NCBI RefSeq assembly: GCF_003687725.1
Contig: NZ_RDOJ01000002.1
Span: forward strand, 63,249-127,248
From: Faecalibacter macacae
GTDB lineage: Bacteria > Bacteroidota > Bacteroidia > Flavobacteriales > Weeksellaceae
Direction of reading: 5' to 3'
Length of the DNA stretch: 64,000 bases
Shown: one piece after another, positions 1 to 64,000 of the stretch
Numbering within the stretch: the stretch's first letter is position 1
How the letters are laid out: every line of letters begins with the position of its first letter
Notes under the pieces: generated by a model
Seen by the model: the letters and a program-made list of their open reading frames with translations, nothing else
The model's database searches: none
What the model was told of the DNA's origin: nothing
Made by a program: the position numbers and the translations under genes

Positions 1-704
1 TGACCTTTATTAATTCGGTCAACATCCATATTATGTGTATATAAACGAGTTTGAGAATCAATTTCGTCAGGGAAATATTCTATTCTTGATTCTAATAAAT
101 TAACTGTTCTATCAGAAATCATACCTGAACGAATTTCATTCAGAATATCATTTAATTCATTATTTGTTTGACGATATTGCTCTGTTAAATAACAAATATG
201 AACTTTGGATTGCACCCAAGCATCTGACATGAAACAAAACTTATCGCGTGACTCTTCCCACTCTTCACCAATTGGAGGCAACTGGAAAAAATCTCCAGAA
301 AAAATTACTTGAACTCCACCAAAAGGCTCATCATTTTGTTTAAAAAATTTCAAAACATAATCTACTGCATCCAATTGATTTCGGTGCAACATAGAGATTT
401 CATCAATAATCAAGACTTTTACTTTGTCCATCTTATCACGAAAATATTTTTTATCACGAAGTGAAGCTAAATATCGATCTGAAACATAATCTTTAATACC
501 AATTCCAGCCCAAGAATGTATAGTTTGCCCATTCATGTGCGTTGCAGCAATCCCTGTAGAAGCTGTTGTAGCAACTGCGATTCCGTGTTGTTTTAAATAA
601 TTAATATATTGATTTAATACGTAGGTTTTTCCGGCACCAGCAGAACCTGTTAAAAAGACATTTCGACCAGATTTTAAAATTGCTAAAGCCTTTGATTGTT
701 GCAT
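1..704 (-). CDS. PIF1/RecD-like ATP-dependent DNA helicase, 3' part cut by window edge
   Basis: Reading from the ATG at 704-702 gives an open frame that runs off the left edge, with about 234 codons visible. A Walker A motif GSAGAGKT lies near residues 20-27. A Walker B-like VLIIDEISML and the helicase motif SGDFFQLPP follow, then YTHNMDVDRIN near the edge. This order is typical of the PIF1-like branch of superfamily 1B helicases, which unwind DNA 5'-3'. In bacteria these are stand-alone proteins of roughly 400-800 residues, so at least a third is probably missing. The gene is divergent from the zinc-ribbon gene at 805. Family assignment is firm; the exact cellular role is not readable from the sequence. 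Confidence 0.85.
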   Translation of the reverse strand, partial: MQQSKALAILKSGRNVFLTGSAGAGKTYVLNQYINYLKQHGIAVATTASTGIAATHMNGQTIHSWAGIGIKDYVSDRYLASLRDKKYFRDKMDKVKVLIIDEISMLHRNQLDAVDYVLKFFKQNDEPFGGVQVIFSGDFFQLPPIGEEWEESRDKFCFMSDAWVQSKVHICYLTEQYRQTNNELNDILNEIRSGMISDRTVNLLESRIEYFPDEIDSQTRLYTHNMDVDRINKG

Positions 705-804
705 AATTTATTGCGTGAATTAATTGAATTGATAATAAAATGTAAAGATACAAATAATAAAAATGAATCTTAAATTTGCTTAAATTTGAAAAAAGGATTG
801 CATC

Positions 805-1038
805 ATGATTTTTATCGGAGGAGTTTCAGAAAGAGGAAAAACAGTGGAAGAAGGACTCTTTCACTGTCCAATTTGCCAACAACAAAGGCAATTTATTCAT
901 CGGCAGTTTCGTAATTATATTTCACTTTTCTTTATTCCAATCATTCCAATTAATAAAACAGGAGAAAGTGTTACGTGTAAATATTGTAAAACAAATATGC
1001 CAATATCAGTATTAGATCAAAACAAAAAAGCCGGATAA
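805..1038 (+). CDS. Small zinc-ribbon protein
   Basis: This 77-residue protein has two CxxC pairs, CPIC near residues 21-24 and CKYC near residues 58-61. They flank a hydrophobic beta-rich stretch (YISLFFIPIIPI), which is the pattern of the zinc-ribbon_15 type domain. It probably binds one Zn ion. Partner and function are unknown. Two TAAATTTG sequences matching the Bacteroidota -7 element lie in tandem at 771-778 and 781-788, just upstream of the ATG. It converges on purM and shares a bidirectional terminator with it. Confidence 0.75.
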   Translation: MIFIGGVSERGKTVEEGLFHCPICQQQRQFIHRQFRNYISLFFIPIIPINKTGESVTCKYCKTNMPISVLDQNKKAG

Positions 1039-1062
1039 GAATTAACTTATCCGACTTTCTTA
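1028..1062. terminator. Bidirectional terminator between zinc-ribbon gene and purM
   Basis: The stem CGGATAAG/CTTATCCG has a six-base AATTAA loop. On the minus strand it is followed by GGCTTTTTTG, so it can end the pur operon. On the plus strand it ends in a weaker CTTTCTT tract. Confidence 0.7.
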
Positions 1063-1076
1063 AACTATTTAATCTA

Positions 1077-2069
1077 CTATTTCAATATAATTTTGTCAGA
1101 ACCTTCTTGAATTTCTCCAATTACGGCACTTCCGTCAATAATATTCACTACTTTTTCAGCATCAGCTTGGTCAACGATAACAACCATACCAACACCCATA
1201 TTAAATGTTCCAAACATTTCGTCCTCTGCAATATTTCCGCGTTTTGCTAATTCTTGCATAACAGTTGGTACATTAATTTTTGATTTCTCAATCACAGCAC
1301 ATAAACCATCGTTAATGATACGTGGTACATTTTCGTATAATCCACCTCCTGTAATATGAGCAATTCCTGACATTTCGATACCTGCATCTTTAATTGCAAA
1401 GATGTCGTTTTGATATAATCTTGTCGGAACTAATAATGTTTCGAATAATGGTTTTCCTTCAAAATCTTCGTTGAAATCTGGGAAGATTTTACGAATTAAA
1501 GAAAATCCATTTGAGTGGAATCCACTTGCAGGTAAAGCAATAATTGCTTGTCCAGCTTTGATTTTAGAACCGTCGATAATTTCATCACGTTCTACCACTC
1601 CAACACAAAAACCTGCAACATCATAGTCACCTACTTTGTACATTCCTGGCATTTCAGCAGTTTCACCACCGATTAAAGCCGTTCCTGTTTCTTTACAAGC
1701 TTTCGCAATTCCTGAAACAATTTCTGCAGCAACATCAGAATCTAATTTTCCACAAGCTAAATAATCTAAGAAAAATAAAGGTTTTGCACCGTGACATAAA
1801 ATATCGTTAGCACACATTGCAAAACAGTCGATTCCTACTGTATCATAAACTTTAGAGTCTAATGCAACTCTTAATTTTGTTCCAACACCATCTGTTCCTG
1901 AAACTAAAACTGGATTTTTGTAACCACCTAATTGGTAGAAAGCTCCAAAACTTCCGATTCCGTTTAAAACATTTTCATTGTGCGTTTCTGCAACAGCTTG
2001 TTTAATTTTTGATACTGTTTGGTAACCTTCTTCTTTGTCTACCCCAGCTTGTTTATATGTATTGCTCAT
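1077..2069 (-). CDS. purM: Phosphoribosylformylglycinamidine cyclo-ligase (AIR synthetase)
   Basis: PurM closes FGAM to aminoimidazole ribonucleotide with ATP, the fifth step of de novo purine synthesis in the cytosol. The 330-residue length is near the family norm. Visible motifs are GTDGVGTKLRVA near residues 58-69, GGETAEMPGMY near 133-143, and the C-terminal GGGLYENVPRI block. It is the last gene of the minus-strand purL-purC-purF-(four-helix)-purM run and ends at a hairpin terminator. The usual downstream genes purN, purH and purD are not in this window. Confidence 0.97.
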   Translation of the reverse strand: MSNTYKQAGVDKEEGYQTVSKIKQAVAETHNENVLNGIGSFGAFYQLGGYKNPVLVSGTDGVGTKLRVALDSKVYDTVGIDCFAMCANDILCHGAKPLFFLDYLACGKLDSDVAAEIVSGIAKACKETGTALIGGETAEMPGMYKVGDYDVAGFCVGVVERDEIIDGSKIKAGQAIIALPASGFHSNGFSLIRKIFPDFNEDFEGKPLFETLLVPTRLYQNDIFAIKDAGIEMSGIAHITGGGLYENVPRIINDGLCAVIEKSKINVPTVMQELAKRGNIAEDEMFGTFNMGVGMVVIVDQADAEKVVNIIDGSAVIGEIQEGSDKIILK

Positions 2070-2095
2070 TGTAATTATGATTTAAGAATGATTAA

Positions 2096-2449
2096 TTATG
2101 AATTTAATTTACGCTTAGATGTTAAAATAATACTTTTTAATATTTTCAAAATTTCCTCGCAATTCGAATGTAATTTTTCAAATACTTCTTTATTAATTAA
2201 ATCTGTTTCATTCAACAATTCTAACCAATAAAGTGTTTCATCACATTCTTTTTGAGCTATAGATAATTTATGAATAAAATCTTTCGTGCTTTCAGCATTT
2301 TGAGATTCTCTTACTAAAGCTCCTATTGCAGTTCCACTTCGTAAAACTTGTTTGCTTAAAATAAATTCATTCTTACTTTGTAAATCTTTTGATAATTGAA
2401 CAATTTTTACCGCAAAATCAAAAGTTTTCTCTTTTAAAACATTCGCCAT
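2096..2449 (-). CDS. Four-helix-bundle protein (S23/TIGR02436 family)
   Basis: This 117-residue all-helical protein has the family signatures FDFAVKIVQLSKDL near the N terminus, LRSGTAIGALVRESQNAESTKDFIHKLSIAQKE in the middle (quoted across two helices) and ETLYWLELL after that. Members are four-helix bundles first noticed in 23S rRNA intervening sequences and common across Bacteroidota chromosomes. Their biochemical role is unsettled. Here it sits between purF (29 bp away) and purM (26 bp away) inside the purine operon, so it is probably co-transcribed. It could be a mobile passenger rather than a purine-pathway protein. Confidence 0.85.
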   Translation of the reverse strand: MANVLKEKTFDFAVKIVQLSKDLQSKNEFILSKQVLRSGTAIGALVRESQNAESTKDFIHKLSIAQKECDETLYWLELLNETDLINKEVFEKLHSNCEEILKILKSIILTSKRKLNS

Positions 2450-2478
2450 AATTCATCATTCAAAATTTATCATTAAGC

Positions 2479-3978
2479 CTAACAACAAGAAGTTGATTCT
2501 TCTTGAGTTTGATTGCTAAAATTTACTGGATATTTCTCTGTAAAACATCCAAAACAGTGATTTCTACTTCCTAATAAATCTGCTAAATTATCTACTGATA
2601 AGAAATCTAACGAATCTACATCTAAATATTCTTCTACTTCTTTAATTGTTTTGTTACCCGAAATTAAATCTGCTTTAGTAGGCATATCAATTCCTAAATA
2701 ACAAGGTGCAATAATTGGTGGTGAAGCTGAACGGAAATGAATTTCTTTTGCTCCTGCTTCTTTTAAAATCTTAATTAATAATTTAGAAGTAGTACCACGT
2801 ACAATTGAATCATCTAAAACAACTAATCGTTTTCCTTTGATACGATTTGCAATTGGATTCAATTTTAAGTTCACGATACGTTCACGCATTTCCTGTGAAG
2901 GAACGATGAAAGAACGCGACATGTATCTGTTTTTAACTAATATCGGTTCGTAAGGGATTCCTGATGCTTCTGCATAACCAATTGCAGACGGAATACCAGA
3001 ATCTGGTACACCAATTACTAAATCGGCTTCAACTGGAGATTGTTCATATAATTTTCGGCCAGATTCGACACGTAAATCATAAATTTCATTTCCTTCAATG
3101 TTCGAGTCAGGACGAGCAAAATAAATGTACTCAAATGCACAAATATTCTTTTGAGATGGTTGATTTAATGAATAAGATTTTAAACCATCTTGATTTACAA
3201 CAACGATTTCTCCTGGTTCTACATCTCGGATAAATTCTGCTCCAACAGCATCTAAAGCACATGTTTCAGAACTAAAAACATACGCATCACCTAATTTCCC
3301 TAAACATAACGGACGAATACCGTTAGGATCACGGAAAGCAGCCATTTGATTATTCGCTAAAATTAATACCGAATAAGCTCCTTTTATTTTCTCCGTTCCT
3401 TTTTGGATAGCCTCTTGGATATCTAAATGAGAAAATTTTTGAATCGAACGTAAAAGAACTTCTGTATCAGATGTTGCTAAAAAAGGTAAACCTTCTGCTT
3501 CTAATTCTTTACGTAATCCATCAACCTCAATTAAATTACCGTTATGCGCAATAGAAAAGTGTGGTTTCCCGTAGATATTATACGTGTATAATGGCTGAAT
3601 ATTACGACGACTTCCATCTCCTGCAGTTGTATATCGCGTATGTCCGATAGCTGCATTTCCTTGATAATCTTCGATTTGATCTTCCATTGTTTTAAATACA
3701 TCTAAAACAAGACCTGCTTTCTTAACTGTTTTGATGTTACCATCTTTCAAGAAAGAAACTCCACAAGCCTCTTGTCCTCGGTGTTGCAATGCAAATAAAC
3801 CGAATTGTGTTATAGAATATGTATTAATATTGGTTGGCGAATAAATTCCGAATACACCGCATTCTTCATTCACCGAATCAACTGAATCAGCAGCGTATTT
3901 TTTTAGAATATTACGTTCGTAAAACTCAGTTAAATACTGTGCTTTTAATTGACTTTTATATGATTTTTTAGTAATCAT
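2479..3978 (-). CDS. purF: Amidophosphoribosyltransferase, Fe-S type with long propeptide
   Basis: PurF transfers glutamine-derived ammonia to PRPP, the committed step of purine synthesis. The class II glutaminase nucleophile is Cys40 in NEECGVFGIY, so 39 residues must be removed to expose it, longer than the 11-residue propeptide of Bacillus subtilis. The PRPP-binding loop is VVLDDSIVRGTT. Cysteines in CAFEYIYFARPDS, APCYLGID and CFGCFTEKYP match the four ligands of the B. subtilis-type 4Fe-4S cluster, so this is the oxygen-sensitive type. It lies 18 bp downstream of purC and is probably co-transcribed. Length is 499 residues. Confidence 0.97.
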   Translation of the reverse strand: MITKKSYKSQLKAQYLTEFYERNILKKYAADSVDSVNEECGVFGIYSPTNINTYSITQFGLFALQHRGQEACGVSFLKDGNIKTVKKAGLVLDVFKTMEDQIEDYQGNAAIGHTRYTTAGDGSRRNIQPLYTYNIYGKPHFSIAHNGNLIEVDGLRKELEAEGLPFLATSDTEVLLRSIQKFSHLDIQEAIQKGTEKIKGAYSVLILANNQMAAFRDPNGIRPLCLGKLGDAYVFSSETCALDAVGAEFIRDVEPGEIVVVNQDGLKSYSLNQPSQKNICAFEYIYFARPDSNIEGNEIYDLRVESGRKLYEQSPVEADLVIGVPDSGIPSAIGYAEASGIPYEPILVKNRYMSRSFIVPSQEMRERIVNLKLNPIANRIKGKRLVVLDDSIVRGTTSKLLIKILKEAGAKEIHFRSASPPIIAPCYLGIDMPTKADLISGNKTIKEVEEYLDVDSLDFLSVDNLADLLGSRNHCFGCFTEKYPVNFSNQTQEESTSCC

Positions 3979-3996
3979 TTCAGATTATAAAAAAGA

Positions 3997-4719
3997 TTAT
4001 TTTAAAACTTCAGAAAGACGGTTGTACACTTCGTGATAAGCCTCAGATACATCACCTAAGTCACGACGGAAACGGTCCTTGTCTAATTTTTTTCCAGTTT
4101 CTACATCCCATAAACGACATGTATCTGGTGAAATCTCGTCAGCTAAAATGATGTTTCCATCCAAATCTTTACCAAACTCGATTTTAAAATCTGCTAAGAT
4201 TAATCCTGCTTTTAAGAATAATTCTTTTAATGCTTCATTGATATCATCAGTGATTGCATATAATTCTTTTAACTCATCGTAAGTAGCAGCACCTAATAAA
4301 ACAGCGTGGTGATCATTGATTAATGGATCTCCTAATTCGTCTTTTTTGTAGCAAATATCAAAGATTGTTACAGGAGATTTCCCTCCTTCTTCTAATCCTA
4401 AACGTTGAGCCATTGATCCTGCAACGTAATTACGAACAACCATTTCGATTGGAATAATTGTTACTTTTTTTACTAATTGCTCACGATCATTTAATTGCTC
4501 GATGAAGTGAGTTGGAATCCCTTTTTCGATTAAGTAGTTAAAAATTAAAGTTGAAATTTTGTTGTTCATTTCTCCTTTATCTTCAACTGTTCCACGTTTT
4601 TGAGCGTTAAATGCTGTCGCATCGTCTTTGTAGTATACGATTACTTTATCAGCTTCTTCTGTAGCGTAAACTTGTTTAGCTTTCCCCTCGTAAATGAATT
4701 CTTGTTTTGTTAAGCTCAT
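3997..4719 (-). CDS. purC: Phosphoribosylaminoimidazole-succinocarboxamide synthase (SAICAR synthase)
   Basis: PurC joins CAIR and aspartate using ATP. The 240-residue length is standard for the single-domain bacterial enzyme. Recognisable segments are YEGKAKQVY near the N terminus, [15 protein letters not shown] in the middle (RNxxAGS signature) and [12 protein letters not shown] near the C terminus. It is separated from purL by 745 bp of repeat-rich DNA, yet both lie on the minus strand. It may have its own promoter within that gap, but no clear TAnnTTTG element was identified. Confidence 0.97.
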
Positions 4720-5022
4720 CGTTGTTGTTCTTGTTGTTGTTTTTTTTTTGTTTTGTTTGAAATGAAAAGTCCACTTCGTGTTTGTAATGTGTTTGACTAA
4801 AAACGTGTTCAGGGTTTTTAATCGGTTGTGTATTTTAAAATCAATTGTTTGTTCAGGACAACTGATTTAATGTTTTAGATTAAAAACTTGTTCAAGGTTA
4901 ATAATCAGATAATTTCAATTGGTTCAAGATTGAAATCGATTCGCTCTGACAAGTCTGAGCAGTATATGTTTGTTGTTTGTTTTTTTAGTAGTGAGATATT
5001 AGATGTTAGTACTTAGACTAAA

Positions 5023-5118
5023 ATGTCAAGCTGAATTTATTTCAGCTTCTCATCATCTCTTTACTTTTAAGATGAGATCCTGAAACGAGTTCAGGATGAC
5101 TCAACCTTTTTATTTCAA
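5023..5118. repeat. REP-like intergenic repeat, copy 1
   Basis: About 96 bp, carrying three successive inverted repeats: AGCTGAA/TTCAGCT, CTCATC/GATGAG and ATCCTGAA/TTCAGGAT, the last with a five-base loop. A second copy starts at 5303 in the same orientation with a small number of substitutions. Read on the minus strand, GTCATCCTGAACTCG is the kind of short palindromic repeat widely scattered in Flavobacteriia. Confidence 0.8.
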
Positions 5119-5274
5119 TTGTCAATCGTCAGTTCGAGTGATTAAAATACTTGTAAAAGTTTTTTTATTATATCGAGAACTTAGACAATTCTAAATCTCT
5201 TCTAACTTCTCGATACGATTTTCTTTTTCTTACGAAACGAAAATCACTCGAAGTGACGAAATTTTAATTAGAAA

Positions 5275-5300
5275 ATTCTTCGACAAGCTCAGAATGACAA
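5275..5300. repeat. 26-bp repeat, copy 1
   Basis: A 26-bp sequence ending in CTCAGAATGACAA that recurs at 5428-5453 with two substitutions. ATTCT/AGAAT forms a small stem within it. Confidence 0.7.
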
Positions 5301-5302
5301 TA

Positions 5303-5398
5303 TTGTCAAGTTTAATTTATTTCAGCTTCTCATCATTTTTCTCACTTTGGATGAGATCCTGAAACAAGTTCAGGATGACTCAACCTTTTTATTTCAAT
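5303..5398. repeat. REP-like intergenic repeat, copy 2
   Basis: Direct repeat of 5023-5118, with the same CTCATC/GATGAG and ATCCTGAA/TTCAGGAT stems. The first stem is degraded (AGTTTAA replaces AGCTGAA). Both copies share the flanking GACTCAACCTTTTT and ATTTCAAT. Confidence 0.8.
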
Positions 5399-5427
5399 GA
5401 TCATTCTGTATTAAAAAATCTTTTTAG

Positions 5428-5453
5428 ATTCTTCGATAAACTCAGAATGACAA
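5428..5453. repeat. 26-bp repeat, copy 2
   Basis: Matches 5275-5300 at 24 of 26 positions and lies just beyond the 3' end of purL. Confidence 0.7.
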
Positions 5454-5464
5454 ACTTCTCAATA

Positions 5465-8400
5465 TTATTCTCCTCTAAAATACGCTACCGCATTTTTAAA
5501 GATGTTCATGTAGCTTACGCCTGGAATATTTTTATATAAACCTTCTTCGTAACGTTCTGGGTGTCCCATTCTTCCGTAAACCTTACCACAAGGAGAAACA
5601 ATACCTTCTACAGCGAATGTAGATCCATTTGGATTGTATGGCATTTCACCTGCTAATTTACTGTCTAAAGTTACGAATTGTGTTGCGATTTGTCCATTAT
5701 TAATCAACTTTTGTAACTCAATTTCGTTAGCAACAAAACGACCTTCTCCGTGCGAGAATGGAATCCAATATTCTTGTCCTTCCATACCTTGTAACCAAGG
5801 AGAATGAGATTTATTAACTCTAACTTTAGCTAATTGCGTAATGTGACGACCAATTTCGTTAAACGTTAAAGTTGGTGTATCCTCTTCTAACGTTTGGATT
5901 CTACCGTAAGGTAATAATCCTGATTTAATTAAACCTTGGAATCCGTTACAAATTCCTAAAACTAAACCATCGCGATCTAATAAATTATGAATCGCATCTT
6001 TAATTTTTTCGTTACGTAAAACCGTTGCGATAAATTTACCTGATCCGTCTGGCTCATCTGCTGCAGAGAATCCACCTGGAACAAATAAAATATTTGCTTG
6101 GTTAATTTCATTTACAAAAGCATCAACTGAATCTTCTACATCTTGTGTAGATAAATTTTTGAAAGGAATTGAAGAAACTACTGCTCCTTCTCTTCTGAAA
6201 GCTTTCGCAGAATCATATTCAGAATTTGTACCTGGGAAAATCGGAATGAAAACTCGAGGATTTTCTATCTTAACTTTAGCTTTTGCAATTAGTTCATTTG
6301 CAACTAAAGTTTGATCTTCAATTGTACCTTCTGCCTTTGATTTATATGGGAATAACGAATGGAATGTATTTTTCCATTGTTGTTTTAATTCAACTAAGTT
6401 GATTGTTTCACCATTGATTACAAAAGATTTTTCTGCTTGTGTTGTTCCTAAATCTTTATAGTTTCCTTGGATTGAAGCAGGAACTTCTAAATCATTTGTA
6501 TGTTCGATGATGATTGCTCCTGGGTAATATTTTGCAAGATCTAAATCTGTGTTAATTGTAAATCCGATTTCATTACCAAAAGCCATATTCGCTAAAGTTT
6601 CAGCGATTCCTCCAAACTTTACTGTCATCATAGCTTGTACATTTGTACGATCTAATGAAGAAATAAAATTGAAAATATCTTTTACAATATCAGCATCTAA
6701 TAAATAATCTTCGTTTTGTGTTGGAATGAAAACTGAAATTTTAGAAGTTGTTTGAGCAAAAGTTCCTGAAACAATTTTATCATCAGTTGATGGAGCAACT
6801 GCAAACGAAATTAAAGTTGGTGGAACATCAATATCTTGATATGAACCCGACATTGAATCTTTACCTCCAATTGCAGGAATTCCGAATTGGCGTTGTGCTT
6901 CAATTGTTCCTAAAATTGCAGCAAATGGTTTTCCCCAACGTGTAGCTTCGTCTCTTAATTTCTCAAAATACTCTTGAAAAGTTAAACGAATATCTTCGTA
7001 TTTCGCTCCAGCAGCAACAATTTTTGTCATTGAATCTACTACTGCGAAGTAACCTCCGTGGTAGTTAGACCAACGAGAAACTACTGGACTAAATCCGTAA
7101 GATGCTACAGAAACAGCAGTTGTAAAACCATCTGTTGGGAATTTTTGTACAGAAACATCTTCTGGCGTATCCATAAATTGACCACCAAAAGCATTTAAAA
7201 TAGTAGAACGTCCAACGTTATTATCAAACATTTCTACCATACCTTTTTGTGATGCGTGATTTAACTCTTGCATCATTTCAATAAACGCTTCTTTATTAAA
7301 AGGTTTATTTTCAAAAGGATTTATATTTTCACCGTTCGTAACCTCAACTTGCGCTTGTTTACGAACACCGTTTGTATCTAAGAATTTACGATCTAACTCA
7401 ACAATTTTAGTTCCTTTCCAAACTAAAGTCATTGTATCATCTGCAGTAACTTCAGCAACACAAGTTGCATCTAAGTTTTCTGTTTTTGCTAAAGCGATGA
7501 ATTTCTCCACATCTTTCGCTTCAACAGCAACAGCCATACGCTCTTGCGATTCAGAGATAGCTAATTCAGTTCCGTTAAGACCTGCATATTTTAATGGAAC
7601 TCTGTCTAAATCAACATTGATTCCACGAGCAATTTCTCCGATTGCTACAGAAACACCTCCAGCTCCGAAATCGTTACATTTTTTAATTAATGCTAAAACT
7701 TCTGGATTACGGAATAAACGTTGAATTTTACGTTCAACGATTGCATTTCCTTTTTGTACTTCAGCCGATAAATCGTCTAATTTTAATCCGTCATGAGTTT
7801 TAGAAGAACCTGAAGCTCCACCTACTCCATCACGACCTGTTGCACCACCTAATAAGATGATTTTATCTCCAGCAACTGGCTCTTCACGGCGAACGTATTC
7901 TTTTTTAACTGCTCCAGCTACAAAACCTACTTCCATACGTTTTGCTTTGTATCCTTCGTCGTAAATCTCTTTAACAAAAGTCGTAGCTAAACCAATTTGA
8001 TTTCCATAAGAGCTGTATCCATTTGCTGCTTCTTTCGAAATTTTACGTTGTGGTAATTTACCTGGTAACGTATCTTCAATTTTTTCTAAAGGATTTGCAG
8101 CTCCCGTAATACGCATTGCTTGGAAAACGTAAGAACGTCCACTTAAAGGATCGCGGATTGCACCACCCACACATGTTGAAGCACCTCCGTATGGCTCTAC
8201 CTCTGTTGGGTGATTGTGTGTTTCATTTTTGAATTGTAGTAACCAATCTTCTTCTACTCCATCAATAGTAATTGGAACAACGATAGAACAAGCATTGATT
8301 TCTTCAGAAACGTCAATATTTTTAACCACACCTGTACGCGATAAATATTTACCCATAATCGTTGCTAAGTCCATCATACGAATTGGCTTCGTAATTCCTA

Positions 8401-9172
8401 ACTCCTCTCGGATTTGTAAATAATAGTCGTAAGTGCGTTGAATTGTTTCGTTGAATTGAGAATTAAATTGTACATCTGTAATTTCTGTCTCGAAAGTAGT
8501 GTGACGACAGTGATCTGACCAGTATGTATCTAACACTTTTAATTCTGTGTCTGTAGGGTTACGGTTGATTGATTTGAAGTGGTCTTGGATAAATAGTAAG
8601 TCATCCATTTCCATCGATAAACCGTATTGATTGTAGATTTCTTTTAATCCTGCTTCATCAGCTGTAGTAAATCCATCAATAATTGGAACTTCTGTCGCTT
8701 CTGGATTAACACCAATCTCTAGTTTATTTAAATCTTTAACTCGAGATTCGATTGGATTAATTAAGTAATCTTGTACTTTTTGTAATTCTTCTGAACTAAT
8801 ATCATTGAATACATAAAGTAGTCCTGACTTTACAGTAACGCCTTCTACGTTCATTAATACTAAACATTGTTCAGCAGAATCGTCGCGTTGATTGTATTGT
8901 CCTGGTAAAAATTCTGTTGCGAAATAGTTTTGTGTTTGCGGAAATGAATTGTCTAAGACTTCATTCAAATCAGTATAAATAATGTCAGTTACAGGATCTG
9001 CAAATACATTATTCTGAGTTAATTGCATCTGCTCTTCAGTGATTCCGAATAGATCATAAATAACAAAAACCTTGCACACAATTGTAGGTACAAGGTTTTT
9101 TAACTCTATTGTAGTATTCTGACTGATAACGTCAAAATTTAATTTCTTCTGAATGAATAGTCTTTTGTTCAT
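5465..9172 (-). CDS. purL: Phosphoribosylformylglycinamidine synthase, single-chain large form
   Basis: This 1235-residue enzyme makes FGAM from FGAR, glutamine and ATP. It is the long fused type, with an N-terminal PurS-like region, two PurM-like ATP-binding halves (FKNETHNHPTEVEPYGGAST near 315 and the GGKDSMSGSY block), and a C-terminal class I glutaminase. The glutaminase begins around residue 970 with the nucleophile in LGICNGFQ and a histidine in PFSHGEGRF. It appears to be the first gene of the purine run. A -7 element at 9403-9410 would give a leader of about 225 nt. Confidence 0.97.
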   Translation of the reverse strand: MNKRLFIQKKLNFDVISQNTTIELKNLVPTIVCKVFVIYDLFGITEEQMQLTQNNVFADPVTDIIYTDLNEVLDNSFPQTQNYFATEFLPGQYNQRDDSAEQCLVLMNVEGVTVKSGLLYVFNDISSEELQKVQDYLINPIESRVKDLNKLEIGVNPEATEVPIIDGFTTADEAGLKEIYNQYGLSMEMDDLLFIQDHFKSINRNPTDTELKVLDTYWSDHCRHTTFETEITDVQFNSQFNETIQRTYDYYLQIREELGITKPIRMMDLATIMGKYLSRTGVVKNIDVSEEINACSIVVPITIDGVEEDWLLQFKNETHNHPTEVEPYGGASTCVGGAIRDPLSGRSYVFQAMRITGAANPLEKIEDTLPGKLPQRKISKEAANGYSSYGNQIGLATTFVKEIYDEGYKAKRMEVGFVAGAVKKEYVRREEPVAGDKIILLGGATGRDGVGGASGSSKTHDGLKLDDLSAEVQKGNAIVERKIQRLFRNPEVLALIKKCNDFGAGGVSVAIGEIARGINVDLDRVPLKYAGLNGTELAISESQERMAVAVEAKDVEKFIALAKTENLDATCVAEVTADDTMTLVWKGTKIVELDRKFLDTNGVRKQAQVEVTNGENINPFENKPFNKEAFIEMMQELNHASQKGMVEMFDNNVGRSTILNAFGGQFMDTPEDVSVQKFPTDGFTTAVSVASYGFSPVVSRWSNYHGGYFAVVDSMTKIVAAGAKYEDIRLTFQEYFEKLRDEATRWGKPFAAILGTIEAQRQFGIPAIGGKDSMSGSYQDIDVPPTLISFAVAPSTDDKIVSGTFAQTTSKISVFIPTQNEDYLLDADIVKDIFNFISSLDRTNVQAMMTVKFGGIAETLANMAFGNEIGFTINTDLDLAKYYPGAIIIEHTNDLEVPASIQGNYKDLGTTQAEKSFVINGETINLVELKQQWKNTFHSLFPYKSKAEGTIEDQTLVANELIAKAKVKIENPRVFIPIFPGTNSEYDSAKAFRREGAVVSSIPFKNLSTQDVEDSVDAFVNEINQANILFVPGGFSAADEPDGSGKFIATVLRNEKIKDAIHNLLDRDGLVLGICNGFQGLIKSGLLPYGRIQTLEEDTPTLTFNEIGRHITQLAKVRVNKSHSPWLQGMEGQEYWIPFSHGEGRFVANEIELQKLINNGQIATQFVTLDSKLAGEMPYNPNGSTFAVEGIVSPCGKVYGRMGHPERYEEGLYKNIPGVSYMNIFKNAVAYFRGE

Positions 9173-9756
9173 TGGTGTGTTTGTGTGTTGTATTGGCTTC
9201 TTTGTGTTTCAACATGTGTACGACTACATCAACAAACTACTTTTTATTTTTTCTTGAAGGGTTCAAAACTTCGATTAAAAAAATAAAAAAAATTTGTAGT
9301 GGCAATTTTTTACGGTCTGCCGTAGAGACGCTCAACCTTATTATGAGCTATACAAATGTTGTAAACTTTAAAAACTAAATTCACCTCTTTAAAAGTGAAG
9401 TGCAAATTTAAAAATATTAATTTGAAAAAACTAACATATTATGTCTAAAAACCTGATATTTTTCGAATATTATATTTTAAGAATTCTTTAAGGTTTAGAT
9501 AAATATAAACTTTATCTCTTTTTGTTATTATTTAATCAATTTCTACTGTTTTTTAATAGATTTAATTCAAAAATTATCAGATATAATAATATTACATTTC
9601 ACTAAATAGAGTGATTATAAATTATAATATTTACTTAATTATGATTTATAAAATTGAAGAATCATTAACAGTTAACTTAAAGTTAAAAAAAATGATATAT
9701 ATACAATCGGAATAGTTATTGAATAAAGCCTCAATCTTTTTAGTAAATATATATTC
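9173..9756. other. Intergenic region upstream of purL and the glycosyltransferase gene
   Basis: 584 bp between divergent genes. The purL side holds the candidate promoter and a GC-richer patch at about 9313-9332, TACGGTCTGCCGTAGAGACG, in which ACGG/CCGT form a hairpin. This resembles a degraded member of the GTAGAGACG-type palindromic repeats. The rest is very AT-rich. A 68-codon frame at 9172-9378 has no coding character. No recognisable riboswitch was seen. Confidence 0.6.
9403..9410 (-). promoter_or_regulatory. Candidate -7 element for the purL operon
   Basis: TAAATTTG on the minus strand, followed by C. No matching TTG lies at the expected -33 distance, so this rests on the -7 box alone. 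Confidence 0.45.
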
Positions 9757-11181
9757 ATGCATAATTTATCCAATAAAGTCAATCTTAACACAAGCTCCGA
9801 ACTCAATAAAAATAAAGTAATACGTAAAAAATTTATCGATAGTATTTATGAATCTAACATCAATAAAAAGGATTATTTCTTAATTTCATCTACCATAATA
9901 TTAATGTTAATTTCTATATTTTTTATTATATTTTTTAATAAAGAAATAGAAATCTGGCATACGAAAAAAATTCAAACATGGTGGGGTGCTACTTTTAATT
10001 ATTTAGGGATCATATTGCTTATAACCAAACTTAGCTTTATTCTATATCTTTTCTACTTATATACTAAATATAAAGCTGTTAAAGACATTCCATCAGAAAA
10101 CTTACCTACATGTACAGTAATAGTTCCTGCATATAATGAAGGAAAATTGGTTTTTAATACCTTATTAAGTTTAGCCGACAGCGATTATCCAACAGAAAAA
10201 CTCGAAATACTTGCTATTGATGATGGTAGTAAAGATGATACTTGGAATTGGATTAAAGAAGCTAAATTAATTTTAGGTGATCGTTTATCTATACATAAGC
10301 AACCTAAAAATATGGGGAAAAGACATGCATTACATTGGGGATTCACAACTGGGAAAGGTGAAATATTTATTACTGTTGACAGCGACTCTATTGTAAATGA
10401 TAAAACAATTAGGAACATAGTGAGTCCTTTTATTACAAATGACAATTGCGGCGCTGTAGCTGGTAATGTAAAAGTTTTAAATAAAAAAAACGGAATAATT
10501 CCTAAGATGCTAAACGTTAGTTTTGCATTTAGTTTTGAGTTTGTCCGTTCTGCACAAAGTAGCTTAGGATCTGTTTTATGCACGCCTGGAGCATTAGCAG
10601 CATATAAAAGAGAGGCTGTATTAAATTGTCTAGATTCATGGATAAATCAAACTTTTCTAGGACAACCTAGTGCAATAGGAGAAGATAGAGCGTTAACTAA
10701 TATGATTTTAAAACAAGGGTATAATGTATTATTTCAAAAAAATGCAATAGTTTATACAAATACTCCTGAGAAATACAAAAATCTTTATAAGATGTTCATC
10801 AGATGGGAAAGAAGTAATGTCAGAGAAAATATTATGATGAGCAAGTTTGCTTTCAAAAATTTCAGAACTGGAACAAAATCTGGTACTAGAATTTTACTTT
10901 TAATGCAGTGGTTGAATATTATAGTTGCTATTCCTATTTTTATTAGTGTGATTATTTTCACATTTCTTAATCCTATTCTATTTATAGCGACTAGCTTTTC
11001 TGGAATTCTAATCTTTTCTAGTATTCAAATGATTTTTTATGCAAAAAAATATAAAACAAAAGAAGCTTTATTTGCTTATGTCTATAGCATATTCTATATG
11101 TTTGGATTATTTTGGATAACACCTTATGCAATTGTAACTGCTAGAAAAAGTGGATGGCTTACAAGAGAATTAACTGAATAA
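9757..11181 (+). CDS. Membrane family 2 glycosyltransferase, hyaluronan synthase/NodC/IcaA-like
   Basis: This 474-residue processive-type glycosyltransferase probably makes and extrudes a beta-linked polysaccharide from a UDP-sugar. Two N-terminal membrane segments (about 40-60 and 81-102) precede a cytosolic GT-A domain. That domain has VIVPAYNEG, IDDGS at 154-158, the metal-binding DSDS at 208-211, the catalytic-base motif GED at 308-310, and FIRWERS near 348-353 in place of the usual QxxRW. Three or so membrane segments close the C terminus. Its monocistronic layout, with no deacetylase or export partner alongside, leaves the product undecided. It faces a PAS-LuxR regulator across a shared terminator. 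Confidence 0.85.
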   Translation: MHNLSNKVNLNTSSELNKNKVIRKKFIDSIYESNINKKDYFLISSTIILMLISIFFIIFFNKEIEIWHTKKIQTWWGATFNYLGIILLITKLSFILYLFYLYTKYKAVKDIPSENLPTCTVIVPAYNEGKLVFNTLLSLADSDYPTEKLEILAIDDGSKDDTWNWIKEAKLILGDRLSIHKQPKNMGKRHALHWGFTTGKGEIFITVDSDSIVNDKTIRNIVSPFITNDNCGAVAGNVKVLNKKNGIIPKMLNVSFAFSFEFVRSAQSSLGSVLCTPGALAAYKREAVLNCLDSWINQTFLGQPSAIGEDRALTNMILKQGYNVLFQKNAIVYTNTPEKYKNLYKMFIRWERSNVRENIMMSKFAFKNFRTGTKSGTRILLLMQWLNIIVAIPIFISVIIFTFLNPILFIATSFSGILIFSSIQMIFYAKKYKTKEALFAYVYSIFYMFGLFWITPYAIVTARKSGWLTRELTE

Positions 11182-11184
11182 AAA

Positions 11185-11212
11185 AAGCTACTAAATTTAG
11201 TAGCTTTTTTTT
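11185..11212. terminator. Bidirectional terminator
   Basis: AAAGCTACTAAA pairs with TTTAGTAGCTTT and has poly-A before and poly-T after. It can end both the glycosyltransferase gene and the convergent LuxR gene. Confidence 0.85.
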
Positions 11213-11213
11213 A

Positions 11214-11924
11214 TTAGAATTTTGCAAAACTAAGTTTATGAATCAATTCAATAAAATTAGTTGAATTTGTTTTATTTAAAATATTCTTACGATGTGTATC
11301 AATCGTGTACTTACTAATATTTAATTTATCAGAAATCTCATTACTATTTAGACCTTCTTTTATCAACGACAATATTTCAACTTCACGTTTAGATAAATTA
11401 TAACAATTATCAGAATCTAAATAAATTCCTCTTGCTTTATCAAAAGCTTTATGATCATTTATAGGTCTAACGTCATAATCGTCAATGCGTTTATGTATTA
11501 CTAAAGTTTTACTTAAATGCCCTTGATTTGTAACCTCAATTGCTTGGCATTGTTGCTGCATTGTCATTATTGTTCCATTTTTAGCTATAATTCTATAAGT
11601 ATATGTGAACAAATACTGAAAATGTTGATTGAAAGATAAATTATTTGTAAATAACAAATCTCTTTCTTCACATTTAAAGAAATAATCTAAATCATCAGTA
11701 TGAATAATCTTTATTAAATGATCTAAATTAAACGTCTTATCATCATAGCCTGTTAGAGTAGCAAATGCATTATTAACAAACACAATTTCGTTTTGAACGC
11801 AATCGTATATAAAAAAATAACTTTCAATTAATTCTGGCTGATGAGGATCTACTTGTTCATTTACTTTTGAACTTTGATTTTGAAAAAGCTCATTCCACTT
11901 TTCATTTTCTATATTCTTGTGCAT
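11214..11924 (-). CDS. PAS domain-LuxR-type transcriptional regulator
   Basis: A 236-residue regulator with an N-terminal PAS-like region (about 30-140; FIYDCVQNEIVFVNNAFATLTGYD is characteristic). A C-terminal LuxR helix-turn-helix spans about 175-236 (LSKREVEILSLIKEGLNSNEISDKL, then YTIDTHRKNIL). It lacks a receiver domain, so it probably senses a ligand or protein signal through the PAS fold. The target is unknown; the convergent glycosyltransferase gene is the nearest candidate, which is inference only. The final helix reads NFIELIHKLSFAKF. Confidence 0.85.
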   Translation of the reverse strand: MHKNIENEKWNELFQNQSSKVNEQVDPHQPELIESYFFIYDCVQNEIVFVNNAFATLTGYDDKTFNLDHLIKIIHTDDLDYFFKCEERDLLFTNNLSFNQHFQYLFTYTYRIIAKNGTIMTMQQQCQAIEVTNQGHLSKTLVIHKRIDDYDVRPINDHKAFDKARGIYLDSDNCYNLSKREVEILSLIKEGLNSNEISDKLNISKYTIDTHRKNILNKTNSTNFIELIHKLSFAKF

Positions 11925-12310
11925 TATTATTTTACTTAGTTAGATTTTTGCAAATTATTGATATTAGACTAAATAACCTATTAAAACTTAATAGATAAAT
12001 TCAATACAATTAGTTTCTAATCTTATATAAAAAACAAGATACTCATCTAAATGTAATTATTAATTACTTGACCTATAAAAAATACAATATAAGTTATTAA
12101 TTAATAAACTATATATGAATATATTAAATAATTTTAATTATTTACATAAAAAATATACAATTTTAAAGTGCTAATTCTAATTATAACTTAAAATAATATG
12201 TAATTTTTGTAAAAAAATCAATTTGAAAACAAGCTAATCTTTAAGAATTTTCACTCTTTTAAAATCAATTTCAATTAAAAAAACTAATTTTAACCCAAAG
12301 AATTAATATA
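11925..12310. other. AT-rich intergenic region
   Basis: 386 bp of strongly AT-rich DNA between the divergent LuxR-type gene and the M3 peptidase gene. No coding frame, strong hairpin or exact TAnnTTTG promoter was seen; TAATTTTTG near 12199-12207 is a one-base-expanded near match. Confidence 0.6.
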
Positions 12311-14416
12311 ATGTTTAAAAAGAAATTATTTTTTGGAATGTTGATGGGCTCAGCAATCCTAATGAATTCTTGTTCAAAATCTGAAAATGGTACTTGGGAC
12401 GAGAGTAATTATTTTTTTGCCGCAAGTGAATTACCTTACGGAACAACAGATTTTAGCAAAGTTAAAACAGCCGACTTTAAACCTGCTTTATTAGAAGGTA
12501 TGCGTCAACAAATTGAGGAAATTGGTAAAATCACTTCAAATACAGAAGCACCAAGTTTTGAAAACACTTTAGTTGAATTAGAAAAAACTGGTCAATTATT
12601 AGGTCGTGTTTCATCCTCATTTAATGTATTAACAGGAACTGAAACAAACGAAGAATTACAAGCTTTAGAAGAAGAATTAGCTCCTAAATTTGCCGCTCAT
12701 AGTGATGCAATTTACTTAAATGGAGATTTATTTGCTCGTGTTAAGAAAATCTACGAACAAAAAGATGCCTTAAATTTAGATTCAGAATCAGCTCGATTAT
12801 TAGAAACATATTATAATAAATTTGTTTTAGCTGGTGCTGATTTACCAGAAGCTGAAAAAGAAAAATTAAAGAAAATCAATGAAGAAATTGCTTCTTTAAA
12901 CACAAAATTCGGTACACAATTATTAAATGCAACTAAATCTGGTGGAATCACTTTAACAAAAGAAGAGTTAGAAGGATTATCTCAGCAAGATTTAGATGCT
13001 TTAAAACAAGAAGACGGAACGTACAAAATCTCTTTGTTAAGCACAACACAACAACCAGAATTACAAAATTTAGTAAAGAAGGAAACTCGTCAAAAATTAT
13101 TTGACGCATCATGGAATCGTACTTCTAAAGGAGATACAAATGATACACGCCAAACAATTTTAGATATTGCGAACAAACGTGCAGAAAAAGCTAAACTTTT
13201 AGGTTACGAAAATTATGCACAATGGTCATTACAATCTCAAATGGCTAAAACTCCAGAAGCTGTAAATGAATTCTTAGGTGATATGATTTCAGTTTCTACT
13301 AAAATGGCTGAAAAAGAAGCAGAAGAAATTCAGAATTTAATCAATCAAGAAGAAGTTCCTTACGAATTATCTGCAGCTGACTGGAATTTCTATTCTGAAA
13401 AAATACGTAAAGCAAAATATGATTTAGACGAAAACGAAATCAAACCTTACTTAGAAGTTTGGTCAATTTTAGAAAACGGAATTTTCTTTATGGCGAACAA
13501 AATGTACGGAATGACGTATGTTGAGCGTAAAGATATCCCAACTTGGAACAAAGATGTACGTGTGTACGAATTATTCAACGAAGACAAAACTCCAATCGGT
13601 TTATTCTATGTTGATTTCTTTAAACGTGATTCTAAACAAGGTGGAGCTTGGATGAGTAATATTGTTGAGCAATCGACTTTATTAAACCAAAAACCTGTAA
13701 TTTATAACGTATGTAACTACACAAAAGCACCAGAAGGACAGCCAACGTTAATTACTTTTGACGATGCAATTACAATGTTCCACGAATTTGGTCACGCATT
13801 ACACGGATTATTCGCTACTCAAAAATATCCATCTTTATCTGGTACAAATGTAGCACGTGATTTTGTTGAGTTCCCATCTCAATTCCACGAGCATTTTGCA
13901 ACTTATCCAGAAGTTTTAAAGAATTACGCGAAACACTACAAAACAGGAGAAGTTATGCCTGATGCGTTAATCGCTAAAATGGAAAAAGCGAAAAACTTTA
14001 ATAAAGGATATGCTTTAACTGAAATTTTATCGGCTTCTGCTTTAGATATGTCTTGGCATACAATCGGTGCTGATCAGAAAATTACTGATGCTGCTAAATT
14101 TGAAGCAGATGCTTTAGTTAAAAATAATACAGCAATCAAATCAGTTCCGCCTCGTTACGGTTCTACTTTCTTTAATCACGTATTTGGTGGTGGATATGCT
14201 GCTGGATACTATGCGTATTTATGGGCTGAAATGTTAGACCACGATGCGTTTGAATGGTTAAAAGAAAACGGAGGAATGACTCGTGAAAACGGTCAAATTT
14301 TAAGAGATAAAGTATTCTCTCGTGGTAACTCTGAAGATTATACAGAAATGTATAAAAAATTCCGCGGAAAGGAAGCTTCAGTTGATCCAATGTTAAAATA
14401 TCACGGTTTAAAATAA
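12311..14416 (+). CDS. dcp: M3 family metallopeptidase lipoprotein (peptidyl-dipeptidase Dcp-like)
   Basis: A 701-residue zinc peptidase that should remove dipeptides from the C termini of oligopeptides. The active-site motif HEFGHALH lies at about residues 491-498, with the third zinc ligand expected in the FVEFPSQFHEHF region downstream. The N terminus is a lipoprotein signal peptide with lipobox LMNSC. The mature enzyme is therefore predicted to be tethered in the periplasm, unlike cytosolic E. coli Dcp. The gene stands alone, followed by its own terminator. Oligopeptidase A-like specificity cannot be excluded. Confidence 0.9.
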   Translation: MFKKKLFFGMLMGSAILMNSCSKSENGTWDESNYFFAASELPYGTTDFSKVKTADFKPALLEGMRQQIEEIGKITSNTEAPSFENTLVELEKTGQLLGRVSSSFNVLTGTETNEELQALEEELAPKFAAHSDAIYLNGDLFARVKKIYEQKDALNLDSESARLLETYYNKFVLAGADLPEAEKEKLKKINEEIASLNTKFGTQLLNATKSGGITLTKEELEGLSQQDLDALKQEDGTYKISLLSTTQQPELQNLVKKETRQKLFDASWNRTSKGDTNDTRQTILDIANKRAEKAKLLGYENYAQWSLQSQMAKTPEAVNEFLGDMISVSTKMAEKEAEEIQNLINQEEVPYELSAADWNFYSEKIRKAKYDLDENEIKPYLEVWSILENGIFFMANKMYGMTYVERKDIPTWNKDVRVYELFNEDKTPIGLFYVDFFKRDSKQGGAWMSNIVEQSTLLNQKPVIYNVCNYTKAPEGQPTLITFDDAITMFHEFGHALHGLFATQKYPSLSGTNVARDFVEFPSQFHEHFATYPEVLKNYAKHYKTGEVMPDALIAKMEKAKNFNKGYALTEILSASALDMSWHTIGADQKITDAAKFEADALVKNNTAIKSVPPRYGSTFFNHVFGGGYAAGYYAYLWAEMLDHDAFEWLKENGGMTRENGQILRDKVFSRGNSEDYTEMYKKFRGKEASVDPMLKYHGLK

Positions 14417-14433
14417 GAATAATTCTTACATAC

Positions 14434-14468
14434 AAAAAAGGCGAAAACTAGAAGTTTTCGCCTTTTTT
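14434..14468 (+). terminator. Intrinsic terminator after the M3 peptidase gene
   Basis: GGCGAAAACT/AGTTTTCGCC stem with a three-base loop, flanked by A6 and T6. It can also serve the convergent gene ending at 14496. Confidence 0.85.
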
Positions 14469-14495
14469 AATTTTATAATAAAGCAATTATTTCAC

Positions 14496-14958
14496 TTAGA
14501 TAATTGTATCGACTGGAAATAATTTTCTGAATGTAATTCCTACTAACGGACCTGCAATAATAACTTGTAATGGATAAGCCATTGCAAAGTTTTTAGGAAT
14601 TGAAGCTAACCAATTCATAACCCAATCACTATTAAATTCTGTAAATAATAAAGAACAAATCGTAGACATAATTAATACCATTTGTGTTACAAAACATAAT
14701 GCTGAAATTAAAATCTTTTTAGGTAAAGGATCTTCTTCTTTTACAAATTTATGAATCAACGCAATTGCAGTTTTTCCTACAAAAAACCATTCGACTATCA
14801 TTGCGATTATATAAGTAATCGGAAAAATCAACCATGCTTTCTGTAAAGCTTCAAAAGTAAATCCTTCGTGTTTCATTACATTATAAGTTGTCATTAAAAA
14901 AGGCCATCATAATCGTATAAACAAGTTCTTCTCTTTTATTTACAGGCATCTGAATCAT
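14496..14958 (-). pseudogene. DUF2798-like membrane protein gene split by a +1 frameshift
   Basis: The intact frame 14894-14496 encodes 132 residues with about four hydrophobic segments in the style of DUF2798 proteins. It lacks the expected N terminus. That N terminus is encoded just upstream in another frame: from the ATG at 14958 (or 14949) it reads MPVNKREELVYTIMMAF, then FNDNL and a stop. Removing one base from the T6 run at 14896-14901 (minus strand) would join both into one protein of about 153 residues, reading MMAFLMTTYNVMKH across the junction. This may be a mutation, a sequencing error in a homopolymer, or slippage. The downstream frame could still be translated from its own ATG. 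Confidence 0.65.
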
Positions 14959-15122
14959 ATCAATTCTTTTTAATTTTTTAAAAACGTGAAAATCTAATTG
15001 AGATTAATTATGATTGATGAAAATCTTAATCAGTAATCATAATAAATATTATCAATAAATTTGATTGAATATGAATCTAATTATCAATAAAATCAATTTA
15101 TGAAAATCAATTCTATTATTCT

Positions 15123-15152
15123 TTGATTTTTTTTATCAAAACAATAAATTTG
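15123..15152 (+). promoter_or_regulatory. Promoter of yebC
   Basis: TTG at 15123-15125, a 19-base spacer, and TAAATTTG at 15145-15152. This is an exact fit to the Bacteroidota consensus and predicts a leader of about 17 nt. Confidence 0.75.
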
Positions 15153-15172
15153 CATCAACAAAATATTAATCA

Positions 15173-15907
15173 ATGGGAAGAGCTTTTGAATTTAGAAAAG
15201 GGCGTAAAATGAAACGTTGGGCTGCAATGTCTAAAGCGTTTACAAGAATTGGTAAGGACATCGTAATGGCTGTAAAAGCTGGTGGACCAGATCCTAGTTC
15301 AAATTCTCAATTACGTGCAGTTATCCAAAATGCGAAAGCGGCTAATATGCCAAAAGATAACATTGAACGCGCGATTAAGAAAGCATCTGACAAAAATACT
15401 GAAAACTATAAAGAAGTACTTTTTGAAGGTTACGGACCACACGGTATTGCTATTATCGTTGAAACTTCAACAGACAACAACAACCGTACAGTTGCTAATG
15501 TTCGTTCTTATTTCAGTAAATGTAACGGTCAATTAGGAACACAAGGTTCTGTAGAGTTTATGTTTGACCATATTTGTAACTTCAAAATTCAAAAACCTGA
15601 AGGATTCGATATGGAAGAATTAGAATTCGAGATGATTGATTTTGGAGTTGAAGAAGTTTTCGAAGACGAAGATGGAATTGTTTTAATTGCTCCATTTGAA
15701 AATTATGGAACAATCTTCAAATCCTTAGAAGAAGGTGGTTATTCAATTATTTCTTCTGAGTTTGAAAGAATTCCTCAAACAACTAAAGAATTAACAGAAG
15801 AACAAAAAGCTGATATCGAAAAGTTATTAGAGAAATTTGACGAAGATGAAGACGTAAACCACGTTTATCATACAATGTTAGAAGACGAAGAAGAGGAAGA
15901 AGCTTAA
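15173..15907 (+). CDS. yebC: YebC/TACO1 family protein
   Basis: A 244-residue member of the YebC/PmpR family. The variant N terminus MGRAFEFRKGRKMKRWAAMSK leads into the conserved PSSNSQLRAVIQNAKAANMPKDNIERAI block (about 43-70) and then GYGPHGIAIIVE. Family members were described as DNA-binding regulators and more recently as translation factors that relieve ribosome stalling. The very acidic C-terminal tail (DEEEEEA) is normal for the family. The gene is monocistronic, with a clear promoter and terminator. Confidence 0.93.
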   Translation: MGRAFEFRKGRKMKRWAAMSKAFTRIGKDIVMAVKAGGPDPSSNSQLRAVIQNAKAANMPKDNIERAIKKASDKNTENYKEVLFEGYGPHGIAIIVETSTDNNNRTVANVRSYFSKCNGQLGTQGSVEFMFDHICNFKIQKPEGFDMEELEFEMIDFGVEEVFEDEDGIVLIAPFENYGTIFKSLEEGGYSIISSEFERIPQTTKELTEEQKADIEKLLEKFDEDEDVNHVYHTMLEDEEEEEA

Positions 15908-15931
15908 TTTCTTATTCTTATCTAAAATATT

Positions 15932-15959
15932 ACCTCTCATAAATTTGAGAGGTTTTTTT
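15932..15959 (+). terminator. Terminator after yebC
   Basis: ACCTCTCA/TTGAGAGGT stem-loop followed by T7. Confidence 0.85.
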
Positions 15960-15994
15960 ATACACAAAAATGAAGAAAACATTACTTTTACCTA

Positions 15995-17206
15995 ATGACC
16001 AAACAACTCATAAAACCACAATATAAACTAGGCCGAAAAGGACTTATATTTTTAATTTTTCTTTTAAATATGACTGGTCCAATGTCTACAGATTTATATC
16101 TATCTGCATTCCCTACTCTACTAAAAGAATTTAATACAACATCAAATATATTAAACTACACCTTAGTTGGTTTCTTTATCAGTTTTGCAATTGGAATGTT
16201 ATTTATAGGTCCATTAAGCGATAAAATAGGTAGAAAACCAGTTTTACTTTCAGGGATTTTCATTTATGGATTATCTTCCTTATTCTGTTCATTTTCTACT
16301 TCCGTAGAGATGTTAATCTTTTTTAGAGTTACACAAGCTATTGGAGCTGGAGGAATGATTGCTGTTTCTACAGCCATGGTAAAAGATAGTTTTACGGACG
16401 AAGACAGACCAGGAATTATCGCATTATTACAAATGCTTGGTGCTTTCGCTCCTACTGTTGCGCCATTAATTGGTGCTCAAATTTTAAAATATTATTCTTG
16501 GCAAGTTACATTTGATGTATTAGCAGCCTCTGCTTTATTTTCATTTATTATAAGTTTATTTGTCACAGAAACACTTGATAAAAAAGACCGATTAAAAGGA
16601 AATATATTTACTTCTGTTTTATCATTAAAAGACATATTAATCAATAAGCCATTCATTACATTTTTATTATCAATGTACGGAATGTCGCTTATTTACATGT
16701 CGTTTCTTGCTATTAGTTCTTATATCTATATCGAATGGTTTAACCTTTCAGAAACCGAATACAGTTTATTTTTTGCTGTCAATTCAATGATACTTTTAGT
16801 AGGTCCTAATGTATATTTATTAGTAAGAAAACATTTATTACCTAATCAAATTGTACAAATTACATTTGCAACAGTTTTAATTGCTGGATTTTTAATCTTA
16901 ACTATTGGTAAAATTTCGCCCTATCTATTTTTACTTTCTTTTGCTCCAATTACATTTAGTAATGGTTTTTTAAGATCATTTTCATCAAATATTTTATTAG
17001 GCCAAAAAGAAATGAATTCTGGTGGCGTTTCATCAGTTATGAATTTTTCCGGAACAGCTTTAGGAGCTATAGGAATGATGTTAGGTACCTTAGGGTGGAC
17101 TAATTATGTACAAGGACTTGGATGGATCACTTTTATTGGTGTTTCTTTTAGTATTACTTTATGGATAATTTTCCTTAAAAAAGGCTATAAATTACACGGA
17201 ATGTAA
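15995..17206 (+). CDS. Bcr/CflA-type MFS drug efflux transporter
   Basis: This 403-residue protein has twelve predicted membrane helices. The first helix holds the hallmark MTGPMSTDLYLSAFPTL of the Bcr/CflA subfamily. The loop 2-3 signature GPLSDKIGRKPV and GAGGMIAVSTAMVKD in helix 4 are also present. It should export small toxic compounds by proton antiport across the inner membrane. Substrate cannot be told from sequence. A near-consensus -7 box (TACTTTTA) sits at 15983-15990. Start ATG at 15995; the MTKQLIKPQYKLGRKG leader is cytosolic and basic. Confidence 0.9.
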   Translation: MTKQLIKPQYKLGRKGLIFLIFLLNMTGPMSTDLYLSAFPTLLKEFNTTSNILNYTLVGFFISFAIGMLFIGPLSDKIGRKPVLLSGIFIYGLSSLFCSFSTSVEMLIFFRVTQAIGAGGMIAVSTAMVKDSFTDEDRPGIIALLQMLGAFAPTVAPLIGAQILKYYSWQVTFDVLAASALFSFIISLFVTETLDKKDRLKGNIFTSVLSLKDILINKPFITFLLSMYGMSLIYMSFLAISSYIYIEWFNLSETEYSLFFAVNSMILLVGPNVYLLVRKHLLPNQIVQITFATVLIAGFLILTIGKISPYLFLLSFAPITFSNGFLRSFSSNILLGQKEMNSGGVSSVMNFSGTALGAIGMMLGTLGWTNYVQGLGWITFIGVSFSITLWIIFLKKGYKLHGM

Positions 17207-17306
17207 CAATAGATAAAAGCTAAATACACACTTATTATGATTAATAAAATTTAAGTTATAATAGAATATTTCAATCAATTTTATGAATTATTTTAATTTT
17301 CAGCCG

Positions 17307-17314
17307 TACTTTTG
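17307..17314 (+). promoter_or_regulatory. -7 element upstream of the MBL hydrolase gene
   Basis: An exact TACTTTTG followed by C. It predicts a start of transcription near 17318, which rules out the in-frame TTG at 17312 as the translation start and favours the ATG at 17342. No TTG at -33. Confidence 0.6.
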
Positions 17315-17341
17315 CACTCATTTTGTCGTAAAATAGTAAGA

Positions 17342-18076
17342 ATGATTAAAATTTATCCGTTAAGAGAAGTACAATACCAAGTAAACAATACTAAAGAATT
17401 TAATTACATAGAGAATTTAGACTTAGTTGATGAAGCTAATGGTTATGTTTTAACGGTTCGTCCTTTTTTAGTTCATGTTGGTGATGAATTAATTTTAATT
17501 GATGCAGGATTTGGATTACACCAAGATGGTAAATCTCAGTTGGTAGAAAGAATCGAAGAAGTTGGATTCTATGCTACTGCAGTTTCTCGTGTTTTAATTT
17601 CGCACTTACACAAAGATCATATTGGTGGTATTGGACGCATGGTCGAAAATAAATTAGAAACTTACTTTCCGAATGCTAAAATTTACATTCATGAAGACGA
17701 AATGATGTATACAATGGCTTTAGAAGGTCATCAATCTTATGATTATAACATTATCAAAGGTTTACAATACCATCCACAAGTAAACTATTTACGTGAGGAT
17801 TCAGGTCAAATCACTAAAAACATTCGTTTTGAAAAAGTTGGTGGTCACGTTCCACATCAAATGGTTTTCTGGATTTCAGATGAAGATGATACAGTTTTTT
17901 ACGGAGCAGATAATTTACCACAATTAAGTTATTTAAAATACGATTGCTCATTCAAAAATGATGTTAATGGTAAAGATGCTCAAGATTCTCGTCGCATTTG
18001 GCAAGAGCAAATGAAAAAAGAAAATTGGACCGTTTTATTCTATCACGGAAAAACTACAGCTGTTAAGAAATTCTAA
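17342..18076 (+). CDS. Metallo-beta-lactamase fold hydrolase
   Basis: A 244-residue MBL-fold protein with the metal-binding motif SHLHKDHIGG at about residues 86-95 (HxHxDH). A further His (GGHVPHQMVFWI) and Asp (FYGADNLP) follow in the order expected for a di-zinc site. The closing FYHGKTTAV supplies the last His. The general quorum-lactonase/glyoxalase II-like shape does not reveal the substrate. The in-frame TTG at 17312 would add ten residues but falls inside the promoter, so 17342 is preferred. The gene is monocistronic with a strong terminator. Confidence 0.88.
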   Translation: MIKIYPLREVQYQVNNTKEFNYIENLDLVDEANGYVLTVRPFLVHVGDELILIDAGFGLHQDGKSQLVERIEEVGFYATAVSRVLISHLHKDHIGGIGRMVENKLETYFPNAKIYIHEDEMMYTMALEGHQSYDYNIIKGLQYHPQVNYLREDSGQITKNIRFEKVGGHVPHQMVFWISDEDDTVFYGADNLPQLSYLKYDCSFKNDVNGKDAQDSRRIWQEQMKKENWTVLFYHGKTTAVKKF

Positions 18077-18096
18077 TTTCAGAACAATATATATTC

Positions 18097-18130
18097 AAAA
18101 GCTCGAACTTCTAAGTTCGAGCTTTTTTTA
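18097..18130 (+). terminator. Terminator after the MBL gene
   Basis: Long stem AAGCTCGAACTT/AAGTTCGAGCTT with a short CT loop and a T-tract. Confidence 0.85.
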
Positions 18131-18230
18131 TGCTATATTTTTATGAATCAATTCTATAAAATTTAACATTTATCACGACACTACTTGGCAGAATGAAACT
18201 TGAATTTTGCAATGCAAAAAAATTTCAACA

Positions 18231-19496
18231 ATGAATTTTGATCGTGTTAGTGAAAAGTTGAATATACTTGCGGATGCTGCAAAGTATGATGTTTCCTGCT
18301 CTTCTAGCGGTGGAAACAGAAAAAATAATAACAAAGGTTTAGGCGATTCTAAAGCGTCAGGAATTTGTCATACCTATACAGAAGATGGCCGATGTGTTTC
18401 TCTATTAAAAATTCTTTTAACCAATCATTGCATTTACGATTGTGCTTTTTGTGTTTCGCGAAAAAGTAACGATGTACAACGCGCTGCATTTACAGTTGAA
18501 GAAGTTGTAGATTTAACGATTAATTTTTACCGCAGAAATTACATCGAAGGATTATTTTTAAGTTCAGGAATCTTTAAGAATGCAGATTTCACTATGGAAC
18601 GTTTGGTTCGAATTGCGAAGAAACTTCGATTAGAACATCGTTTTAATGGTTATATTCATTTAAAATCAATTCCAGGTGCAAGTGAAGAATTGTTAACTGA
18701 AGCTGGTTTGTATGCCGATCGTTTATCTATTAATCTTGAAATGCCTACCGAAGAAGGATTAAAGTTAGTCGCTCCTGAAAAATCGCATGCAGATGTACAG
18801 AAACCGCTTGGTTTCGTGAATAATAAAATCATTCAATTAAAGAACGAAAAGAAGTTAATTAAATCAGTTCCGAAGTTTGCTCCTGCAGGACAATCTACAC
18901 AAATGGTAATTGGCGCAACTCCCGAAAATGATTTTCAGATAATGTCTATTGCTAATCAATATTACAATGATTACAATTTAAAACGTGTGTACTATTCAGG
19001 TTTTATTCCAATTAATCATAACGATTCACTTTTACCATCAATTGGTTCGCAACCGCCGTTATTACGCGAAAACAGATTGTATCAAACCGATTGGTTAATG
19101 CGTTTTTATCAATTTGATGTACATGAAATTTTGAATGAAACTAATCCACATTTAGACACAGATATCGATCCAAAATTAAGTTATGCTTTACGTAATTTAC
19201 ATCATTTTCCGGTTGACATCAATACCGCAGATTACCACATGATTTTGCGTATTCCTGGAGTAGGTGTGCGTTCTGTTAAAAAAATAATGGCAGCAAGAAA
19301 ATTTGGTAAAATTAGAACGTATCAATTAAAAAGTTTTGGAATTGCATACAACAGAGCTCGTTATTTTATGCGTTGCGAAGATGATCAATACCAACGTTTA
19401 GAATTGCTTCCGACGCAAATTAAGAGTAAGATTTTAAGTAATTCTCAGAGTAAATATTTAAAGAACGATCCGAATCAGTTGGTATTATTTGGCTAA
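18231..19496 (+). CDS. Radical SAM protein of the TIGR03916 family (putative DNA modification/repair)
   Basis: A radical S-adenosylmethionine protein whose 4Fe-4S ligands are Cys67, Cys71 and Cys74 in CIYDCAFC. The N terminus has the family-typical VSCSSSGGNRKNNNKGLG stretch. The C terminus has a helix-hairpin-helix, MILRIPGVGVRSVKKIMAARKFG, which suggests nucleic-acid binding. It belongs to the family annotated as putative DNA modification/repair radical SAM protein. That family is almost always adjacent to a TIGR03915/DUF4130 protein, as here: the stop and next ATG overlap as TAATG at 19494-19498. The reaction is unknown. The ATG at 18231 is chosen over an upstream TTG at 18207 because the alignment-like start is MNFDRVSEKL. 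Confidence 0.88.
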   Translation: MNFDRVSEKLNILADAAKYDVSCSSSGGNRKNNNKGLGDSKASGICHTYTEDGRCVSLLKILLTNHCIYDCAFCVSRKSNDVQRAAFTVEEVVDLTINFYRRNYIEGLFLSSGIFKNADFTMERLVRIAKKLRLEHRFNGYIHLKSIPGASEELLTEAGLYADRLSINLEMPTEEGLKLVAPEKSHADVQKPLGFVNNKIIQLKNEKKLIKSVPKFAPAGQSTQMVIGATPENDFQIMSIANQYYNDYNLKRVYYSGFIPINHNDSLLPSIGSQPPLLRENRLYQTDWLMRFYQFDVHEILNETNPHLDTDIDPKLSYALRNLHHFPVDINTADYHMILRIPGVGVRSVKKIMAARKFGKIRTYQLKSFGIAYNRARYFMRCEDDQYQRLELLPTQIKSKILSNSQSKYLKNDPNQLVLFG

Positions 19497-20260
19497 TGGA
19501 AAATTATGTATTTGATGGAAGTTTTGATGGTTTGATGACTTTAATTTTTGATTATTATGTCAGAAAACCTCGAAAAGTAAAGGTTTGGAATGAAAAGGAT
19601 TTTCAACCTTCAATGTTTGATGAAGTGCACGAAGTCATCTCTGATCCTGATAAAGCGAAGCGAGTTCGAACTAAATTGAAAACCAAATTGAGCAAACAAG
19701 GTTGGAAAAGATTTTATTGTACTTTTTTATCTGAACAAAAGGAAGCATTTCAACATTTATTTGATTTTGCTCGATACGTGATTGATTCTAATCAGAATGT
19801 AGAATCTAATTTTGGAAATGAGGATGTTTTATATTTAGCACAAATGTATAGAAAGGTTAATCGTGAGAAACATCATTTTGAAGCTTTTATTCGTTTTGAA
19901 CAATTTCCTGATGGAACATTTTATTCAACCATCGAACCGAAATACCATATTTTACCTTTAATCTTAAATCATTTTAAAAATAGATATGCAGATCAAAATT
20001 GGATTATCTATGATTTGGTGAGAAAAACAGGTCTTTTGTATTCGAAAGATGAAGAAAAAGTAATACCAATTCATCTTGATTTTGCTCCTAAACAAAATCA
20101 TTCCATCGTAAAATCGTACGAACCGACCGAGCAACAATACCAGGATTTATGGAAAGGTTATTTTAAATCTGCGAATATTCCGGCGCGTAAAAACACCAAA
20201 TTACACGTACAATTATTACCAAAACGCTTCTGGAAATACCTTACGGAAAAGGAATATTAA
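19496..20260 (+). CDS. TIGR03915/DUF4130 family putative DNA metabolism protein
   Basis: A 254-residue partner of the preceding radical SAM protein, overlapping its stop codon by one base, so translation is probably coupled. Family traits are the start NYVFDGSFDGLMTLIFDYY, MYRKVNREKHHFEAFIRFEQFPDG in the middle, and FKNRYADQNWIIYDLVRKTGLLY later (quoted as the two conserved blocks). Homologues in other phyla are fused to a uracil-DNA glycosylase domain. This one ends without any such domain, so the pair here lacks a linked glycosylase. DNA repair is inferred from these fusions, not shown. Confidence 0.85.
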   Translation: MENYVFDGSFDGLMTLIFDYYVRKPRKVKVWNEKDFQPSMFDEVHEVISDPDKAKRVRTKLKTKLSKQGWKRFYCTFLSEQKEAFQHLFDFARYVIDSNQNVESNFGNEDVLYLAQMYRKVNREKHHFEAFIRFEQFPDGTFYSTIEPKYHILPLILNHFKNRYADQNWIIYDLVRKTGLLYSKDEEKVIPIHLDFAPKQNHSIVKSYEPTEQQYQDLWKGYFKSANIPARKNTKLHVQLLPKRFWKYLTEKEY

Positions 20261-20331
20261 ATTATTTTAAAATTTATTTCTCTGACTTTGTTTTAGTTAA
20301 AGAAAAGTTTAAAAAAAAGTTACTAAAACGC

Positions 20332-20363
20332 TTGCAAAACCCGATTAAATGGGTGTATATTTG
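20332..20363 (+). promoter_or_regulatory. Promoter of tRNA-Ser
   Basis: TTG at 20332-20334, a 21-base spacer and TATATTTG at 20356-20363. It predicts a 5' trailer of about 35 nt before the tRNA. Confidence 0.75.
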
Positions 20364-20401
20364 CATCAGAGAAAACGTAATAGACCACGTTTAACACAAC
20401 T

Positions 20402-20486
20402 GGAGAGTTGGCAGAGTGGTCGAATGCGGCAGTCTTGAAAACTGTTGAGGGTCATACCTCCGGGGGTTCGAATCCCTCACTCTCCG
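20402..20486 (+). tRNA. tRNA-Ser (UGA anticodon)
   Basis: 85-nt class II tRNA. The acceptor GGAGAGT pairs with ACTCTCC at 20479-20485, with discriminator G. The anticodon loop CTTGAAA gives TGA, the variable arm is long, and the T-loop is GTTCGAATC. CCA is not encoded. Confidence 0.97.
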
Positions 20487-20491
20487 CTAAG

Positions 20492-20524
20492 AAGCCTTGA
20501 AGTTTACTCTTCGAGGCTTTTTTT
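20492..20524 (+). terminator. Terminator after tRNA-Ser
   Basis: AAGCCTTGAAG/CTTCGAGGCTT stem (one G-T pair) with a TTTACT loop and a T7 run. Confidence 0.8.
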
Positions 20525-20662
20525 GTGTATTAAAATTACTTCATCAATTAACATTTAGAAAGAGTTGGAAGTGTATTTGAAAGAAATACATTTAAATAAA
20601 AAATATTAATTGTTTTTATTTAGATTTAGTCTTAATATATTTGAATGAATTAAAACTTACTC

Positions 20663-21273
20663 ATGAAAACTCAAATTTTAGCTTTTTTAGCTTTAGGAAC
20701 TTCTATAGCTATGGCACAAAATAAAAAAACAGAACCAGTAATACTTCCAGCTGATGTTCAGGTAAAAATAGCTTTATTGGCAGCACCAGAAAATGTCCGC
20801 GGAGATGCTAAAGTTTTAGGATACAACGAAAAAGGTGATGTTGTTGAATTAAAAACGGTACAAGTAATTTTATTTGCCTAGCACCAGATTATAAAATGCC
20901 AAACTATTACGCTTCTTACTGTTATCCAGATTCTTTAGAACCATTAATGGCGCGTGGTCGCGAATTAATAAAAGAAGGAAAAAGAAATCAAAGAAATGAT
21001 ATACGTGCAAAAGAATATGAAGAACGTAAATTCTCTATACCTAAAGCACCTACAACTATGTATGGTTATTGGGGTACTTTAGCCAATTTAGATCAAACAA
21101 CTGGTGAAATGAGCGATGCAAAAAGAAGATATGTAATCTACGTATCTGGTGCAAAAGCTAGTGATTTAGGTTTATCAAATCAACCAAATAATCTTGGAAT
21201 GCCTTGGTTAATGGACGAAGGAACTTACAAAGCACACATAATGATTACCCCGCCAATAGAACATAAACATTAA
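20663..21273 (+). pseudogene. Secreted hypothetical protein gene with a one-base frameshift
   Basis: Frame one (20663-20881) encodes a signal peptide MKTQILAFLALGTSIAMA and about 50 mature residues, ending at a TAG at 20879. The natural continuation lies in another frame: from about 20857 it reads GTSNFICLAPDYKMP and runs through a 125-residue frame to 21273 (ending ITPPIEHKH). One missing base near 20855-20858 (ACGG where ACGGG would restore the frame) explains both pieces. The restored protein would be about 203 residues, exported, of unknown function. The downstream half is well preserved, so the lesion is recent or an error. Confidence 0.75.
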
Positions 21274-21277
21274 TAAT

Positions 21278-21304
21278 AAAGGCTTCCTAATAGGAAGCCT
21301 TTTC
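21278..21304. terminator. Bidirectional terminator
   Basis: AAAGGCTTCCT/AGGAAGCCTTT stem. It separates the frameshifted secreted-protein gene from the end of the minus-strand operon. Confidence 0.8.
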
Positions 21305-21307
21305 TTT

Positions 21308-22210
21308 TTATTTTTTAAAATTTTCAGAAACTATTAATTTCAGAGCATTAATCGATCCATCATCATTTTTAAATTTATGTCGTATTGATTTATAATGATC
21401 TAAAACTTCTACTGACTTATGATATAATACTGAATCTACTTCTTTTTTAGGAACATAATTATCAGGATAAGCATAGACAAAATATCCACTCTCTCGCTCA
21501 TAAGTAGGTATTTGGAAAAATTTTCTTTTTACAAATTCATTTTTTTTCTCATTACTATATTCCGCTTCAGTATAAAAATCTACTGCATGAGAAGGGTAAC
21601 CAAATAAATACCCAAATCCACGCAAACGATCGTATTTAAAGCCGTATTCATTTGCTGTTATTAGTATTTCTGGATTTACACCTTCTACCCAACCAAATTG
21701 ACCAAAAAAGTGCTTATGCTCTCGTAATACTCTATTTACTGCACTTTCTCTTGCTACATAAAGTTGTATATTTTTTTCTTTTTTATTATTTGACTTATAT
21801 GGTAAAACAAAGAATTTTAAATCTGGAATATTTAATTGATTAAATCCGTCTTGTATATTTTTAATTTGATCCAAATATTTTTGATTCTCAACCTCATCAA
21901 ATGCTTTTCCAGATATATAAGCTAAACTATCAGTATTAGCAATTGGAAATGTATACATTGACAAACTACTAATAGGCTTTATATCTGATATTAAGGTATA
22001 TAAAGCTTCACGGTCAAGACCTTTTTGCAAAATAGAATCAATTAGTACTGATGTTTCAGCTGAAAGAGGATTTGTATTAGATACAACTTCATTTTGGACT
22101 TTTGTTTGTGGTTTTGAAGATGTATAAGTTATTTTACAGCTTGTTAAAAATGCTGTAGTTAATATTACAATAGATGTATTTCTTACAAAGAATTTCTTAA
22201 TCGTCTTCAT
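21308..22210 (-). CDS. Hypothetical lipoprotein, last gene of the C25-like operon
   Basis: A 300-residue protein with a lipoprotein signal (LTTAFLTSC, cleavage before Cys25). The mature part shows no family I recognise. It is mixed alpha/beta, with FFGQFGWVEGVNPEILITANEYGF and FGYLFGYPSHAVDF as its most motif-like stretches. It starts 8 bp after the 739-residue C25-like protein and is the last gene before a terminator, so it is probably co-transcribed with that surface system. Function is unknown. Confidence 0.75.
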   Translation of the reverse strand: MKTIKKFFVRNTSIVILTTAFLTSCKITYTSSKPQTKVQNEVVSNTNPLSAETSVLIDSILQKGLDREALYTLISDIKPISSLSMYTFPIANTDSLAYISGKAFDEVENQKYLDQIKNIQDGFNQLNIPDLKFFVLPYKSNNKKEKNIQLYVARESAVNRVLREHKHFFGQFGWVEGVNPEILITANEYGFKYDRLRGFGYLFGYPSHAVDFYTEAEYSNEKKNEFVKRKFFQIPTYERESGYFVYAYPDNYVPKKEVDSVLYHKSVEVLDHYKSIRHKFKNDDGSINALKLIVSENFKK

Positions 22211-22218
22211 ATAATTAT

Positions 22219-24438
22219 TTAAAATTGGCGTTTAGAAGCATCTTTCATAATCTGCTTTGTTTTATTAATTTGATAAATAACTTCTTCGTTTGATTCAGTT
22301 TTTACAATCTCATTTAATTGATCTATGATTTGGTTACCTTTAGTTGAAAGTCCAAACCAACTTATTACTTCTGCCGCATTAACACGATTTGAAGTTGGTT
22401 TAGATTTGTCTTTAAGAATTGCAATTACATAAGGTAACATTGATTGATAACGATATAAACGTAAAGTTCTTAATTCGCTATTTAGTTCCTTTTCCGTAAT
22501 TCCTTCTTTTGTTAAATCAACAATTTTACGAGATAATTTATTTTGCTCGTATTCTAATTTACGAACTGCTTCTGCTAACAATTCATTTGAATTATAAATT
22601 TGGTTATTCCCTTCTAATTTTTCTTTAAGAAGTTGAATTGCTTTGGCATGATCTATAAATTGAAAATTCCAATTAATTCTATATTGAATTCGAGCTAATT
22701 CTTGATCATTAATATAAGCATTAATTAATTCTTCTAAATATCTATTTCCATCTATATCACTAATATCATACAACGCTTTACGTTTAATATATTCGTTATT
22801 ATCTGTAAGTGCTAAAGGTAAAATAGCTATAAAATCTTCGTTATTATATGTTCTTAATTGATAATAAGCCTGCGTACGTACATTATCAAATGGAGAGGTT
22901 TGAAAAATTTCAACTAACTGTTTTGAGAAAACATTTTCTGGTTCTGTTTTAGCTAATTCAGTAATTGCATATGATTGTAAATCTGCATCATTCACCTTCA
23001 ATAAATTTTTCCACTCTTTTGATGATGTCTTTTGTTTTGAAAACAATGAATTATATTCTTTAGCAGTAGATGCAGTAAAATGATATGTTGGATCTCCTAA
23101 AATATGTGTTTCTAAAAAAGCCGTTTTCTTTAAAAGATGACCTGTTCTAGCACCATGTTGTAAAATACCTAACAATTGCGTACCCCATAAATCTTGTAAT
23201 ACACCAACTGTGTTAGCAAATGCAACAATATTTTTACCTTCAGAAAAAGGATAAGATGCTGCTATATAATTCTTCTTATGAAAAGAACCAGTTAAACATG
23301 AATTAAGATATGCAACACGAACATTTACTCCTTTTAAATCTTCGGCATGAATATCCATATTTTGATTAAATATAGAATCTTCGTTTATAGTATTAGCATC
23401 AAAAGCATCATCAAACCATTTATCATTTAAACCTAATGAATTTTGAAAATCAGTTTTCGTTTTTTCTAAATCTCGGCCAGCATCTTTTGCATTTCTCATT
23501 TTAGAACGTATGTAACGCCCAACATTTACCATTGATAATTGAGGAGATGATGTATCAGGATATCCGTTTAATAATTGTAAATCCACCGTTCCATGACCTG
23601 TCATATAAGCAAAATCTAAATTATCTCTATACAATTCTGTCAGCAAATTATTCTTTAAAAACGTTGAATTTCGATAATTTAAAAACTTGATTGTATTCCC
23701 TTGTTGAAACAATTTTGGGAAAGAAGTTCTAAAAGCTAATAACTCATTCCCCCAGCTGATAGAAGAATTTGAATTATACCCATGACCAGTTGAAGCAATC
23801 AAATGATTTAATGGATTATTTTCTTCACGAATTTTCACCAATTTAGTTAAATAAGATTTAATTTGTTCAACAGAATTATCTACTTCCCCAGTAACAGCTG
23901 GTTTTATACGTCCTGTGTAAATATCCATTTCGATATAATGTGGACTATCTGCTTTAAATTGATAATAATGAATATTTTGACGATTTTTATATTCATCTTG
24001 TTTTAAATAATCAAATTTCAAATCAAAATCATCATAAAAACGATCAGATGCAACTGAAGAATTTTCCCACTTAGATGATTCAGGATATTTGAAAGCTGAA
24101 GTCATTACTTGACCACCACGAACCATTGCTATTGGTATATTACCAACGAATACAGCTCCTTCTAAGGGTTGTTTTTTATCTTGATATAACTGAAATAAAA
24201 TTGATTTTATTTCATCAGGATTTTTCCAATTATGTTGAATAATATAGGTACCTAAACCATCTTTTTCTATACTTTTTTGATAAGCTTTAATTTCTTCTTT
24301 CGTTTGTTGATACGTTAAGTTATCAACTACAATTGCAAACGATGTTTTAGTTTTAACATTAGGTTTAATTATCTCTTGCGCTGTTGTAAAAACAGTAGAA
24401 AAAGTTAAAGTAGATAAGATTAAAAAATATTTTCTCAT
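22219..24438 (-). CDS. Gingipain/caspase-like (C25-type) domain protein with HEAT repeats, paralogue 2
   Basis: A 739-residue exported protein (signal peptide ending near FTTAQ). The N-terminal half has a clan CD cysteine-peptidase layout: VGNIPIAMV, then YMTGHG with His282 and YLNSC with Cys381 as the likely dyad. ETHILGDPTYHF follows, the G-D-P-T element also found in gingipain-type C25 enzymes. The second half (about 470-739) is a run of helical HEAT-like repeats. It is a clear paralogue of the 721-residue protein, 7 bp upstream. No pro-domain or T9SS C-terminal domain was recognised. Peptidase activity is inferred from the dyad. Confidence 0.75.
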   Translation of the reverse strand: MRKYFLILSTLTFSTVFTTAQEIIKPNVKTKTSFAIVVDNLTYQQTKEEIKAYQKSIEKDGLGTYIIQHNWKNPDEIKSILFQLYQDKKQPLEGAVFVGNIPIAMVRGGQVMTSAFKYPESSKWENSSVASDRFYDDFDLKFDYLKQDEYKNRQNIHYYQFKADSPHYIEMDIYTGRIKPAVTGEVDNSVEQIKSYLTKLVKIREENNPLNHLIASTGHGYNSNSSISWGNELLAFRTSFPKLFQQGNTIKFLNYRNSTFLKNNLLTELYRDNLDFAYMTGHGTVDLQLLNGYPDTSSPQLSMVNVGRYIRSKMRNAKDAGRDLEKTKTDFQNSLGLNDKWFDDAFDANTINEDSIFNQNMDIHAEDLKGVNVRVAYLNSCLTGSFHKKNYIAASYPFSEGKNIVAFANTVGVLQDLWGTQLLGILQHGARTGHLLKKTAFLETHILGDPTYHFTASTAKEYNSLFSKQKTSSKEWKNLLKVNDADLQSYAITELAKTEPENVFSKQLVEIFQTSPFDNVRTQAYYQLRTYNNEDFIAILPLALTDNNEYIKRKALYDISDIDGNRYLEELINAYINDQELARIQYRINWNFQFIDHAKAIQLLKEKLEGNNQIYNSNELLAEAVRKLEYEQNKLSRKIVDLTKEGITEKELNSELRTLRLYRYQSMLPYVIAILKDKSKPTSNRVNAAEVISWFGLSTKGNQIIDQLNEIVKTESNEEVIYQINKTKQIMKDASKRQF

Positions 24439-24445
24439 GAGTAGT

Positions 24446-26611
24446 TTAATTTAAAATTGAAAGTGTACGTTGTGCTTGGTATTTTATTTCATCAGATGAT
24501 GTATTATCAACTAATATTTGCTTACAATATGACTTTATTATTGATTTTTGGTGCGAATCTTTAAACCATGATAAAGCTTCTAAAGTTAAAATTGTTTGCT
24601 TTTCATTATTTGGGTGTGTTTTTAAGAATTGTATAACATCAGGAATATAAGGATGCAAACGATATGCACGTAAAACACCTAAAGTAAACTTAACATCTTT
24701 TTCTGGTAAAGTACCATCACGTAATTGATCGAAATAGCGTGCTATAAAAGTTCCTTTCGCAATTTTTTGACGCATTTCTGTAATAAACTCCTTATCAAAA
24801 ATAGGATGATTTTTTACTTCACGATCAAAAGACATTAATACTTTATCACGTTCAAAAAAATCTAACATTCTTTCTATATTAAACGAAGTACGATTAGACA
24901 TTCTATCTTCAAAATATAAGGCTATTAATGGTTGTATAAATTCTTCAGATCCAATTTCTCCCATATCATAAACTGATATACGACGTAGATATTCATAATT
25001 ATCTTTAGAAGCATCTACAATTATTTGATGCCAATTTGTAGGTTTTAATCGCTTTAAAATTAAATACGCTTCAGTACGAACTACTTCGTCTTGACTTTGA
25101 TAAAATTTATCAGAAACAATTTTTGATGTTGATTGATTTGGGTAGTATTGTGCAAGTTTTCTTAGAGCAATTGCTTGCACATCAGCTATCGGATGATCTA
25201 ACAAACTTTTCCAATATTTTTCGTTTGTATTATGTGCAAGTTCTTTATTCCAAGCCAATTGATTTTCTGCCGTGAAACTAAAAGTCGGATCTCCAAAAAT
25301 GTGCGTTTCTAAATAGGCCGAGTGTTTTAAAATTTGGCCAACTCGAGTTCCGTTCTGTATTAATCCCATCATTTCATTAGCCCATAAATCTTGTAATACA
25401 CCAACAGAATTAGCAAATGTTGCAATATTATTACCTTTAGAAAACGGATAATATCCTGCAATATATTCATCTAATTGAAAAGAACCATTTAAACAAGAAT
25501 CCAAATACACTAATTTTGCATTAACATTCCAATCTTTTAAATCTGCTAAACTTATAGTTAAATTTTCTTGATAAATAGAATCTTGAAGAATCACTTCTTT
25601 ATCAAAAACATTTTCAAACCATTTATCATTTAAACCTAATTGATTTTGTAAATTTTGTTTTTGTTCGTTTAAATCTTTGTTCCCTTCTTTTGCTTTTCGC
25701 TTTTGTGAACGCACATAACGAGAAACATTTTCCATGGACACACTCGGATTTGATCCAACTGGATTTGCACTCACTATTTGATAATCTGGCAAACCATGAC
25801 CGTTAAAATATGCATAATCAACCTCTGGACGAGCTAATTGAGTCATCCAATACGCTTTCATAAAATTTTTATTATTATAACTTGAAAATTTTATTTGATT
25901 AGATGATTGAAACAAACCTTTAAATTGATTTTTAAATCCAAATAAAACACTACTCCAGCTATTTAAAGCGTTAGAATTATAGCCTTCTGCAGTATAAGTT
26001 GTGATATTATTTAAAGGATTAATTTCAGATTTTTGTGCAATTACTTTTTGTAAATACGAACGAATATAAGCTACACTTTCTTCCTTTTTTGCTGTAGGAG
26101 GTTTTAAACGACCTGAATATATATCCATTTGTATATACTGAGGACTTTTAGCATCTAATTGATAATAATATAAGTTTGATTTTTTTTCATCTTGTTTTAT
26201 AAAATTAAACTGCAAATCAAAATCATCATAAAAACGATCCGAAGGTACAGAAGATTCAATCCAATCCATGTCTTGTGGCATCTTAAAAGTAGATGTTAAA
26301 TGCTGCGCATCACGGATCATTGGAACAGGAATATTACCAATAAGAATTGTACCCTCTAACTTATTATTGGTATACAATTGCTTTAATTCTGTACGAATTT
26401 GGTCTGGATTTTTCCAATCATTTTTTAATATAAATACATTTAATCCTTCTTTTTCTAAAGCTAATTTATATGCTTCTAACTCTGTATTTAAATGATTCCC
26501 ATGGTATTGATCAATCACAATTGCAAATGATGATTGAGAACTTTGTCCAAGCACGAAAGGAGCTACTAATAATGTAACTCCTAACGCTAAATTTCTGATG
26601 TTTCTTTTCAT
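24446..26611 (-). CDS. Gingipain/caspase-like (C25-type) domain protein with HEAT repeats, paralogue 1
   Basis: A 721-residue exported protein (signal peptide through about GQSSQ). The candidate catalytic dyad is His272 in YFNGHGLPD and Cys373 in YLDSCLNGSF, followed by LETHIFGDPTFSFTA near 440. A C-terminal half of HEAT-like repeats follows, for example WKSLLDHPIADVQAIALRKLAQ. Shared landmarks with the downstream paralogue (SVPSDRFYDDFDLQFNF, QMDIYSGRLKP, GVLQDLWANEMMG) show a tandem duplication. It begins one base after the end of the broken TonB receptor and so belongs to the same transcript. Substrate is unknown. Confidence 0.75.
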   Translation of the reverse strand: MKRNIRNLALGVTLLVAPFVLGQSSQSSFAIVIDQYHGNHLNTELEAYKLALEKEGLNVFILKNDWKNPDQIRTELKQLYTNNKLEGTILIGNIPVPMIRDAQHLTSTFKMPQDMDWIESSVPSDRFYDDFDLQFNFIKQDEKKSNLYYYQLDAKSPQYIQMDIYSGRLKPPTAKKEESVAYIRSYLQKVIAQKSEINPLNNITTYTAEGYNSNALNSWSSVLFGFKNQFKGLFQSSNQIKFSSYNNKNFMKAYWMTQLARPEVDYAYFNGHGLPDYQIVSANPVGSNPSVSMENVSRYVRSQKRKAKEGNKDLNEQKQNLQNQLGLNDKWFENVFDKEVILQDSIYQENLTISLADLKDWNVNAKLVYLDSCLNGSFQLDEYIAGYYPFSKGNNIATFANSVGVLQDLWANEMMGLIQNGTRVGQILKHSAYLETHIFGDPTFSFTAENQLAWNKELAHNTNEKYWKSLLDHPIADVQAIALRKLAQYYPNQSTSKIVSDKFYQSQDEVVRTEAYLILKRLKPTNWHQIIVDASKDNYEYLRRISVYDMGEIGSEEFIQPLIALYFEDRMSNRTSFNIERMLDFFERDKVLMSFDREVKNHPIFDKEFITEMRQKIAKGTFIARYFDQLRDGTLPEKDVKFTLGVLRAYRLHPYIPDVIQFLKTHPNNEKQTILTLEALSWFKDSHQKSIIKSYCKQILVDNTSSDEIKYQAQRTLSILN

Positions 26612-26612
26612 T

Positions 26613-28804
26613 TTAGTTGATTAATCCAATCGTAAAATTGAAGTAATTGTTTGATAGTCCTTTTGCTGAATCTAACATTGTTTCAGTTGAAGAGATATTT
26701 TGATAGTTAGTTTTAAAATATAATTGAGCATTCGTTTTTTTAAATGCTGGTAAAGTATATTGCACTTCTAATTGATTTGCCCAATAATTTGTGTTTTGAT
26801 AAGCAAAATTTGGATTCAAAATATTACGAGAAACAAAATTTGTAAAAGACGGATTTTCTTGATGACGTAATAAATTATCGCCAACAAATTTTAAAGCTGT
26901 ATTAAATCCAAGAGATAAATTAGAATTGTTCATGTTGAACCATTTTTTAACCTGTGCATTTATAATATAATCTTCATATTCCATTCTTGTGAAAGTTGTA
27001 GGATATTGTTGACCATCATAATTATAAGTTAATCCTGCTCCTGCTGCCCATGATGGTTGATTATCTTTTAAAATCTGCACACCATAATTAAATGCAATTT
27101 GATTTTTTAATTGAAAATTGTTAATCCATTTTCCATTCGAAATGCAGCATTTATACGTGAACTAATTGATTGTAAATCATAAGAAGAATCAAACGGTTGT
27201 ACTAAATCGTATCTAAGTCCAGCTATAATATTCAATTTATTTGTACCTAAATCAGTACTTAAATGGTCTTGTACATACCCTCCTAATTGATGCATTGCTG
27301 GTATATCACTAAATGCACGTGTTCTGTAAGCCGAACCATTAGTATTACGTGGTGGTCTAGTAAAAGTTTTTCCATCTCCGTAATTTGCATCCATTAACCA
27401 ATCTAAACCTGTTAAAATTGAGTGATTAACTTTACCAGTTAAAAAATAAAATTGATTTGAAACCTTAACAGCCGTATTTAAAGGATTTCCTTCAACCCAC
27501 ATTCTACTTAAATAAGAAGATGGCAAATAGCTTACTTCATTTGTTCCGTTTGTGATTGCATAAGATTCTGCAGTTACATCAGCATCATAATACGTTTGTT
27601 GATATCCTATTTGCATTCCATAATTTATAGAAGCATTATATTTAAAAGTTCTTGAAAATTTCTTATCAAAATCAACAACTCCATTTGTGGTAAATCGTAT
27701 ATAGCGTTCTTTAGCATCATTCTTAGTTTGATCATATGCCATATCAGGATCCATATCATACAAATCACGTGCATATGTGAATGCTAGAGTCGAATTTGAT
27801 CGCCAATTTTTCTTAACACCAAATCGATTTGTATATTGGACAGTACCAGTTGTTCTTGTATAATTTTGGTATTTATTTGTTTCTTTATCGTTACTTTTTG
27901 TGTAATCTAAATCAACATATAAACTTCCAGCATCAGTTCCTAAATCAAATCCTTTCCCTCCCCAAAACTGAGTAACTGTTGGATTAAAACGTGCTTTTAA
28001 TTGTAATGGTTCTTTACGTGCTTTGGTCTGTACAATTATAGCTCCTGAATATAAATCACCATATTCAACCGATGGAATACCACGTATAACCTCAACACTT
28101 TCAATATTATCTGCATTTATTTGGCGTAAATCAGCACCACCACCACTTGATGTAGAAAATGAGGCATTTGTACCAGCTGTTGCAGAATTTGTAACTTGTA
28201 AATTGGCATTATTTTATAATGATGTACCATTAACAATAACAGAAGTTCCTAAAGATCCTAACTTATCTGTACTATATTGACGAATACTTGCTTGATTTGC
28301 ATTATTGAAATTAGGATTTGTTACCATATTTCCTGGTACCAATTGTAATACTTCTTGTAAGCTTGTTGCTTGTAAATGTTCAATAGCTTTACGGTTTATT
28401 ACTGTAGAAGTTGTTCCATTACTATTACTTTCTTTACCTAATAGTACAACTTCACCTAAATTTAATTGATTTGCAGAAAATTCAAATAAATGGTTTTGTT
28501 GGCTAGCATCTATTATAAATTCAGGTATAATATAATCACCATGTTCTACAATAATTGTAAAATTTCTTTGCGGAATACTTTGAAATAAAACATTACCAGT
28601 TTCATCTGAAAATGCCTCTAATCCAAGTTCTTTTATAATCACTTTAGCATCTACAATAGGCAAACTTTTATCTTTATTTAACAATTTAAGAGTTATGTTT
28701 GATTGGATTGTATAAGCATGGCTATTAGTATCAATCTGTTGAGCGTTAGTTAAATTTGAAAAAAGTAAACATGCTAAAACAATTGAAATTTTGTAAAGTT
28801 TCAT
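26613..28804 (-). pseudogene. TonB-dependent receptor, interrupted by a stop and a frameshift, possibly fused to another barrel protein
   Basis: The first part (28804-28214) has a signal peptide, a carboxypeptidase-like regulatory domain and a TonB plug domain (VINRKAIEHLQATSLQEVLQ). It hits an in-frame TAA at 28214-28216. The same frame continues (NNANLQVTNSA, then IESVEVIRGIPSVEYGDLYSG), so the stop is a point lesion. That frame ends at 27107 after INAAFRMENGLTIFN. A frameshift then leads to a 155-residue barrel-like tail ending FNFTIGLIN, which lacks the usual terminal aromatic of TonB receptors. The tail may come from a neighbouring outer-membrane protein (DUF6850-like), implying an internal deletion. 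Confidence 0.75.
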
Positions 28805-28826
28805 TTTAAAGTTTTAAATAGTTGCG

Positions 28827-28858
28827 CAAAACTAAATTGTTATTTAGAATTAGTCCAA
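28827..28858 (-). promoter_or_regulatory. Promoter of the TonB/C25-like operon
   Basis: On the minus strand TTG (28858-28856), a 21-base spacer and TAGTTTTG (28834-28827), giving a leader of about 20 nt. The promoter is intact although its first gene is broken. Confidence 0.7.
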
Positions 28859-28959
28859 CTAAAATTTAATAATTGTTATCATTATTTAAACTAAATCTAA
28901 ATAATTTTTAACTTTATATTAAGGTTATACTCTAAATATGTATCTTATCGGAAAATTTA

Positions 28960-29058
28960 ATGATTGAGGATTTTAAGTTTAAATATGATTCTCGTATCAT
29001 AGAAAGAATATCAGCTGGTCCTGGAGCAAGACAAAAAGCATTGGATTCAGAAAACTGA
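28960..29058 (+). pseudogene. Possible remnant of a sigma-70-like gene
   Basis: A 32-codon frame beginning MIEDFKFKYDSRIIERISA and continuing GPGARQKALDSEN before a TGA. The pattern 'IIxxIxAGxGxRQKALxxL' resembles the N terminus of Bacteroidota ECF-type sigma factors just ahead of region 2. Nothing downstream continues it. Too short for certainty. Confidence 0.3.
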
Positions 29059-29227
29059 ATGCAGATAAAAATAGAAAATCTGAAATATGAAGCAATACAC
29101 AATGAGGTAATAAAATTACTATCTTATAACGGTAAAGGTTTTTAAATTAAAAAATAACTTGCTCCCGCACAATTGTATTGAGCATCAAGTATCAATAAAA
29201 AACCTTACAAAATAAAATTTTTAGAGT

Positions 29228-29260
29228 TTGTTATTTTATTACTATATAATACTAATTTTG
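29228..29260 (+). promoter_or_regulatory. Promoter of the MarR-family gene
   Basis: TTG at 29228-29230, a 22-base spacer and TAATTTTG at 29253-29260. Leader about 19 nt. Confidence 0.7.
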
Positions 29261-29282
29261 TATATAAAATGAATAATAAAAT

Positions 29283-29933
29283 ATGAAATACACTTTATTA
29301 AAAGACATTATTTATAGTTTAGAAAAATACGATGAACATTGTAAAAAGGAGTCCATTGAAGATATTGACTTTGAATCATATAAATCTTGGTTATTAGAGG
29401 AACCTACTCAATTTGTTTCTTGGGATGGTAAAGAAAAAGGCCGTTCAATGAATAGCATCATTAACACCTTAATTGTCCACCTAAATAGATATGCCAAAAC
29501 TTACTCAAAATCAGTAATACAGAATACTGAATTCGTTTCACAAGAAGATTTCATCTATTTAATTAATTTAAATGCATTTGGAGCAATGACTAAAATGGAT
29601 TTGATTAAGAAAAATATTCATGAAAAATCTCCTGGAATGCAAATTATTAATCGTTTAATTGCAAAAGGTTGGATAGATCAAATTGATGATGAAATAGATA
29701 AAAGACAAAAATTAATTTCTATAACTACAGAAGGTAAAAAAATCCTTGAAGAAAATATGGCGAATATTAGAAATGCAACTAATATTGTAACTGGTGATTT
29801 AACAGATAAAGAAAAAATTGTTTTAATATCTTTATTACAAAAACTAGACAATTACCACTACCCTATATATACTGCTAATAAAAAACCAGAGGAGCTATTA
29901 GAGTATGTAAATAAATTAGAAAACAGTATCTAA
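29283..29933 (+). CDS. MarR-family transcriptional regulator
   Basis: A 216-residue winged-helix regulator. The N-terminal 85 residues form a helical dimerisation region. The wHTH follows: SQEDFIYLINLNAFGAMTKMDLIKKN, then GMQIINRLIAKGWI as recognition helix and DDEIDKRQKLISITTEGKKIL as the wing. The Asp-x-Arg in the wing is the usual MarR signature. It is longer than typical MarR proteins (about 150) because of the N-terminal extension. It stands alone between the TonB/C25-like operon and the adhesin-like gene; targets cannot be read from the sequence. Confidence 0.85.
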   Translation: MKYTLLKDIIYSLEKYDEHCKKESIEDIDFESYKSWLLEEPTQFVSWDGKEKGRSMNSIINTLIVHLNRYAKTYSKSVIQNTEFVSQEDFIYLINLNAFGAMTKMDLIKKNIHEKSPGMQIINRLIAKGWIDQIDDEIDKRQKLISITTEGKKILEENMANIRNATNIVTGDLTDKEKIVLISLLQKLDNYHYPIYTANKKPEELLEYVNKLENSI

Positions 29934-30293
29934 ATAGTAATTCTGTTTTGACTTTATTCATAATAACAAAATAAAAATCCAAAGAAATAAATATCTCTGG
30001 ATTTTTATTTTTTAAAACATTTATTTCAATTAATACAATATTAGTTAACAGATTTTATATTAAAATAAGTGATTTTCTTTACTGAATCAAACATATTAAT
30101 ATTCTAAAATAACAATTGTTAATTCCTTAAATAAAAAAACCTAAACAACTATACTACTTTTAGTTAAATAATTTAAATCGAATTATTTATTTTTAAAAAA
30201 TCATTCATATTCCGGAATACAAACAATACATTGATTTTTTCGTTAGTTATTGTCATTGATATTTGCAATAAATATTAAACTCTAATCTAATCA
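29934..30293. other. Intergenic region
   Basis: 360 bp of AT-rich DNA. It holds the MarR terminator at its start and, near its end, a near-consensus promoter (TTG at 30231-30233, 24-base spacer, GATATTTG at 30258-30265) about 29 bp ahead of the adhesin-like gene. Nothing else was recognised. Confidence 0.5.
29973..30006 (+). terminator. Terminator after the MarR gene
   Basis: AAAAATCCA/TGGATTTTT stem with an interrupted inner helix, ending in T-rich sequence. Confidence 0.7.
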
Positions 30294-31889
30294 ATGAAAA
30301 ATTCTTTAACTTTATTAACTACTATTTTCACACTGACTATTTCTAATGCACAAGTAGGGATAAACACAGAAAACCCTAAATCAACTTTAGATGTTCAAAA
30401 ATCTGAAAAAAATGAAATTTTAGATGGTATTATCGCTCCTCGATTAACAAAAGAAGAATTAAATGTTAAAACTTATACCAATGAGCAAACTGGTGCATTA
30501 GTTTACGTAACTAACTCTACCTTAACAAGCACCTCAACTTCACAGGTTGCAAACATAATTACAGAAGGATATTATTATTTTGATGGTGTTTTATGGCAAA
30601 CATTAAAAAATAATGACATCACTGACTGGAAAATTTCAGGAAACGAAATTAATCCAAATTTATATAGCAATTCTACTCTAATTTCACCATTACTTACTAT
30701 AAATGGGACGGAATTAACAGATTTAAATGGCATAGCATTTCAAACAACTTCTTTAGGAAAACTAGAAAGCGGAAACTTTTTAGGATCTATTAATAATGAG
30801 GATTTAGCATTAAAAGCTAACAATGAATATGTAGGAATTATTAATTCAAACAATATATCATTCGGAAAAGGTTCATTTTCTAAAAAAATAAATATTAATG
30901 GCACAAGTGTTCAAAATAATAATCTTATTGCAATAGGAAATCATTCTTTAACAAATAACAACGGTGGAAATGGAAATGTTGCAATTGGTGCTGAAACATT
31001 AATAACAAATACAACTGGAAGTAATAATATTGCTATTGGTGTAAAAACTTTACAACGTAATACTACAAGTTCTAATAGTATAGCAATTGGATTTGGAGCT
31101 CTACAACATAATACAGATAAAGATAATATCAATAACGCTTATAGACCTGCTATGAATAATACAGTAATTGGTGTAAACTCTACAAGAAGATTAGAACAAG
31201 GATTTAATGTCACTTCATTAGGTATGTCCTCAGCTCAATTTATTAAAAAAGGAGATTATAATACTGCTATTGGAGCTTCTGCCCTTGAAGGTTTTAACAA
31301 TAATAATTATTTAATTTCCGGAAATATAGGTAATTACAATACAGCTATTGGTCATGCTGCTTTAGCTTCGACTTTTAGTGCTGATGGTACTAAAGGAAAT
31401 CACAATACAGCAATCGGAAATTATGCAGGAATTAATGTAATTGGAAACAATAATATTTTTATTGGTTCTAAAGCTACATTTAGTATATTAAATCAAGCAA
31501 AAGCTAGCTTACCAACACAAGAAAATTTATTGAAAGAATTAAGTAACGTTATGAATATAGGTAATGCTATTTTCGGTAAAAATATATTAATTGAAGGTGA
31601 ATTATATACAGACAATTCAGCCTTTATTGGTATCGGAGTTCCTGAACCTTTGTACAAATTAGATATTAAACCTAGCGCTGGTTTAGACCCTATTCGTATA
31701 CAAAATATCAAAGAAGGAAACGGAAGTGTATTGGTTATTGATCAAGATGGTGTAATTAAAAAATCACATAGCATGTCAGCAAAAAATTACAACAATGTTG
31801 ATATAACTGATTTAACTAACAAAATCGAAAATTTAGAAGAAAAAATTGTTCGATTAGAGGCAATTATTCAACAATTACAAATACAATAA
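30294..31889 (+). CDS. Surface protein with YadA-like head repeats and C-terminal coiled coil
   Basis: A 531-residue exported protein (signal peptide ending ISNAQ, followed by VGINTENPKSTLDV, a start typical of Flavobacteriia surface proteins). Residues of about 200-395 carry degenerate repeats of the 'xxAIGxxxLxxNTxGxxN' kind (NLIAIGNHSLTNN, NVAIGAETL, NIAIGVKTL, SIAIGFGAL, NTAIGASAL, NTAIGHAAL, NTAIGNYAG). These are the left-handed beta-roll head units of trimeric autotransporter adhesins. The last 30 residues are a strong heptad coiled coil (ITDLTNKIENLEEKIVRL), suggesting trimerisation. No outer-membrane anchor barrel is present. Confidence 0.8.
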   Translation: MKNSLTLLTTIFTLTISNAQVGINTENPKSTLDVQKSEKNEILDGIIAPRLTKEELNVKTYTNEQTGALVYVTNSTLTSTSTSQVANIITEGYYYFDGVLWQTLKNNDITDWKISGNEINPNLYSNSTLISPLLTINGTELTDLNGIAFQTTSLGKLESGNFLGSINNEDLALKANNEYVGIINSNNISFGKGSFSKKININGTSVQNNNLIAIGNHSLTNNNGGNGNVAIGAETLITNTTGSNNIAIGVKTLQRNTTSSNSIAIGFGALQHNTDKDNINNAYRPAMNNTVIGVNSTRRLEQGFNVTSLGMSSAQFIKKGDYNTAIGASALEGFNNNNYLISGNIGNYNTAIGHAALASTFSADGTKGNHNTAIGNYAGINVIGNNNIFIGSKATFSILNQAKASLPTQENLLKELSNVMNIGNAIFGKNILIEGELYTDNSAFIGIGVPEPLYKLDIKPSAGLDPIRIQNIKEGNGSVLVIDQDGVIKKSHSMSAKNYNNVDITDLTNKIENLEEKIVRLEAIIQQLQIQ

Positions 31890-32198
31890 ACAAACCTTAA
31901 TCTATTTACGTAAAATTAAACTTAACCAATTTTAAACTAAAAAAACCAGAGAAAATCTCTGGTTTTTTTTATTCTATTTCTTGATTAAAATTTTCTAAGT
32001 AAAAACAAATTGCTATTACTTTTAGTGGAAAAATTCGAAAATTATTATCTCAAAATAACTAAACTATCAAAAAAGATAAACTAGATTATCTAAATAAAAT
32101 AAAGAATATACCTCATTTTATTTTCAAAGCAAATGTAGAAATGAAATTAAGTTTTAAAAATGCTTAAAATTCATCAAAAGATGTTTAAAAGTAATATT
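31890..32198. other. Intergenic region
   Basis: 309 bp between convergent genes. Apart from the terminator at 31939 it is AT-rich with no recognisable element. Confidence 0.6.
31939..31970 (+). terminator. Terminator after the adhesin-like gene
   Basis: AAAACCAGAGA/TCTCTGGTTTT stem with an AAA loop and T8. Confidence 0.9.
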
Positions 32199-33062
32199 TT
32201 AATCTTTAAACTGCTTTCTATATTGTAATGGAGTTAATTTTAAATGTTTTTTAAAGAAATGTGAAAATGAATACTGATCACTAAACTGTAAATCTCTTGC
32301 AATCACTTTTACGGCTTTATTTGTGGTTGAAAGTTGTGCTTTTGCCTCATTTAATATAAACTCAGTAATAAAATCATTAGGTGTTTTATTCGTTTCTAAT
32401 TTTACTACACTACTTAGATATCGACTTGTAATATGTAGTTTATCAGCGTAAAACTGAACAGATTTCGTTTGTAAATAATAATCTGAGACCAACAAAATAA
32501 AATCATTTACTATTTGTTGATTTCTTGTCATCTCTGTAACATCTTCATTATTCTCTTCCACTACACTAACAATATGATAAAGCACAATCATAAATAAATG
32601 CTCAACTATTTCTTTAATGTATGTAATGTCTTTTTTCTCTTGAAGATAAAAATCCAACAATTTCAAATTCGTAAAAATAATGTCCATTTCAGAAGAAGAA
32701 ATATTAAAAATACGCTTCAATTGTTTTTTCAAACTATCATACACTTTAATCTTATTCAGTTTTAAAGCTATTTTATCTAAAAAAGAACGCTCATATACCA
32801 AAAGTAAAATTTCTATCTCATCGCTTGCCTCAAGTACCTCATATACCCTATTTGTATCAATGATGATGATCGAATTCGATTCTAAAGAATGTACACTTAC
32901 ATGTTCCTTTAATAACACACACCCTTTTTTAACAAATAAAATAGCTGTATTCTGAGGACGAATTGGATGTCCCATCGGAATATATTCAAAAATATTTTTC
33001 TCATTAATGATTTTAATATTCTGAATTTTTAGGTTAAGAGAAGCAAATGTATTCAAAATCAA
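32199..33062 (-). CDS. AraC-family transcriptional regulator
   Basis: A 287-residue regulator. The N-terminal cupin-like sensing region (FEYIPMGHPIRPQNTAILFVKKG) precedes the C-terminal double HTH of AraC type (YADKLHITSRYLSSVVKLETNKTP, then the signature FSDQYSFSHFFKKHLKLTPLQYRKQF at the very end; listed as two helices of one domain). It is transcribed away from katG with 266 bp between them, so it might regulate katG, but no paired operator was identified. The effector is unknown. Confidence 0.88.
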   Translation of the reverse strand: MILNTFASLNLKIQNIKIINEKNIFEYIPMGHPIRPQNTAILFVKKGCVLLKEHVSVHSLESNSIIIIDTNRVYEVLEASDEIEILLLVYERSFLDKIALKLNKIKVYDSLKKQLKRIFNISSSEMDIIFTNLKLLDFYLQEKKDITYIKEIVEHLFMIVLYHIVSVVEENNEDVTEMTRNQQIVNDFILLVSDYYLQTKSVQFYADKLHITSRYLSSVVKLETNKTPNDFITEFILNEAKAQLSTTNKAVKVIARDLQFSDQYSFSHFFKKHLKLTPLQYRKQFKD

Positions 33063-33292
33063 ATCTAAGTTTTAATAAATCTTTTTTATTCAAGTATTAT
33101 TCTTTAAAAACACACAGAACCCTTATCAATAAAGGATTCTTTATGTTAAATTTTTCTCATTTTAAATTACATTTTCATTCAATAATACAAATAATTTAAT
33201 ATCACGTTATTACACTATTACTATAATTATAAATTATTCTTAAATAAAACAATACAATTTTATAATCAGAAATTGTATTCATATCTTTATGA

Positions 33293-35590
<2,298 letters not shown>

Positions 35591-35613
35591 TCAAACGATT
35601 TCAATATAAATGT

Positions 35614-35647
35614 AAAAAGCGTGAATCGATTGATTCATGCTTTTTTT
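35614..35647 (+). terminator. Terminator after katG
   Basis: AAAAAGCGTGAATC/GATTCATGCTTTTT stem with one G-T pair and T-tract. The next gene on the minus strand ends at 35654 and may share it. Confidence 0.85.
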
Positions 35648-35653
35648 ATACAA

Positions 35654-37102
35654 CTATTTTTTTACTGTTTTTTGTAATAAATTAATAAACTCTGATGGAG
35701 ATAAATTTGTTTCTCTTTTAAACATTGTTATAAACTCCATTTTAGAATAAAAACCAGCTATTTCACTTATCCTATTAATATCATATTCTAATAAATCAGG
35801 GTTATTATTTAATTTATTAATAATATTATAAATTTTTAAATAACTTATGTAATCTTCAAAATTTCTGTTTTTATATTTCTTTATAGCATCCTCTAATTTA
35901 CTTGAAGAAACTTTATTTTTAAAAGCAACAGAAGCTAAAGACAAATTATGATTTAAGAACTCTTTGTCATCTTCAATTTTTTTTAATATTTCTAGGAATT
36001 CATTATCCAATTTCTGAGATTCAAAAGCTGAATTATATAAATTATCTTTATTCAAATTTTCAATTATATTCTCAAAATATTTTTTTTGATTTTTCTTTTT
36101 CTGTTTAAATAAATAAAAAGATATAAATAAAATTAGTAAAAATATAAGAGTAATAAAATAGTAATATTTTGAATAATTAGAAACTATATTTTGAGATTTA
36201 ACCGAATCCGTATTTAAATGTTCATTCTTATTAACTTCTTCAATTCGTTGATCTTCTAAAATAGCTAACTTAGAATTTATTATTTCTATAGATCCCTTAT
36301 AGTCTTTTAATTTTGCTATTTCTAATGATTTACTTAAATAATCATTAGATAATTGAAAATCTCCTTCATATAAGGCTATTTCCCCTAAACCAAAATAAAT
36401 TTTTAAATCTATTAATTCATCAGAAATACCTTTTTTATCGCATATTAATTTCGAATAATTATAATAATTTTTAGCATTATCATAATCCTTATCTTGTCTA
36501 TATAAATTTGCTAATCTTAATAAAGAATTTAAGTGATTGAAAATTGTTTTATTATCAACATTTTCGTCCTTATAAAAAGTAATTTCTTTTTTTAATTCTT
36601 CTTTTATTTTAACATAATCTGAAGATTTTAAATCAATATAAGGTATATTTAAATTAATCGCCTTTATGACATTCCTATAAATCTTATCATTTTTTCTCTT
36701 TGATAATAATGTATAAATTCTTTGTTTCTCAATATCTGAATATGAATTATATTCACTATTAGAATAAATATTATAAAGTAATAAGCTTGTTCTTAATTCC
36801 TGTTCATTTATTCCATTTTTTCTAGCTATTGAATCTGCTTTTTTAGAGACTTTTAATGAGTTTCCATAATTTTTTAAATTATAATATCCTATTCCAGATG
36901 TTATTAAAGAATAAATTTTCTGCTCATCATTAATCGAATTATTATACAAAGAATCTCCTAATTGTACTAACTTATAACTCTCATCGGAATATTTATGAAT
37001 ACTACTTTCATAAAATGACTTGTATGATTTAATAACATTTTGTCCAAATGTTAAATTCATGCATAAAAGCATTAAAATTTTCAATAAAATTCCTCTTTTC
37101 AA
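35654..37102 (-). CDS. Membrane-anchored TPR-AraC regulator
   Basis: A 482-residue one-component regulator found in many Flavobacteriia. It has a signal peptide (to about FGQ), a periplasmic array of TPR-like helical repeats (about 40-300, e.g. FGLGEIALYEGDFQLSNDYLSKSLEIA), one membrane helix near 315-333 (YYYFITLIFLLILFISFYLF) and a cytosolic AraC-type DNA-binding domain (FYSKMEFITMFKRETNLSPSEFINL at the end). It probably couples an envelope signal to transcription. Its codon use is especially A/T-rich (ATA, AGA, TTA) relative to purine or ribosomal genes here. Targets unknown. Confidence 0.82.
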   Translation of the reverse strand: MKRGILLKILMLLCMNLTFGQNVIKSYKSFYESSIHKYSDESYKLVQLGDSLYNNSINDEQKIYSLITSGIGYYNLKNYGNSLKVSKKADSIARKNGINEQELRTSLLLYNIYSNSEYNSYSDIEKQRIYTLLSKRKNDKIYRNVIKAINLNIPYIDLKSSDYVKIKEELKKEITFYKDENVDNKTIFNHLNSLLRLANLYRQDKDYDNAKNYYNYSKLICDKKGISDELIDLKIYFGLGEIALYEGDFQLSNDYLSKSLEIAKLKDYKGSIEIINSKLAILEDQRIEEVNKNEHLNTDSVKSQNIVSNYSKYYYFITLIFLLILFISFYLFKQKKKNQKKYFENIIENLNKDNLYNSAFESQKLDNEFLEILKKIEDDKEFLNHNLSLASVAFKNKVSSSKLEDAIKKYKNRNFEDYISYLKIYNIINKLNNNPDLLEYDINRISEIAGFYSKMEFITMFKRETNLSPSEFINLLQKTVKK

Positions 37103-37314
37103 TTTAATTATTTAATAATTGGCAAAAATATTACAATAATCTATTAGACAATAATAGTTTTAAATATTTATAAACTGATTTTAATTACTTTTAATTACTT
37201 AAAATTAAGTGATTTTTAAAAAAAACTTACTTGTAAATACATGTATATCTACGTATGTATTATTACAATTACATTAGAAATTAATAGACAACTTAAAAAA
37301 ACATTATACATTTA

Positions 37315-37334
37315 TTGCTAAACTAGTTTAGCAA
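37315..37334. promoter_or_regulatory. 20-bp perfect palindrome, candidate operator
   Basis: TTGCTAAACTAGTTTAGCAA is its own reverse complement. It lies in the 297-bp region between the TPR-AraC gene (start 37102) and the hypothetical gene at 37400, an operator-like placement. Confidence 0.4.
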
Positions 37335-37399
37335 ATTAATTACTTATTTTCAATCTTCATAAATTCTATTCAATAATTAAATATTCGTAATTTTGAAGC

Positions 37400-37954
37400 A
37401 TGAATACAATTGCAATTATAATCTCTATTCTTATCTTATTTATAATAGGATTTATTTTTCTAAAATCACAAGCAAAAAAGAATGTTGAAATTACAATTCA
37501 GGAAAATGAAATTAAATCTCCCAAAGTAACTTACATACAAATTTCGAAAACTGAAAAAGGGAAAGTTAACTTTCAAGACGATTATACGTTTGATATTTCA
37601 TCAATTACAAAAAGAAAAAACAAATTAGATATATTAACTACTTTCCAAAATAACAGTTCTAAACATATCCGTATAGAGATTATAAAAACTGTTTTATCTT
37701 TAAATGGAAAAGAAATTGTTGGAGATCATCAATTGAAAGAAATGACGATGGGAACCAATGATATAATCTTAAAAAACACCATTCTATCGGGTGGAAATCT
37801 AATTCGTAACATTTATTTTTCTGATATTAACTCTCAAGAATATAATAGTACGGACACTTTAAAAATTGAATTATTGATAAATAATGCACCCTATACTTTA
37901 GAAAATTCGTTTGGAAAATCGACCGTTGATAAAGTTAAAGTGATTGAGGAATAG
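37400..37954 (+). CDS. Hypothetical membrane-anchored protein
   Basis: A 184-residue protein with one N-terminal membrane helix (about residues 4-22, IAIIISILILFIIGFIFL) followed by a predicted beta-rich soluble domain. The helix is followed by KSQAKK, so the domain could be on either side of the membrane. I do not recognise the family. The domain resembles DUF-type immunoglobulin-like folds only in being strand-rich. It is divergent from the TPR-AraC regulator and followed by its own terminator. Confidence 0.65.
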   Translation: MNTIAIIISILILFIIGFIFLKSQAKKNVEITIQENEIKSPKVTYIQISKTEKGKVNFQDDYTFDISSITKRKNKLDILTTFQNNSSKHIRIEIIKTVLSLNGKEIVGDHQLKEMTMGTNDIILKNTILSGGNLIRNIYFSDINSQEYNSTDTLKIELLINNAPYTLENSFGKSTVDKVKVIEE

Positions 37955-37971
37955 ACAACAAAAAACAAATT

Positions 37972-38003
37972 AAATCCTACATCTATTACTGTAGGATTTT
38001 TTA
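37972..38003 (+). terminator. Terminator after the hypothetical gene
   Basis: AATCCTACA/TGTAGGATT stem with T6. Confidence 0.8.
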
Positions 38004-38073
38004 TTGCCTTTACTTTCGAAGCGTTTGGAGTAATTTAATTACCTTTGGATATAATTTGACTTAAAAATTAGTT

Positions 38074-38712
38074 TTGAATTTAGAAGAACTTAAATATATA
38101 TTATCGGAATCTGTTGAAGAATTACCAGGTTGGGATTCTCACGAAAAACTTTCTCCACCTTACAGAGAAAAGTACGATATTGAAATGATTAAACGTACTA
38201 ATCCTCGTGTAGCATCGGTAATGATTTTATTATTCGAAAATGAATTAGGAGATATCGAATTTCCTGTAACTATGCGTGTTTCTTATGATGGCGCACATTC
38301 TAATCAATTTTCTTTACCAGGAGGACAATTCGAAGAAACTGATATTTCTTTAGATTTAACAGCTGTAAGAGAAACTGTTGAAGAACTTGGTGTTTTTGAT
38401 GAAGATATCGAAGTAATAAAACAATTAACTGAAATTTTTATTCCACCAAGTAATTTCTTAGTATATCCATTCATTGCGATTCATCATGGCCAACCAAATT
38501 TTGTACCAGACGAAGCCGAAGTAGAATATGTAATTCCTTTAGATTTAGAAGCATTTTTAGATGCTGAGCCTGAATCTTTTATTAAAGAATTCTCTGGACA
38601 CAAAGTAGATATTCCTGGATATAATATTGGAGACGAAGAATACATTTGGGGAGCTACTGCAATGATTCTTGAAGAGTTTAAAGATGTTATAAAATATCAT
38701 CTTAATAATTAA
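38074..38712 (+). CDS. NUDIX hydrolase, CoA pyrophosphatase-like, TTG start
   Basis: A 212-residue NUDIX protein. The Nudix box reads GGQFEETDISLDLTAVRETVEELGV, with the key REtvEEl core, and is preceded by FSLPG. CoA pyrophosphatases of the NudL/YeaB group (UPF0035 signature region ahead of the box) fit best. They cleave CoA and acyl-CoA to 4'-phosphopantetheine and 3',5'-ADP. The start is TTG at 38074: the first in-frame ATG is about 40 codons in and would remove the conserved LSPPYREKY segment. It is followed 15 bp later by the acyltransferase gene, also with a TTG start. Confidence 0.8.
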   Translation: MNLEELKYILSESVEELPGWDSHEKLSPPYREKYDIEMIKRTNPRVASVMILLFENELGDIEFPVTMRVSYDGAHSNQFSLPGGQFEETDISLDLTAVRETVEELGVFDEDIEVIKQLTEIFIPPSNFLVYPFIAIHHGQPNFVPDEAEVEYVIPLDLEAFLDAEPESFIKEFSGHKVDIPGYNIGDEEYIWGATAMILEEFKDVIKYHLNN

Positions 38713-38727
38713 TTAAAAGCTTGAAAA

Positions 38728-39621
38728 TTGGCACAAAAATCAAATAAAAAATCCTTTTATAGAGACGCTTTCGGACATTTATATTTCCTAAAACGCTCTT
38801 TAATTTTCTTATTAGGATCTTTCACATATAACAGATATAACGGTTTCAATAAACTTAAAGTTTCTGGAACTGAAAAATTAGTTGATTTACCATCACAAAA
38901 CGTATTATTTGTATCAAATCATCAAACTTATTTTGCTGATGTTTTTGCAATGTATCACGTATTTTGTAGCGTAAAAAATGGTTTTATTGACACAATAAAA
39001 AACCCTGTTTATTTATTAAATCCAAAGATTGACTTTTACTACGTAGCTGCCGAAGAAACAATGAAAGACAATGTACTTACAAAGTTATTTGCTTACACTG
39101 GTGCTGTTACTGTAAAAAGAACTTGGCGTGCAAAAGGTCAAGACGTTAATCGTAAGGTTGATTTAAGAGAAGTAAATAACATCGATAAAGCATTACAAAA
39201 CGGTTGGGTTGTAACCTTTCCTCAAGGAACAACAAAAGCTTTTGCTCCTGGTCGTCGTGGTACTGCTCACTTAATTCGTAAAAATAATCCAATTGTTATT
39301 CCGGTTGTTATCGATGGTTTCCGTCGTGCATTCGATAAAAAAGGTTTAAAAATTAAGAAAAGAGGAATTAACGCAACAATGACATTTAAAGATCCTTTAA
39401 TTTTCGATTTTGAAAAAGAATCTTCAGATGAAATCATGAAAAGAATTATGGATTCGATAGAACAATCTCCAGAATTCAACAAAGTTCGTCCAATCGAAGA
39501 AATTTTAGAAAAAATTAAAAATAAATCTCTTGATGATTATTTAAATGAAGATGACGATTTTGACGAAGATGAAGAAATCGCAACTTTAAATGAATCGGAA
39601 AAAGAAAAAACACAAGAATAA
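38728..39621 (+). CDS. Lysophospholipid acyltransferase (PlsC family), TTG start
   Basis: A 297-residue PlsC-type acyltransferase. The HX5D-type catalytic motif appears as NHQTYFAD near residues 65-72. The second block is TFPQGTTKAFAPGRRG, replacing the usual FPEGTRS. One N-terminal hydrophobic segment (SLIFLLGSFTY) suggests membrane association. It should acylate lysophosphatidic acid or a related lipid. The C-terminal 40 residues are acidic and look disordered (DDDFDEDEE). The start codon is TTG at 38728. It lies in the CoA pyrophosphatase-acyltransferase-mpl run. Confidence 0.85.
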   Translation: MAQKSNKKSFYRDAFGHLYFLKRSLIFLLGSFTYNRYNGFNKLKVSGTEKLVDLPSQNVLFVSNHQTYFADVFAMYHVFCSVKNGFIDTIKNPVYLLNPKIDFYYVAAEETMKDNVLTKLFAYTGAVTVKRTWRAKGQDVNRKVDLREVNNIDKALQNGWVVTFPQGTTKAFAPGRRGTAHLIRKNNPIVIPVVIDGFRRAFDKKGLKIKKRGINATMTFKDPLIFDFEKESSDEIMKRIMDSIEQSPEFNKVRPIEEILEKIKNKSLDDYLNEDDDFDEDEEIATLNESEKEKTQE

Positions 39622-39641
39622 TTTCCACCGCTTTTATACAA

Positions 39642-40994
39642 ATGAAAAAAGTACATTTTATTGCAATTGGTGGTAGCGCAATGCACAATTTAGCAATTGC
39701 CTTACACGAAAAAGGATACCAAGTAACAGGATCTGATGATGCTATTTTTGAACCTTCTAAAACTCGTTTAGAACAACGTGGTATTTTACCAAATGAGTTA
39801 GGTTGGTTTCCAGAAAAAATTACTGAAGATTTAGATGCTGTAATTTTAGGAATGCACGCACATGCTGACAATCCTGAAATGTTACGTGCGCAAGAATTAG
39901 GAATTAAAATTTATTCGTATCCAGAATATTTATACGAACAATCAAAAGATAAAACGCGTGTAGTAATTGGTGGTTCTCATGGAAAAACTACAATTACATC
40001 AATGGTTTTACACTGTTTACACTACCACGGAATCGATGTTGACTACATGGTTGGTGCACAATTAGAAGGATTTGATGTAATGGTTAAATTAACCGAGGAT
40101 AACGAATTTATGATTATGGAAGGTGATGAATATTTATCATCAGCCTTAGATCGTCGTTCAAAATTCTTATTATATCAGCCAAATATTGCTTTAATTTCTG
40201 GAATTGCTTGGGATCATATTAACGTTTTCCCTACGTTTAATTCTTACAAAGAACAATTTTCTAAATTTATAGATAGTATTGTAAACGGTGGAGCTTTAAT
40301 TTACAACGAAACTGATACTGAAGTTGTAAATGTTGTAGAAAATACTGAACGTGCATTAAAGAAATTCTCATACAATATTCCAGCTCATTCTATAGACAAC
40401 GGAATTACCTATTTAGAAACAGAAGAAGGCCCAATTCCATTAGAAGTTTTTGGTGATCACAACTTAATGAATCTAGAAGGTGCTCGTGCAATTTGTAAAC
40501 AATTAGGTATGATGGATGATGATTTTAACGAAGCAATCCAATCTTTTAAAGGAGCTTCAAAACGATTAGAATTAATCAATCGTACAAAGGATTTTGTTGC
40601 GTATAAAGATTTTGCACACGCACCAAGTAAAGTTACTTCTGTTACTAACGCAGTTAAAGCACAATACAAGGAAAAAGAAGTTGTTGGATGTTTAGAAATC
40701 CACACCTACTCTTCTTTAAATCCTGAATTTTTAGTTCAGTACAAAGGAGCATTAGATAAAGCAGATATCAAGATTGTAAATTACGATCCTGAAGCTTTAA
40801 AAATTAAACGAATGGAAATGATTTCGCCTGAAGATATTAAAAAAGCTTTTGGAGATGATTCTATTTTAGTTTTCACTTCTTCAGAAGAATTAAAGAACTA
40901 CATTGAAACTTTAGATAAAACGAATAAAGTATTTTTAATGATGAGTTCTGGAAGTTTCGGAGGAACTAATTTAAACGAATTATTCAAAGGATAA
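39642..40994 (+). CDS. mpl: UDP-MurNAc:L-Ala-gamma-D-Glu-meso-Dap ligase (murein peptide recycling)
   Basis: A 450-residue Mur-ligase family enzyme. The N terminus HFIAIGGSAMHNLAIAL is of the MurC type, the ATP-binding loop is GGSHGKTTITS near residues 108-118, and GDEYLSSALDRRSKF is in the middle domain. Lineage homologues are annotated as Mpl or peptidoglycan synthetase. Mpl re-attaches recovered tripeptide to UDP-MurNAc in the cytosol. It follows the acyltransferase gene by 20 bp, so it is likely in the same operon, and ends before a terminator. Confidence 0.9.
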   Translation: MKKVHFIAIGGSAMHNLAIALHEKGYQVTGSDDAIFEPSKTRLEQRGILPNELGWFPEKITEDLDAVILGMHAHADNPEMLRAQELGIKIYSYPEYLYEQSKDKTRVVIGGSHGKTTITSMVLHCLHYHGIDVDYMVGAQLEGFDVMVKLTEDNEFMIMEGDEYLSSALDRRSKFLLYQPNIALISGIAWDHINVFPTFNSYKEQFSKFIDSIVNGGALIYNETDTEVVNVVENTERALKKFSYNIPAHSIDNGITYLETEEGPIPLEVFGDHNLMNLEGARAICKQLGMMDDDFNEAIQSFKGASKRLELINRTKDFVAYKDFAHAPSKVTSVTNAVKAQYKEKEVVGCLEIHTYSSLNPEFLVQYKGALDKADIKIVNYDPEALKIKRMEMISPEDIKKAFGDDSILVFTSSEELKNYIETLDKTNKVFLMMSSGSFGGTNLNELFKG

Positions 40995-40999
40995 TATAT

Positions 41000-41035
41000 T
41001 TAGCGTAATCATGTTATTGATTACGCTATTTTTTT
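41000..41035 (+). terminator. Terminator after mpl
   Basis: TAGCGTAATCA/TGATTACGCTA stem with a six-base loop and T-tract. Confidence 0.9.
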
Positions 41036-41245
41036 GATTTGATGTTAAGCATTAAACTAATTGAAAATCAATTTATAGTATTTTCAAATTAATAATTTTC
41101 AGATGTATTTTTAAACTTTTATCAAAAAAATAATCAATTTATTGTTGTTAACTAAATTTTTTGATTATTTTAGATAATATTAAGAAATCAAGAAGAAAAT
41201 TAGTTAACTGGTTTTGTTTCACCTCTTAATCTAAATTGAAAGCGC

Positions 41246-41280
41246 AAAAAAAGCTGTAGGAAAATCCTGCAGCTTTTTTA
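41246..41280 (-). terminator. Terminator after the YceI gene
   Basis: AAAAAAGCTGCAGGA/TCCTACAGCTTTTTTT on the minus strand, with one G-T pair and a short loop. Confidence 0.85.
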
Positions 41281-41307
41281 TTTGTTCTATTTTATAATAC
41301 AAGAAAA

Positions 41308-41958
41308 TTATTTCCCAAACTCTTCCGAAAATTCAATTGACCCTTCAATTTCTACTTCAGACCACGTTTTAGTAACACCATCCGCTCCTTTGTGTAAATC
41401 TCCACAAGCTGTATTTAAAGCTTCTACAGCTGCGTTCGCATTAAAGTTAGCTAAATCTACAGTTGTGTTAATTGTAAATACGTTATTCTCAAATTTAGAA
41501 GCTACTTCGTATTCTTTAGATACATTATTTAATGTAAATGTAATGTACGTTTTTCCTCCTTTAAAGTTAATCACACCGTAAATGTCAGCTGTATTTTCCA
41601 TTGCACCGAATAAGATCATTTTCAGTTTCCCATCACGATCCTCAGCTCCAGAGTTAATAGACGACACAACTACTCTAACCTTAGCTCCTTCTAAAACTTG
41701 TTCTGGTGTTGTTCCTTCTTTTGTATCTGTCACTTGCACTGCATCAAAAGTTCCATTTACAGCTAATTTCTCTGTAGTTTTAAAACCAATCCATTTTACA
41801 ACAGAATTTTTTACTACTCCATCAACAATATCAGATGGCTCCTCCTGCGTTACAACAACTTCCTCTATTGGTTTGTTTACGTTTTCTTCTACTTTATTTT
41901 CTGTACAACTAAAAGTCGTTAAACAAACAACTCCTAATACTATCGCTATTTTTTTCAT
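41308..41958 (-). CDS. YceI-family lipoprotein
   Basis: A 216-residue predicted lipoprotein (lipobox TFSC, Cys18) with an acidic linker, then a YceI-like lipocalin fold (NSVVKWIGFKTTEKLAVNGTFDAV at the start). These beta-barrel proteins bind isoprenoid-like lipids. The ligand here is not known. An S/T/E-rich linker of about 25 residues sets the domain off the membrane. It is transcribed away from the small-peptide/mtnN unit. A weak TAACTTCG element lies upstream of its ATG on the minus strand. Confidence 0.82.
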   Translation of the reverse strand: MKKIAIVLGVVCLTTFSCTENKVEENVNKPIEEVVVTQEEPSDIVDGVVKNSVVKWIGFKTTEKLAVNGTFDAVQVTDTKEGTTPEQVLEGAKVRVVVSSINSGAEDRDGKLKMILFGAMENTADIYGVINFKGGKTYITFTLNNVSKEYEVASKFENNVFTINTTVDLANFNANAAVEALNTACGDLHKGADGVTKTWSEVEIEGSIEFSEEFGK

Positions 41959-42058
41959 ATCAATCTATAAGATGCACGAAGTTACAAATTGGCGAACTAA
42001 TGCGTGTATTGATTTTTATCAACTTATTGCTAAATAAATATTTTTAAAAAGAATCAAT

Positions 42059-42066
42059 TAACTTTG
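42059..42066 (+). promoter_or_regulatory. -7 element ahead of the small membrane peptide and mtnN
   Basis: An exact TAACTTTG followed by C. The ATG of the small frame is 5 nt further on, so the transcript would be nearly leaderless. The nearest upstream TTG is too far away (29-base spacer). Confidence 0.5.
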
Positions 42067-42070
42067 CAAC

Positions 42071-42169
42071 ATGATAAAACATATTTTAAACACTTTACTA
42101 ATTATCGTTTGTCTTCCTTTTATATTGATATATGAGGTGTACTGTTCTATCTATAAATACAGAAAATAA
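42071..42169 (+). CDS. Putative 32-residue membrane peptide upstream of mtnN
   Basis: ATG to TAA encodes 32 residues with a hydrophobic core (ILNTLLIIVCLPFILIY) and a basic tail (YKYRK), a typical single-helix membrane micropeptide. It sits directly after a good -7 box and 15 bp before mtnN on the same strand. Function unknown; no database check was possible. Confidence 0.5.
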   Translation: MIKHILNTLLIIVCLPFILIYEVYCSIYKYRK

Positions 42170-42184
42170 CTTTCAAATAAATTT

Positions 42185-42943
42185 ATGGCTCAACGCATTA
42201 TTGGTATAATGGGTGCACTTCCTGAAGAAATAAACGGAGTTGTAAACCTATTACAAAATAAAAAAGAACATCGTTTTGGTAAGCGTATTTACTATACAGG
42301 TACAATTAACAACCAAGATGTTGTCGTAGTATATTCTCGCATTGGCAAAGTTGCAGCAGCAGCTACAGTTTCTACATTAATCTTAAAATTTAATATTACT
42401 GAATTAATTTTCACTGGTGTTGCTGGCGGAATTGCTTCTGATTTAAAAATTGGTGATATTGTTTTAGGGACTGAATTAGTCCAACACGATATGGACGCTA
42501 CTCCTCTATTTCCTCAATTTGAAATTCCATTAATTGGAAAATCTCATTTCAAAACAGATTCAGAATTTTTGAAACTTGGAGAAAATTCAATTCAGCATAT
42601 TTTAGAAAATTCATATTTACATCAAGTAATCGACACAGAGGATTTGGATCAATTTAATATACATCATCCAAAATTACACTTAGGTTTAATCGCTTCTGGA
42701 GATCAATTTTTTAAAGATTCTGAACAAAAAAACAATCTATTAAGTAATTTACCTGACACAAAGTGTGTAGAGATGGAAGGAGCTGCTGTAGCGCAAGTAT
42801 GTTATGAATTCGGAATTCCTTTTATCGTGATTAGAACAATTTCAGACGAAGCAGATCAACACTCAACAATAGATTTTATGAAATTTACTGAAAAGATTTC
42901 AAATATCTATTCAATAGAGATAATCAAAAACATCATCAAATAA
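42185..42943 (+). CDS. mtnN: 5'-methylthioadenosine/S-adenosylhomocysteine nucleosidase
   Basis: A 252-residue nucleosidase that cleaves adenine from MTA, SAH and 5'-deoxyadenosine. Conserved blocks are GIMGALPEEINGV at the N terminus (catalytic Glu), FTGVAGGIASDLKIGDIV, and CVEMEGAAVAQVCYEFGIPF near the C terminus with RTISDEAD (catalytic Asp). It clears radical SAM by-products, so it supports enzymes such as the radical SAM protein at 18231, though unlinked. A strong T8 terminator follows. Confidence 0.95.
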   Translation: MAQRIIGIMGALPEEINGVVNLLQNKKEHRFGKRIYYTGTINNQDVVVVYSRIGKVAAAATVSTLILKFNITELIFTGVAGGIASDLKIGDIVLGTELVQHDMDATPLFPQFEIPLIGKSHFKTDSEFLKLGENSIQHILENSYLHQVIDTEDLDQFNIHHPKLHLGLIASGDQFFKDSEQKNNLLSNLPDTKCVEMEGAAVAQVCYEFGIPFIVIRTISDEADQHSTIDFMKFTEKISNIYSIEIIKNIIK

Positions 42944-42970
42944 AAAGTCCTTAAAAAAGGGCTTTTTTTT
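42942..42970 (+). terminator. Terminator after mtnN
   Basis: AAAAAGTCC/GGGCTTTTT stem with one G-T pair and T8. Confidence 0.8.
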
Positions 42971-43061
42971 CTTGATGCACACATTAATAATTTCTGGTTA
43001 AATCTTTCACAAGAACCGTAAAAGATAAAAAACAGAGAGTTTTTTAGTAAAATAAATAGAT

Positions 43062-43093
43062 AAAAAAAAGAAGTATAATAATTATACTTCTTT
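43062..43093 (-). terminator. Terminator of the tRNA array
   Basis: GAAGTATAA/TTATACTTC stem with a three-base loop. On the minus strand it is followed by a run of T. Confidence 0.8.
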
Positions 43094-43101
43094 AACTTAT
43101 G

Positions 43102-43175
43102 AGCCGATGGAGGGATTCGAACCCACGACCTGCTGATTACAAATCAGCTGCTCTGGCCAACTGAGCTACATCGGC
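43102..43175 (-). tRNA. tRNA-Thr (UGU), copy 1 by coordinate
   Basis: 74 nt on the minus strand. Acceptor GCCGATG/CATCGGC, anticodon loop TTGTAAT (TGT), T-loop GTTCGAATC. CCA not encoded. Confidence 0.97.
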
Positions 43176-43182
43176 AATTTAG

Positions 43183-43263
43183 TGGGGAGAGCAGGATTCG
43201 AACCTGCGAAGGTTACCCAACGGATTTACAGTCCGTCCTCGTTGGCCGCTTGAGTATCTCCCC
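43183..43263 (-). tRNA. tRNA-Tyr (GUA), copy 1 by coordinate
   Basis: 81 nt class II tRNA on the minus strand. Acceptor GGGGAGA/TCTCCCC, anticodon GTA within CTGTAAA, a variable arm, and discriminator A. Confidence 0.97.
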
Positions 43264-43294
43264 AATAAAATAATATTTTTCTTCAAAGAATTTG

Positions 43295-43368
43295 AGCCGA
43301 TGGAGGGATTCGAACCCACGACCTGCTGATTACAAATCAGCTGCTCTGGCCAACTGAGCTACATCGGC
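43295..43368 (-). tRNA. tRNA-Thr (UGU), copy 2
   Basis: Identical to the copy at 43102-43175, offset by exactly 193 bp. Confidence 0.97.
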
Positions 43369-43375
43369 AATTTAG

Positions 43376-43456
43376 TGGGGAGAGCAGGATTCGAACCTGC
43401 GAAGGTTACCCAACGGATTTACAGTCCGTCCTCGTTGGCCGCTTGAGTATCTCCCC
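43376..43456 (-). tRNA. tRNA-Tyr (GUA), copy 2
   Basis: Identical to the copy at 43183-43263, offset by 193 bp. Confidence 0.97.
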
Positions 43457-43487
43457 AATAAAATAATATTTTTCTTCAAAGAATTTG

Positions 43488-43561
43488 AGCCGATGGAGGG
43501 ATTCGAACCCACGACCTGCTGATTACAAATCAGCTGCTCTGGCCAACTGAGCTACATCGGC
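43488..43561 (-). tRNA. tRNA-Thr (UGU), copy 3
   Basis: Identical to the other Thr copies. The following spacer has one extra T. Confidence 0.97.
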
Positions 43562-43569
43562 AATTTTAG

Positions 43570-43650
43570 TGGGGAGAGCAGGATTCGAACCTGCGAAGGT
43601 TACCCAACGGATTTACAGTCCGTCCTCGTTGGCCGCTTGAGTATCTCCCC
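43570..43650 (-). tRNA. tRNA-Tyr (GUA), copy 3
   Basis: Identical Tyr tRNA. The spacer on its high-coordinate side differs from the other spacers. Confidence 0.97.
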
Positions 43651-43675
43651 GACTATTATTCTTTATTTTCTTTGG

Positions 43676-43749
43676 AGCCGATGGAGGGATTCGAACCCAC
43701 GACCTGCTGATTACAAATCAGCTGCTCTGGCCAACTGAGCTACATCGGC
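43676..43749 (-). tRNA. tRNA-Thr (UGU), copy 4
   Basis: First tRNA of the array in transcription order, identical to the other three Thr copies. Confidence 0.97.
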
Positions 43750-44039
43750 AAAAAAAATATTTGATTTTAATTTCAAATTCTGAAAGACGCTACGTTCGTG
43801 TGTTAAGCACTGTTGTATCTCTTTCGTGGTGCAATATTATGGCGAGAATTTGAATCTCGCAAATGTTTTCAAGAAAAAAAATAAACTTTTTTCAAAGTTT
43901 TTAGCATTTATTTTGATTATCAATTTTTTACATTTTAAAATAAATTAAACTTTTTTTTTCGATTAAAATGGAAAATTAGAGAAAACATAATATTTAGTTT
44001 ACAATAGAAGCATTATTTTTGTGAACTATTAAAACTTAA
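43750..44039. other. Region upstream of the tRNA array
   Basis: 290 bp. It holds a GC-richer patch at 43785-43860. On the minus strand, 43860-43841 folds as GCGAGA-TTCAAAT-TCTCGC, which has the stem and loop size of a tRNA T-arm but no matching acceptor or anticodon arm. A second weak hairpin GCAC/GTGC spans 43807-43832. The remainder is A/T-rich and presumably holds the array promoter, not pinned down. Confidence 0.5.
44014..44021 (+). promoter_or_regulatory. -7 element ahead of the Na/Pi cotransporter gene
   Basis: Exact TATTTTTG, 18 bp before the ATG. No TTG at -33. Confidence 0.45.
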
Positions 44040-45683
44040 ATGCACATTCTTATCCAAATATTACAGATTTTAGGAGCAATATCACTGTTTATTTTCGCCA
44101 TAAAATACCTTAGTGAGAATTTACAAGCGTTATCTGGATCTAATTTCAAGCGAACTTTAAACCAAATTACCTATAATAATACCTCATCTATCGTTGCAGG
44201 TACATTGTTTACAACAGCAATTCAGTCGTCATCAGCTGCTTCTGTATGTATTCTTGGTTTTATAAATGCTGGTTTAATTAATTTAAAAAAGGCTTTTGGA
44301 TTAATATTAGGTGCTAATATCGGAACCACTCTTACACTTTGGTTAGTTTACTTAGGTTTAAAGTTTGATTTTTTAATGATTGCTTTACCTTTATTATTTA
44401 TCTCATTACCTTTTTATCTATCCAAAATTAAATTCAGAAGAAAATTAGGTGGTATATTCTTTTCTTTAGCATTATTATTTATATCTATCCATTTTATAAA
44501 AGAATTTATTCCAGCCTTTGACGAAAGAATTATTCAACATTTAATTGTAGATCTACAGAATTTCGGAATTCTAACAAAGCTAATTTTTATATTAATAGGT
44601 TTATTACTTACCATTTTTGTTCATTTTTCTGCTGCTACAATTACAATAGCGATATTACTTGCTGAAAAAGGTTTACCGATTGAGTTGGCAGCAATGATGG
44701 TTTTAGGTGCTAACATCGGAACTACACTTACGGCACATTTAGTTGCTGTTATTGGGAATTATCAAACCAAGTTGGTTGCCTTATTTCACAGCTTCTTTAA
44801 TACAGTTTGTGCTGTTCTATTCTTCTTTATAGGAGGGATACTATTGAAACAAATCTCAAATTATACAGATAATATAAGTGTTACTATAATTACATTTGAT
44901 ATTATAGTTAATATAATAGGTGTTATTCTATTCTTTCCATTTATCAATAAAATCACATCTTATTCTCATCAATTATTAATGAAGAAAAAGATTACTACAG
45001 ATAAAAAAGTTGAATTCTTCTCTATTCCATTCGGAACAAATTCTGATTTATACAGAAACGAAGCGAATAAAAAAATGATTAATTTAGCCGGAACTGCTCG
45101 CCAAATTGTACATACTTTAGGCCGAATGATTACGGAAAGTGACGAAGATAAAATGATAATTTTCCGTGAAAGAATATATCAATTAGAAAAAGAAGGTGAT
45201 GATTTAGAAATTGAAGTAAACGATTTTATAAATGACATTTCAAGTCTTGATTTACCAAACGAAAATAGATTAGAGTTACACCAGTTAATTACACTTTCGC
45301 ACCACTTAGAAAGTGTTGGCGATATTGCAATTAAAATAGCCGTTATACACAGAAAACGAAGATTAACTAATAGTTACTTTACACCTAAAATGCGTGATTA
45401 TTTAGTTAGTTTACAATCAAGTTTAGACCAAGCCACAACTGTTTTAAATCAAAATTTGAACGATAATGATTTAGAATTATCAATCAAAGAAGCTGAAAAT
45501 ATCGAAAAAACAATCAATTCAACTTATAAAGACGCTGATAATAATTTATTAAGAACAATTGATAAAGAAAATCTAAATGCCCTAAGTGCGATGTATTATA
45601 AAGAATTAATACAACATTACGAGCAATTAGGAGATCATTTATATCGAGCAAATAAAACGATTGTAAAACTAAATCAGCAATAG
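44040..45683 (+). CDS. Na+/phosphate cotransporter with PhoU-like domain
   Basis: A 547-residue inner-membrane protein of the NptA/PF02690 family. Two Na/Pi repeats carry the QSSSAASV motif (near residue 62; TAIQSSSAA) and LGANIGTTLT twice (near 92 and 223). About eight membrane helices are followed by a cytosolic PhoU-like helical domain (about 340-547). It should import phosphate with sodium. It is single-gene, next to the tRNA array, with no pho-type operator visible. The LuxE-like gene follows 34 bp later with its own -7 box. Confidence 0.9.
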   Translation: MHILIQILQILGAISLFIFAIKYLSENLQALSGSNFKRTLNQITYNNTSSIVAGTLFTTAIQSSSAASVCILGFINAGLINLKKAFGLILGANIGTTLTLWLVYLGLKFDFLMIALPLLFISLPFYLSKIKFRRKLGGIFFSLALLFISIHFIKEFIPAFDERIIQHLIVDLQNFGILTKLIFILIGLLLTIFVHFSAATITIAILLAEKGLPIELAAMMVLGANIGTTLTAHLVAVIGNYQTKLVALFHSFFNTVCAVLFFFIGGILLKQISNYTDNISVTIITFDIIVNIIGVILFFPFINKITSYSHQLLMKKKITTDKKVEFFSIPFGTNSDLYRNEANKKMINLAGTARQIVHTLGRMITESDEDKMIIFRERIYQLEKEGDDLEIEVNDFINDISSLDLPNENRLELHQLITLSHHLESVGDIAIKIAVIHRKRRLTNSYFTPKMRDYLVSLQSSLDQATTVLNQNLNDNDLELSIKEAENIEKTINSTYKDADNNLLRTIDKENLNALSAMYYKELIQHYEQLGDHLYRANKTIVKLNQQ

Positions 45684-45705
45684 TTTTTAAATCCTGAAAT
45701 GTTTG

Positions 45706-45713
45706 TAATTTTG
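45706..45713 (+). promoter_or_regulatory. -7 element of the LuxE-like gene, nearly leaderless
   Basis: Exact TAATTTTG followed by C, ending 4 nt before the ATG at 45718, so transcription should start at or next to the start codon. No TTG at -33. Confidence 0.55.
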
Positions 45714-45717
45714 CTGC

Positions 45718-46704
45718 ATGCAAGAAGCTAAAAGTATATTTTCAATTCAATCTGAAGAAGATTTTAAAATCAAAACATTAGAAGTTTTTAGACATCAAGC
45801 GATAAATAATCCTATTTATAAATCGTTTGTCGAAAATCTAAAAATTGATATTGATTCGGTTTCAGAACTTGAAAACATTCCGTTTTTACCTATTAAATTT
45901 TTTAAACAATTTGATATCATCACAGGAAATAATCCTGTGGAGAAAACTTTTACTAGCTCCGGAACTACTGGTATGGCTACGAGCCGACATATGGTAACGG
46001 ATTTGGCTTTGTATCATTATAGTTTAGAAAAATGCTTTGAGCAATTTTATGGTCCACTTTCGGATTATACTATTTTCGCTTTACTTCCTTCTTATTTAGA
46101 AAGAACTGGATCTTCTTTAATTGATATGGTTGAATATTGGATTGAAAAATCTGGTCGCCCTGAAAATGGATTCTATTTATACAATCATCAAGAGTTATAT
46201 GATAATCTAGTTGCGCACGAAAAAACAGGTAAAAAAGCTCTTTTAATCGGAGTTTCTTTTGCTTTGTTAGACTTTGTAGACAATTACAAAATGGATTTAA
46301 AAAACACCATTGTAATGGAAACTGGCGGAATGAAAGGTCGTAAAAAAGAAATTACGCGCGAAGAATTACACACAATTTTAAAAGAAGGTTTTGGGACGGA
46401 TGAAATCCATTCGGAATATGGAATGACTGAATTATTAAGTCAAGGGTATTCTCGTGGTGATTTAACGTTTAAAACACCAAATTGGATGCGAATGATGATT
46501 CGTGAAACTGAAGATCCATTTAAATATGTTGGAATTGGAAAAACTGGTGGAGTAAATGTGATTGACTTGGCTAATGTAAATTCGTGTAGTTTTATTGCAA
46601 CCGATGACTTAGGTAAAAAAGTCAGTGAAAATCAATTTGAAATTTTAGGAAGATTTGATCATTCAGATGTGCGTGGTTGTAATCTTTTAGTGATAAACGA
46701 ATAA
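45718..46704 (+). CDS. LuxE/PaaK-like acyl-protein synthetase
   Basis: A 328-residue adenylate-forming enzyme related to LuxE acyl-protein synthetase. The AMP-binding loop FTSSGTTG lies near residues 79-86 and EIHSEYGMTELLSQGY near 225-240. It lacks the C-terminal lid domain of full-length acyl-CoA ligases, as in LuxE. No luxCD, acyl carrier protein or reductase gene is adjacent, so there is no luciferase context. It may activate an acid for attachment to a protein or carrier elsewhere; the substrate is unknown. Confidence 0.85.
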   Translation: MQEAKSIFSIQSEEDFKIKTLEVFRHQAINNPIYKSFVENLKIDIDSVSELENIPFLPIKFFKQFDIITGNNPVEKTFTSSGTTGMATSRHMVTDLALYHYSLEKCFEQFYGPLSDYTIFALLPSYLERTGSSLIDMVEYWIEKSGRPENGFYLYNHQELYDNLVAHEKTGKKALLIGVSFALLDFVDNYKMDLKNTIVMETGGMKGRKKEITREELHTILKEGFGTDEIHSEYGMTELLSQGYSRGDLTFKTPNWMRMMIRETEDPFKYVGIGKTGGVNVIDLANVNSCSFIATDDLGKKVSENQFEILGRFDHSDVRGCNLLVINE

Positions 46705-46736
46705 AAAAAATCCTCCGAAATTTCGGAGGATTTTTT
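46704..46736. terminator. Terminator between the LuxE-like and DUF3857 genes
   Basis: AAATCCTCCGAAA/TTTCGGAGGATTT perfect stem with A and T runs on both sides, so it can work in both directions. Confidence 0.9.
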
Positions 46737-46737
46737 A

Positions 46738-46799
46738 TTCAATATTATTTCTTCTTTAATGAAATTTGCTTCGCTGCTTCTTGTTGAACTGATTCAAAA
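46738..46799. repeat. 62-bp sequence identical to 48610-48671
   Basis: Covers the last 18 codons of the DUF3857 gene, its stop and 7 bp beyond. Identical to the end of the neighbouring paralogue. Confidence 0.85.
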
Positions 46800-48589
46800 A
46801 ATTGTTTCAAAACTTCATAATCACTTGTCTGAAAAACTGCTTTACCTAAATATAATTCATAGGAAATAATTAAATTATTACCTGTTAATTTTTGTCGTTG
46901 AGAATAAACTAAATCTGAATTTGGATTAATTGTTTGATCAAAATTATCAGACTTAATGATATCAAATCCATCAGGAACCTCAACATGAATATTTACTTTA
47001 AAATAATAAGGAAAATTAAATTCAACAGGGACTTTCCTATCTGTTTCATCAAAAACATACGAGGATATAAATTTTTCTAATGGATTTTCAATTACATAAA
47101 ATGTATTCGCTGCTGAAAAAGGAATTTTAGCATTATGACCTACAACATAACGATTATTAACAAAATTAATTGGTGAGCTTTTTTCATCATTCTGAACTTG
47201 AATTGGATCTTCTAAATAGCGAGAAACTAATTTCTTTGAATCCTTTTCGTTTTTATCATAAAAGAATCCATTAAATACATCTTTTCTGCTTTCGCTAATT
47301 GTTCCGTTTCTGAAATTATACTTAAAATCTACAAAGTTCTCTGATAAAATTTGATTGATCACTACAAACTTCCCATTTTTCGATTCATCTAATAAATACG
47401 CTTTATCATTATACAAATTTAGATTAGCAAAACGGAAATCATTTTCTGGAATATCTACTGCATTAATAACAAAGCTTTCTCCATTTTTTAATTCAATATA
47501 ATTAACTAAATAATCAAAATGATCAACATATGGAATTGAGGGTAAAACTTTACCATGAATTCTTGATGTTAATAAAATTAAGTTCGTTTTAAATCCTTTT
47601 TGTTTTAAAATATCATTCAATAATATATTTAAATCAGCTAAATTACCCTCTTTTGAATTTAATGTTACACGTTGTGCATTAACCGAAATAATTCCTCTAT
47701 AATTATTCCATCTAAAATCTTTCTTAAACTGATTAAATGTGTTTTTTAAAGTTTCCATTTCCGTGGCACCGTCCGGAATTTTCTTTGCATAATTCTTTAC
47801 AGCAAATTCGCTTTCATTTAATAAATTATATTTTTCAAAATCTTTACGAAACTCAGGATATGTATCATATTTAGTGAACTGTAAACGAATACTTTCAGAA
47901 ACTTTATTTGCATTATATACATACTTCAATTCTTTTACACTTGGTATATTTGTTAATTCAAATAAATAAGCCTTTTTATCAATATTACTATATTTTGACT
48001 GAAGTCTTTTTCCTAACAACAACTTAGTATGTAAACCATAAAGTTCTACTTTCGTTTCGTATTTGCTATATAAAGTTGGAAAATCATGTTGGAAATACCA
48101 AGGTTCTGCTGAATAGATATTTTGACTTGAAAGCGTGTATTGATATTCTAGAATTGAACCAACTTTTACATTCGGAAAAGCAAATCGAACGACATTATAA
48201 TCGTCGCCATTTTTTACATCAAAAATATCTTTAGAATCAACCACAGAGTTCACATATTCTCCTGAATTATTATTAATTGTTTGCGCGCTAATTCTTGTTA
48301 TTTTTTCTGTATTATTTTTAGCATAATAACTTAATTCTATATTACCGTAATCGAAAGCCTTTTCGTCTAATATCTTGATTCTTCTTTTAACCGTTAATTG
48401 ATAGCCACCACGAAATACATTCATATATCCGGTTTCGTCTAAAATTACAGCTTGCGCATCCTTTTCAAATGATACAGATTTTAGCTCTAACTGCTGAGCT
48501 GTTAATGTCGGAAATCCTGATAATGATTTTTGAGCAAAACTTGAAATAGAGATCAAAAATATGAGACAGAAAAATTGTTTAAAATTCAT
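46745..48589 (-). CDS. DUF3857 protein with degenerate transglutaminase-like domain, paralogue A
   Basis: A 614-residue exported protein (signal ending near SSFAQ). It has DUF3857 (about 55-200; DYNVVRFAFPNVKVGSILEYQY), then a transglutaminase-like domain near 280-390. The position that is Cys in active enzymes reads NLADLNILL, and the usual His position lies in FDYLVNYIE, so the catalytic triad seems absent. It probably binds peptides or acts structurally in the envelope. It is 27 bp downstream of its 623-residue paralogue and shares with it an identical end, QQEAAKQISLKKK. Confidence 0.8.
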   Translation of the reverse strand: MNFKQFFCLIFLISISSFAQKSLSGFPTLTAQQLELKSVSFEKDAQAVILDETGYMNVFRGGYQLTVKRRIKILDEKAFDYGNIELSYYAKNNTEKITRISAQTINNNSGEYVNSVVDSKDIFDVKNGDDYNVVRFAFPNVKVGSILEYQYTLSSQNIYSAEPWYFQHDFPTLYSKYETKVELYGLHTKLLLGKRLQSKYSNIDKKAYLFELTNIPSVKELKYVYNANKVSESIRLQFTKYDTYPEFRKDFEKYNLLNESEFAVKNYAKKIPDGATEMETLKNTFNQFKKDFRWNNYRGIISVNAQRVTLNSKEGNLADLNILLNDILKQKGFKTNLILLTSRIHGKVLPSIPYVDHFDYLVNYIELKNGESFVINAVDIPENDFRFANLNLYNDKAYLLDESKNGKFVVINQILSENFVDFKYNFRNGTISESRKDVFNGFFYDKNEKDSKKLVSRYLEDPIQVQNDEKSSPINFVNNRYVVGHNAKIPFSAANTFYVIENPLEKFISSYVFDETDRKVPVEFNFPYYFKVNIHVEVPDGFDIIKSDNFDQTINPNSDLVYSQRQKLTGNNLIISYELYLGKAVFQTSDYEVLKQFFESVQQEAAKQISLKKK

Positions 48590-48609
48590 TAGTATATCAA
48601 ATTAGTGTT

Positions 48610-48671
48610 TTCAATATTATTTCTTCTTTAATGAAATTTGCTTCGCTGCTTCTTGTTGAACTGATTCAAAA
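48610..48671. repeat. 62-bp sequence identical to 46738-46799
   Basis: Second copy, at the 3' end of paralogue B. Confidence 0.85.
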
Positions 48672-50488
48672 TGCTTTTTTAATATTTTATAATCTTCAGC
48701 CGGATAAACAGCTTGACCTAAATAGAATTCATATAAAATCTGTAATTTATTACCGGCTGTTGCATACGTTTGTGAATAAATTAAATTGTCATTTGTTTTT
48801 ATAACTTTTTTAAAATCTTCAGATTTAATCACTTCGTAATCTTCTGGAAGATCAACAGTAATCAAAACTTTAAAATAATAAGGGAAATTGAATTCTATTT
48901 TATTTTTTCGGTTTGTTTCTGTGAAAGTATATGAATTGATAAACGGTGCTAATGGATTTTCTAATGGAATAAAACCTCCTCCATTTATAGGCATTTTAGA
49001 AACATTATTTACAAAATATTTATCTTCTAAAAACTTTATCTCTTTACCTTCCTCATCACTTGGGATATGAATCGGAGATTTTACATAACGATTTACTAAA
49101 TCTTTAGAATCTTTTTCGTCTTCATCATAAAAATATCCAGAAAATCTATCTCTTCGTTGCTCTTGAATGTTACCTTCTTTAAAAGTGTATTTAAACTCAA
49201 CTTCGTTTTCTGAAACAAATTGATTAAATGCTACAAAGTTTTCATCTGTTCCTTTATCTAACATAAAACCATAATCGTTAAATAAATTTAAAGGAGTAAA
49301 CTTGTATGTATTTTTAGGAATTTCTACAGCATTGATAACATATAAAGATCCTTGATTTAACTGAACTGAATTAACTACATAATCAAATTGATCTAAATAC
49401 GGAAACGATGTAATTAACTTACCATTACTACGAGAAGACAATAACACTAATTCAGACTTTATTCCTTTTGCATTAAGAATACTATTCAATAAAATATTCA
49501 TATCCGCAAGATTTGATGAACGAGAATCTAAAATTTCTTTCTGAGTTTTACTTGGATAAATTCCTTTGAATCCATTCCATTTAAAATCATTCTTAAACTT
49601 AGTAATAACATTATCTAACGTTTCTTTTTCTGTTTGACCATTTGGAATTGTTTCAGCATAATTTTTTACTGCAACATTATTCAGTAAACGAGAGTAACTT
49701 TCTTTTACTTCCTTTTTTAAATCATTCCACTTACCAATTGTACTTTTAAAACCTGTGTCTGAAAGATAACCTGACAATTGTAAACGAATACTTTCTAAAA
49801 CATTTTTACGGTTGTAAACATATTGAAAACCATTATAACTTGGAATATTATGCAAAACCCAAGTGTCAACATTTTTACGACCTTTATATTTATCCGTTAA
49901 TTGTTGCCCTACGGATAAATTTGTAAAATCTGCATTGGTATTAATTTTCAACTTAAAATTACTTTGTAAAGTAGGAAATTCATGCTGAAATTGCCATGCA
50001 TCAATGTTATATAATTGTTGACTATTTAAAGTATATTGATATTCTATAATTGTACCTACACGTACATTTGGAACAGCAAAACGAACAGCTTTATAATATT
50101 GATTAACATCAACCTCAAAAATATCTTTATCCGAAATAGGCGTACTTACATATTCTCCATTAACAAGATTAATTGATTGTGCTTTTACATTTTTAATATT
50201 CTCTATATTATTTTTTGCATAATACATCAAATCAATATTTCCTTCATCTATGGCTTTTTCATCTAAGATTTTAATTCTTCTTTTCGTTACCAATTGATGT
50301 CCGCCTCCGTTAACATCTAAATATCCATTTTCGTCTAAAATAACTGCGGTAGCATCCTTATCGAATGATACAGAAGTTAGATCTAATTGTGTTGAAGTTA
50401 ATTTTTCAAATCCTGAAAGTGATTTTTGTGCAAAAGTAGGAGTCGTTAAAAAAGTTAGTGATAGTAGTAAGTAGTAATTAAATTTCAT
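48617..50488 (-). CDS. DUF3857 protein with degenerate transglutaminase-like domain, paralogue B
   Basis: A 623-residue exported protein (signal ending TFAQ) with the same order: signal, DUF3857 (YYKAVRFAVPNVRVGTIIEYQY), then the degenerate transglutaminase-like core (RSSNLADMNILLNSILNAKG). It again lacks Cys at the usual position. It is the first gene of the pair and likely drives both. The proteins share the KSLSGF(x)2LTxxQL start and many internal blocks, which marks an old duplication, apart from the identical last 62 bp. Confidence 0.8.
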   Translation of the reverse strand: MKFNYYLLLSLTFLTTPTFAQKSLSGFEKLTSTQLDLTSVSFDKDATAVILDENGYLDVNGGGHQLVTKRRIKILDEKAIDEGNIDLMYYAKNNIENIKNVKAQSINLVNGEYVSTPISDKDIFEVDVNQYYKAVRFAVPNVRVGTIIEYQYTLNSQQLYNIDAWQFQHEFPTLQSNFKLKINTNADFTNLSVGQQLTDKYKGRKNVDTWVLHNIPSYNGFQYVYNRKNVLESIRLQLSGYLSDTGFKSTIGKWNDLKKEVKESYSRLLNNVAVKNYAETIPNGQTEKETLDNVITKFKNDFKWNGFKGIYPSKTQKEILDSRSSNLADMNILLNSILNAKGIKSELVLLSSRSNGKLITSFPYLDQFDYVVNSVQLNQGSLYVINAVEIPKNTYKFTPLNLFNDYGFMLDKGTDENFVAFNQFVSENEVEFKYTFKEGNIQEQRRDRFSGYFYDEDEKDSKDLVNRYVKSPIHIPSDEEGKEIKFLEDKYFVNNVSKMPINGGGFIPLENPLAPFINSYTFTETNRKNKIEFNFPYYFKVLITVDLPEDYEVIKSEDFKKVIKTNDNLIYSQTYATAGNKLQILYEFYLGQAVYPAEDYKILKKHFESVQQEAAKQISLKKK

Positions 50489-50649
50489 GTCTTTTTTGTA
50501 TGAATCAAATTTAATACAATAAACCGATATAATCTTATAATCAAATAAATATCAGCTTTCTAAAATTTTACAAAAAAATATAACTATTTATAATTGAATA
50601 ATTAATAATAAAAAATTACATTTAATAGACTATAAAAATCAATCTAATT

Positions 50650-51348
50650 ATGAGAAATTATTTAGCTGAATTCTTTGGAACATTTTGGTTAGTGTTTGGA
50701 GGATGTGGAAGTGCCTTATTTGCTGCTGGAATTCCCGATTTAGGAATCGGATTCGTAGGTGTTTCATTAGCTTTTGGTCTTACTGTATTAACAATGGCTT
50801 ATGCTGTTGGTCATATTTCTGGTGGACATTTTAATCCTGCCGTTTCTATTGGATTATTTGCTAGTGGAAGATTTGAAGCAAAAGAACTTGTGCCTTACAT
50901 TGCTTCTCAATGTGTTGGAGCAATTGCTGCTGCAGCTGTTTTATATGTAATTTGTACAGGAAAAGCAGGTTTTGTTATCGACCCAAATACTGCTGGAAGT
51001 TTCGCAGCAAATGGTTATGGAACTTTATCTCCAGATGGTTATAATGCGACTGCTGCTTTCTTAGCAGAGTTTGTATTAACAGCATTTTTCTTAATCATTA
51101 TTTTAGGAGCAACAGATAAATACGCAAACGGAAAATTTGCTGGTGTTGCTATTGGATTAGCGCTAACTTTAATTCACCTAATTTCTATTCCAATAACAAA
51201 TACTTCTGTAAATCCTGCTCGATCTACCTCTCAAGCTATTTTTGTTGGTGGAGATTATATTCCACAGCTTTGGCTATTTTGGGCTGCTCCAATTGCCGGT
51301 GCAATTGTTGGAGGTTTAATTTATAAATCTTTGTTAGAAAAGAAATAA
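50650..51348 (+). CDS. aqpZ: Aquaporin Z
   Basis: A 232-residue inner-membrane water channel. Both Asn-Pro-Ala boxes are present (HFNPAVSIG near 62-70 and [12 protein letters not shown] near 186). The loop E Arg follows the second NPA (NPARS). The selectivity filter contributes HISGGHF near residue 56-62. AqpZ-type rather than glycerol facilitator, judged by length and the absence of GlpF insertions. It is monocistronic with a perfect terminator. Confidence 0.95.
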
Positions 51349-51350
51349 CT

Positions 51351-51383
51351 AAAAAGCGTCAACCAAAAGGTTGACGCTTTTTT
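51351..51383. terminator. Bidirectional terminator after aqpZ
   Basis: AAAAAGCGTCAACC/GGTTGACGCTTTTT stem with an AAAA loop. Confidence 0.9.
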
Positions 51384-52266
51384 ATACTATATTTTTTAAT
51401 GCTTGATCTAACGTTTCAAATCTAAACTTGAAGCCAGCAGCTATAATCTTTTTGTTATTTAATCTTGCACCCTCTAAAATTAAACAAGCCTTCTCTCCCA
51501 TTCCAATTTTAACTAAAGTTTCCGGAATATTGGGTAAATGAATTTTATGACCTAAATGAAAAGCTAATTTCTCCATAAATTCTTGATGATTGATATGCTC
51601 TGAAACTGTAGCATTATAACTCCCTTGCATTATCTCATCTTCAACTGCTTTAATGTATATTTCACATAAATCATCAATATGAATCCAAGGCGACCATTGC
51701 GTTCCTTTTCCTAAACAAGCTCCTAAACCAATTTGTGTAGGCATTTTCATTAATTTAAATGAATCTGCATTTTTTGCTAAAACTAAAGGTGTTCTAATAC
51801 AAACAACTCTTGCATTTACTTCCGTAAATTTTTCAGCAGCTTTTTCCCATAAAACACAAACCTCAGCTAAAAAATCATTTCCTGCTTTGGCTGATTCTTC
51901 AAAAATAAGATCTGAATATTTCTGACCATAATAACTAGATCCTGAAGCTGAAATAAAGAATTTCAAATTCACATTTAAATCTTTTATATATTTCAACAAT
52001 AAGTTAGCTGTTTCTACACGACTATCTATGATTTCTTTCTTGTATTTAGAACTCCAACTCTTCATTAATGGTGCACCAGCCAAATGAATAATTCCGTCTA
52101 AATCTTCAAAAACCTTTTCGTTAATCTTATTTTTACTCCATTGATAGTAGGGATGATTCAAATCAGAATCTCTAGTTAATATCCGAACATTATGTCCTCT
52201 ATCAATTAACTTTTTAGCCAATTCATCACCAATTAATCCACTTCCTCCTGTCAACAGAATGTTCAT
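51382..52266 (-). CDS. TIGR01777 family NAD(P)-binding oxidoreductase (YfcH-like)
   Basis: A 294-residue extended SDR/epimerase-type protein. It has the Rossmann motif LLTGGSGLIGDELAKKL at the N terminus, the SASGSSYYGQK active region near 108-118 and a C-terminal DUF1731-type tail (VKIGMGEKACLILEGARLNNKKI near 250-272). The family is annotated as epimerase or SulA-like, and its substrate is unknown. It is transcribed away from the ion-channel gene with 121 bp between the starts. Confidence 0.88.
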   Translation of the reverse strand: MNILLTGGSGLIGDELAKKLIDRGHNVRILTRDSDLNHPYYQWSKNKINEKVFEDLDGIIHLAGAPLMKSWSSKYKKEIIDSRVETANLLLKYIKDLNVNLKFFISASGSSYYGQKYSDLIFEESAKAGNDFLAEVCVLWEKAAEKFTEVNARVVCIRTPLVLAKNADSFKLMKMPTQIGLGACLGKGTQWSPWIHIDDLCEIYIKAVEDEIMQGSYNATVSEHINHQEFMEKLAFHLGHKIHLPNIPETLVKIGMGEKACLILEGARLNNKKIIAAGFKFRFETLDQALKNIV

Positions 52267-52387
52267 ACTTATCTATTTTTTATAAAGCTAATGAAATTCA
52301 TTGTATATAGCATAACGTCAACCATCACAAAATCCACCTTTACAATCAATATTTTTTCTATTTTAGCAATTTACAAATCCCTAACCG

Positions 52388-53263
52388 ATGCTAAAAAAAC
52401 GTATTCCTTTTTTAAACCTTTCAGAAGACGAAGAGAATCGTTTAAAACATAAAATATTTGATATAATTTTCGAAACGAATACCCGTATAGGAAAATTATT
52501 CAATATCATTTTACTTTTTCTAATTTTAGCAAGTGTGGGATTGGTTATGTTAGAATCCATTCCTTCTATAAATGCACGCTACCACAAAACTTTAGTGGCT
52601 TTAGAATGGATGTTAACTGCTATTTTTACTCTTGAATATTTACTCCGAATTTACTGTACCAAAAAACATTGGAAATATATTTTTAGCTTTTACGGAATTA
52701 TTGATTTGTTAGCTATTTTACCATTCTTTATTGGATTAATTTATCCAGGTAGTAAATTTTTATCAAGTATCCGAATTTTACGTTTATTACGTGTTTTCAG
52801 AATTTTTGGTTTAACACAATTTACACGCGGAAGAAATGTATTGGTAATTGCATTATTACAAAGTCGCGAAAAAATTATCGCTTTCCTTTCATTCGTTTTA
52901 TTAATTGTGGTTGTAATCGGATCTATCATGTACATGGTAGAAAGAAATCATCCTGAATCTGGTTTCACAAGTATACCGATTAGTATTTATTGGGCGATTG
53001 TTACTTTAACAACTGTAGGTTATGGTGATGTGGCTCCTGTTACCACTTTAGGGCAATTTTTGGCTTCTGTCGTAATGATTATTGGTTATGGAATTATCGC
53101 AGTTCCGACCGGAATTGTAACGATGGAAATGAATAAAGCAGCAAAAGATGATATCCCAAAAAATACAGAAGTTTGTCCACATTGTGCAGACGATTATCAT
53201 TTAGATGGCTCTAAATACTGTAAAACTTGCGGTTATAAATTAAATCCTCACGATAAAAAATAA
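52388..53263 (+). CDS. Voltage-gated-type K+ channel subunit with C-terminal zinc ribbon
   Basis: A 291-residue six-helix ion channel of the VIC superfamily. The S4-like segment SIRILRLLRVFRIFGL is near 125-140 and the K+ filter TTVGYGD near 208-214. After the S6 helix (VVMIIGYGIIAVPTGIVTMEM) it ends with a zinc ribbon, CPHC near 264-267 and CKTCGY near 279-284. A cytosolic zinc ribbon could sense metal or redox state, or hold the tetramer together. Standard bacterial homologues often lack it or carry it as a family variant; this was not checked. Confidence 0.85.
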   Translation: MLKKRIPFLNLSEDEENRLKHKIFDIIFETNTRIGKLFNIILLFLILASVGLVMLESIPSINARYHKTLVALEWMLTAIFTLEYLLRIYCTKKHWKYIFSFYGIIDLLAILPFFIGLIYPGSKFLSSIRILRLLRVFRIFGLTQFTRGRNVLVIALLQSREKIIAFLSFVLLIVVVIGSIMYMVERNHPESGFTSIPISIYWAIVTLTTVGYGDVAPVTTLGQFLASVVMIIGYGIIAVPTGIVTMEMNKAAKDDIPKNTEVCPHCADDYHLDGSKYCKTCGYKLNPHDKK

Positions 53264-53268
53264 TCTTC

Positions 53269-54237
53269 TTATTTTTTTAAATCAATTACATTAGAATTAC
53301 TCAAAGAATAAACCTCTTTGTAGTTTTTTGCATACGTAATAGACATATTTAATTCGTATCCAATCAGCATCAATATAACATTGATGTAAACAAAAATCAT
53401 CATAATCATCACTAATCCCAACGAACCGTATAACAAATCTATATTTGTAAATTTTTGTAAATAAAGATTAAAACCAATTACAGTTAATAAGAATAAAACT
53501 GAAGTTAATACTGCTCCTGGAATTACAGTACTTTTCGTTTTTTTATGATTTGGTCCAAATGTATATAACATACACATGGATATAAAATAGAACATGAAAA
53601 CCGAAAAATAATTTATCAGATAAGAAAAATTACCTAACACTGATAAGAATTCTACATTCGTAATAAATTTCCAAATTACAGAAGTATAATAGGCCAAAGC
53701 TACTTGTAGCACAATAAAAACTGTAAAAAATAAAGTCAAGACAATTGATATTATTCTCGATCTTGAATTTCTCCTTTTCACATATACATTTTGGTAAGAA
53801 ACATTAAACGAATTAATGATTCCCTGCACTCCATTAGACGACATAAAAATTGTTATCAAAATTAAATACCAATCTACTTTTTTCTTTCCTTGACTTTCAG
53901 TTGTCTTTTCTATGTAAGAAATCACTTCTGTTGATATCTGATGTGGTAAAATTTGTGGTAAAAACTGCGTAAATAATAATTTCTTGATTTCTATATAATA
54001 TGGAATATGAGGTAATACACTAAATAAGAATAAAAGGAACGGAAATAAACTAAAAAAAATAATCCAAGACACTGCTGCTGAACGTAAAGGAAAGTTTCCT
54101 TTCATCACACGAATCCAAAAAACCTTTAAGAAATCGTAGACCGTAATCTCTGCTTCAGAATTAATCATTGTTGTACCTGTCCAACTTTTAATTGAATTAT
54201 ATCCCGAATAAGTTTTAAAAGTTTGGATAATGCTCAT
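53269..54237 (-). CDS. YihY/BrkB family inner-membrane protein
   Basis: A 322-residue protein with about six membrane helices. The family signature AAVSWIIFFSLFPFLLFLF appears near 58-76, followed by LYGSLGLVMIMMIFVYINVILML near the C terminus. The name brkB reflects similarity to a Bordetella serum-resistance locus. The older RNase BN label is incorrect. Function is unknown. Its start codon is only 27 bp from the divergent rlmH start. Confidence 0.87.
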   Translation of the reverse strand: MSIIQTFKTYSGYNSIKSWTGTTMINSEAEITVYDFLKVFWIRVMKGNFPLRSAAVSWIIFFSLFPFLLFLFSVLPHIPYYIEIKKLLFTQFLPQILPHQISTEVISYIEKTTESQGKKKVDWYLILITIFMSSNGVQGIINSFNVSYQNVYVKRRNSRSRIISIVLTLFFTVFIVLQVALAYYTSVIWKFITNVEFLSVLGNFSYLINYFSVFMFYFISMCMLYTFGPNHKKTKSTVIPGAVLTSVLFLLTVIGFNLYLQKFTNIDLLYGSLGLVMIMMIFVYINVILMLIGYELNMSITYAKNYKEVYSLSNSNVIDLKK

Positions 54238-54264
54238 ATTTTTGTACTTAGAATTATTTCATCC

Positions 54265-54738
54265 ATGAATATTACAACAATCTGCATTGGTAAAACAGAC
54301 GAAAAAGCAATCGAGTTACTTTTACAAAAGTATGAAAATCGTTTACCTTCTCATATCAATTATCAACGAATTGAAATTCCTGATCTTAAAAATAGAAAGA
54401 ATCTTTCTGAAATTCAACAGAAACAGAAAGAAGGTGAGCAAATTTTATCAAAAATCCAAAATACTGATTTTGTAATCATTATGGACGAGAAAGGTAAACA
54501 ACCAACTTCTATGCAATTTGCACAAGATATTCAGAATTACATGAATCAATCTGTTAAGAATTTGGTTTTTGTTATTGGGGGACCTTATGGTTTCGACGAG
54601 CCTGTTTATCAGCGAGGGAATAAGAAAATGTCGTTATCTAATATGACCTTTACTCACCAAATGGTTCGTTTATTTTTAACTGAACAAATCTACCGCGGAT
54701 TTAGTATATTGCAGGGTAAACCATACCACCATGAATAA
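54265..54738 (+). CDS. rlmH: 23S rRNA (pseudouridine-1915 N3)-methyltransferase
   Basis: A 157-residue SPOUT-class methyltransferase, exactly the normal length. SAM-binding knot features are LVFVIGGPYGFD near 103-114 and MSLSNMTFTHQMVRLFLTEQIYR near 125-147, with the C-terminal His-rich YHHE. It modifies pseudouridine 1915 in helix 69 of 23S rRNA. The ATG at 54265 is chosen over the in-frame ATG at 54223, which would overlap yihY and add 14 unmatched residues. The -7 box TATTTTTG at 54237-54244 overlaps the yihY start codon. It overlaps the next gene by 8 bp. Confidence 0.95.
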   Translation: MNITTICIGKTDEKAIELLLQKYENRLPSHINYQRIEIPDLKNRKNLSEIQQKQKEGEQILSKIQNTDFVIIMDEKGKQPTSMQFAQDIQNYMNQSVKNLVFVIGGPYGFDEPVYQRGNKKMSLSNMTFTHQMVRLFLTEQIYRGFSILQGKPYHHE

Positions 54739-55582
54739 TACAGATAATTTAAAAATAACAGATTCTAATCCATTTTCATTCGGAATTGTAAAAGCTGTTT
54801 TTTATAGTATAATAGCTGTTTTTACAATGCAAATAATTGGTGGAATTATACAGCTACCAGCATTTTTTTATCCAATTCTTAACCATGTATTACTACCACT
54901 TAGTTTCTTAGTTGGTATTTGCACTGCAATTGGAGCTTTGTTAGCTATTTTAAAAACAAACGCACAACCAATTATTGCAGAAATAAAACATAAAGTTTCA
55001 ATAACTGAAATGGTTTTAGCTGTTTTTATCTGGATTGGATTTTTACCACTTTGTGAATACTTCACAACTCTAATACCAACTGACGGTCCTTTAGAAGAGC
55101 TTTATAAACAATTCGAATCATCTTTCGAAATGTTATTAAACTATAAATTAGCAGGATTTTTAATGGTTTGTATTTTTGCTCCTATTTTCGAAGAAGTTAT
55201 CTTTCGTGGTATTATTCTTCGTGGAATGCTAAATGCCAAAGTTACCCCAATTGTAGCTATTGCGATTAGTGGACTTATCTTTGGTTCAGCTCATCTAAAT
55301 CCATGGCAATTTGTAGGTGCTGGTTTATTAGGAGCCATTTTTGGTTATGTCTATTACCGTACAAAATCTTTAGCATTGCCAATTATATTACATGCGCTAA
55401 ACAATAGTTTATCCTATTTTATCATGATGCAAGATAACTCGATGAACGAAAATATTTTTGATACGACAGACTTTGTATCAATAGGTATTTTCACAGCTTT
55501 CGCAATCGTACTAAGCTTTATCTTATATCGTATCACTCAAAAAAACTTTAACAACAATGGAATTAATTTTCGCCACACATAA
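54731..55582 (+). CDS. CPBP family intramembrane metalloprotease
   Basis: A 283-residue membrane protein of the CAAX prenyl protease 2/bacteriocin-processing type (Abi domain). Motifs appear in order: FEEVIFRGIILRGM near 152-165 (motif 1 EExxxR), FGSAHLNPWQFVGAG near 190-204 (motif 2 with His), and ILHALNNSLSYF near 217-228 (motif 3 HxxxN). It probably cleaves a membrane substrate, unknown. It overlaps rlmH by 8 bp and rdgB by 26 bp, so the three are translationally coupled. Confidence 0.88.
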   Translation: MNNTDNLKITDSNPFSFGIVKAVFYSIIAVFTMQIIGGIIQLPAFFYPILNHVLLPLSFLVGICTAIGALLAILKTNAQPIIAEIKHKVSITEMVLAVFIWIGFLPLCEYFTTLIPTDGPLEELYKQFESSFEMLLNYKLAGFLMVCIFAPIFEEVIFRGIILRGMLNAKVTPIVAIAISGLIFGSAHLNPWQFVGAGLLGAIFGYVYYRTKSLALPIILHALNNSLSYFIMMQDNSMNENIFDTTDFVSIGIFTAFAIVLSFILYRITQKNFNNNGINFRHT

Positions 55583-56132
55583 TCAACATAAATTAGAAGA
55601 AGTAAAACAAATGCTTCCTCAAAACCTTCAATTTAAATCTTTAACTGAAATTAATTTTCACGACGAAATTGAAGAAACAGGAACAACATTTATAGAAAAT
55701 GCGACAATTAAATCGCAAACAATTTTCCAAAAAACAGGAGTTAATGTTTTTGCTGATGATTCTGGTTTAGTGATCGAAGGATTAAACGGCGCGCCTGGTG
55801 TTTATTCAGCTCGTTATGCTGGAACCGGAAAATCTGAAGACAATATTGCTAAAGTTTTAGAAGAATTAAAAGGAAACGAAAATAGAAAAGCGTATTTTAT
55901 TGCTGTTTTCTGTTTAATTTTAGATGGAAAAGAATATTTCTTCGAAGGTCGTGTAAATGGAACAATTTCTGAAGAAATTTTAGGAGCTGATGGTTTTGGA
56001 TACGATCCAATTTTTATTCCAGAAGGACACACTAAATCTTTTGCACAAATGACTGCCGAAGAAAAAAATAGCATGAGCCACCGTGGTCGTGCTGTTGAAC
56101 AATTAAACGAATTCTTAACTAAAATAGCATAA
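55557..56132 (+). CDS. rdgB: Non-canonical purine NTP pyrophosphatase (RdgB/HAM1)
   Basis: A 191-residue inosine/xanthosine triphosphate pyrophosphatase that cleans the nucleotide pool. N-terminal motif ATHNQHKLEEVK (5-16) and FADDSGLVIEGLNGAPGVYSARYAG near 65-89 with the metal-binding DDSG are diagnostic. GFGYDPIFIPEG and SHRGRAVEQL lie near the C terminus. Start ATG at 55557 lies inside the preceding gene's last 26 bp. Confidence 0.95.
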   Translation: MELIFATHNQHKLEEVKQMLPQNLQFKSLTEINFHDEIEETGTTFIENATIKSQTIFQKTGVNVFADDSGLVIEGLNGAPGVYSARYAGTGKSEDNIAKVLEELKGNENRKAYFIAVFCLILDGKEYFFEGRVNGTISEEILGADGFGYDPIFIPEGHTKSFAQMTAEEKNSMSHRGRAVEQLNEFLTKIA

Positions 56133-56134
56133 AA

Positions 56135-57055
56135 TTGAGTTTAGAAGTAACAATTTTAGGATTTAATTCTGCTGTCCCCACAGCGTTTTCACATCCTACT
56201 GCCCAATTATTAAACATTGCTGAACGGTACTTTTTAATTGATTGTGGCGAAGGAACACAAGTACAATTAAGAAAAGCTAAAGCTAAATTTAACCGAATTA
56301 ATAACATTTTCATTTCGCACTTACACGGCGATCACGTTTTTGGTTTAGTTGGTTTAATTTCTACTTTACAATTATTAGGTCGCGATACTCCTTTAAATAT
56401 TCATGGTCCAAAAGGTATCGAGGAATTTATTATGACACAATTACGATTAACTGAATCTAATTGTAGCTACGATATTGTTTTTAACGAATTATCAGGAAAA
56501 GAATCTGTATTAGTTTTTGAAGATGATAAAGTCGAAGTATTTTCAATTCCATTAAACCACAGAATTTACACCAATGGTTATCTTTTTAGAGAAAAACCAA
56601 AACAACGTAAACTAAACATGGATGCGATTGAACAATATCAAGAAATTGAAATTTGCGATTATCAAAATCTAAAAAATGGACGTGATTACGTGATGGAAGA
56701 TGGTACAATTATCGACAATGAAGATTTAACTTTTGATGGTCCACGTGCTTTAAGCTACGCTTACTGTTCGGACACGAAATATAAACGTAACATTATTCCG
56801 ATTATTAAAGGTGTTGATTTATTGTATCATGAAAGTACTTTCTTACACGAAGCAAAAGATTTAGCAAATTACACAGGTCATACAACTGCGAAAGAGGCTG
56901 GTATTATTGCCAGAGATGCAGAAGTTGGTAAATTAGTTTTAGGTCATTTCTCTAACAGATATCACGATTATAGTGTTTTATTAGATGAAGCTAAACTAGA
57001 GTTTGAAAATACAGTTTTACCTAAATTATTAGGAACAATAAAAGTTAAGCCATAG
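56135..57055 (+). CDS. rnz: Ribonuclease Z (tRNase Z), TTG start
   Basis: A 306-residue MBL-fold endonuclease that trims tRNA 3' ends. The metal-binding motif SHLHGDHVFGL is at about 60-70. CSDTKYKRNIIP and TGHTTAKEAG are in the second half, with GHFSNRY providing a late His. The start codon is TTG at 56135, 3 bp after the rdgB stop. No ATG could supply the conserved TILGFNSAVPT start. This matters locally because no tRNA in this window encodes CCA. Confidence 0.93.
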   Translation: MSLEVTILGFNSAVPTAFSHPTAQLLNIAERYFLIDCGEGTQVQLRKAKAKFNRINNIFISHLHGDHVFGLVGLISTLQLLGRDTPLNIHGPKGIEEFIMTQLRLTESNCSYDIVFNELSGKESVLVFEDDKVEVFSIPLNHRIYTNGYLFREKPKQRKLNMDAIEQYQEIEICDYQNLKNGRDYVMEDGTIIDNEDLTFDGPRALSYAYCSDTKYKRNIIPIIKGVDLLYHESTFLHEAKDLANYTGHTTAKEAGIIARDAEVGKLVLGHFSNRYHDYSVLLDEAKLEFENTVLPKLLGTIKVKP

Positions 57056-57069
57056 TGATTAGGCTAAAC

Positions 57070-57104
57070 AAAAAAGAGCAAGTTTTACAACTTGCTCTTT
57101 TTTG
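57070..57104 (+). terminator. Terminator after rnz
   Basis: AAAAAGAGCAAGTT/AACTTGCTCTTTTT stem with a TTAC loop. Confidence 0.9.
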
Positions 57105-57106
57105 TT

Positions 57107-57195
57107 TGACGCGTTAGGAATTGCAGTGAAAATCCTTTGCTGACAAAGCAAAGATTGTAACGAAAAGCCCGCCCGAACGCCCAAATATTTTGTAT
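57107..57195. repeat. GC-richer intergenic segment, possible dispersed repeat
   Basis: GCGTTAGGAATTGCAGTG followed by GATTGTAACGAAAAGCCC and GCCCGAACGCCC is GC-rich against its AT-rich surroundings. It resembles a dispersed intergenic repeat I associate with Flavobacteriia. Only one copy lies in the window. Confidence 0.4.
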
Positions 57196-57228
57196 AAAAA
57201 AAACCGCTCGACTAATCGAACGGCTTTT
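57196..57228 (-). terminator. Terminator after rplS
   Basis: On the minus strand CCGTTCGA/TCGAGCGG with a TTAG loop and one G-T pair, followed by T8. Confidence 0.85.
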
Positions 57229-57250
57229 ATACTTTTCAAGAAAGTAACTA

Positions 57251-57604
57251 CTATTTGTAAGAAGCGTCTTTGATACGTGCTTTTTTACCACGTAATGCTC
57301 TAAAGTAGAAGATACGAGCTCTACGAACTTTACCTTTCTTGTTAACTTCAATTTTTTGTAAAGCTGGCATGTTGATTGGGAAGATACGCTCTACACCAAC
57401 ATCTCCAGACATTTTACGGATTGTGAAAGTCTCAGTTGTTCCTTGACCTCTTCTTTGGATAACAACACCTTTGAAGAACTGAACACGAGTTTTTCCACCC
57501 TCTGTAATTTCTTGATAAACTGTAATAGTATCACCTGCTGCGAAAGCTGGGAACTCTTTTTTAGCTACGTATTTCTCTTGTACGTATTTAACTAAATTTT
57601 CCAT
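57251..57604 (-). CDS. rplS: 50S ribosomal protein L19
   Basis: A 117-residue L19 with FAAGDTITVYQEITEGGKTRVQFFKGVVIQRRGQG and later ERIFPINMPALQKIEV (two conserved blocks), ending FYFRALRGKKARI. It sits at the 30S-50S interface. It is monocistronic here, without the rpsP-rimM-trmD neighbours of many bacteria, with a promoter, a hairpin leader and a terminator. Codon use (CGT, GCA, ACA) is of the highly expressed type. Confidence 0.97.
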   Translation of the reverse strand: MENLVKYVQEKYVAKKEFPAFAAGDTITVYQEITEGGKTRVQFFKGVVIQRRGQGTTETFTIRKMSGDVGVERIFPINMPALQKIEVNKKGKVRRARIFYFRALRGKKARIKDASYK

Positions 57605-57627
57605 TGTAATAATCGAATTTATTTAGA

Positions 57628-57665
57628 TTGACCAACTTAAACGTCTTTCGCCAGAGGTTGAGCAA
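57628..57665 (-). promoter_or_regulatory. Hairpin leader in front of rplS
   Basis: On the minus strand TTGCTCAAC (57665-57657) pairs with GTTGGTCAA (57636-57628) in eight of nine positions, with a 20-base loop. It begins about 5 nt after the predicted transcription start and ends 24 nt before the rplS ATG. An autogenous ribosomal-protein leader is an inference. Confidence 0.5.
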
Positions 57666-57673
57666 TGCGAATG

Positions 57674-57703
57674 CAAAATTAATTATTTTTATTAACAATC
57701 CAA
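57674..57703 (-). promoter_or_regulatory. Promoter of rplS
   Basis: TTG (57703-57701), a 19-base spacer, and TAATTTTG (57681-57674) on the minus strand. It lies within the last codons and stop of the DUF2007 gene. Confidence 0.75.
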
Positions 57704-57922
57704 ATCATTGTCGTGAAAATCTTGACTTTTTCTGTAAATTTTTAAAGCCTTTTCGTAATCTTCATCCTTCACTTGCAAGCGAATACCTTGCGAAAAGGTG
57801 GAACCTATGGTATAAGAAAGATTCTCGTCAAGAACTGTACTTTCAATCCCTTCAGATTCTAATAATAATTTAATAATATCAGCTTCAATTACTGTGTTAA
57901 ATCGTGCTAAAATCTTAAACAT
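57692..57922 (-). CDS. DUF2007 domain protein
   Basis: A 76-residue protein of the DUF2007 family (PF09413, putative signal-transducing protein). It starts FKILARFNTVIEADIIKLLLESEGIES, with the ferredoxin-like beta-alpha-beta pattern of the family, and ends DYEKALKIYRKSQ. It follows ppk2 by 2 bp on the minus strand, so they are likely co-transcribed. Function unknown. Confidence 0.8.
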   Translation of the reverse strand: MFKILARFNTVIEADIIKLLLESEGIESTVLDENLSYTIGSTFSQGIRLQVKDEDYEKALKIYRKSQDFHDNDLDC

Positions 57923-57924
57923 AA

Positions 57925-58743
57925 TTATTCGTATTTTATAATTACTTCATCATCTGCTGTTGTTCCTTTTGGATCAAAGCCTTTAATATTGCATAATAAA
58001 TACCTCATCATCGCTAAGCGAGCTTCTTTTTTACTGTCAGTTTTAATTTCAATCCAAGGATTTTCTTTCGTACCTGTTTTCTCAAATAGTAAACTAATAT
58101 ATTTCGTGTAATCGTCCCATTTTTCTTGTGCTTGTTTGTCTAAGCTTCCTAATTTCCATTGTTTAAGAGGATCTGTTCTGCGTTCTTCTAATCTTGCAGC
58201 TTGTTCTTCTTTTGATATAGATAAATAAATTTTGATGATTTCGATTCCATCTTCAATCAGTAAATGTTCAACTTCATTAACTTGTTTCATAAACTTGTCA
58301 TATTGTTCATCAGTACAAAAACCAAAAATTGGTTCAACTACCGCGCGATTGTACCAAGAACGATCAAAGAAAACGATTTCACCTTCATTAGGTAATTTCT
58401 TAAAATATCGCTGAAAATACCATTGCCCAGATTCTATTGCCGTTGGTTTAGGCAAAGCCTCTACTCTATACTTTTTTGGATTCATATTCTGCGTAACACG
58501 AGAAATTGTTCCTCCTTTCCCAGCCGCATCACGACCTTCTAAAATTACAAGTACACGCTTAATATTATCTACAACATATGATTGTAAACGAACCAATTCT
58601 ACTTGTAATTCGGCTACCAATTTATCATACTCTAATTGTTTTCTAAATTTCTTTTCTTTAATTATATCATGTTCAACTAAAAAGTCAATAACTTGTTGTT
58701 TATTACTAATTGTTTCTAAATCCTTTAAATCAAATTCGGCCAT
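57925..58743 (-). CDS. ppk2: Polyphosphate kinase 2
   Basis: A 272-residue single-domain PPK2 that uses polyphosphate to phosphorylate nucleotides. Walker A-like GRDAAGKGGT is near 69-78 and Walker B with lid residues DRSWYNRAVVEP near 125-136. The lid continues EQAARLEERRTDPLKQWKLG near 183-202. Class I-like length and motifs suggest NDP-to-NTP conversion or the reverse, but the class is not certain. It starts 171 bp from the divergent YHS gene. Confidence 0.93.
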   Translation of the reverse strand: MAEFDLKDLETISNKQQVIDFLVEHDIIKEKKFRKQLEYDKLVAELQVELVRLQSYVVDNIKRVLVILEGRDAAGKGGTISRVTQNMNPKKYRVEALPKPTAIESGQWYFQRYFKKLPNEGEIVFFDRSWYNRAVVEPIFGFCTDEQYDKFMKQVNEVEHLLIEDGIEIIKIYLSISKEEQAARLEERRTDPLKQWKLGSLDKQAQEKWDDYTKYISLLFEKTGTKENPWIEIKTDSKKEARLAMMRYLLCNIKGFDPKGTTADDEVIIKYE

Positions 58744-58881
58744 TATTCTTTATCATTTAAATTGGTTTTACTTCAATTAAATTTACTTAAACTTTTTGAG
58801 AGTGAATAATCATTTGTAAGAATTTAAGAAATGTTTTGATTCAGAATGTAGTAAATCATTTTTTTATCCATAAATAGCTCA

Positions 58882-58889
58882 TAAATTTG
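58882..58889 (+). promoter_or_regulatory. -7 element of the YHS lipoprotein-SCO operon
   Basis: Exact TAAATTTG followed by C, 25 bp before the ATG. No TTG at -33. Confidence 0.5.
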
Positions 58890-58914
58890 CATCAAATTCT
58901 AAAACATTTGACAA

Positions 58915-59214
58915 ATGAAAATAATTAAAATATTATCAGTTATCACTTTATCTATCGTAGCAATCTCTTGCTCTAAAGAAGCTAAAACTGAAAATGAAGT
59001 TGAAGTACATGTTGTTGAAGAAACACATAATGAAATGTCGGCTGGTAATGCTTTAAATGTAGAAGTTGTAAATGAATTAGATCCTATTTGTGGAATGACA
59101 ACTGCAGATCATTTAAAAGACACAGCAGACTATAAAGGAAAAACATATGGTTTTTGTAACACAATGTGTAAAGAAAAATTCTTAGAAAATCCAGAACAAT
59201 ATATTAATGAATAA
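58915..59214 (+). CDS. YHS-domain lipoprotein
   Basis: A 99-residue predicted lipoprotein (lipobox AISC, Cys19). After a short acidic linker comes a YHS domain: DPICGM near 59-64 and YGFCNTMCKEKFLENPEQY near 80-98. YHS cysteines usually bind copper or another transition metal. It overlaps the SCO gene by 8 bp, so a role in copper handling for cytochrome oxidase is a reasonable inference. Confidence 0.83.
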   Translation: MKIIKILSVITLSIVAISCSKEAKTENEVEVHVVEETHNEMSAGNALNVEVVNELDPICGMTTADHLKDTADYKGKTYGFCNTMCKEKFLENPEQYINE

Positions 59215-59863
59215 ACAACTGATTGGAGTAATTGCGATAATTGCTCTTGTTATTGGTTTTATTTTTTGGAACAAGTCCAAATCTGAAAGTGATTTAGTTA
59301 AAATAATGGATGTTCCTAGTTTTGAGATGACCAATCAATACGGTGAAAAATTTACGGAACGAGACATGTTAGGAAAAGTTTACTTAGTTGAATTTTTCTT
59401 TACAAGTTGTCCTACAATTTGCCCAGTAATGAAACAGAACCTTAGGATTATCGAGGATTCAATCAACGATCCACAATTTGGTATTGTTTCGATAACAATT
59501 GACCCTAAACGTGATACACCTGAACGTTTACTACAACATTATAAACAAATTCAGGCTAAATCTCCGAATTGGTATATGTTAACTGCTGAACGTGATTATA
59601 TCCAAGAAGTAAGCAAAAAGTTTAATATTTATTTGGGTGATGCAAAAGATGATGCTAAAAGTTTAGACCACAGTGGTCAATTTGCATTGGTTGATAAACA
59701 AGGAAAAATACGTTCGCGAGTTAATGGACATGGAATTCCTAAATTATATTATTCTGGCTTAAATTATACTGATGCAGCTGGTGTTAACCCTTCCTTAAAC
59801 GGAACTTATCATCCAGATGTTACAATGGTTATTGAAGATATAAAGAAATTATTAGAAGAATAA
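59207..59863 (+). CDS. SCO1/SenC family copper chaperone
   Basis: A 218-residue membrane-anchored thioredoxin-fold protein (N-terminal helix about 5-22). The copper site is complete: Cys68 and Cys72 in TSCPTICPV, and His155 in LDHSGQF. SCO proteins load the CuA or CuB site of cytochrome c oxidase. Its start lies 8 bp inside the YHS lipoprotein gene. No oxidase genes are in the window. It ends at a strong terminator. Confidence 0.93.
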   Translation: MNKQLIGVIAIIALVIGFIFWNKSKSESDLVKIMDVPSFEMTNQYGEKFTERDMLGKVYLVEFFFTSCPTICPVMKQNLRIIEDSINDPQFGIVSITIDPKRDTPERLLQHYKQIQAKSPNWYMLTAERDYIQEVSKKFNIYLGDAKDDAKSLDHSGQFALVDKQGKIRSRVNGHGIPKLYYSGLNYTDAAGVNPSLNGTYHPDVTMVIEDIKKLLEE

Positions 59864-59872
59864 ATTTCAAAT

Positions 59873-59907
59873 AAAAAATCCACTTTACGAGTAAAGTGGA
59901 TTTTTTA
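59873..59907 (+). terminator. Terminator after the SCO gene
   Basis: AAAAATCCACTTTA/TAAAGTGGATTTTT stem with a four-base loop. Confidence 0.9.
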
Positions 59908-59919
59908 TTTATAATTTGA

Positions 59920-60570
59920 TTATCTCAATTTTACATTTACAACTTCTCCGTCCGATTTTACTTCAACAAATAATTCAAGAAATTCACTACTATCTTTATA
60001 ATATTCATAAGGCGTGTAATAATCTGTACGACCTCCGTAACCATTATAACCACTTCCTGTATATTGATTTCCTGTATAAGTTGTCGTATAACCTAATGTT
60101 CCATAAATATAATATTTCCCTGGTTTCATATCAGGAAAAGTAAATTCGCCACTACTATTTGTGATCGATTCTAAACGATAACGAGTCGCATCATTACTCA
60201 TTAAAACATACGTATTCTTTTTTGGATTGTTTTTTGATTTATCTTTCCATAAAGCATAATACTCTTCAAAATAAGGCGTTACTGGGAACAAAATAACTTT
60301 TATTTTATTTGCGAAAATTTTCTCTCCCGTTTTTAATCCAAAATTTTTATTTTCTCTTGCTCTAGTAAAAGCGACCCCTTTAATTTTACCTTTACCCATC
60401 GCTAACATATTTTTTGCAGCTATTGAATCAAATTGTTGTTTAGGATAAATAATTTTTTCATTTTGTTTTTTCAACATAGCTTCTTTATCCTTTTTTTCTG
60501 GCTCTACATATTGTGCTTCTATCAACGAATTAAAACATAAAAAAATCCCAAGTAATAAAGTGTATTTCAT
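59920..60570 (-). CDS. Exported protein with Cna-B/carboxypeptidase-regulatory-like domain
   Basis: A 216-residue exported protein (signal to about EAQ). The centre shows the SSGEFTFPDMKPGKYYIYG pattern of a carboxypeptidase-regulatory-like beta-sandwich. It is flanked by a Tyr/Gly-rich segment (TYTGNQYTGSGYNGYGGRTDYY) that is probably flexible, and the protein ends in a beta hairpin (FVEVKSDGEVVNVKLR). Its function is not known. The gene stands alone on the minus strand between two plus-strand transcription units. Confidence 0.7.
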   Translation of the reverse strand: MKYTLLLGIFLCFNSLIEAQYVEPEKKDKEAMLKKQNEKIIYPKQQFDSIAAKNMLAMGKGKIKGVAFTRARENKNFGLKTGEKIFANKIKVILFPVTPYFEEYYALWKDKSKNNPKKNTYVLMSNDATRYRLESITNSSGEFTFPDMKPGKYYIYGTLGYTTTYTGNQYTGSGYNGYGGRTDYYTPYEYYKDSSEFLELFVEVKSDGEVVNVKLR

Positions 60571-60686
60571 AATATTAAGTATTTAATTTTATCTAAAATA
60601 CAATATTAATTTTATTCCAATATTGAATATCAATATTTTAACTATTTTATTTCATAAACATTATATAAATTGATTCTATTTTTTTA

Positions 60687-60720
60687 TTGATTCAATATTT
60701 CAATTACATCATTATCTTTG
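60687..60720 (+). promoter_or_regulatory. Promoter of rlmD, leaderless or nearly so
   Basis: TTG at 60687-60689, a 23-base spacer and TATCTTTG at 60713-60720. The ATG is at 60725, so the mRNA should start at or one base before the start codon. Confidence 0.7.
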
Positions 60721-60724
60721 CAGC

Positions 60725-62143
60725 ATGGGAAGAAAAGTGAAACAAAAAATCATCTTAAATAACATCGAAGTTTTACGCGCAGGTGCGAAAGGTGTTTCTG
60801 TTGGAAAAACAGAGGAAGGAAAAACAGTTTTAATTAAAGGTGCTATTCCTGGGGATGTTGTAGATGTACACGTTTTAAAGAAAAAAAGTAGTTATTTAGA
60901 AGGACAAGCGGTAGCTTTCCATAAAAAATCTGAATATAGAGTTGAACCACAATGTGAGCATTTTGGAGTTTGTGGTGGTTGTAAATGGCAAGATATGAGC
61001 TATGATGCTCAATTGAAATTTAAACACGACGAAGTTGTAAACAATTTAGTTCGCATCGGTGGATTTAAAGATATCGAAAACGAAACTGATTATATTGTTG
61101 GTTCTAAAGAACAATATTTTTACAGAAATAAATTAGAATTTACTTTTTCTAATGCACGTTGGTTAACATTAGAAGAAATACAATCTGGGAAAGATTTTGA
61201 TGATCGCGACGTCGTTGGATTCCATATACCAGGTGCATGGTCAAAAGTTTTAGATGTAACAAAATGTCACTTACAACGTGACCCATCTAATGCAATCCGT
61301 GTAGAAGCTAAACGTTTTGCTTTAGAACATAATTTAGATTTCTTTGATTTAAAAAATCAAGAAGGTTTATTACGTACTTTAATGATTCGTACTTCTCAAA
61401 ACGGAGAATTAATGGTATTAGTTCAATTCTACCGTGAAGAAAAAGAAAACAGAGAAGCATTTTTACAGAACTTAAAAGATAAGTTCCCAGAAATTACTTC
61501 TTTATTATATGCAATCAATCCAAAACAAAACGATTCTGTTTACGATTTAGACATTCAAGTTTTTGCTGGAGAAGATCACATCATGGAACAAATGGAGGAT
61601 TTAAACTTCAAAATTGGTCCAAAATCATTCTACCAAACAAATCCAGCGCAAGCATATGAGTTATACAAAATTACGCGTGACTTTGCAGGATTAGAAGGAA
61701 ATGAATTAGTTTACGATTTATATACTGGTACTGGTACAATTGCACAATTCGTTTCGAAAAAAGTAAAAAAAGTAGTTGGTATTGAATCCGTTCCAGAAGC
61801 TATTGAAGCTGCTAAAGCTGCTGCAGAGCGTAACGGAATTACAAACTGTGATTTTTACTGTGGTGATATGAAAGATGTATTAAACCAAGAATTCATCGAA
61901 CAACACGGTATTCCAGATGTAATCATTACTGATCCACCTCGTGATGGTATGCACAAAAAAGTAGTTGAAAACATTTTATTCATGAATCCTAAGCGTGTTG
62001 TTTACGTTTCTTGTAATTCTGCAACTCAGGCTCGTGATTTAGAATTGATGAAAGATCAATACAAAATTGTTAAAGTTCAGCCAGTTGATATGTTCCCACA
62101 AACACATCACGTAGAAAATATCGTAGTTTTAGAGAGAATTTAA
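60725..62143 (+). CDS. rlmD: 23S rRNA (uracil-1939 C5)-methyltransferase
   Basis: A 472-residue RlmD-type enzyme. It has an N-terminal TRAM domain (VLRAGAKGVSVGKTEEGKTVLIKGAIPGD), iron-sulfur cysteines in CEHFGVCGGCKW near 77-86 plus CHLQ near 182, and a SAM domain (YDLYTGTGTIAQFV near 338-351, DPPRDGMH). The catalytic Cys is in VSCNSATQARDL near 434. It could also act like RlmCD/RumA; the substrate site is not readable. It is the first gene of a three-gene run. Confidence 0.93.
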   Translation: MGRKVKQKIILNNIEVLRAGAKGVSVGKTEEGKTVLIKGAIPGDVVDVHVLKKKSSYLEGQAVAFHKKSEYRVEPQCEHFGVCGGCKWQDMSYDAQLKFKHDEVVNNLVRIGGFKDIENETDYIVGSKEQYFYRNKLEFTFSNARWLTLEEIQSGKDFDDRDVVGFHIPGAWSKVLDVTKCHLQRDPSNAIRVEAKRFALEHNLDFFDLKNQEGLLRTLMIRTSQNGELMVLVQFYREEKENREAFLQNLKDKFPEITSLLYAINPKQNDSVYDLDIQVFAGEDHIMEQMEDLNFKIGPKSFYQTNPAQAYELYKITRDFAGLEGNELVYDLYTGTGTIAQFVSKKVKKVVGIESVPEAIEAAKAAAERNGITNCDFYCGDMKDVLNQEFIEQHGIPDVIITDPPRDGMHKKVVENILFMNPKRVVYVSCNSATQARDLELMKDQYKIVKVQPVDMFPQTHHVENIVVLERI

Positions 62144-62160
62144 AACCACTCATTATCCAA

Positions 62161-62712
62161 ATGAATTGTAATTACATTAAAAATATAACTACATTAGGTC
62201 TTGCACTTGGAGTGTTTACACTTACAAGCTGCGAGCCTGATGATATCTGTTTAGCGGAAGAAGCTCCGTTTGTAACATTAAAGATGTATTATCCAAATTC
62301 TGATACAGATTTAGAAGATACTATTTTCTATAAAGCTTATGTAAATGATACGCTTTTAATCGAATCAGGAAGTAATGAAAAGGATTTAACTGTATTAAAT
62401 TTACCAATTTTAACTACAGAAAATCGTACTATAAAATATATCTTGGAACAAGGATCTACTTACAAAACTAAATTTATTAACGGAAATGATACTGTTGTTA
62501 CAACACATCAAGCACCGCAAGATATAATTTATGTAAATTATCAAATAGATAATAAATACAATTCTAAAGCGTGTGGATTTGGAGTATTTTTTAAAGATGC
62601 TACATTTACAACATCAAACAATTGGATACAAAATTTAGAAATCGTTAATACAACTATAGATGATGCAACGTCAACTAATCTTAACATTTTTGCTGAACCT
62701 CGTAGCTATTAA
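62161..62712 (+). CDS. DUF6452 family lipoprotein
   Basis: A 183-residue predicted lipoprotein (lipobox LTSC, with the Cys24 region following TLTSC). The mature part is beta-rich, with EDTIFYKAYVNDTLLIESGSNEKDLTVLNLPI in two strands, and two further cysteines (DICLAE, SKACGFG). I recognise it as the DUF6452 type found after rlmD in Flavobacteriia. It follows rlmD by 17 bp and overlaps the DUF6048 gene by 53 bp. Function unknown. Confidence 0.75.
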   Translation: MNCNYIKNITTLGLALGVFTLTSCEPDDICLAEEAPFVTLKMYYPNSDTDLEDTIFYKAYVNDTLLIESGSNEKDLTVLNLPILTTENRTIKYILEQGSTYKTKFINGNDTVVTTHQAPQDIIYVNYQIDNKYNSKACGFGVFFKDATFTTSNNWIQNLEIVNTTIDDATSTNLNIFAEPRSY

Positions 62713-63334
62713 TTTTGCTTTTGGTCAAGATACAATAGCAAAAGATAGTATTGTTAAAATAAAAAATCCAGGACATCTATATATTGGAGTCGATTTATCT
62801 ACTCCTGCACAATCAATTTTCTCGGATAAACAAGGTGGTCAAGCTTTTGTTAGTTATCAAATTAAACCAAAAATACATGCAATAGCTGAATTTGGTTTTG
62901 AAAAGAATACTTTTAAAGAAAATCATTGGGATGTAAACGTTGATGGTTTCTTCGGAAAAGTTGGTGTTAACTATTTTTTTACTCAAGAGTCTGAAAATCC
63001 TGAAAATGGATTTTATGTTGGTGGGCGATTAGCTTATTCAGCATATAACCAAAAAATTGATTTATATCCTATCAAGGACATTTATACAAATCAAATGATT
63101 GGAGAAGGTTCTAAAGAAAAAGCTTCTGTAAGCTCATATTGGGTTGAAGTTGTTATTGGAGGTCGCTTACAATTACACAAAAAATTATACGCAGATTTCT
63201 CCATTCACCCAGCGGTATATATTGGAAGTAAAAAACAAGAAGATATAGATCCTTTAGTCATACCAAGCTATGGTAGAAATAATGGTTTATTTAATTTACC
63301 AATCTTTTGGGGATTATCTTACCAATTATTTTAA
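62660..63334 (+). CDS. DUF6048 family outer-membrane-type protein
   Basis: A 224-residue exported beta-barrel-like protein (signal MMQRQLILTFLLNLVAINFAFG). Alternating hydrophobic strands continue to a terminal Phe (GLSYQLF), the usual outer-membrane insertion signal. It fits the DUF6048 family that accompanies DUF6452. The ATG at 62660 is inside the preceding gene by 53 bp. It is required because it supplies the signal peptide, and no later ATG does. A strong terminator follows. Confidence 0.75.
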   Translation: MMQRQLILTFLLNLVAINFAFGQDTIAKDSIVKIKNPGHLYIGVDLSTPAQSIFSDKQGGQAFVSYQIKPKIHAIAEFGFEKNTFKENHWDVNVDGFFGKVGVNYFFTQESENPENGFYVGGRLAYSAYNQKIDLYPIKDIYTNQMIGEGSKEKASVSSYWVEVVIGGRLQLHKKLYADFSIHPAVYIGSKKQEDIDPLVIPSYGRNNGLFNLPIFWGLSYQLF

Positions 63335-63354
63335 ACTAAAAGTAAATCAATAAA

Positions 63355-63390
63355 AGAAAGAGAGTGAATATATTCACTCTCTTTTTTTTA
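63355..63390 (+). terminator. Terminator after the DUF6048 gene
   Basis: AAAGAGAGTGAA/TTCACTCTCTTT stem with a TATA loop and T7. Confidence 0.9.
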
Positions 63391-63436
63391 TATATAATCA
63401 GTTTAAATATTAATTCTAAGCACATTTTAAGATATA

Positions 63437-63518
63437 TAAAAAAGGAAAGCCCTCACAAAAGTGAGGGCTTTAACCTTAACCAACCTAAACCTATGAAAAA
63501 GCCATTAGCCTTTTATAG
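63437..63518 (-). ncRNA. Candidate small RNA of about 80 nt with its own promoter and terminator
   Basis: On the minus strand a full TTG-N19-TACTTTTG promoter fires at about 63518. The RNA then reads AAAAGGCTAATGGCTTTTT (weak hairpin), CATAGGTTTAGGTTGGTTAAG, and ends in the strong hairpin AAAGCCCTCAC/GTGAGGGCTTT (63471-63446) followed by CCTTTTTTT. There is no meaningful frame on the minus strand. A plus-strand frame at 63364-63618 running through it is dismissed. The gap 63335-63723 otherwise holds only terminator and rpsF promoter. Confidence 0.6.
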
Positions 63519-63521
63519 ACA

Positions 63522-63551
63522 CAAAAGTAACATAGTTTTTAATAAAAACAA
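63522..63551 (-). promoter_or_regulatory. Promoter of the candidate small RNA
   Basis: TTG (63551-63549), 19-base spacer, TACTTTTG (63529-63522) on the minus strand, matching the consensus exactly. Confidence 0.7.
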
Positions 63552-63672
63552 GCATTTGATATTTTTTTTTATAAAAAATTATCTATTTAAAAAATGTTTA
63601 AACACAAATAGATTATAAAATATTGCTATATAAAATTTTAATCAATATTAAGATAATTCAAATAAATGTTCT

Positions 63673-63680
63673 TATATTTG
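63673..63680 (+). promoter_or_regulatory. -7 element of rpsF
   Basis: Exact TATATTTG followed by C, predicting a leader of about 40 nt. No TTG at -33. Confidence 0.6.
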
Positions 63681-63723
63681 CACCTCGTAAAAAAAGTATT
63701 AATCATAATAAAACAATTTTAAA

Positions 63724-64000
63724 ATGACAAATTACGAAACTGTTTTCATTTTAACTCCCGTTCTATCTGACTCTCAGGTAGAGGAAGCAGTTAATAAATT
63801 CAATGATTTCGTTACTTCTAACGGAGGTGAAATCGTTGCTGCTGAAAATTGGGGACTAAAAAAATTAGCTTACCCAATTCAGAACAAAAGAAATGGATTC
63901 TACCACTTAGTAGAGTTTAAATCTGAAAATGCTGACTTAGTATCTCAATTAGAGGTTGCTTACAAGCGTGATGAGCGTGTTATCCGTTTCTTAACTGTGA
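63724..64000 (+). CDS. rpsF: 30S ribosomal protein S6, 5' part
   Basis: The first 92 codons are visible. [23 protein letters not shown] at the start, then [20 protein letters not shown] and [12 protein letters not shown], are those of S6, which binds S18 in the 30S platform. The gene runs off the right edge; rpsR and rplI normally follow in this lineage. The GC content is higher than the surroundings, as for a strongly expressed gene. Confidence 0.97.

Follow-up and report, generated by a model that had tools for sequence, protein, structure and literature searches.

Which system do two gingipain-like proteins with HEAT-type tails belong to when they lie beside a broken TonB receptor gene in Faecalibacter macacae, and can that system still work there? 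The window analysed was a 64,000-nucleotide stretch of contig NZ_RDOJ01000002.1, and we tentatively read its locus as what is left of a protease-armed TonB uptake module of Bacteroidota that has no earlier description, in a copy that was placed horizontally and has since decayed. Four minus-strand genes were found where the original prediction had placed them, with inter-gene gaps of 1, 7 and 8 bp, and on the minus strand from 28804 to 21308 the order was TonB receptor remnant, DUF6850 barrel remnant, G1, G2 and lipoprotein gene. The earlier description lacked c0, a gene from a family linked to the cassette, which was found in broken form at 20662-21276 on the plus strand. The features are as follows.

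20402..20487, plus strand: tRNA-Ser (tga) gene at the left cassette edge (ARAGORN)
20662..21276, plus strand: c0, broken gene of an exported family of about 200 aa (tblastn with relatives)
21278..21302, read on both strands: terminator-like hairpin between convergent c0 and operon
21308..22210, minus strand: lipoprotein P0003, 300 aa, open frame, lipobox LTSC
22219..24438, minus strand: G2, 739 aa, G1 paralogue with His282/Cys381, open frame
24446..26611, minus strand: G1, 721 aa, predicted gingipain-fold head and HEAT tail, open frame
25262..26539, minus strand: G1 residues 25-450, predicted gingipain-fold head
24449..25228, minus strand: G1 residues 462-721, predicted helical HEAT-type solenoid tail
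25796..25798, minus strand: G1 His272 codon, conserved column
25493..25495, minus strand: G1 Cys373 codon, conserved column
26613..27080, minus strand: DUF6850 outer-membrane barrel gene remnant covering the C-terminal ~150 residues (Pfam, tblastn)
27107..28804, minus strand: TonB-dependent receptor gene remnant covering the N-terminal ~60% (Pfam, tblastn)
28868..28886, minus strand: weak Fur-box-like 19-mer, 15/19 against a consensus from general knowledge

The single consensus promoter proposed for the operon was rejected: sigma-70-like matches in 20400-29300 were as many as chance predicts (57 observed against an expectation of 56.9), and the window's 8 exact matches to the Bacteroidota-type promoter pattern all lay elsewhere than upstream of the receptor on its strand. 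Five terminator-like hairpins, that at 21278-21302 among them, were found in the region against 2.3 expected. Elsewhere in the window, at 43101-43749, tRNA-Thr and tRNA-Tyr genes alternate in a tandem array (4 Thr, 3 Tyr).

What had been taken for one broken TonB receptor is indeed broken, but consists of two remnants, the N-terminal part of a receptor and the C-terminal part of a DUF6850 protein. By tblastn, the receptors of intact relatives matched window positions 28744-27116 in one frame, corresponding to receptor residues 23-564 of about 920, with an in-frame stop at 28216-28214 and 55-58% to the receptors of loci L013 and L014; the first receptor piece matched Pfam Plug, with CarbopepD_reg_2 below cut-off. 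In a different frame, 27068-26616 matched the last ~150 residues of the relatives' DUF6850 protein (Pfam 65.4 bits, profile positions 321-463 of 464), and tblastn of the same relatives' DUF4876 proteins against the window gave no match. The receptor C-terminus, DUF4876 and the DUF6850 N-terminus are thus gone from the locus, a loss of about 3.4 kb by L013 gene lengths, and the module cannot work as encoded in this genome. The suspected loss of the receptor's partners was borne out at the locus, where they are absent or cut, and the genome holds two other open TonB-DUF4876-DUF6850 triplets, on contigs 46 and 3. The c0 gene is likewise damaged: in tblastn, all 27 of its relatives matched 20654-20857 and 20848-21270 in two different frames, so that the reading frame is broken near 20855.

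Synteny with the sibling genome G021 stops at 20487, the end of the tRNA-Ser gene, and resumes at 29234. Between those points G021 (L145-L147) carries about 51 kb whose first gene is integrase-like as read by eye; two 50-60-bp stretches of this insert match window positions 20465-20524, covering the tRNA end and terminator, and it lacks a whole copy of the tRNA. As the sibling carries such an insert at this point, the tRNA-Ser gene looks like an integration hot spot. The G genes and c0 were absent from all 13 other genomes of the genus. A locus gained by transfer at an integration site and later decayed would fit this placement, with gene loss in the siblings as the alternative to gain.

The strongest rival to our reading is that the locus is a dead island in this organism, with no present function and with open frames that have not yet decayed, in which case intact copies elsewhere may fit any of the other readings. 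This is a serious possibility, given that the receptor, DUF6850, DUF4876 and c0 genes are all broken or gone, that siblings lack the G genes and c0, and that the locus adjoins a tRNA gene carrying an island in a sibling; against it stand three fully open genes, the conserved His-Cys pair in both G1 and G2, and the two intact triplets, which could still use G1 and G2.

The G proteins themselves are two exported paralogues, 41% identical over G1 residues 23-719. The predicted structure of G1 has a caspase-like gingipain fold followed by a tail of tandem helical hairpins forming a HEAT-type solenoid, so that the proposed pairing of caspase-like head and HEAT tail was borne out for G1 in the model, with G2 as its paralogue; the Pfam HEAT_2 cut-off (27.7 bits) was passed by G2 (32.4 bits) and missed by G1 (22.5 bits). 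His272/Cys373 in G1, His282/Cys381 in G2 and the GDPT element (residues 440-443 and 448-451, respectively) all lie at the positions originally given. As in clan CD, a conserved His precedes a conserved Cys, each after successive strands in the G1 model, and strand order and overall superposition of the model suggest that His272 and Cys373 may lie close in space. In an alignment of 147 members (a count that takes in L006-L012 and near-identical copies and excludes L001-L005), 136 retain both residues, G1 and G2 among them, so the pair is not a chance occurrence; L001-L005 are the window's own copies and two weak matches and were left out of every count. The other 11 members comprise ten short Sphingobacterium paralogues lacking the pair and one gap. 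The structure alignment comprised 89 of 123 listed relatives and the two window proteins.

Pfam PF01364 (C25) had no match in G1 or G2, which miss its cut-off, and the G protein group lies outside Pfam C25; in NCBIfam, neither the two paralogues nor the lipoprotein fell into any family. When the relatives' heads were searched against Pfam C25, 4 of 49 matched at E up to 1 (best 6.3e-5), and ten heads checked singly against PF01364 gave one match (L052, 18.2 bits; cut-off 23). Profile-profile comparison returned a C25 probability of 48% for the head against whole PorU, 37.5% for the whole G protein and 14.9% for the head against the C25 part with all residues forced, and global-mode profile alignment gave nothing useful. 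A PDB sequence search with the G head retrieved five ribosomal-protein matches at E 0.55 or worse and no gingipain, and no relative was found in viral contigs. The profile aligner paired the GHG of PorU with a GHGY histidine at 209, a catalytic candidate that was rejected as non-conserved: GHGY is present in 75 of 147 members, G1 has Glu there, and the histidine lies 46 residues after the GR motif instead of about 110.

Both window proteins have a plain signal peptide as read by eye, with no lipobox and no Por_Secre_tail match for a T9SS C-terminal sorting domain, and the G1 model is helical to its end. The original prediction had offered surface proteolysis as one role; with these N- and C-termini, the periplasm is instead the default place, and on that ground we tentatively favour digestion of imported cargo there. 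Across 127 G proteins, a crude N-terminal heuristic gave 81 SPI-like, 5 lipobox-like and 41 without a clear class, and some family members may accordingly be lipoproteins. Surface or secreted proteolysis as in gingipains, with iron, haem or peptides stripped outside and the products taken up by the receptor, is unlikely. The gingipain fold predicted for G1 would suit it, as would the same-family protein beside the G gene in six loci, one of these proteins carrying a T9SS sorting tail, yet G1 and G2 have neither such a tail match nor a lipobox, and we know of no export role for DUF6850. The six neighbours (L007-L010, L090, L091) are of YCF48/BNR type by Pfam on the L008 member, which is the one with the tail, and each stands beside a single G gene.

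That the G proteins are not peptidases in cells, serving as gingipain-fold binding or chaperone proteins with the HEAT tail holding cargo, is very unlikely: the ten dyad-less Sphingobacterium proteins encoded next to c0 speak for it, and retention of the dyad by all 136 remaining members with letters at those columns speaks against it. Pairs of dyad-less G paralogues, 632-671 aa long, lie on the minus strand next to c0 in L022, L024, L027, L037 and L058. These paralogues are, from their sequences, likely pseudo-enzymes, and since they lack the dyad, some G members could bind without cutting.

Linkage was followed in cassette loci, the best 80 of 533 confirmed matches to genome contigs, a biased selection of which 79 were distinct and from which L006-L012 were excluded. 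The TonB, DUF4876 and DUF6850 families occurred together in 69 of these 79 loci from the best 80 of 533 matches, as an adjacent triplet in 67 and with a G gene directly behind the triplet in 53, and several of the ten loci without all families end at contig ends. The predicted linkage of G genes to these three genes therefore holds in most loci, so that of the outcomes named in advance as refuting the prediction, neither a fold unlike caspases (by the G1 model) nor a lack of linkage occurred. Long G genes numbered one in 47, two in 14 and three in 17 of the 79 (best 80 of 533), and L040 had no G gene above the length limit. The tree joins G1 to the first G genes of L013-L015 (SH-aLRT 100), and the clade of G2 (SH-aLRT 99) contains the second G genes of those three loci and the lone G gene of L026; with G1 and G2 thus matched to the first and second genes of the same loci, the two have probably moved together. 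Genera in this best-80-of-533 set include Bacteroides, Sphingobacterium, Pedobacter and Chitinophaga. In Bacteroides finegoldii, a full three-protein cassette lies on a circular record of 73 kb (L012; NZ_OY725920.1) that also has genes for ParA and DUF3408, which suggests spread of the cassette by mobile elements.

Neighbouring genes were named by Pfam on one or two members per cluster (peroxidase, M16, S9, permease, FecR, ECF), the remaining members being assigned by single-linkage BLAST clusters. On this basis, an M16 gene lies on the same strand as G at 21 bp in L007 and 9 bp in L050, S9-type genes are convergent to G in L057, L071, L072 and L088, and FecR-type and ECF-sigma-type genes occur in 11 and 6 of the 79 loci, respectively (best 80 of 533 matches). 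The c0 family was found in 27 of the 79 loci (same best 80 of 533) and was absent from all 20 triplet regions that lack the proteases. Relatives of the lipoprotein, whose predicted lipobox LTSC is present, were found in 6 of the 79 (again best 80 of 533); an amino acid permease adjoins a relative in L023, L041, L063 and L085. They also adjoin 4 of the 20 protease-free triplets, being split in one. Acidic residues behind the lipoprotein cysteine mark surface export in Bacteroidota; by a simple rule 45 of 74 DUF4876 proteins had a lipobox, and 25 of those had at least 2 acidic residues just after the cysteine.

The triplet is more widespread than the G genes. Among 395 sampled genomes of the phylum, 7 (the window's own included) had a full-length G member and 3 more had weak partial matches; all 7 also had DUF4876 and DUF6850, each of which was over cut-off in 37 of the 395. 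As 30 of the 37 genomes with DUF4876 have no full-length G protein, G is an accessory. TonB, DUF4876 and DUF6850 were adjacent in 20 of 20 protease-free regions, which were hand-picked from genomes with DUF4876/DUF6850 matches. In eight of these (L165-L168, L173, L177, L179, L182) DUF6850 is followed on its own strand by a gene from a single BLAST cluster, in seven within 30 bp or overlapping by called starts and in one 560 bp away; the L165 member is a di-haem CCP/MauG-type peroxidase by Pfam, the others being assigned by BLAST cluster. Nearby genes include ABC genes in L170-L172, joined by PepSY genes in L170 and L172. Since protease-free triplets carry other partner genes, the triplet seems to form a core to which interchangeable enzymes are added as tools.

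A link to iron is suggested by published expression data. In the passages covered, dipyridyl raised BT1933-39 3.5-7.4-fold, BT3625-33 38-128-fold and PG1019-22 21-214-fold, and BT1933-39 were listed as IS256 transposase, hypotheticals, HEAT protein, DUF4876 and TonB receptor (PMC10434189). The gene number and order of L012 fit BT1934-39 by product names and order alone, so that low-iron induction of a cassette counterpart would hold by analogy, insofar as those names and that order identify the BT genes. The case for a conserved Fur box is weak: the 19-mer (15/19, p 0.0045 within its own 300 bp upstream region, against a general-knowledge consensus) is one of 6 equally scoring sites across the window, and a score of at least 14 was found upstream of 1 of 65 relatives' receptor genes.

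A TonB-dependent transporter is reportedly needed for PopC secretion. Export or maturation, with the receptor/barrel pair releasing or processing the proteases or another cell protein, is nonetheless the least likely reading, since the receptor-lipoprotein-barrel-G order in one operon of those 53 of 79 loci (best 80 of 533) and the CarboxypepD_reg domain at the receptor N-terminus are set against a triplet that lacks proteases in most sampled genomes having it and whose relatives, in the expression passages covered, respond to low iron as uptake systems do.

Under the favoured reading of periplasmic digestion, the TonB receptor, the probably surface-exposed DUF4876 lipoprotein and the DUF6850 barrel of intact copies would take up an iron-bearing cargo, perhaps a protein, a peptide or a chelate that resembles a peptide. 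The cargo would then be cut in the periplasm, with release of iron and peptides, by between one and three cysteine peptidases of gingipain fold, whose HEAT solenoids would hold or steer them. Here G1, G2 and the lipoprotein, still open, would be either on their way out or serving the two intact triplets elsewhere. A broader proposal is possible though doubtful: a Bacteroidota-specific protein-import-and-digest class in which the receptor, surface lipoprotein and DUF6850 barrel would carry an iron-bearing protein, entire, or a large peptide to the periplasm for one to three dedicated gingipain-fold/HEAT cysteine peptidases, enzymes without relation to the M16 proteases of Fus, and in which the triplet would be equipped with a di-haem MauG-type peroxidase or PepSY/ABC parts for other cargoes. 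If import holds, a dominant gut phylum would join those known for taking up whole proteins and digesting them in the periplasm, here by another class of enzyme, and DUF4876 and DUF6850 would gain a role. In any case, a gingipain-fold and HEAT family is spread in Bacteroidota and tied to a TonB cassette with an apparent low-iron-responsive B. thetaiotaomicron counterpart, as far as the published passages go. The fold of the enzyme is a known one; for its combination with HEAT repeats and for the cassette, the literature searched gave no functional description.

Compared with the gingipains RgpB and Kgp (C25, clan CD), the G proteins show 12-16% identity, and unlike them the window proteins end in HEAT repeats and match neither a T9SS tail nor Pfam C25, and their genes share an operon with a TonB receptor. 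Between His and Cys, G proteins have about 67 more residues than PorU, helical in the model, and a weak colinear profile match covers the N-terminal part of the catalytic domain in PorU-type proteins. The same genome encodes, unlinked to the window locus, a PorU-type C25 protein in an open frame of 1,334 aa (G000:C3), which matches Pfam C25 and which we take to be PorU.

A further likeness is to BT1933-39, BT3625-33 and PG1019-22, where a TonB receptor and DUF4876 are low-iron induced, BT1933-39 also listing a HEAT protein, a comparison drawn from expression passages and descriptions (PMC10434189). Another likeness is to Fus and PqqL-YddB, in which, in the parts of the paper covered, a TonB receptor gene is linked to an exported protease gene as here (PMC6793856). 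Taking G to be a protease, such receptor-protease linkage is found in the 53 of 79 loci with G behind the triplet (best 80 of 533 matches), and at the window locus the receptor of the pair is broken. The protease of Fus/PqqL is an M16 metallopeptidase, whereas that of the cassette would be gingipain-fold, with M16 as an occasional neighbour (L007, L050), and the cassette adds DUF4876 and DUF6850 partners. In the same portions of that paper, iron-linked expression is given for PqqL and FusC, the corresponding statement for the G cassette being an analogy with BT1933-39; a heading names Proteobacteria, and the text covered contains no word beginning 'Bacteroidet' (PMC6793856). We class the cassette as a variant of the protease-linked TonB systems.
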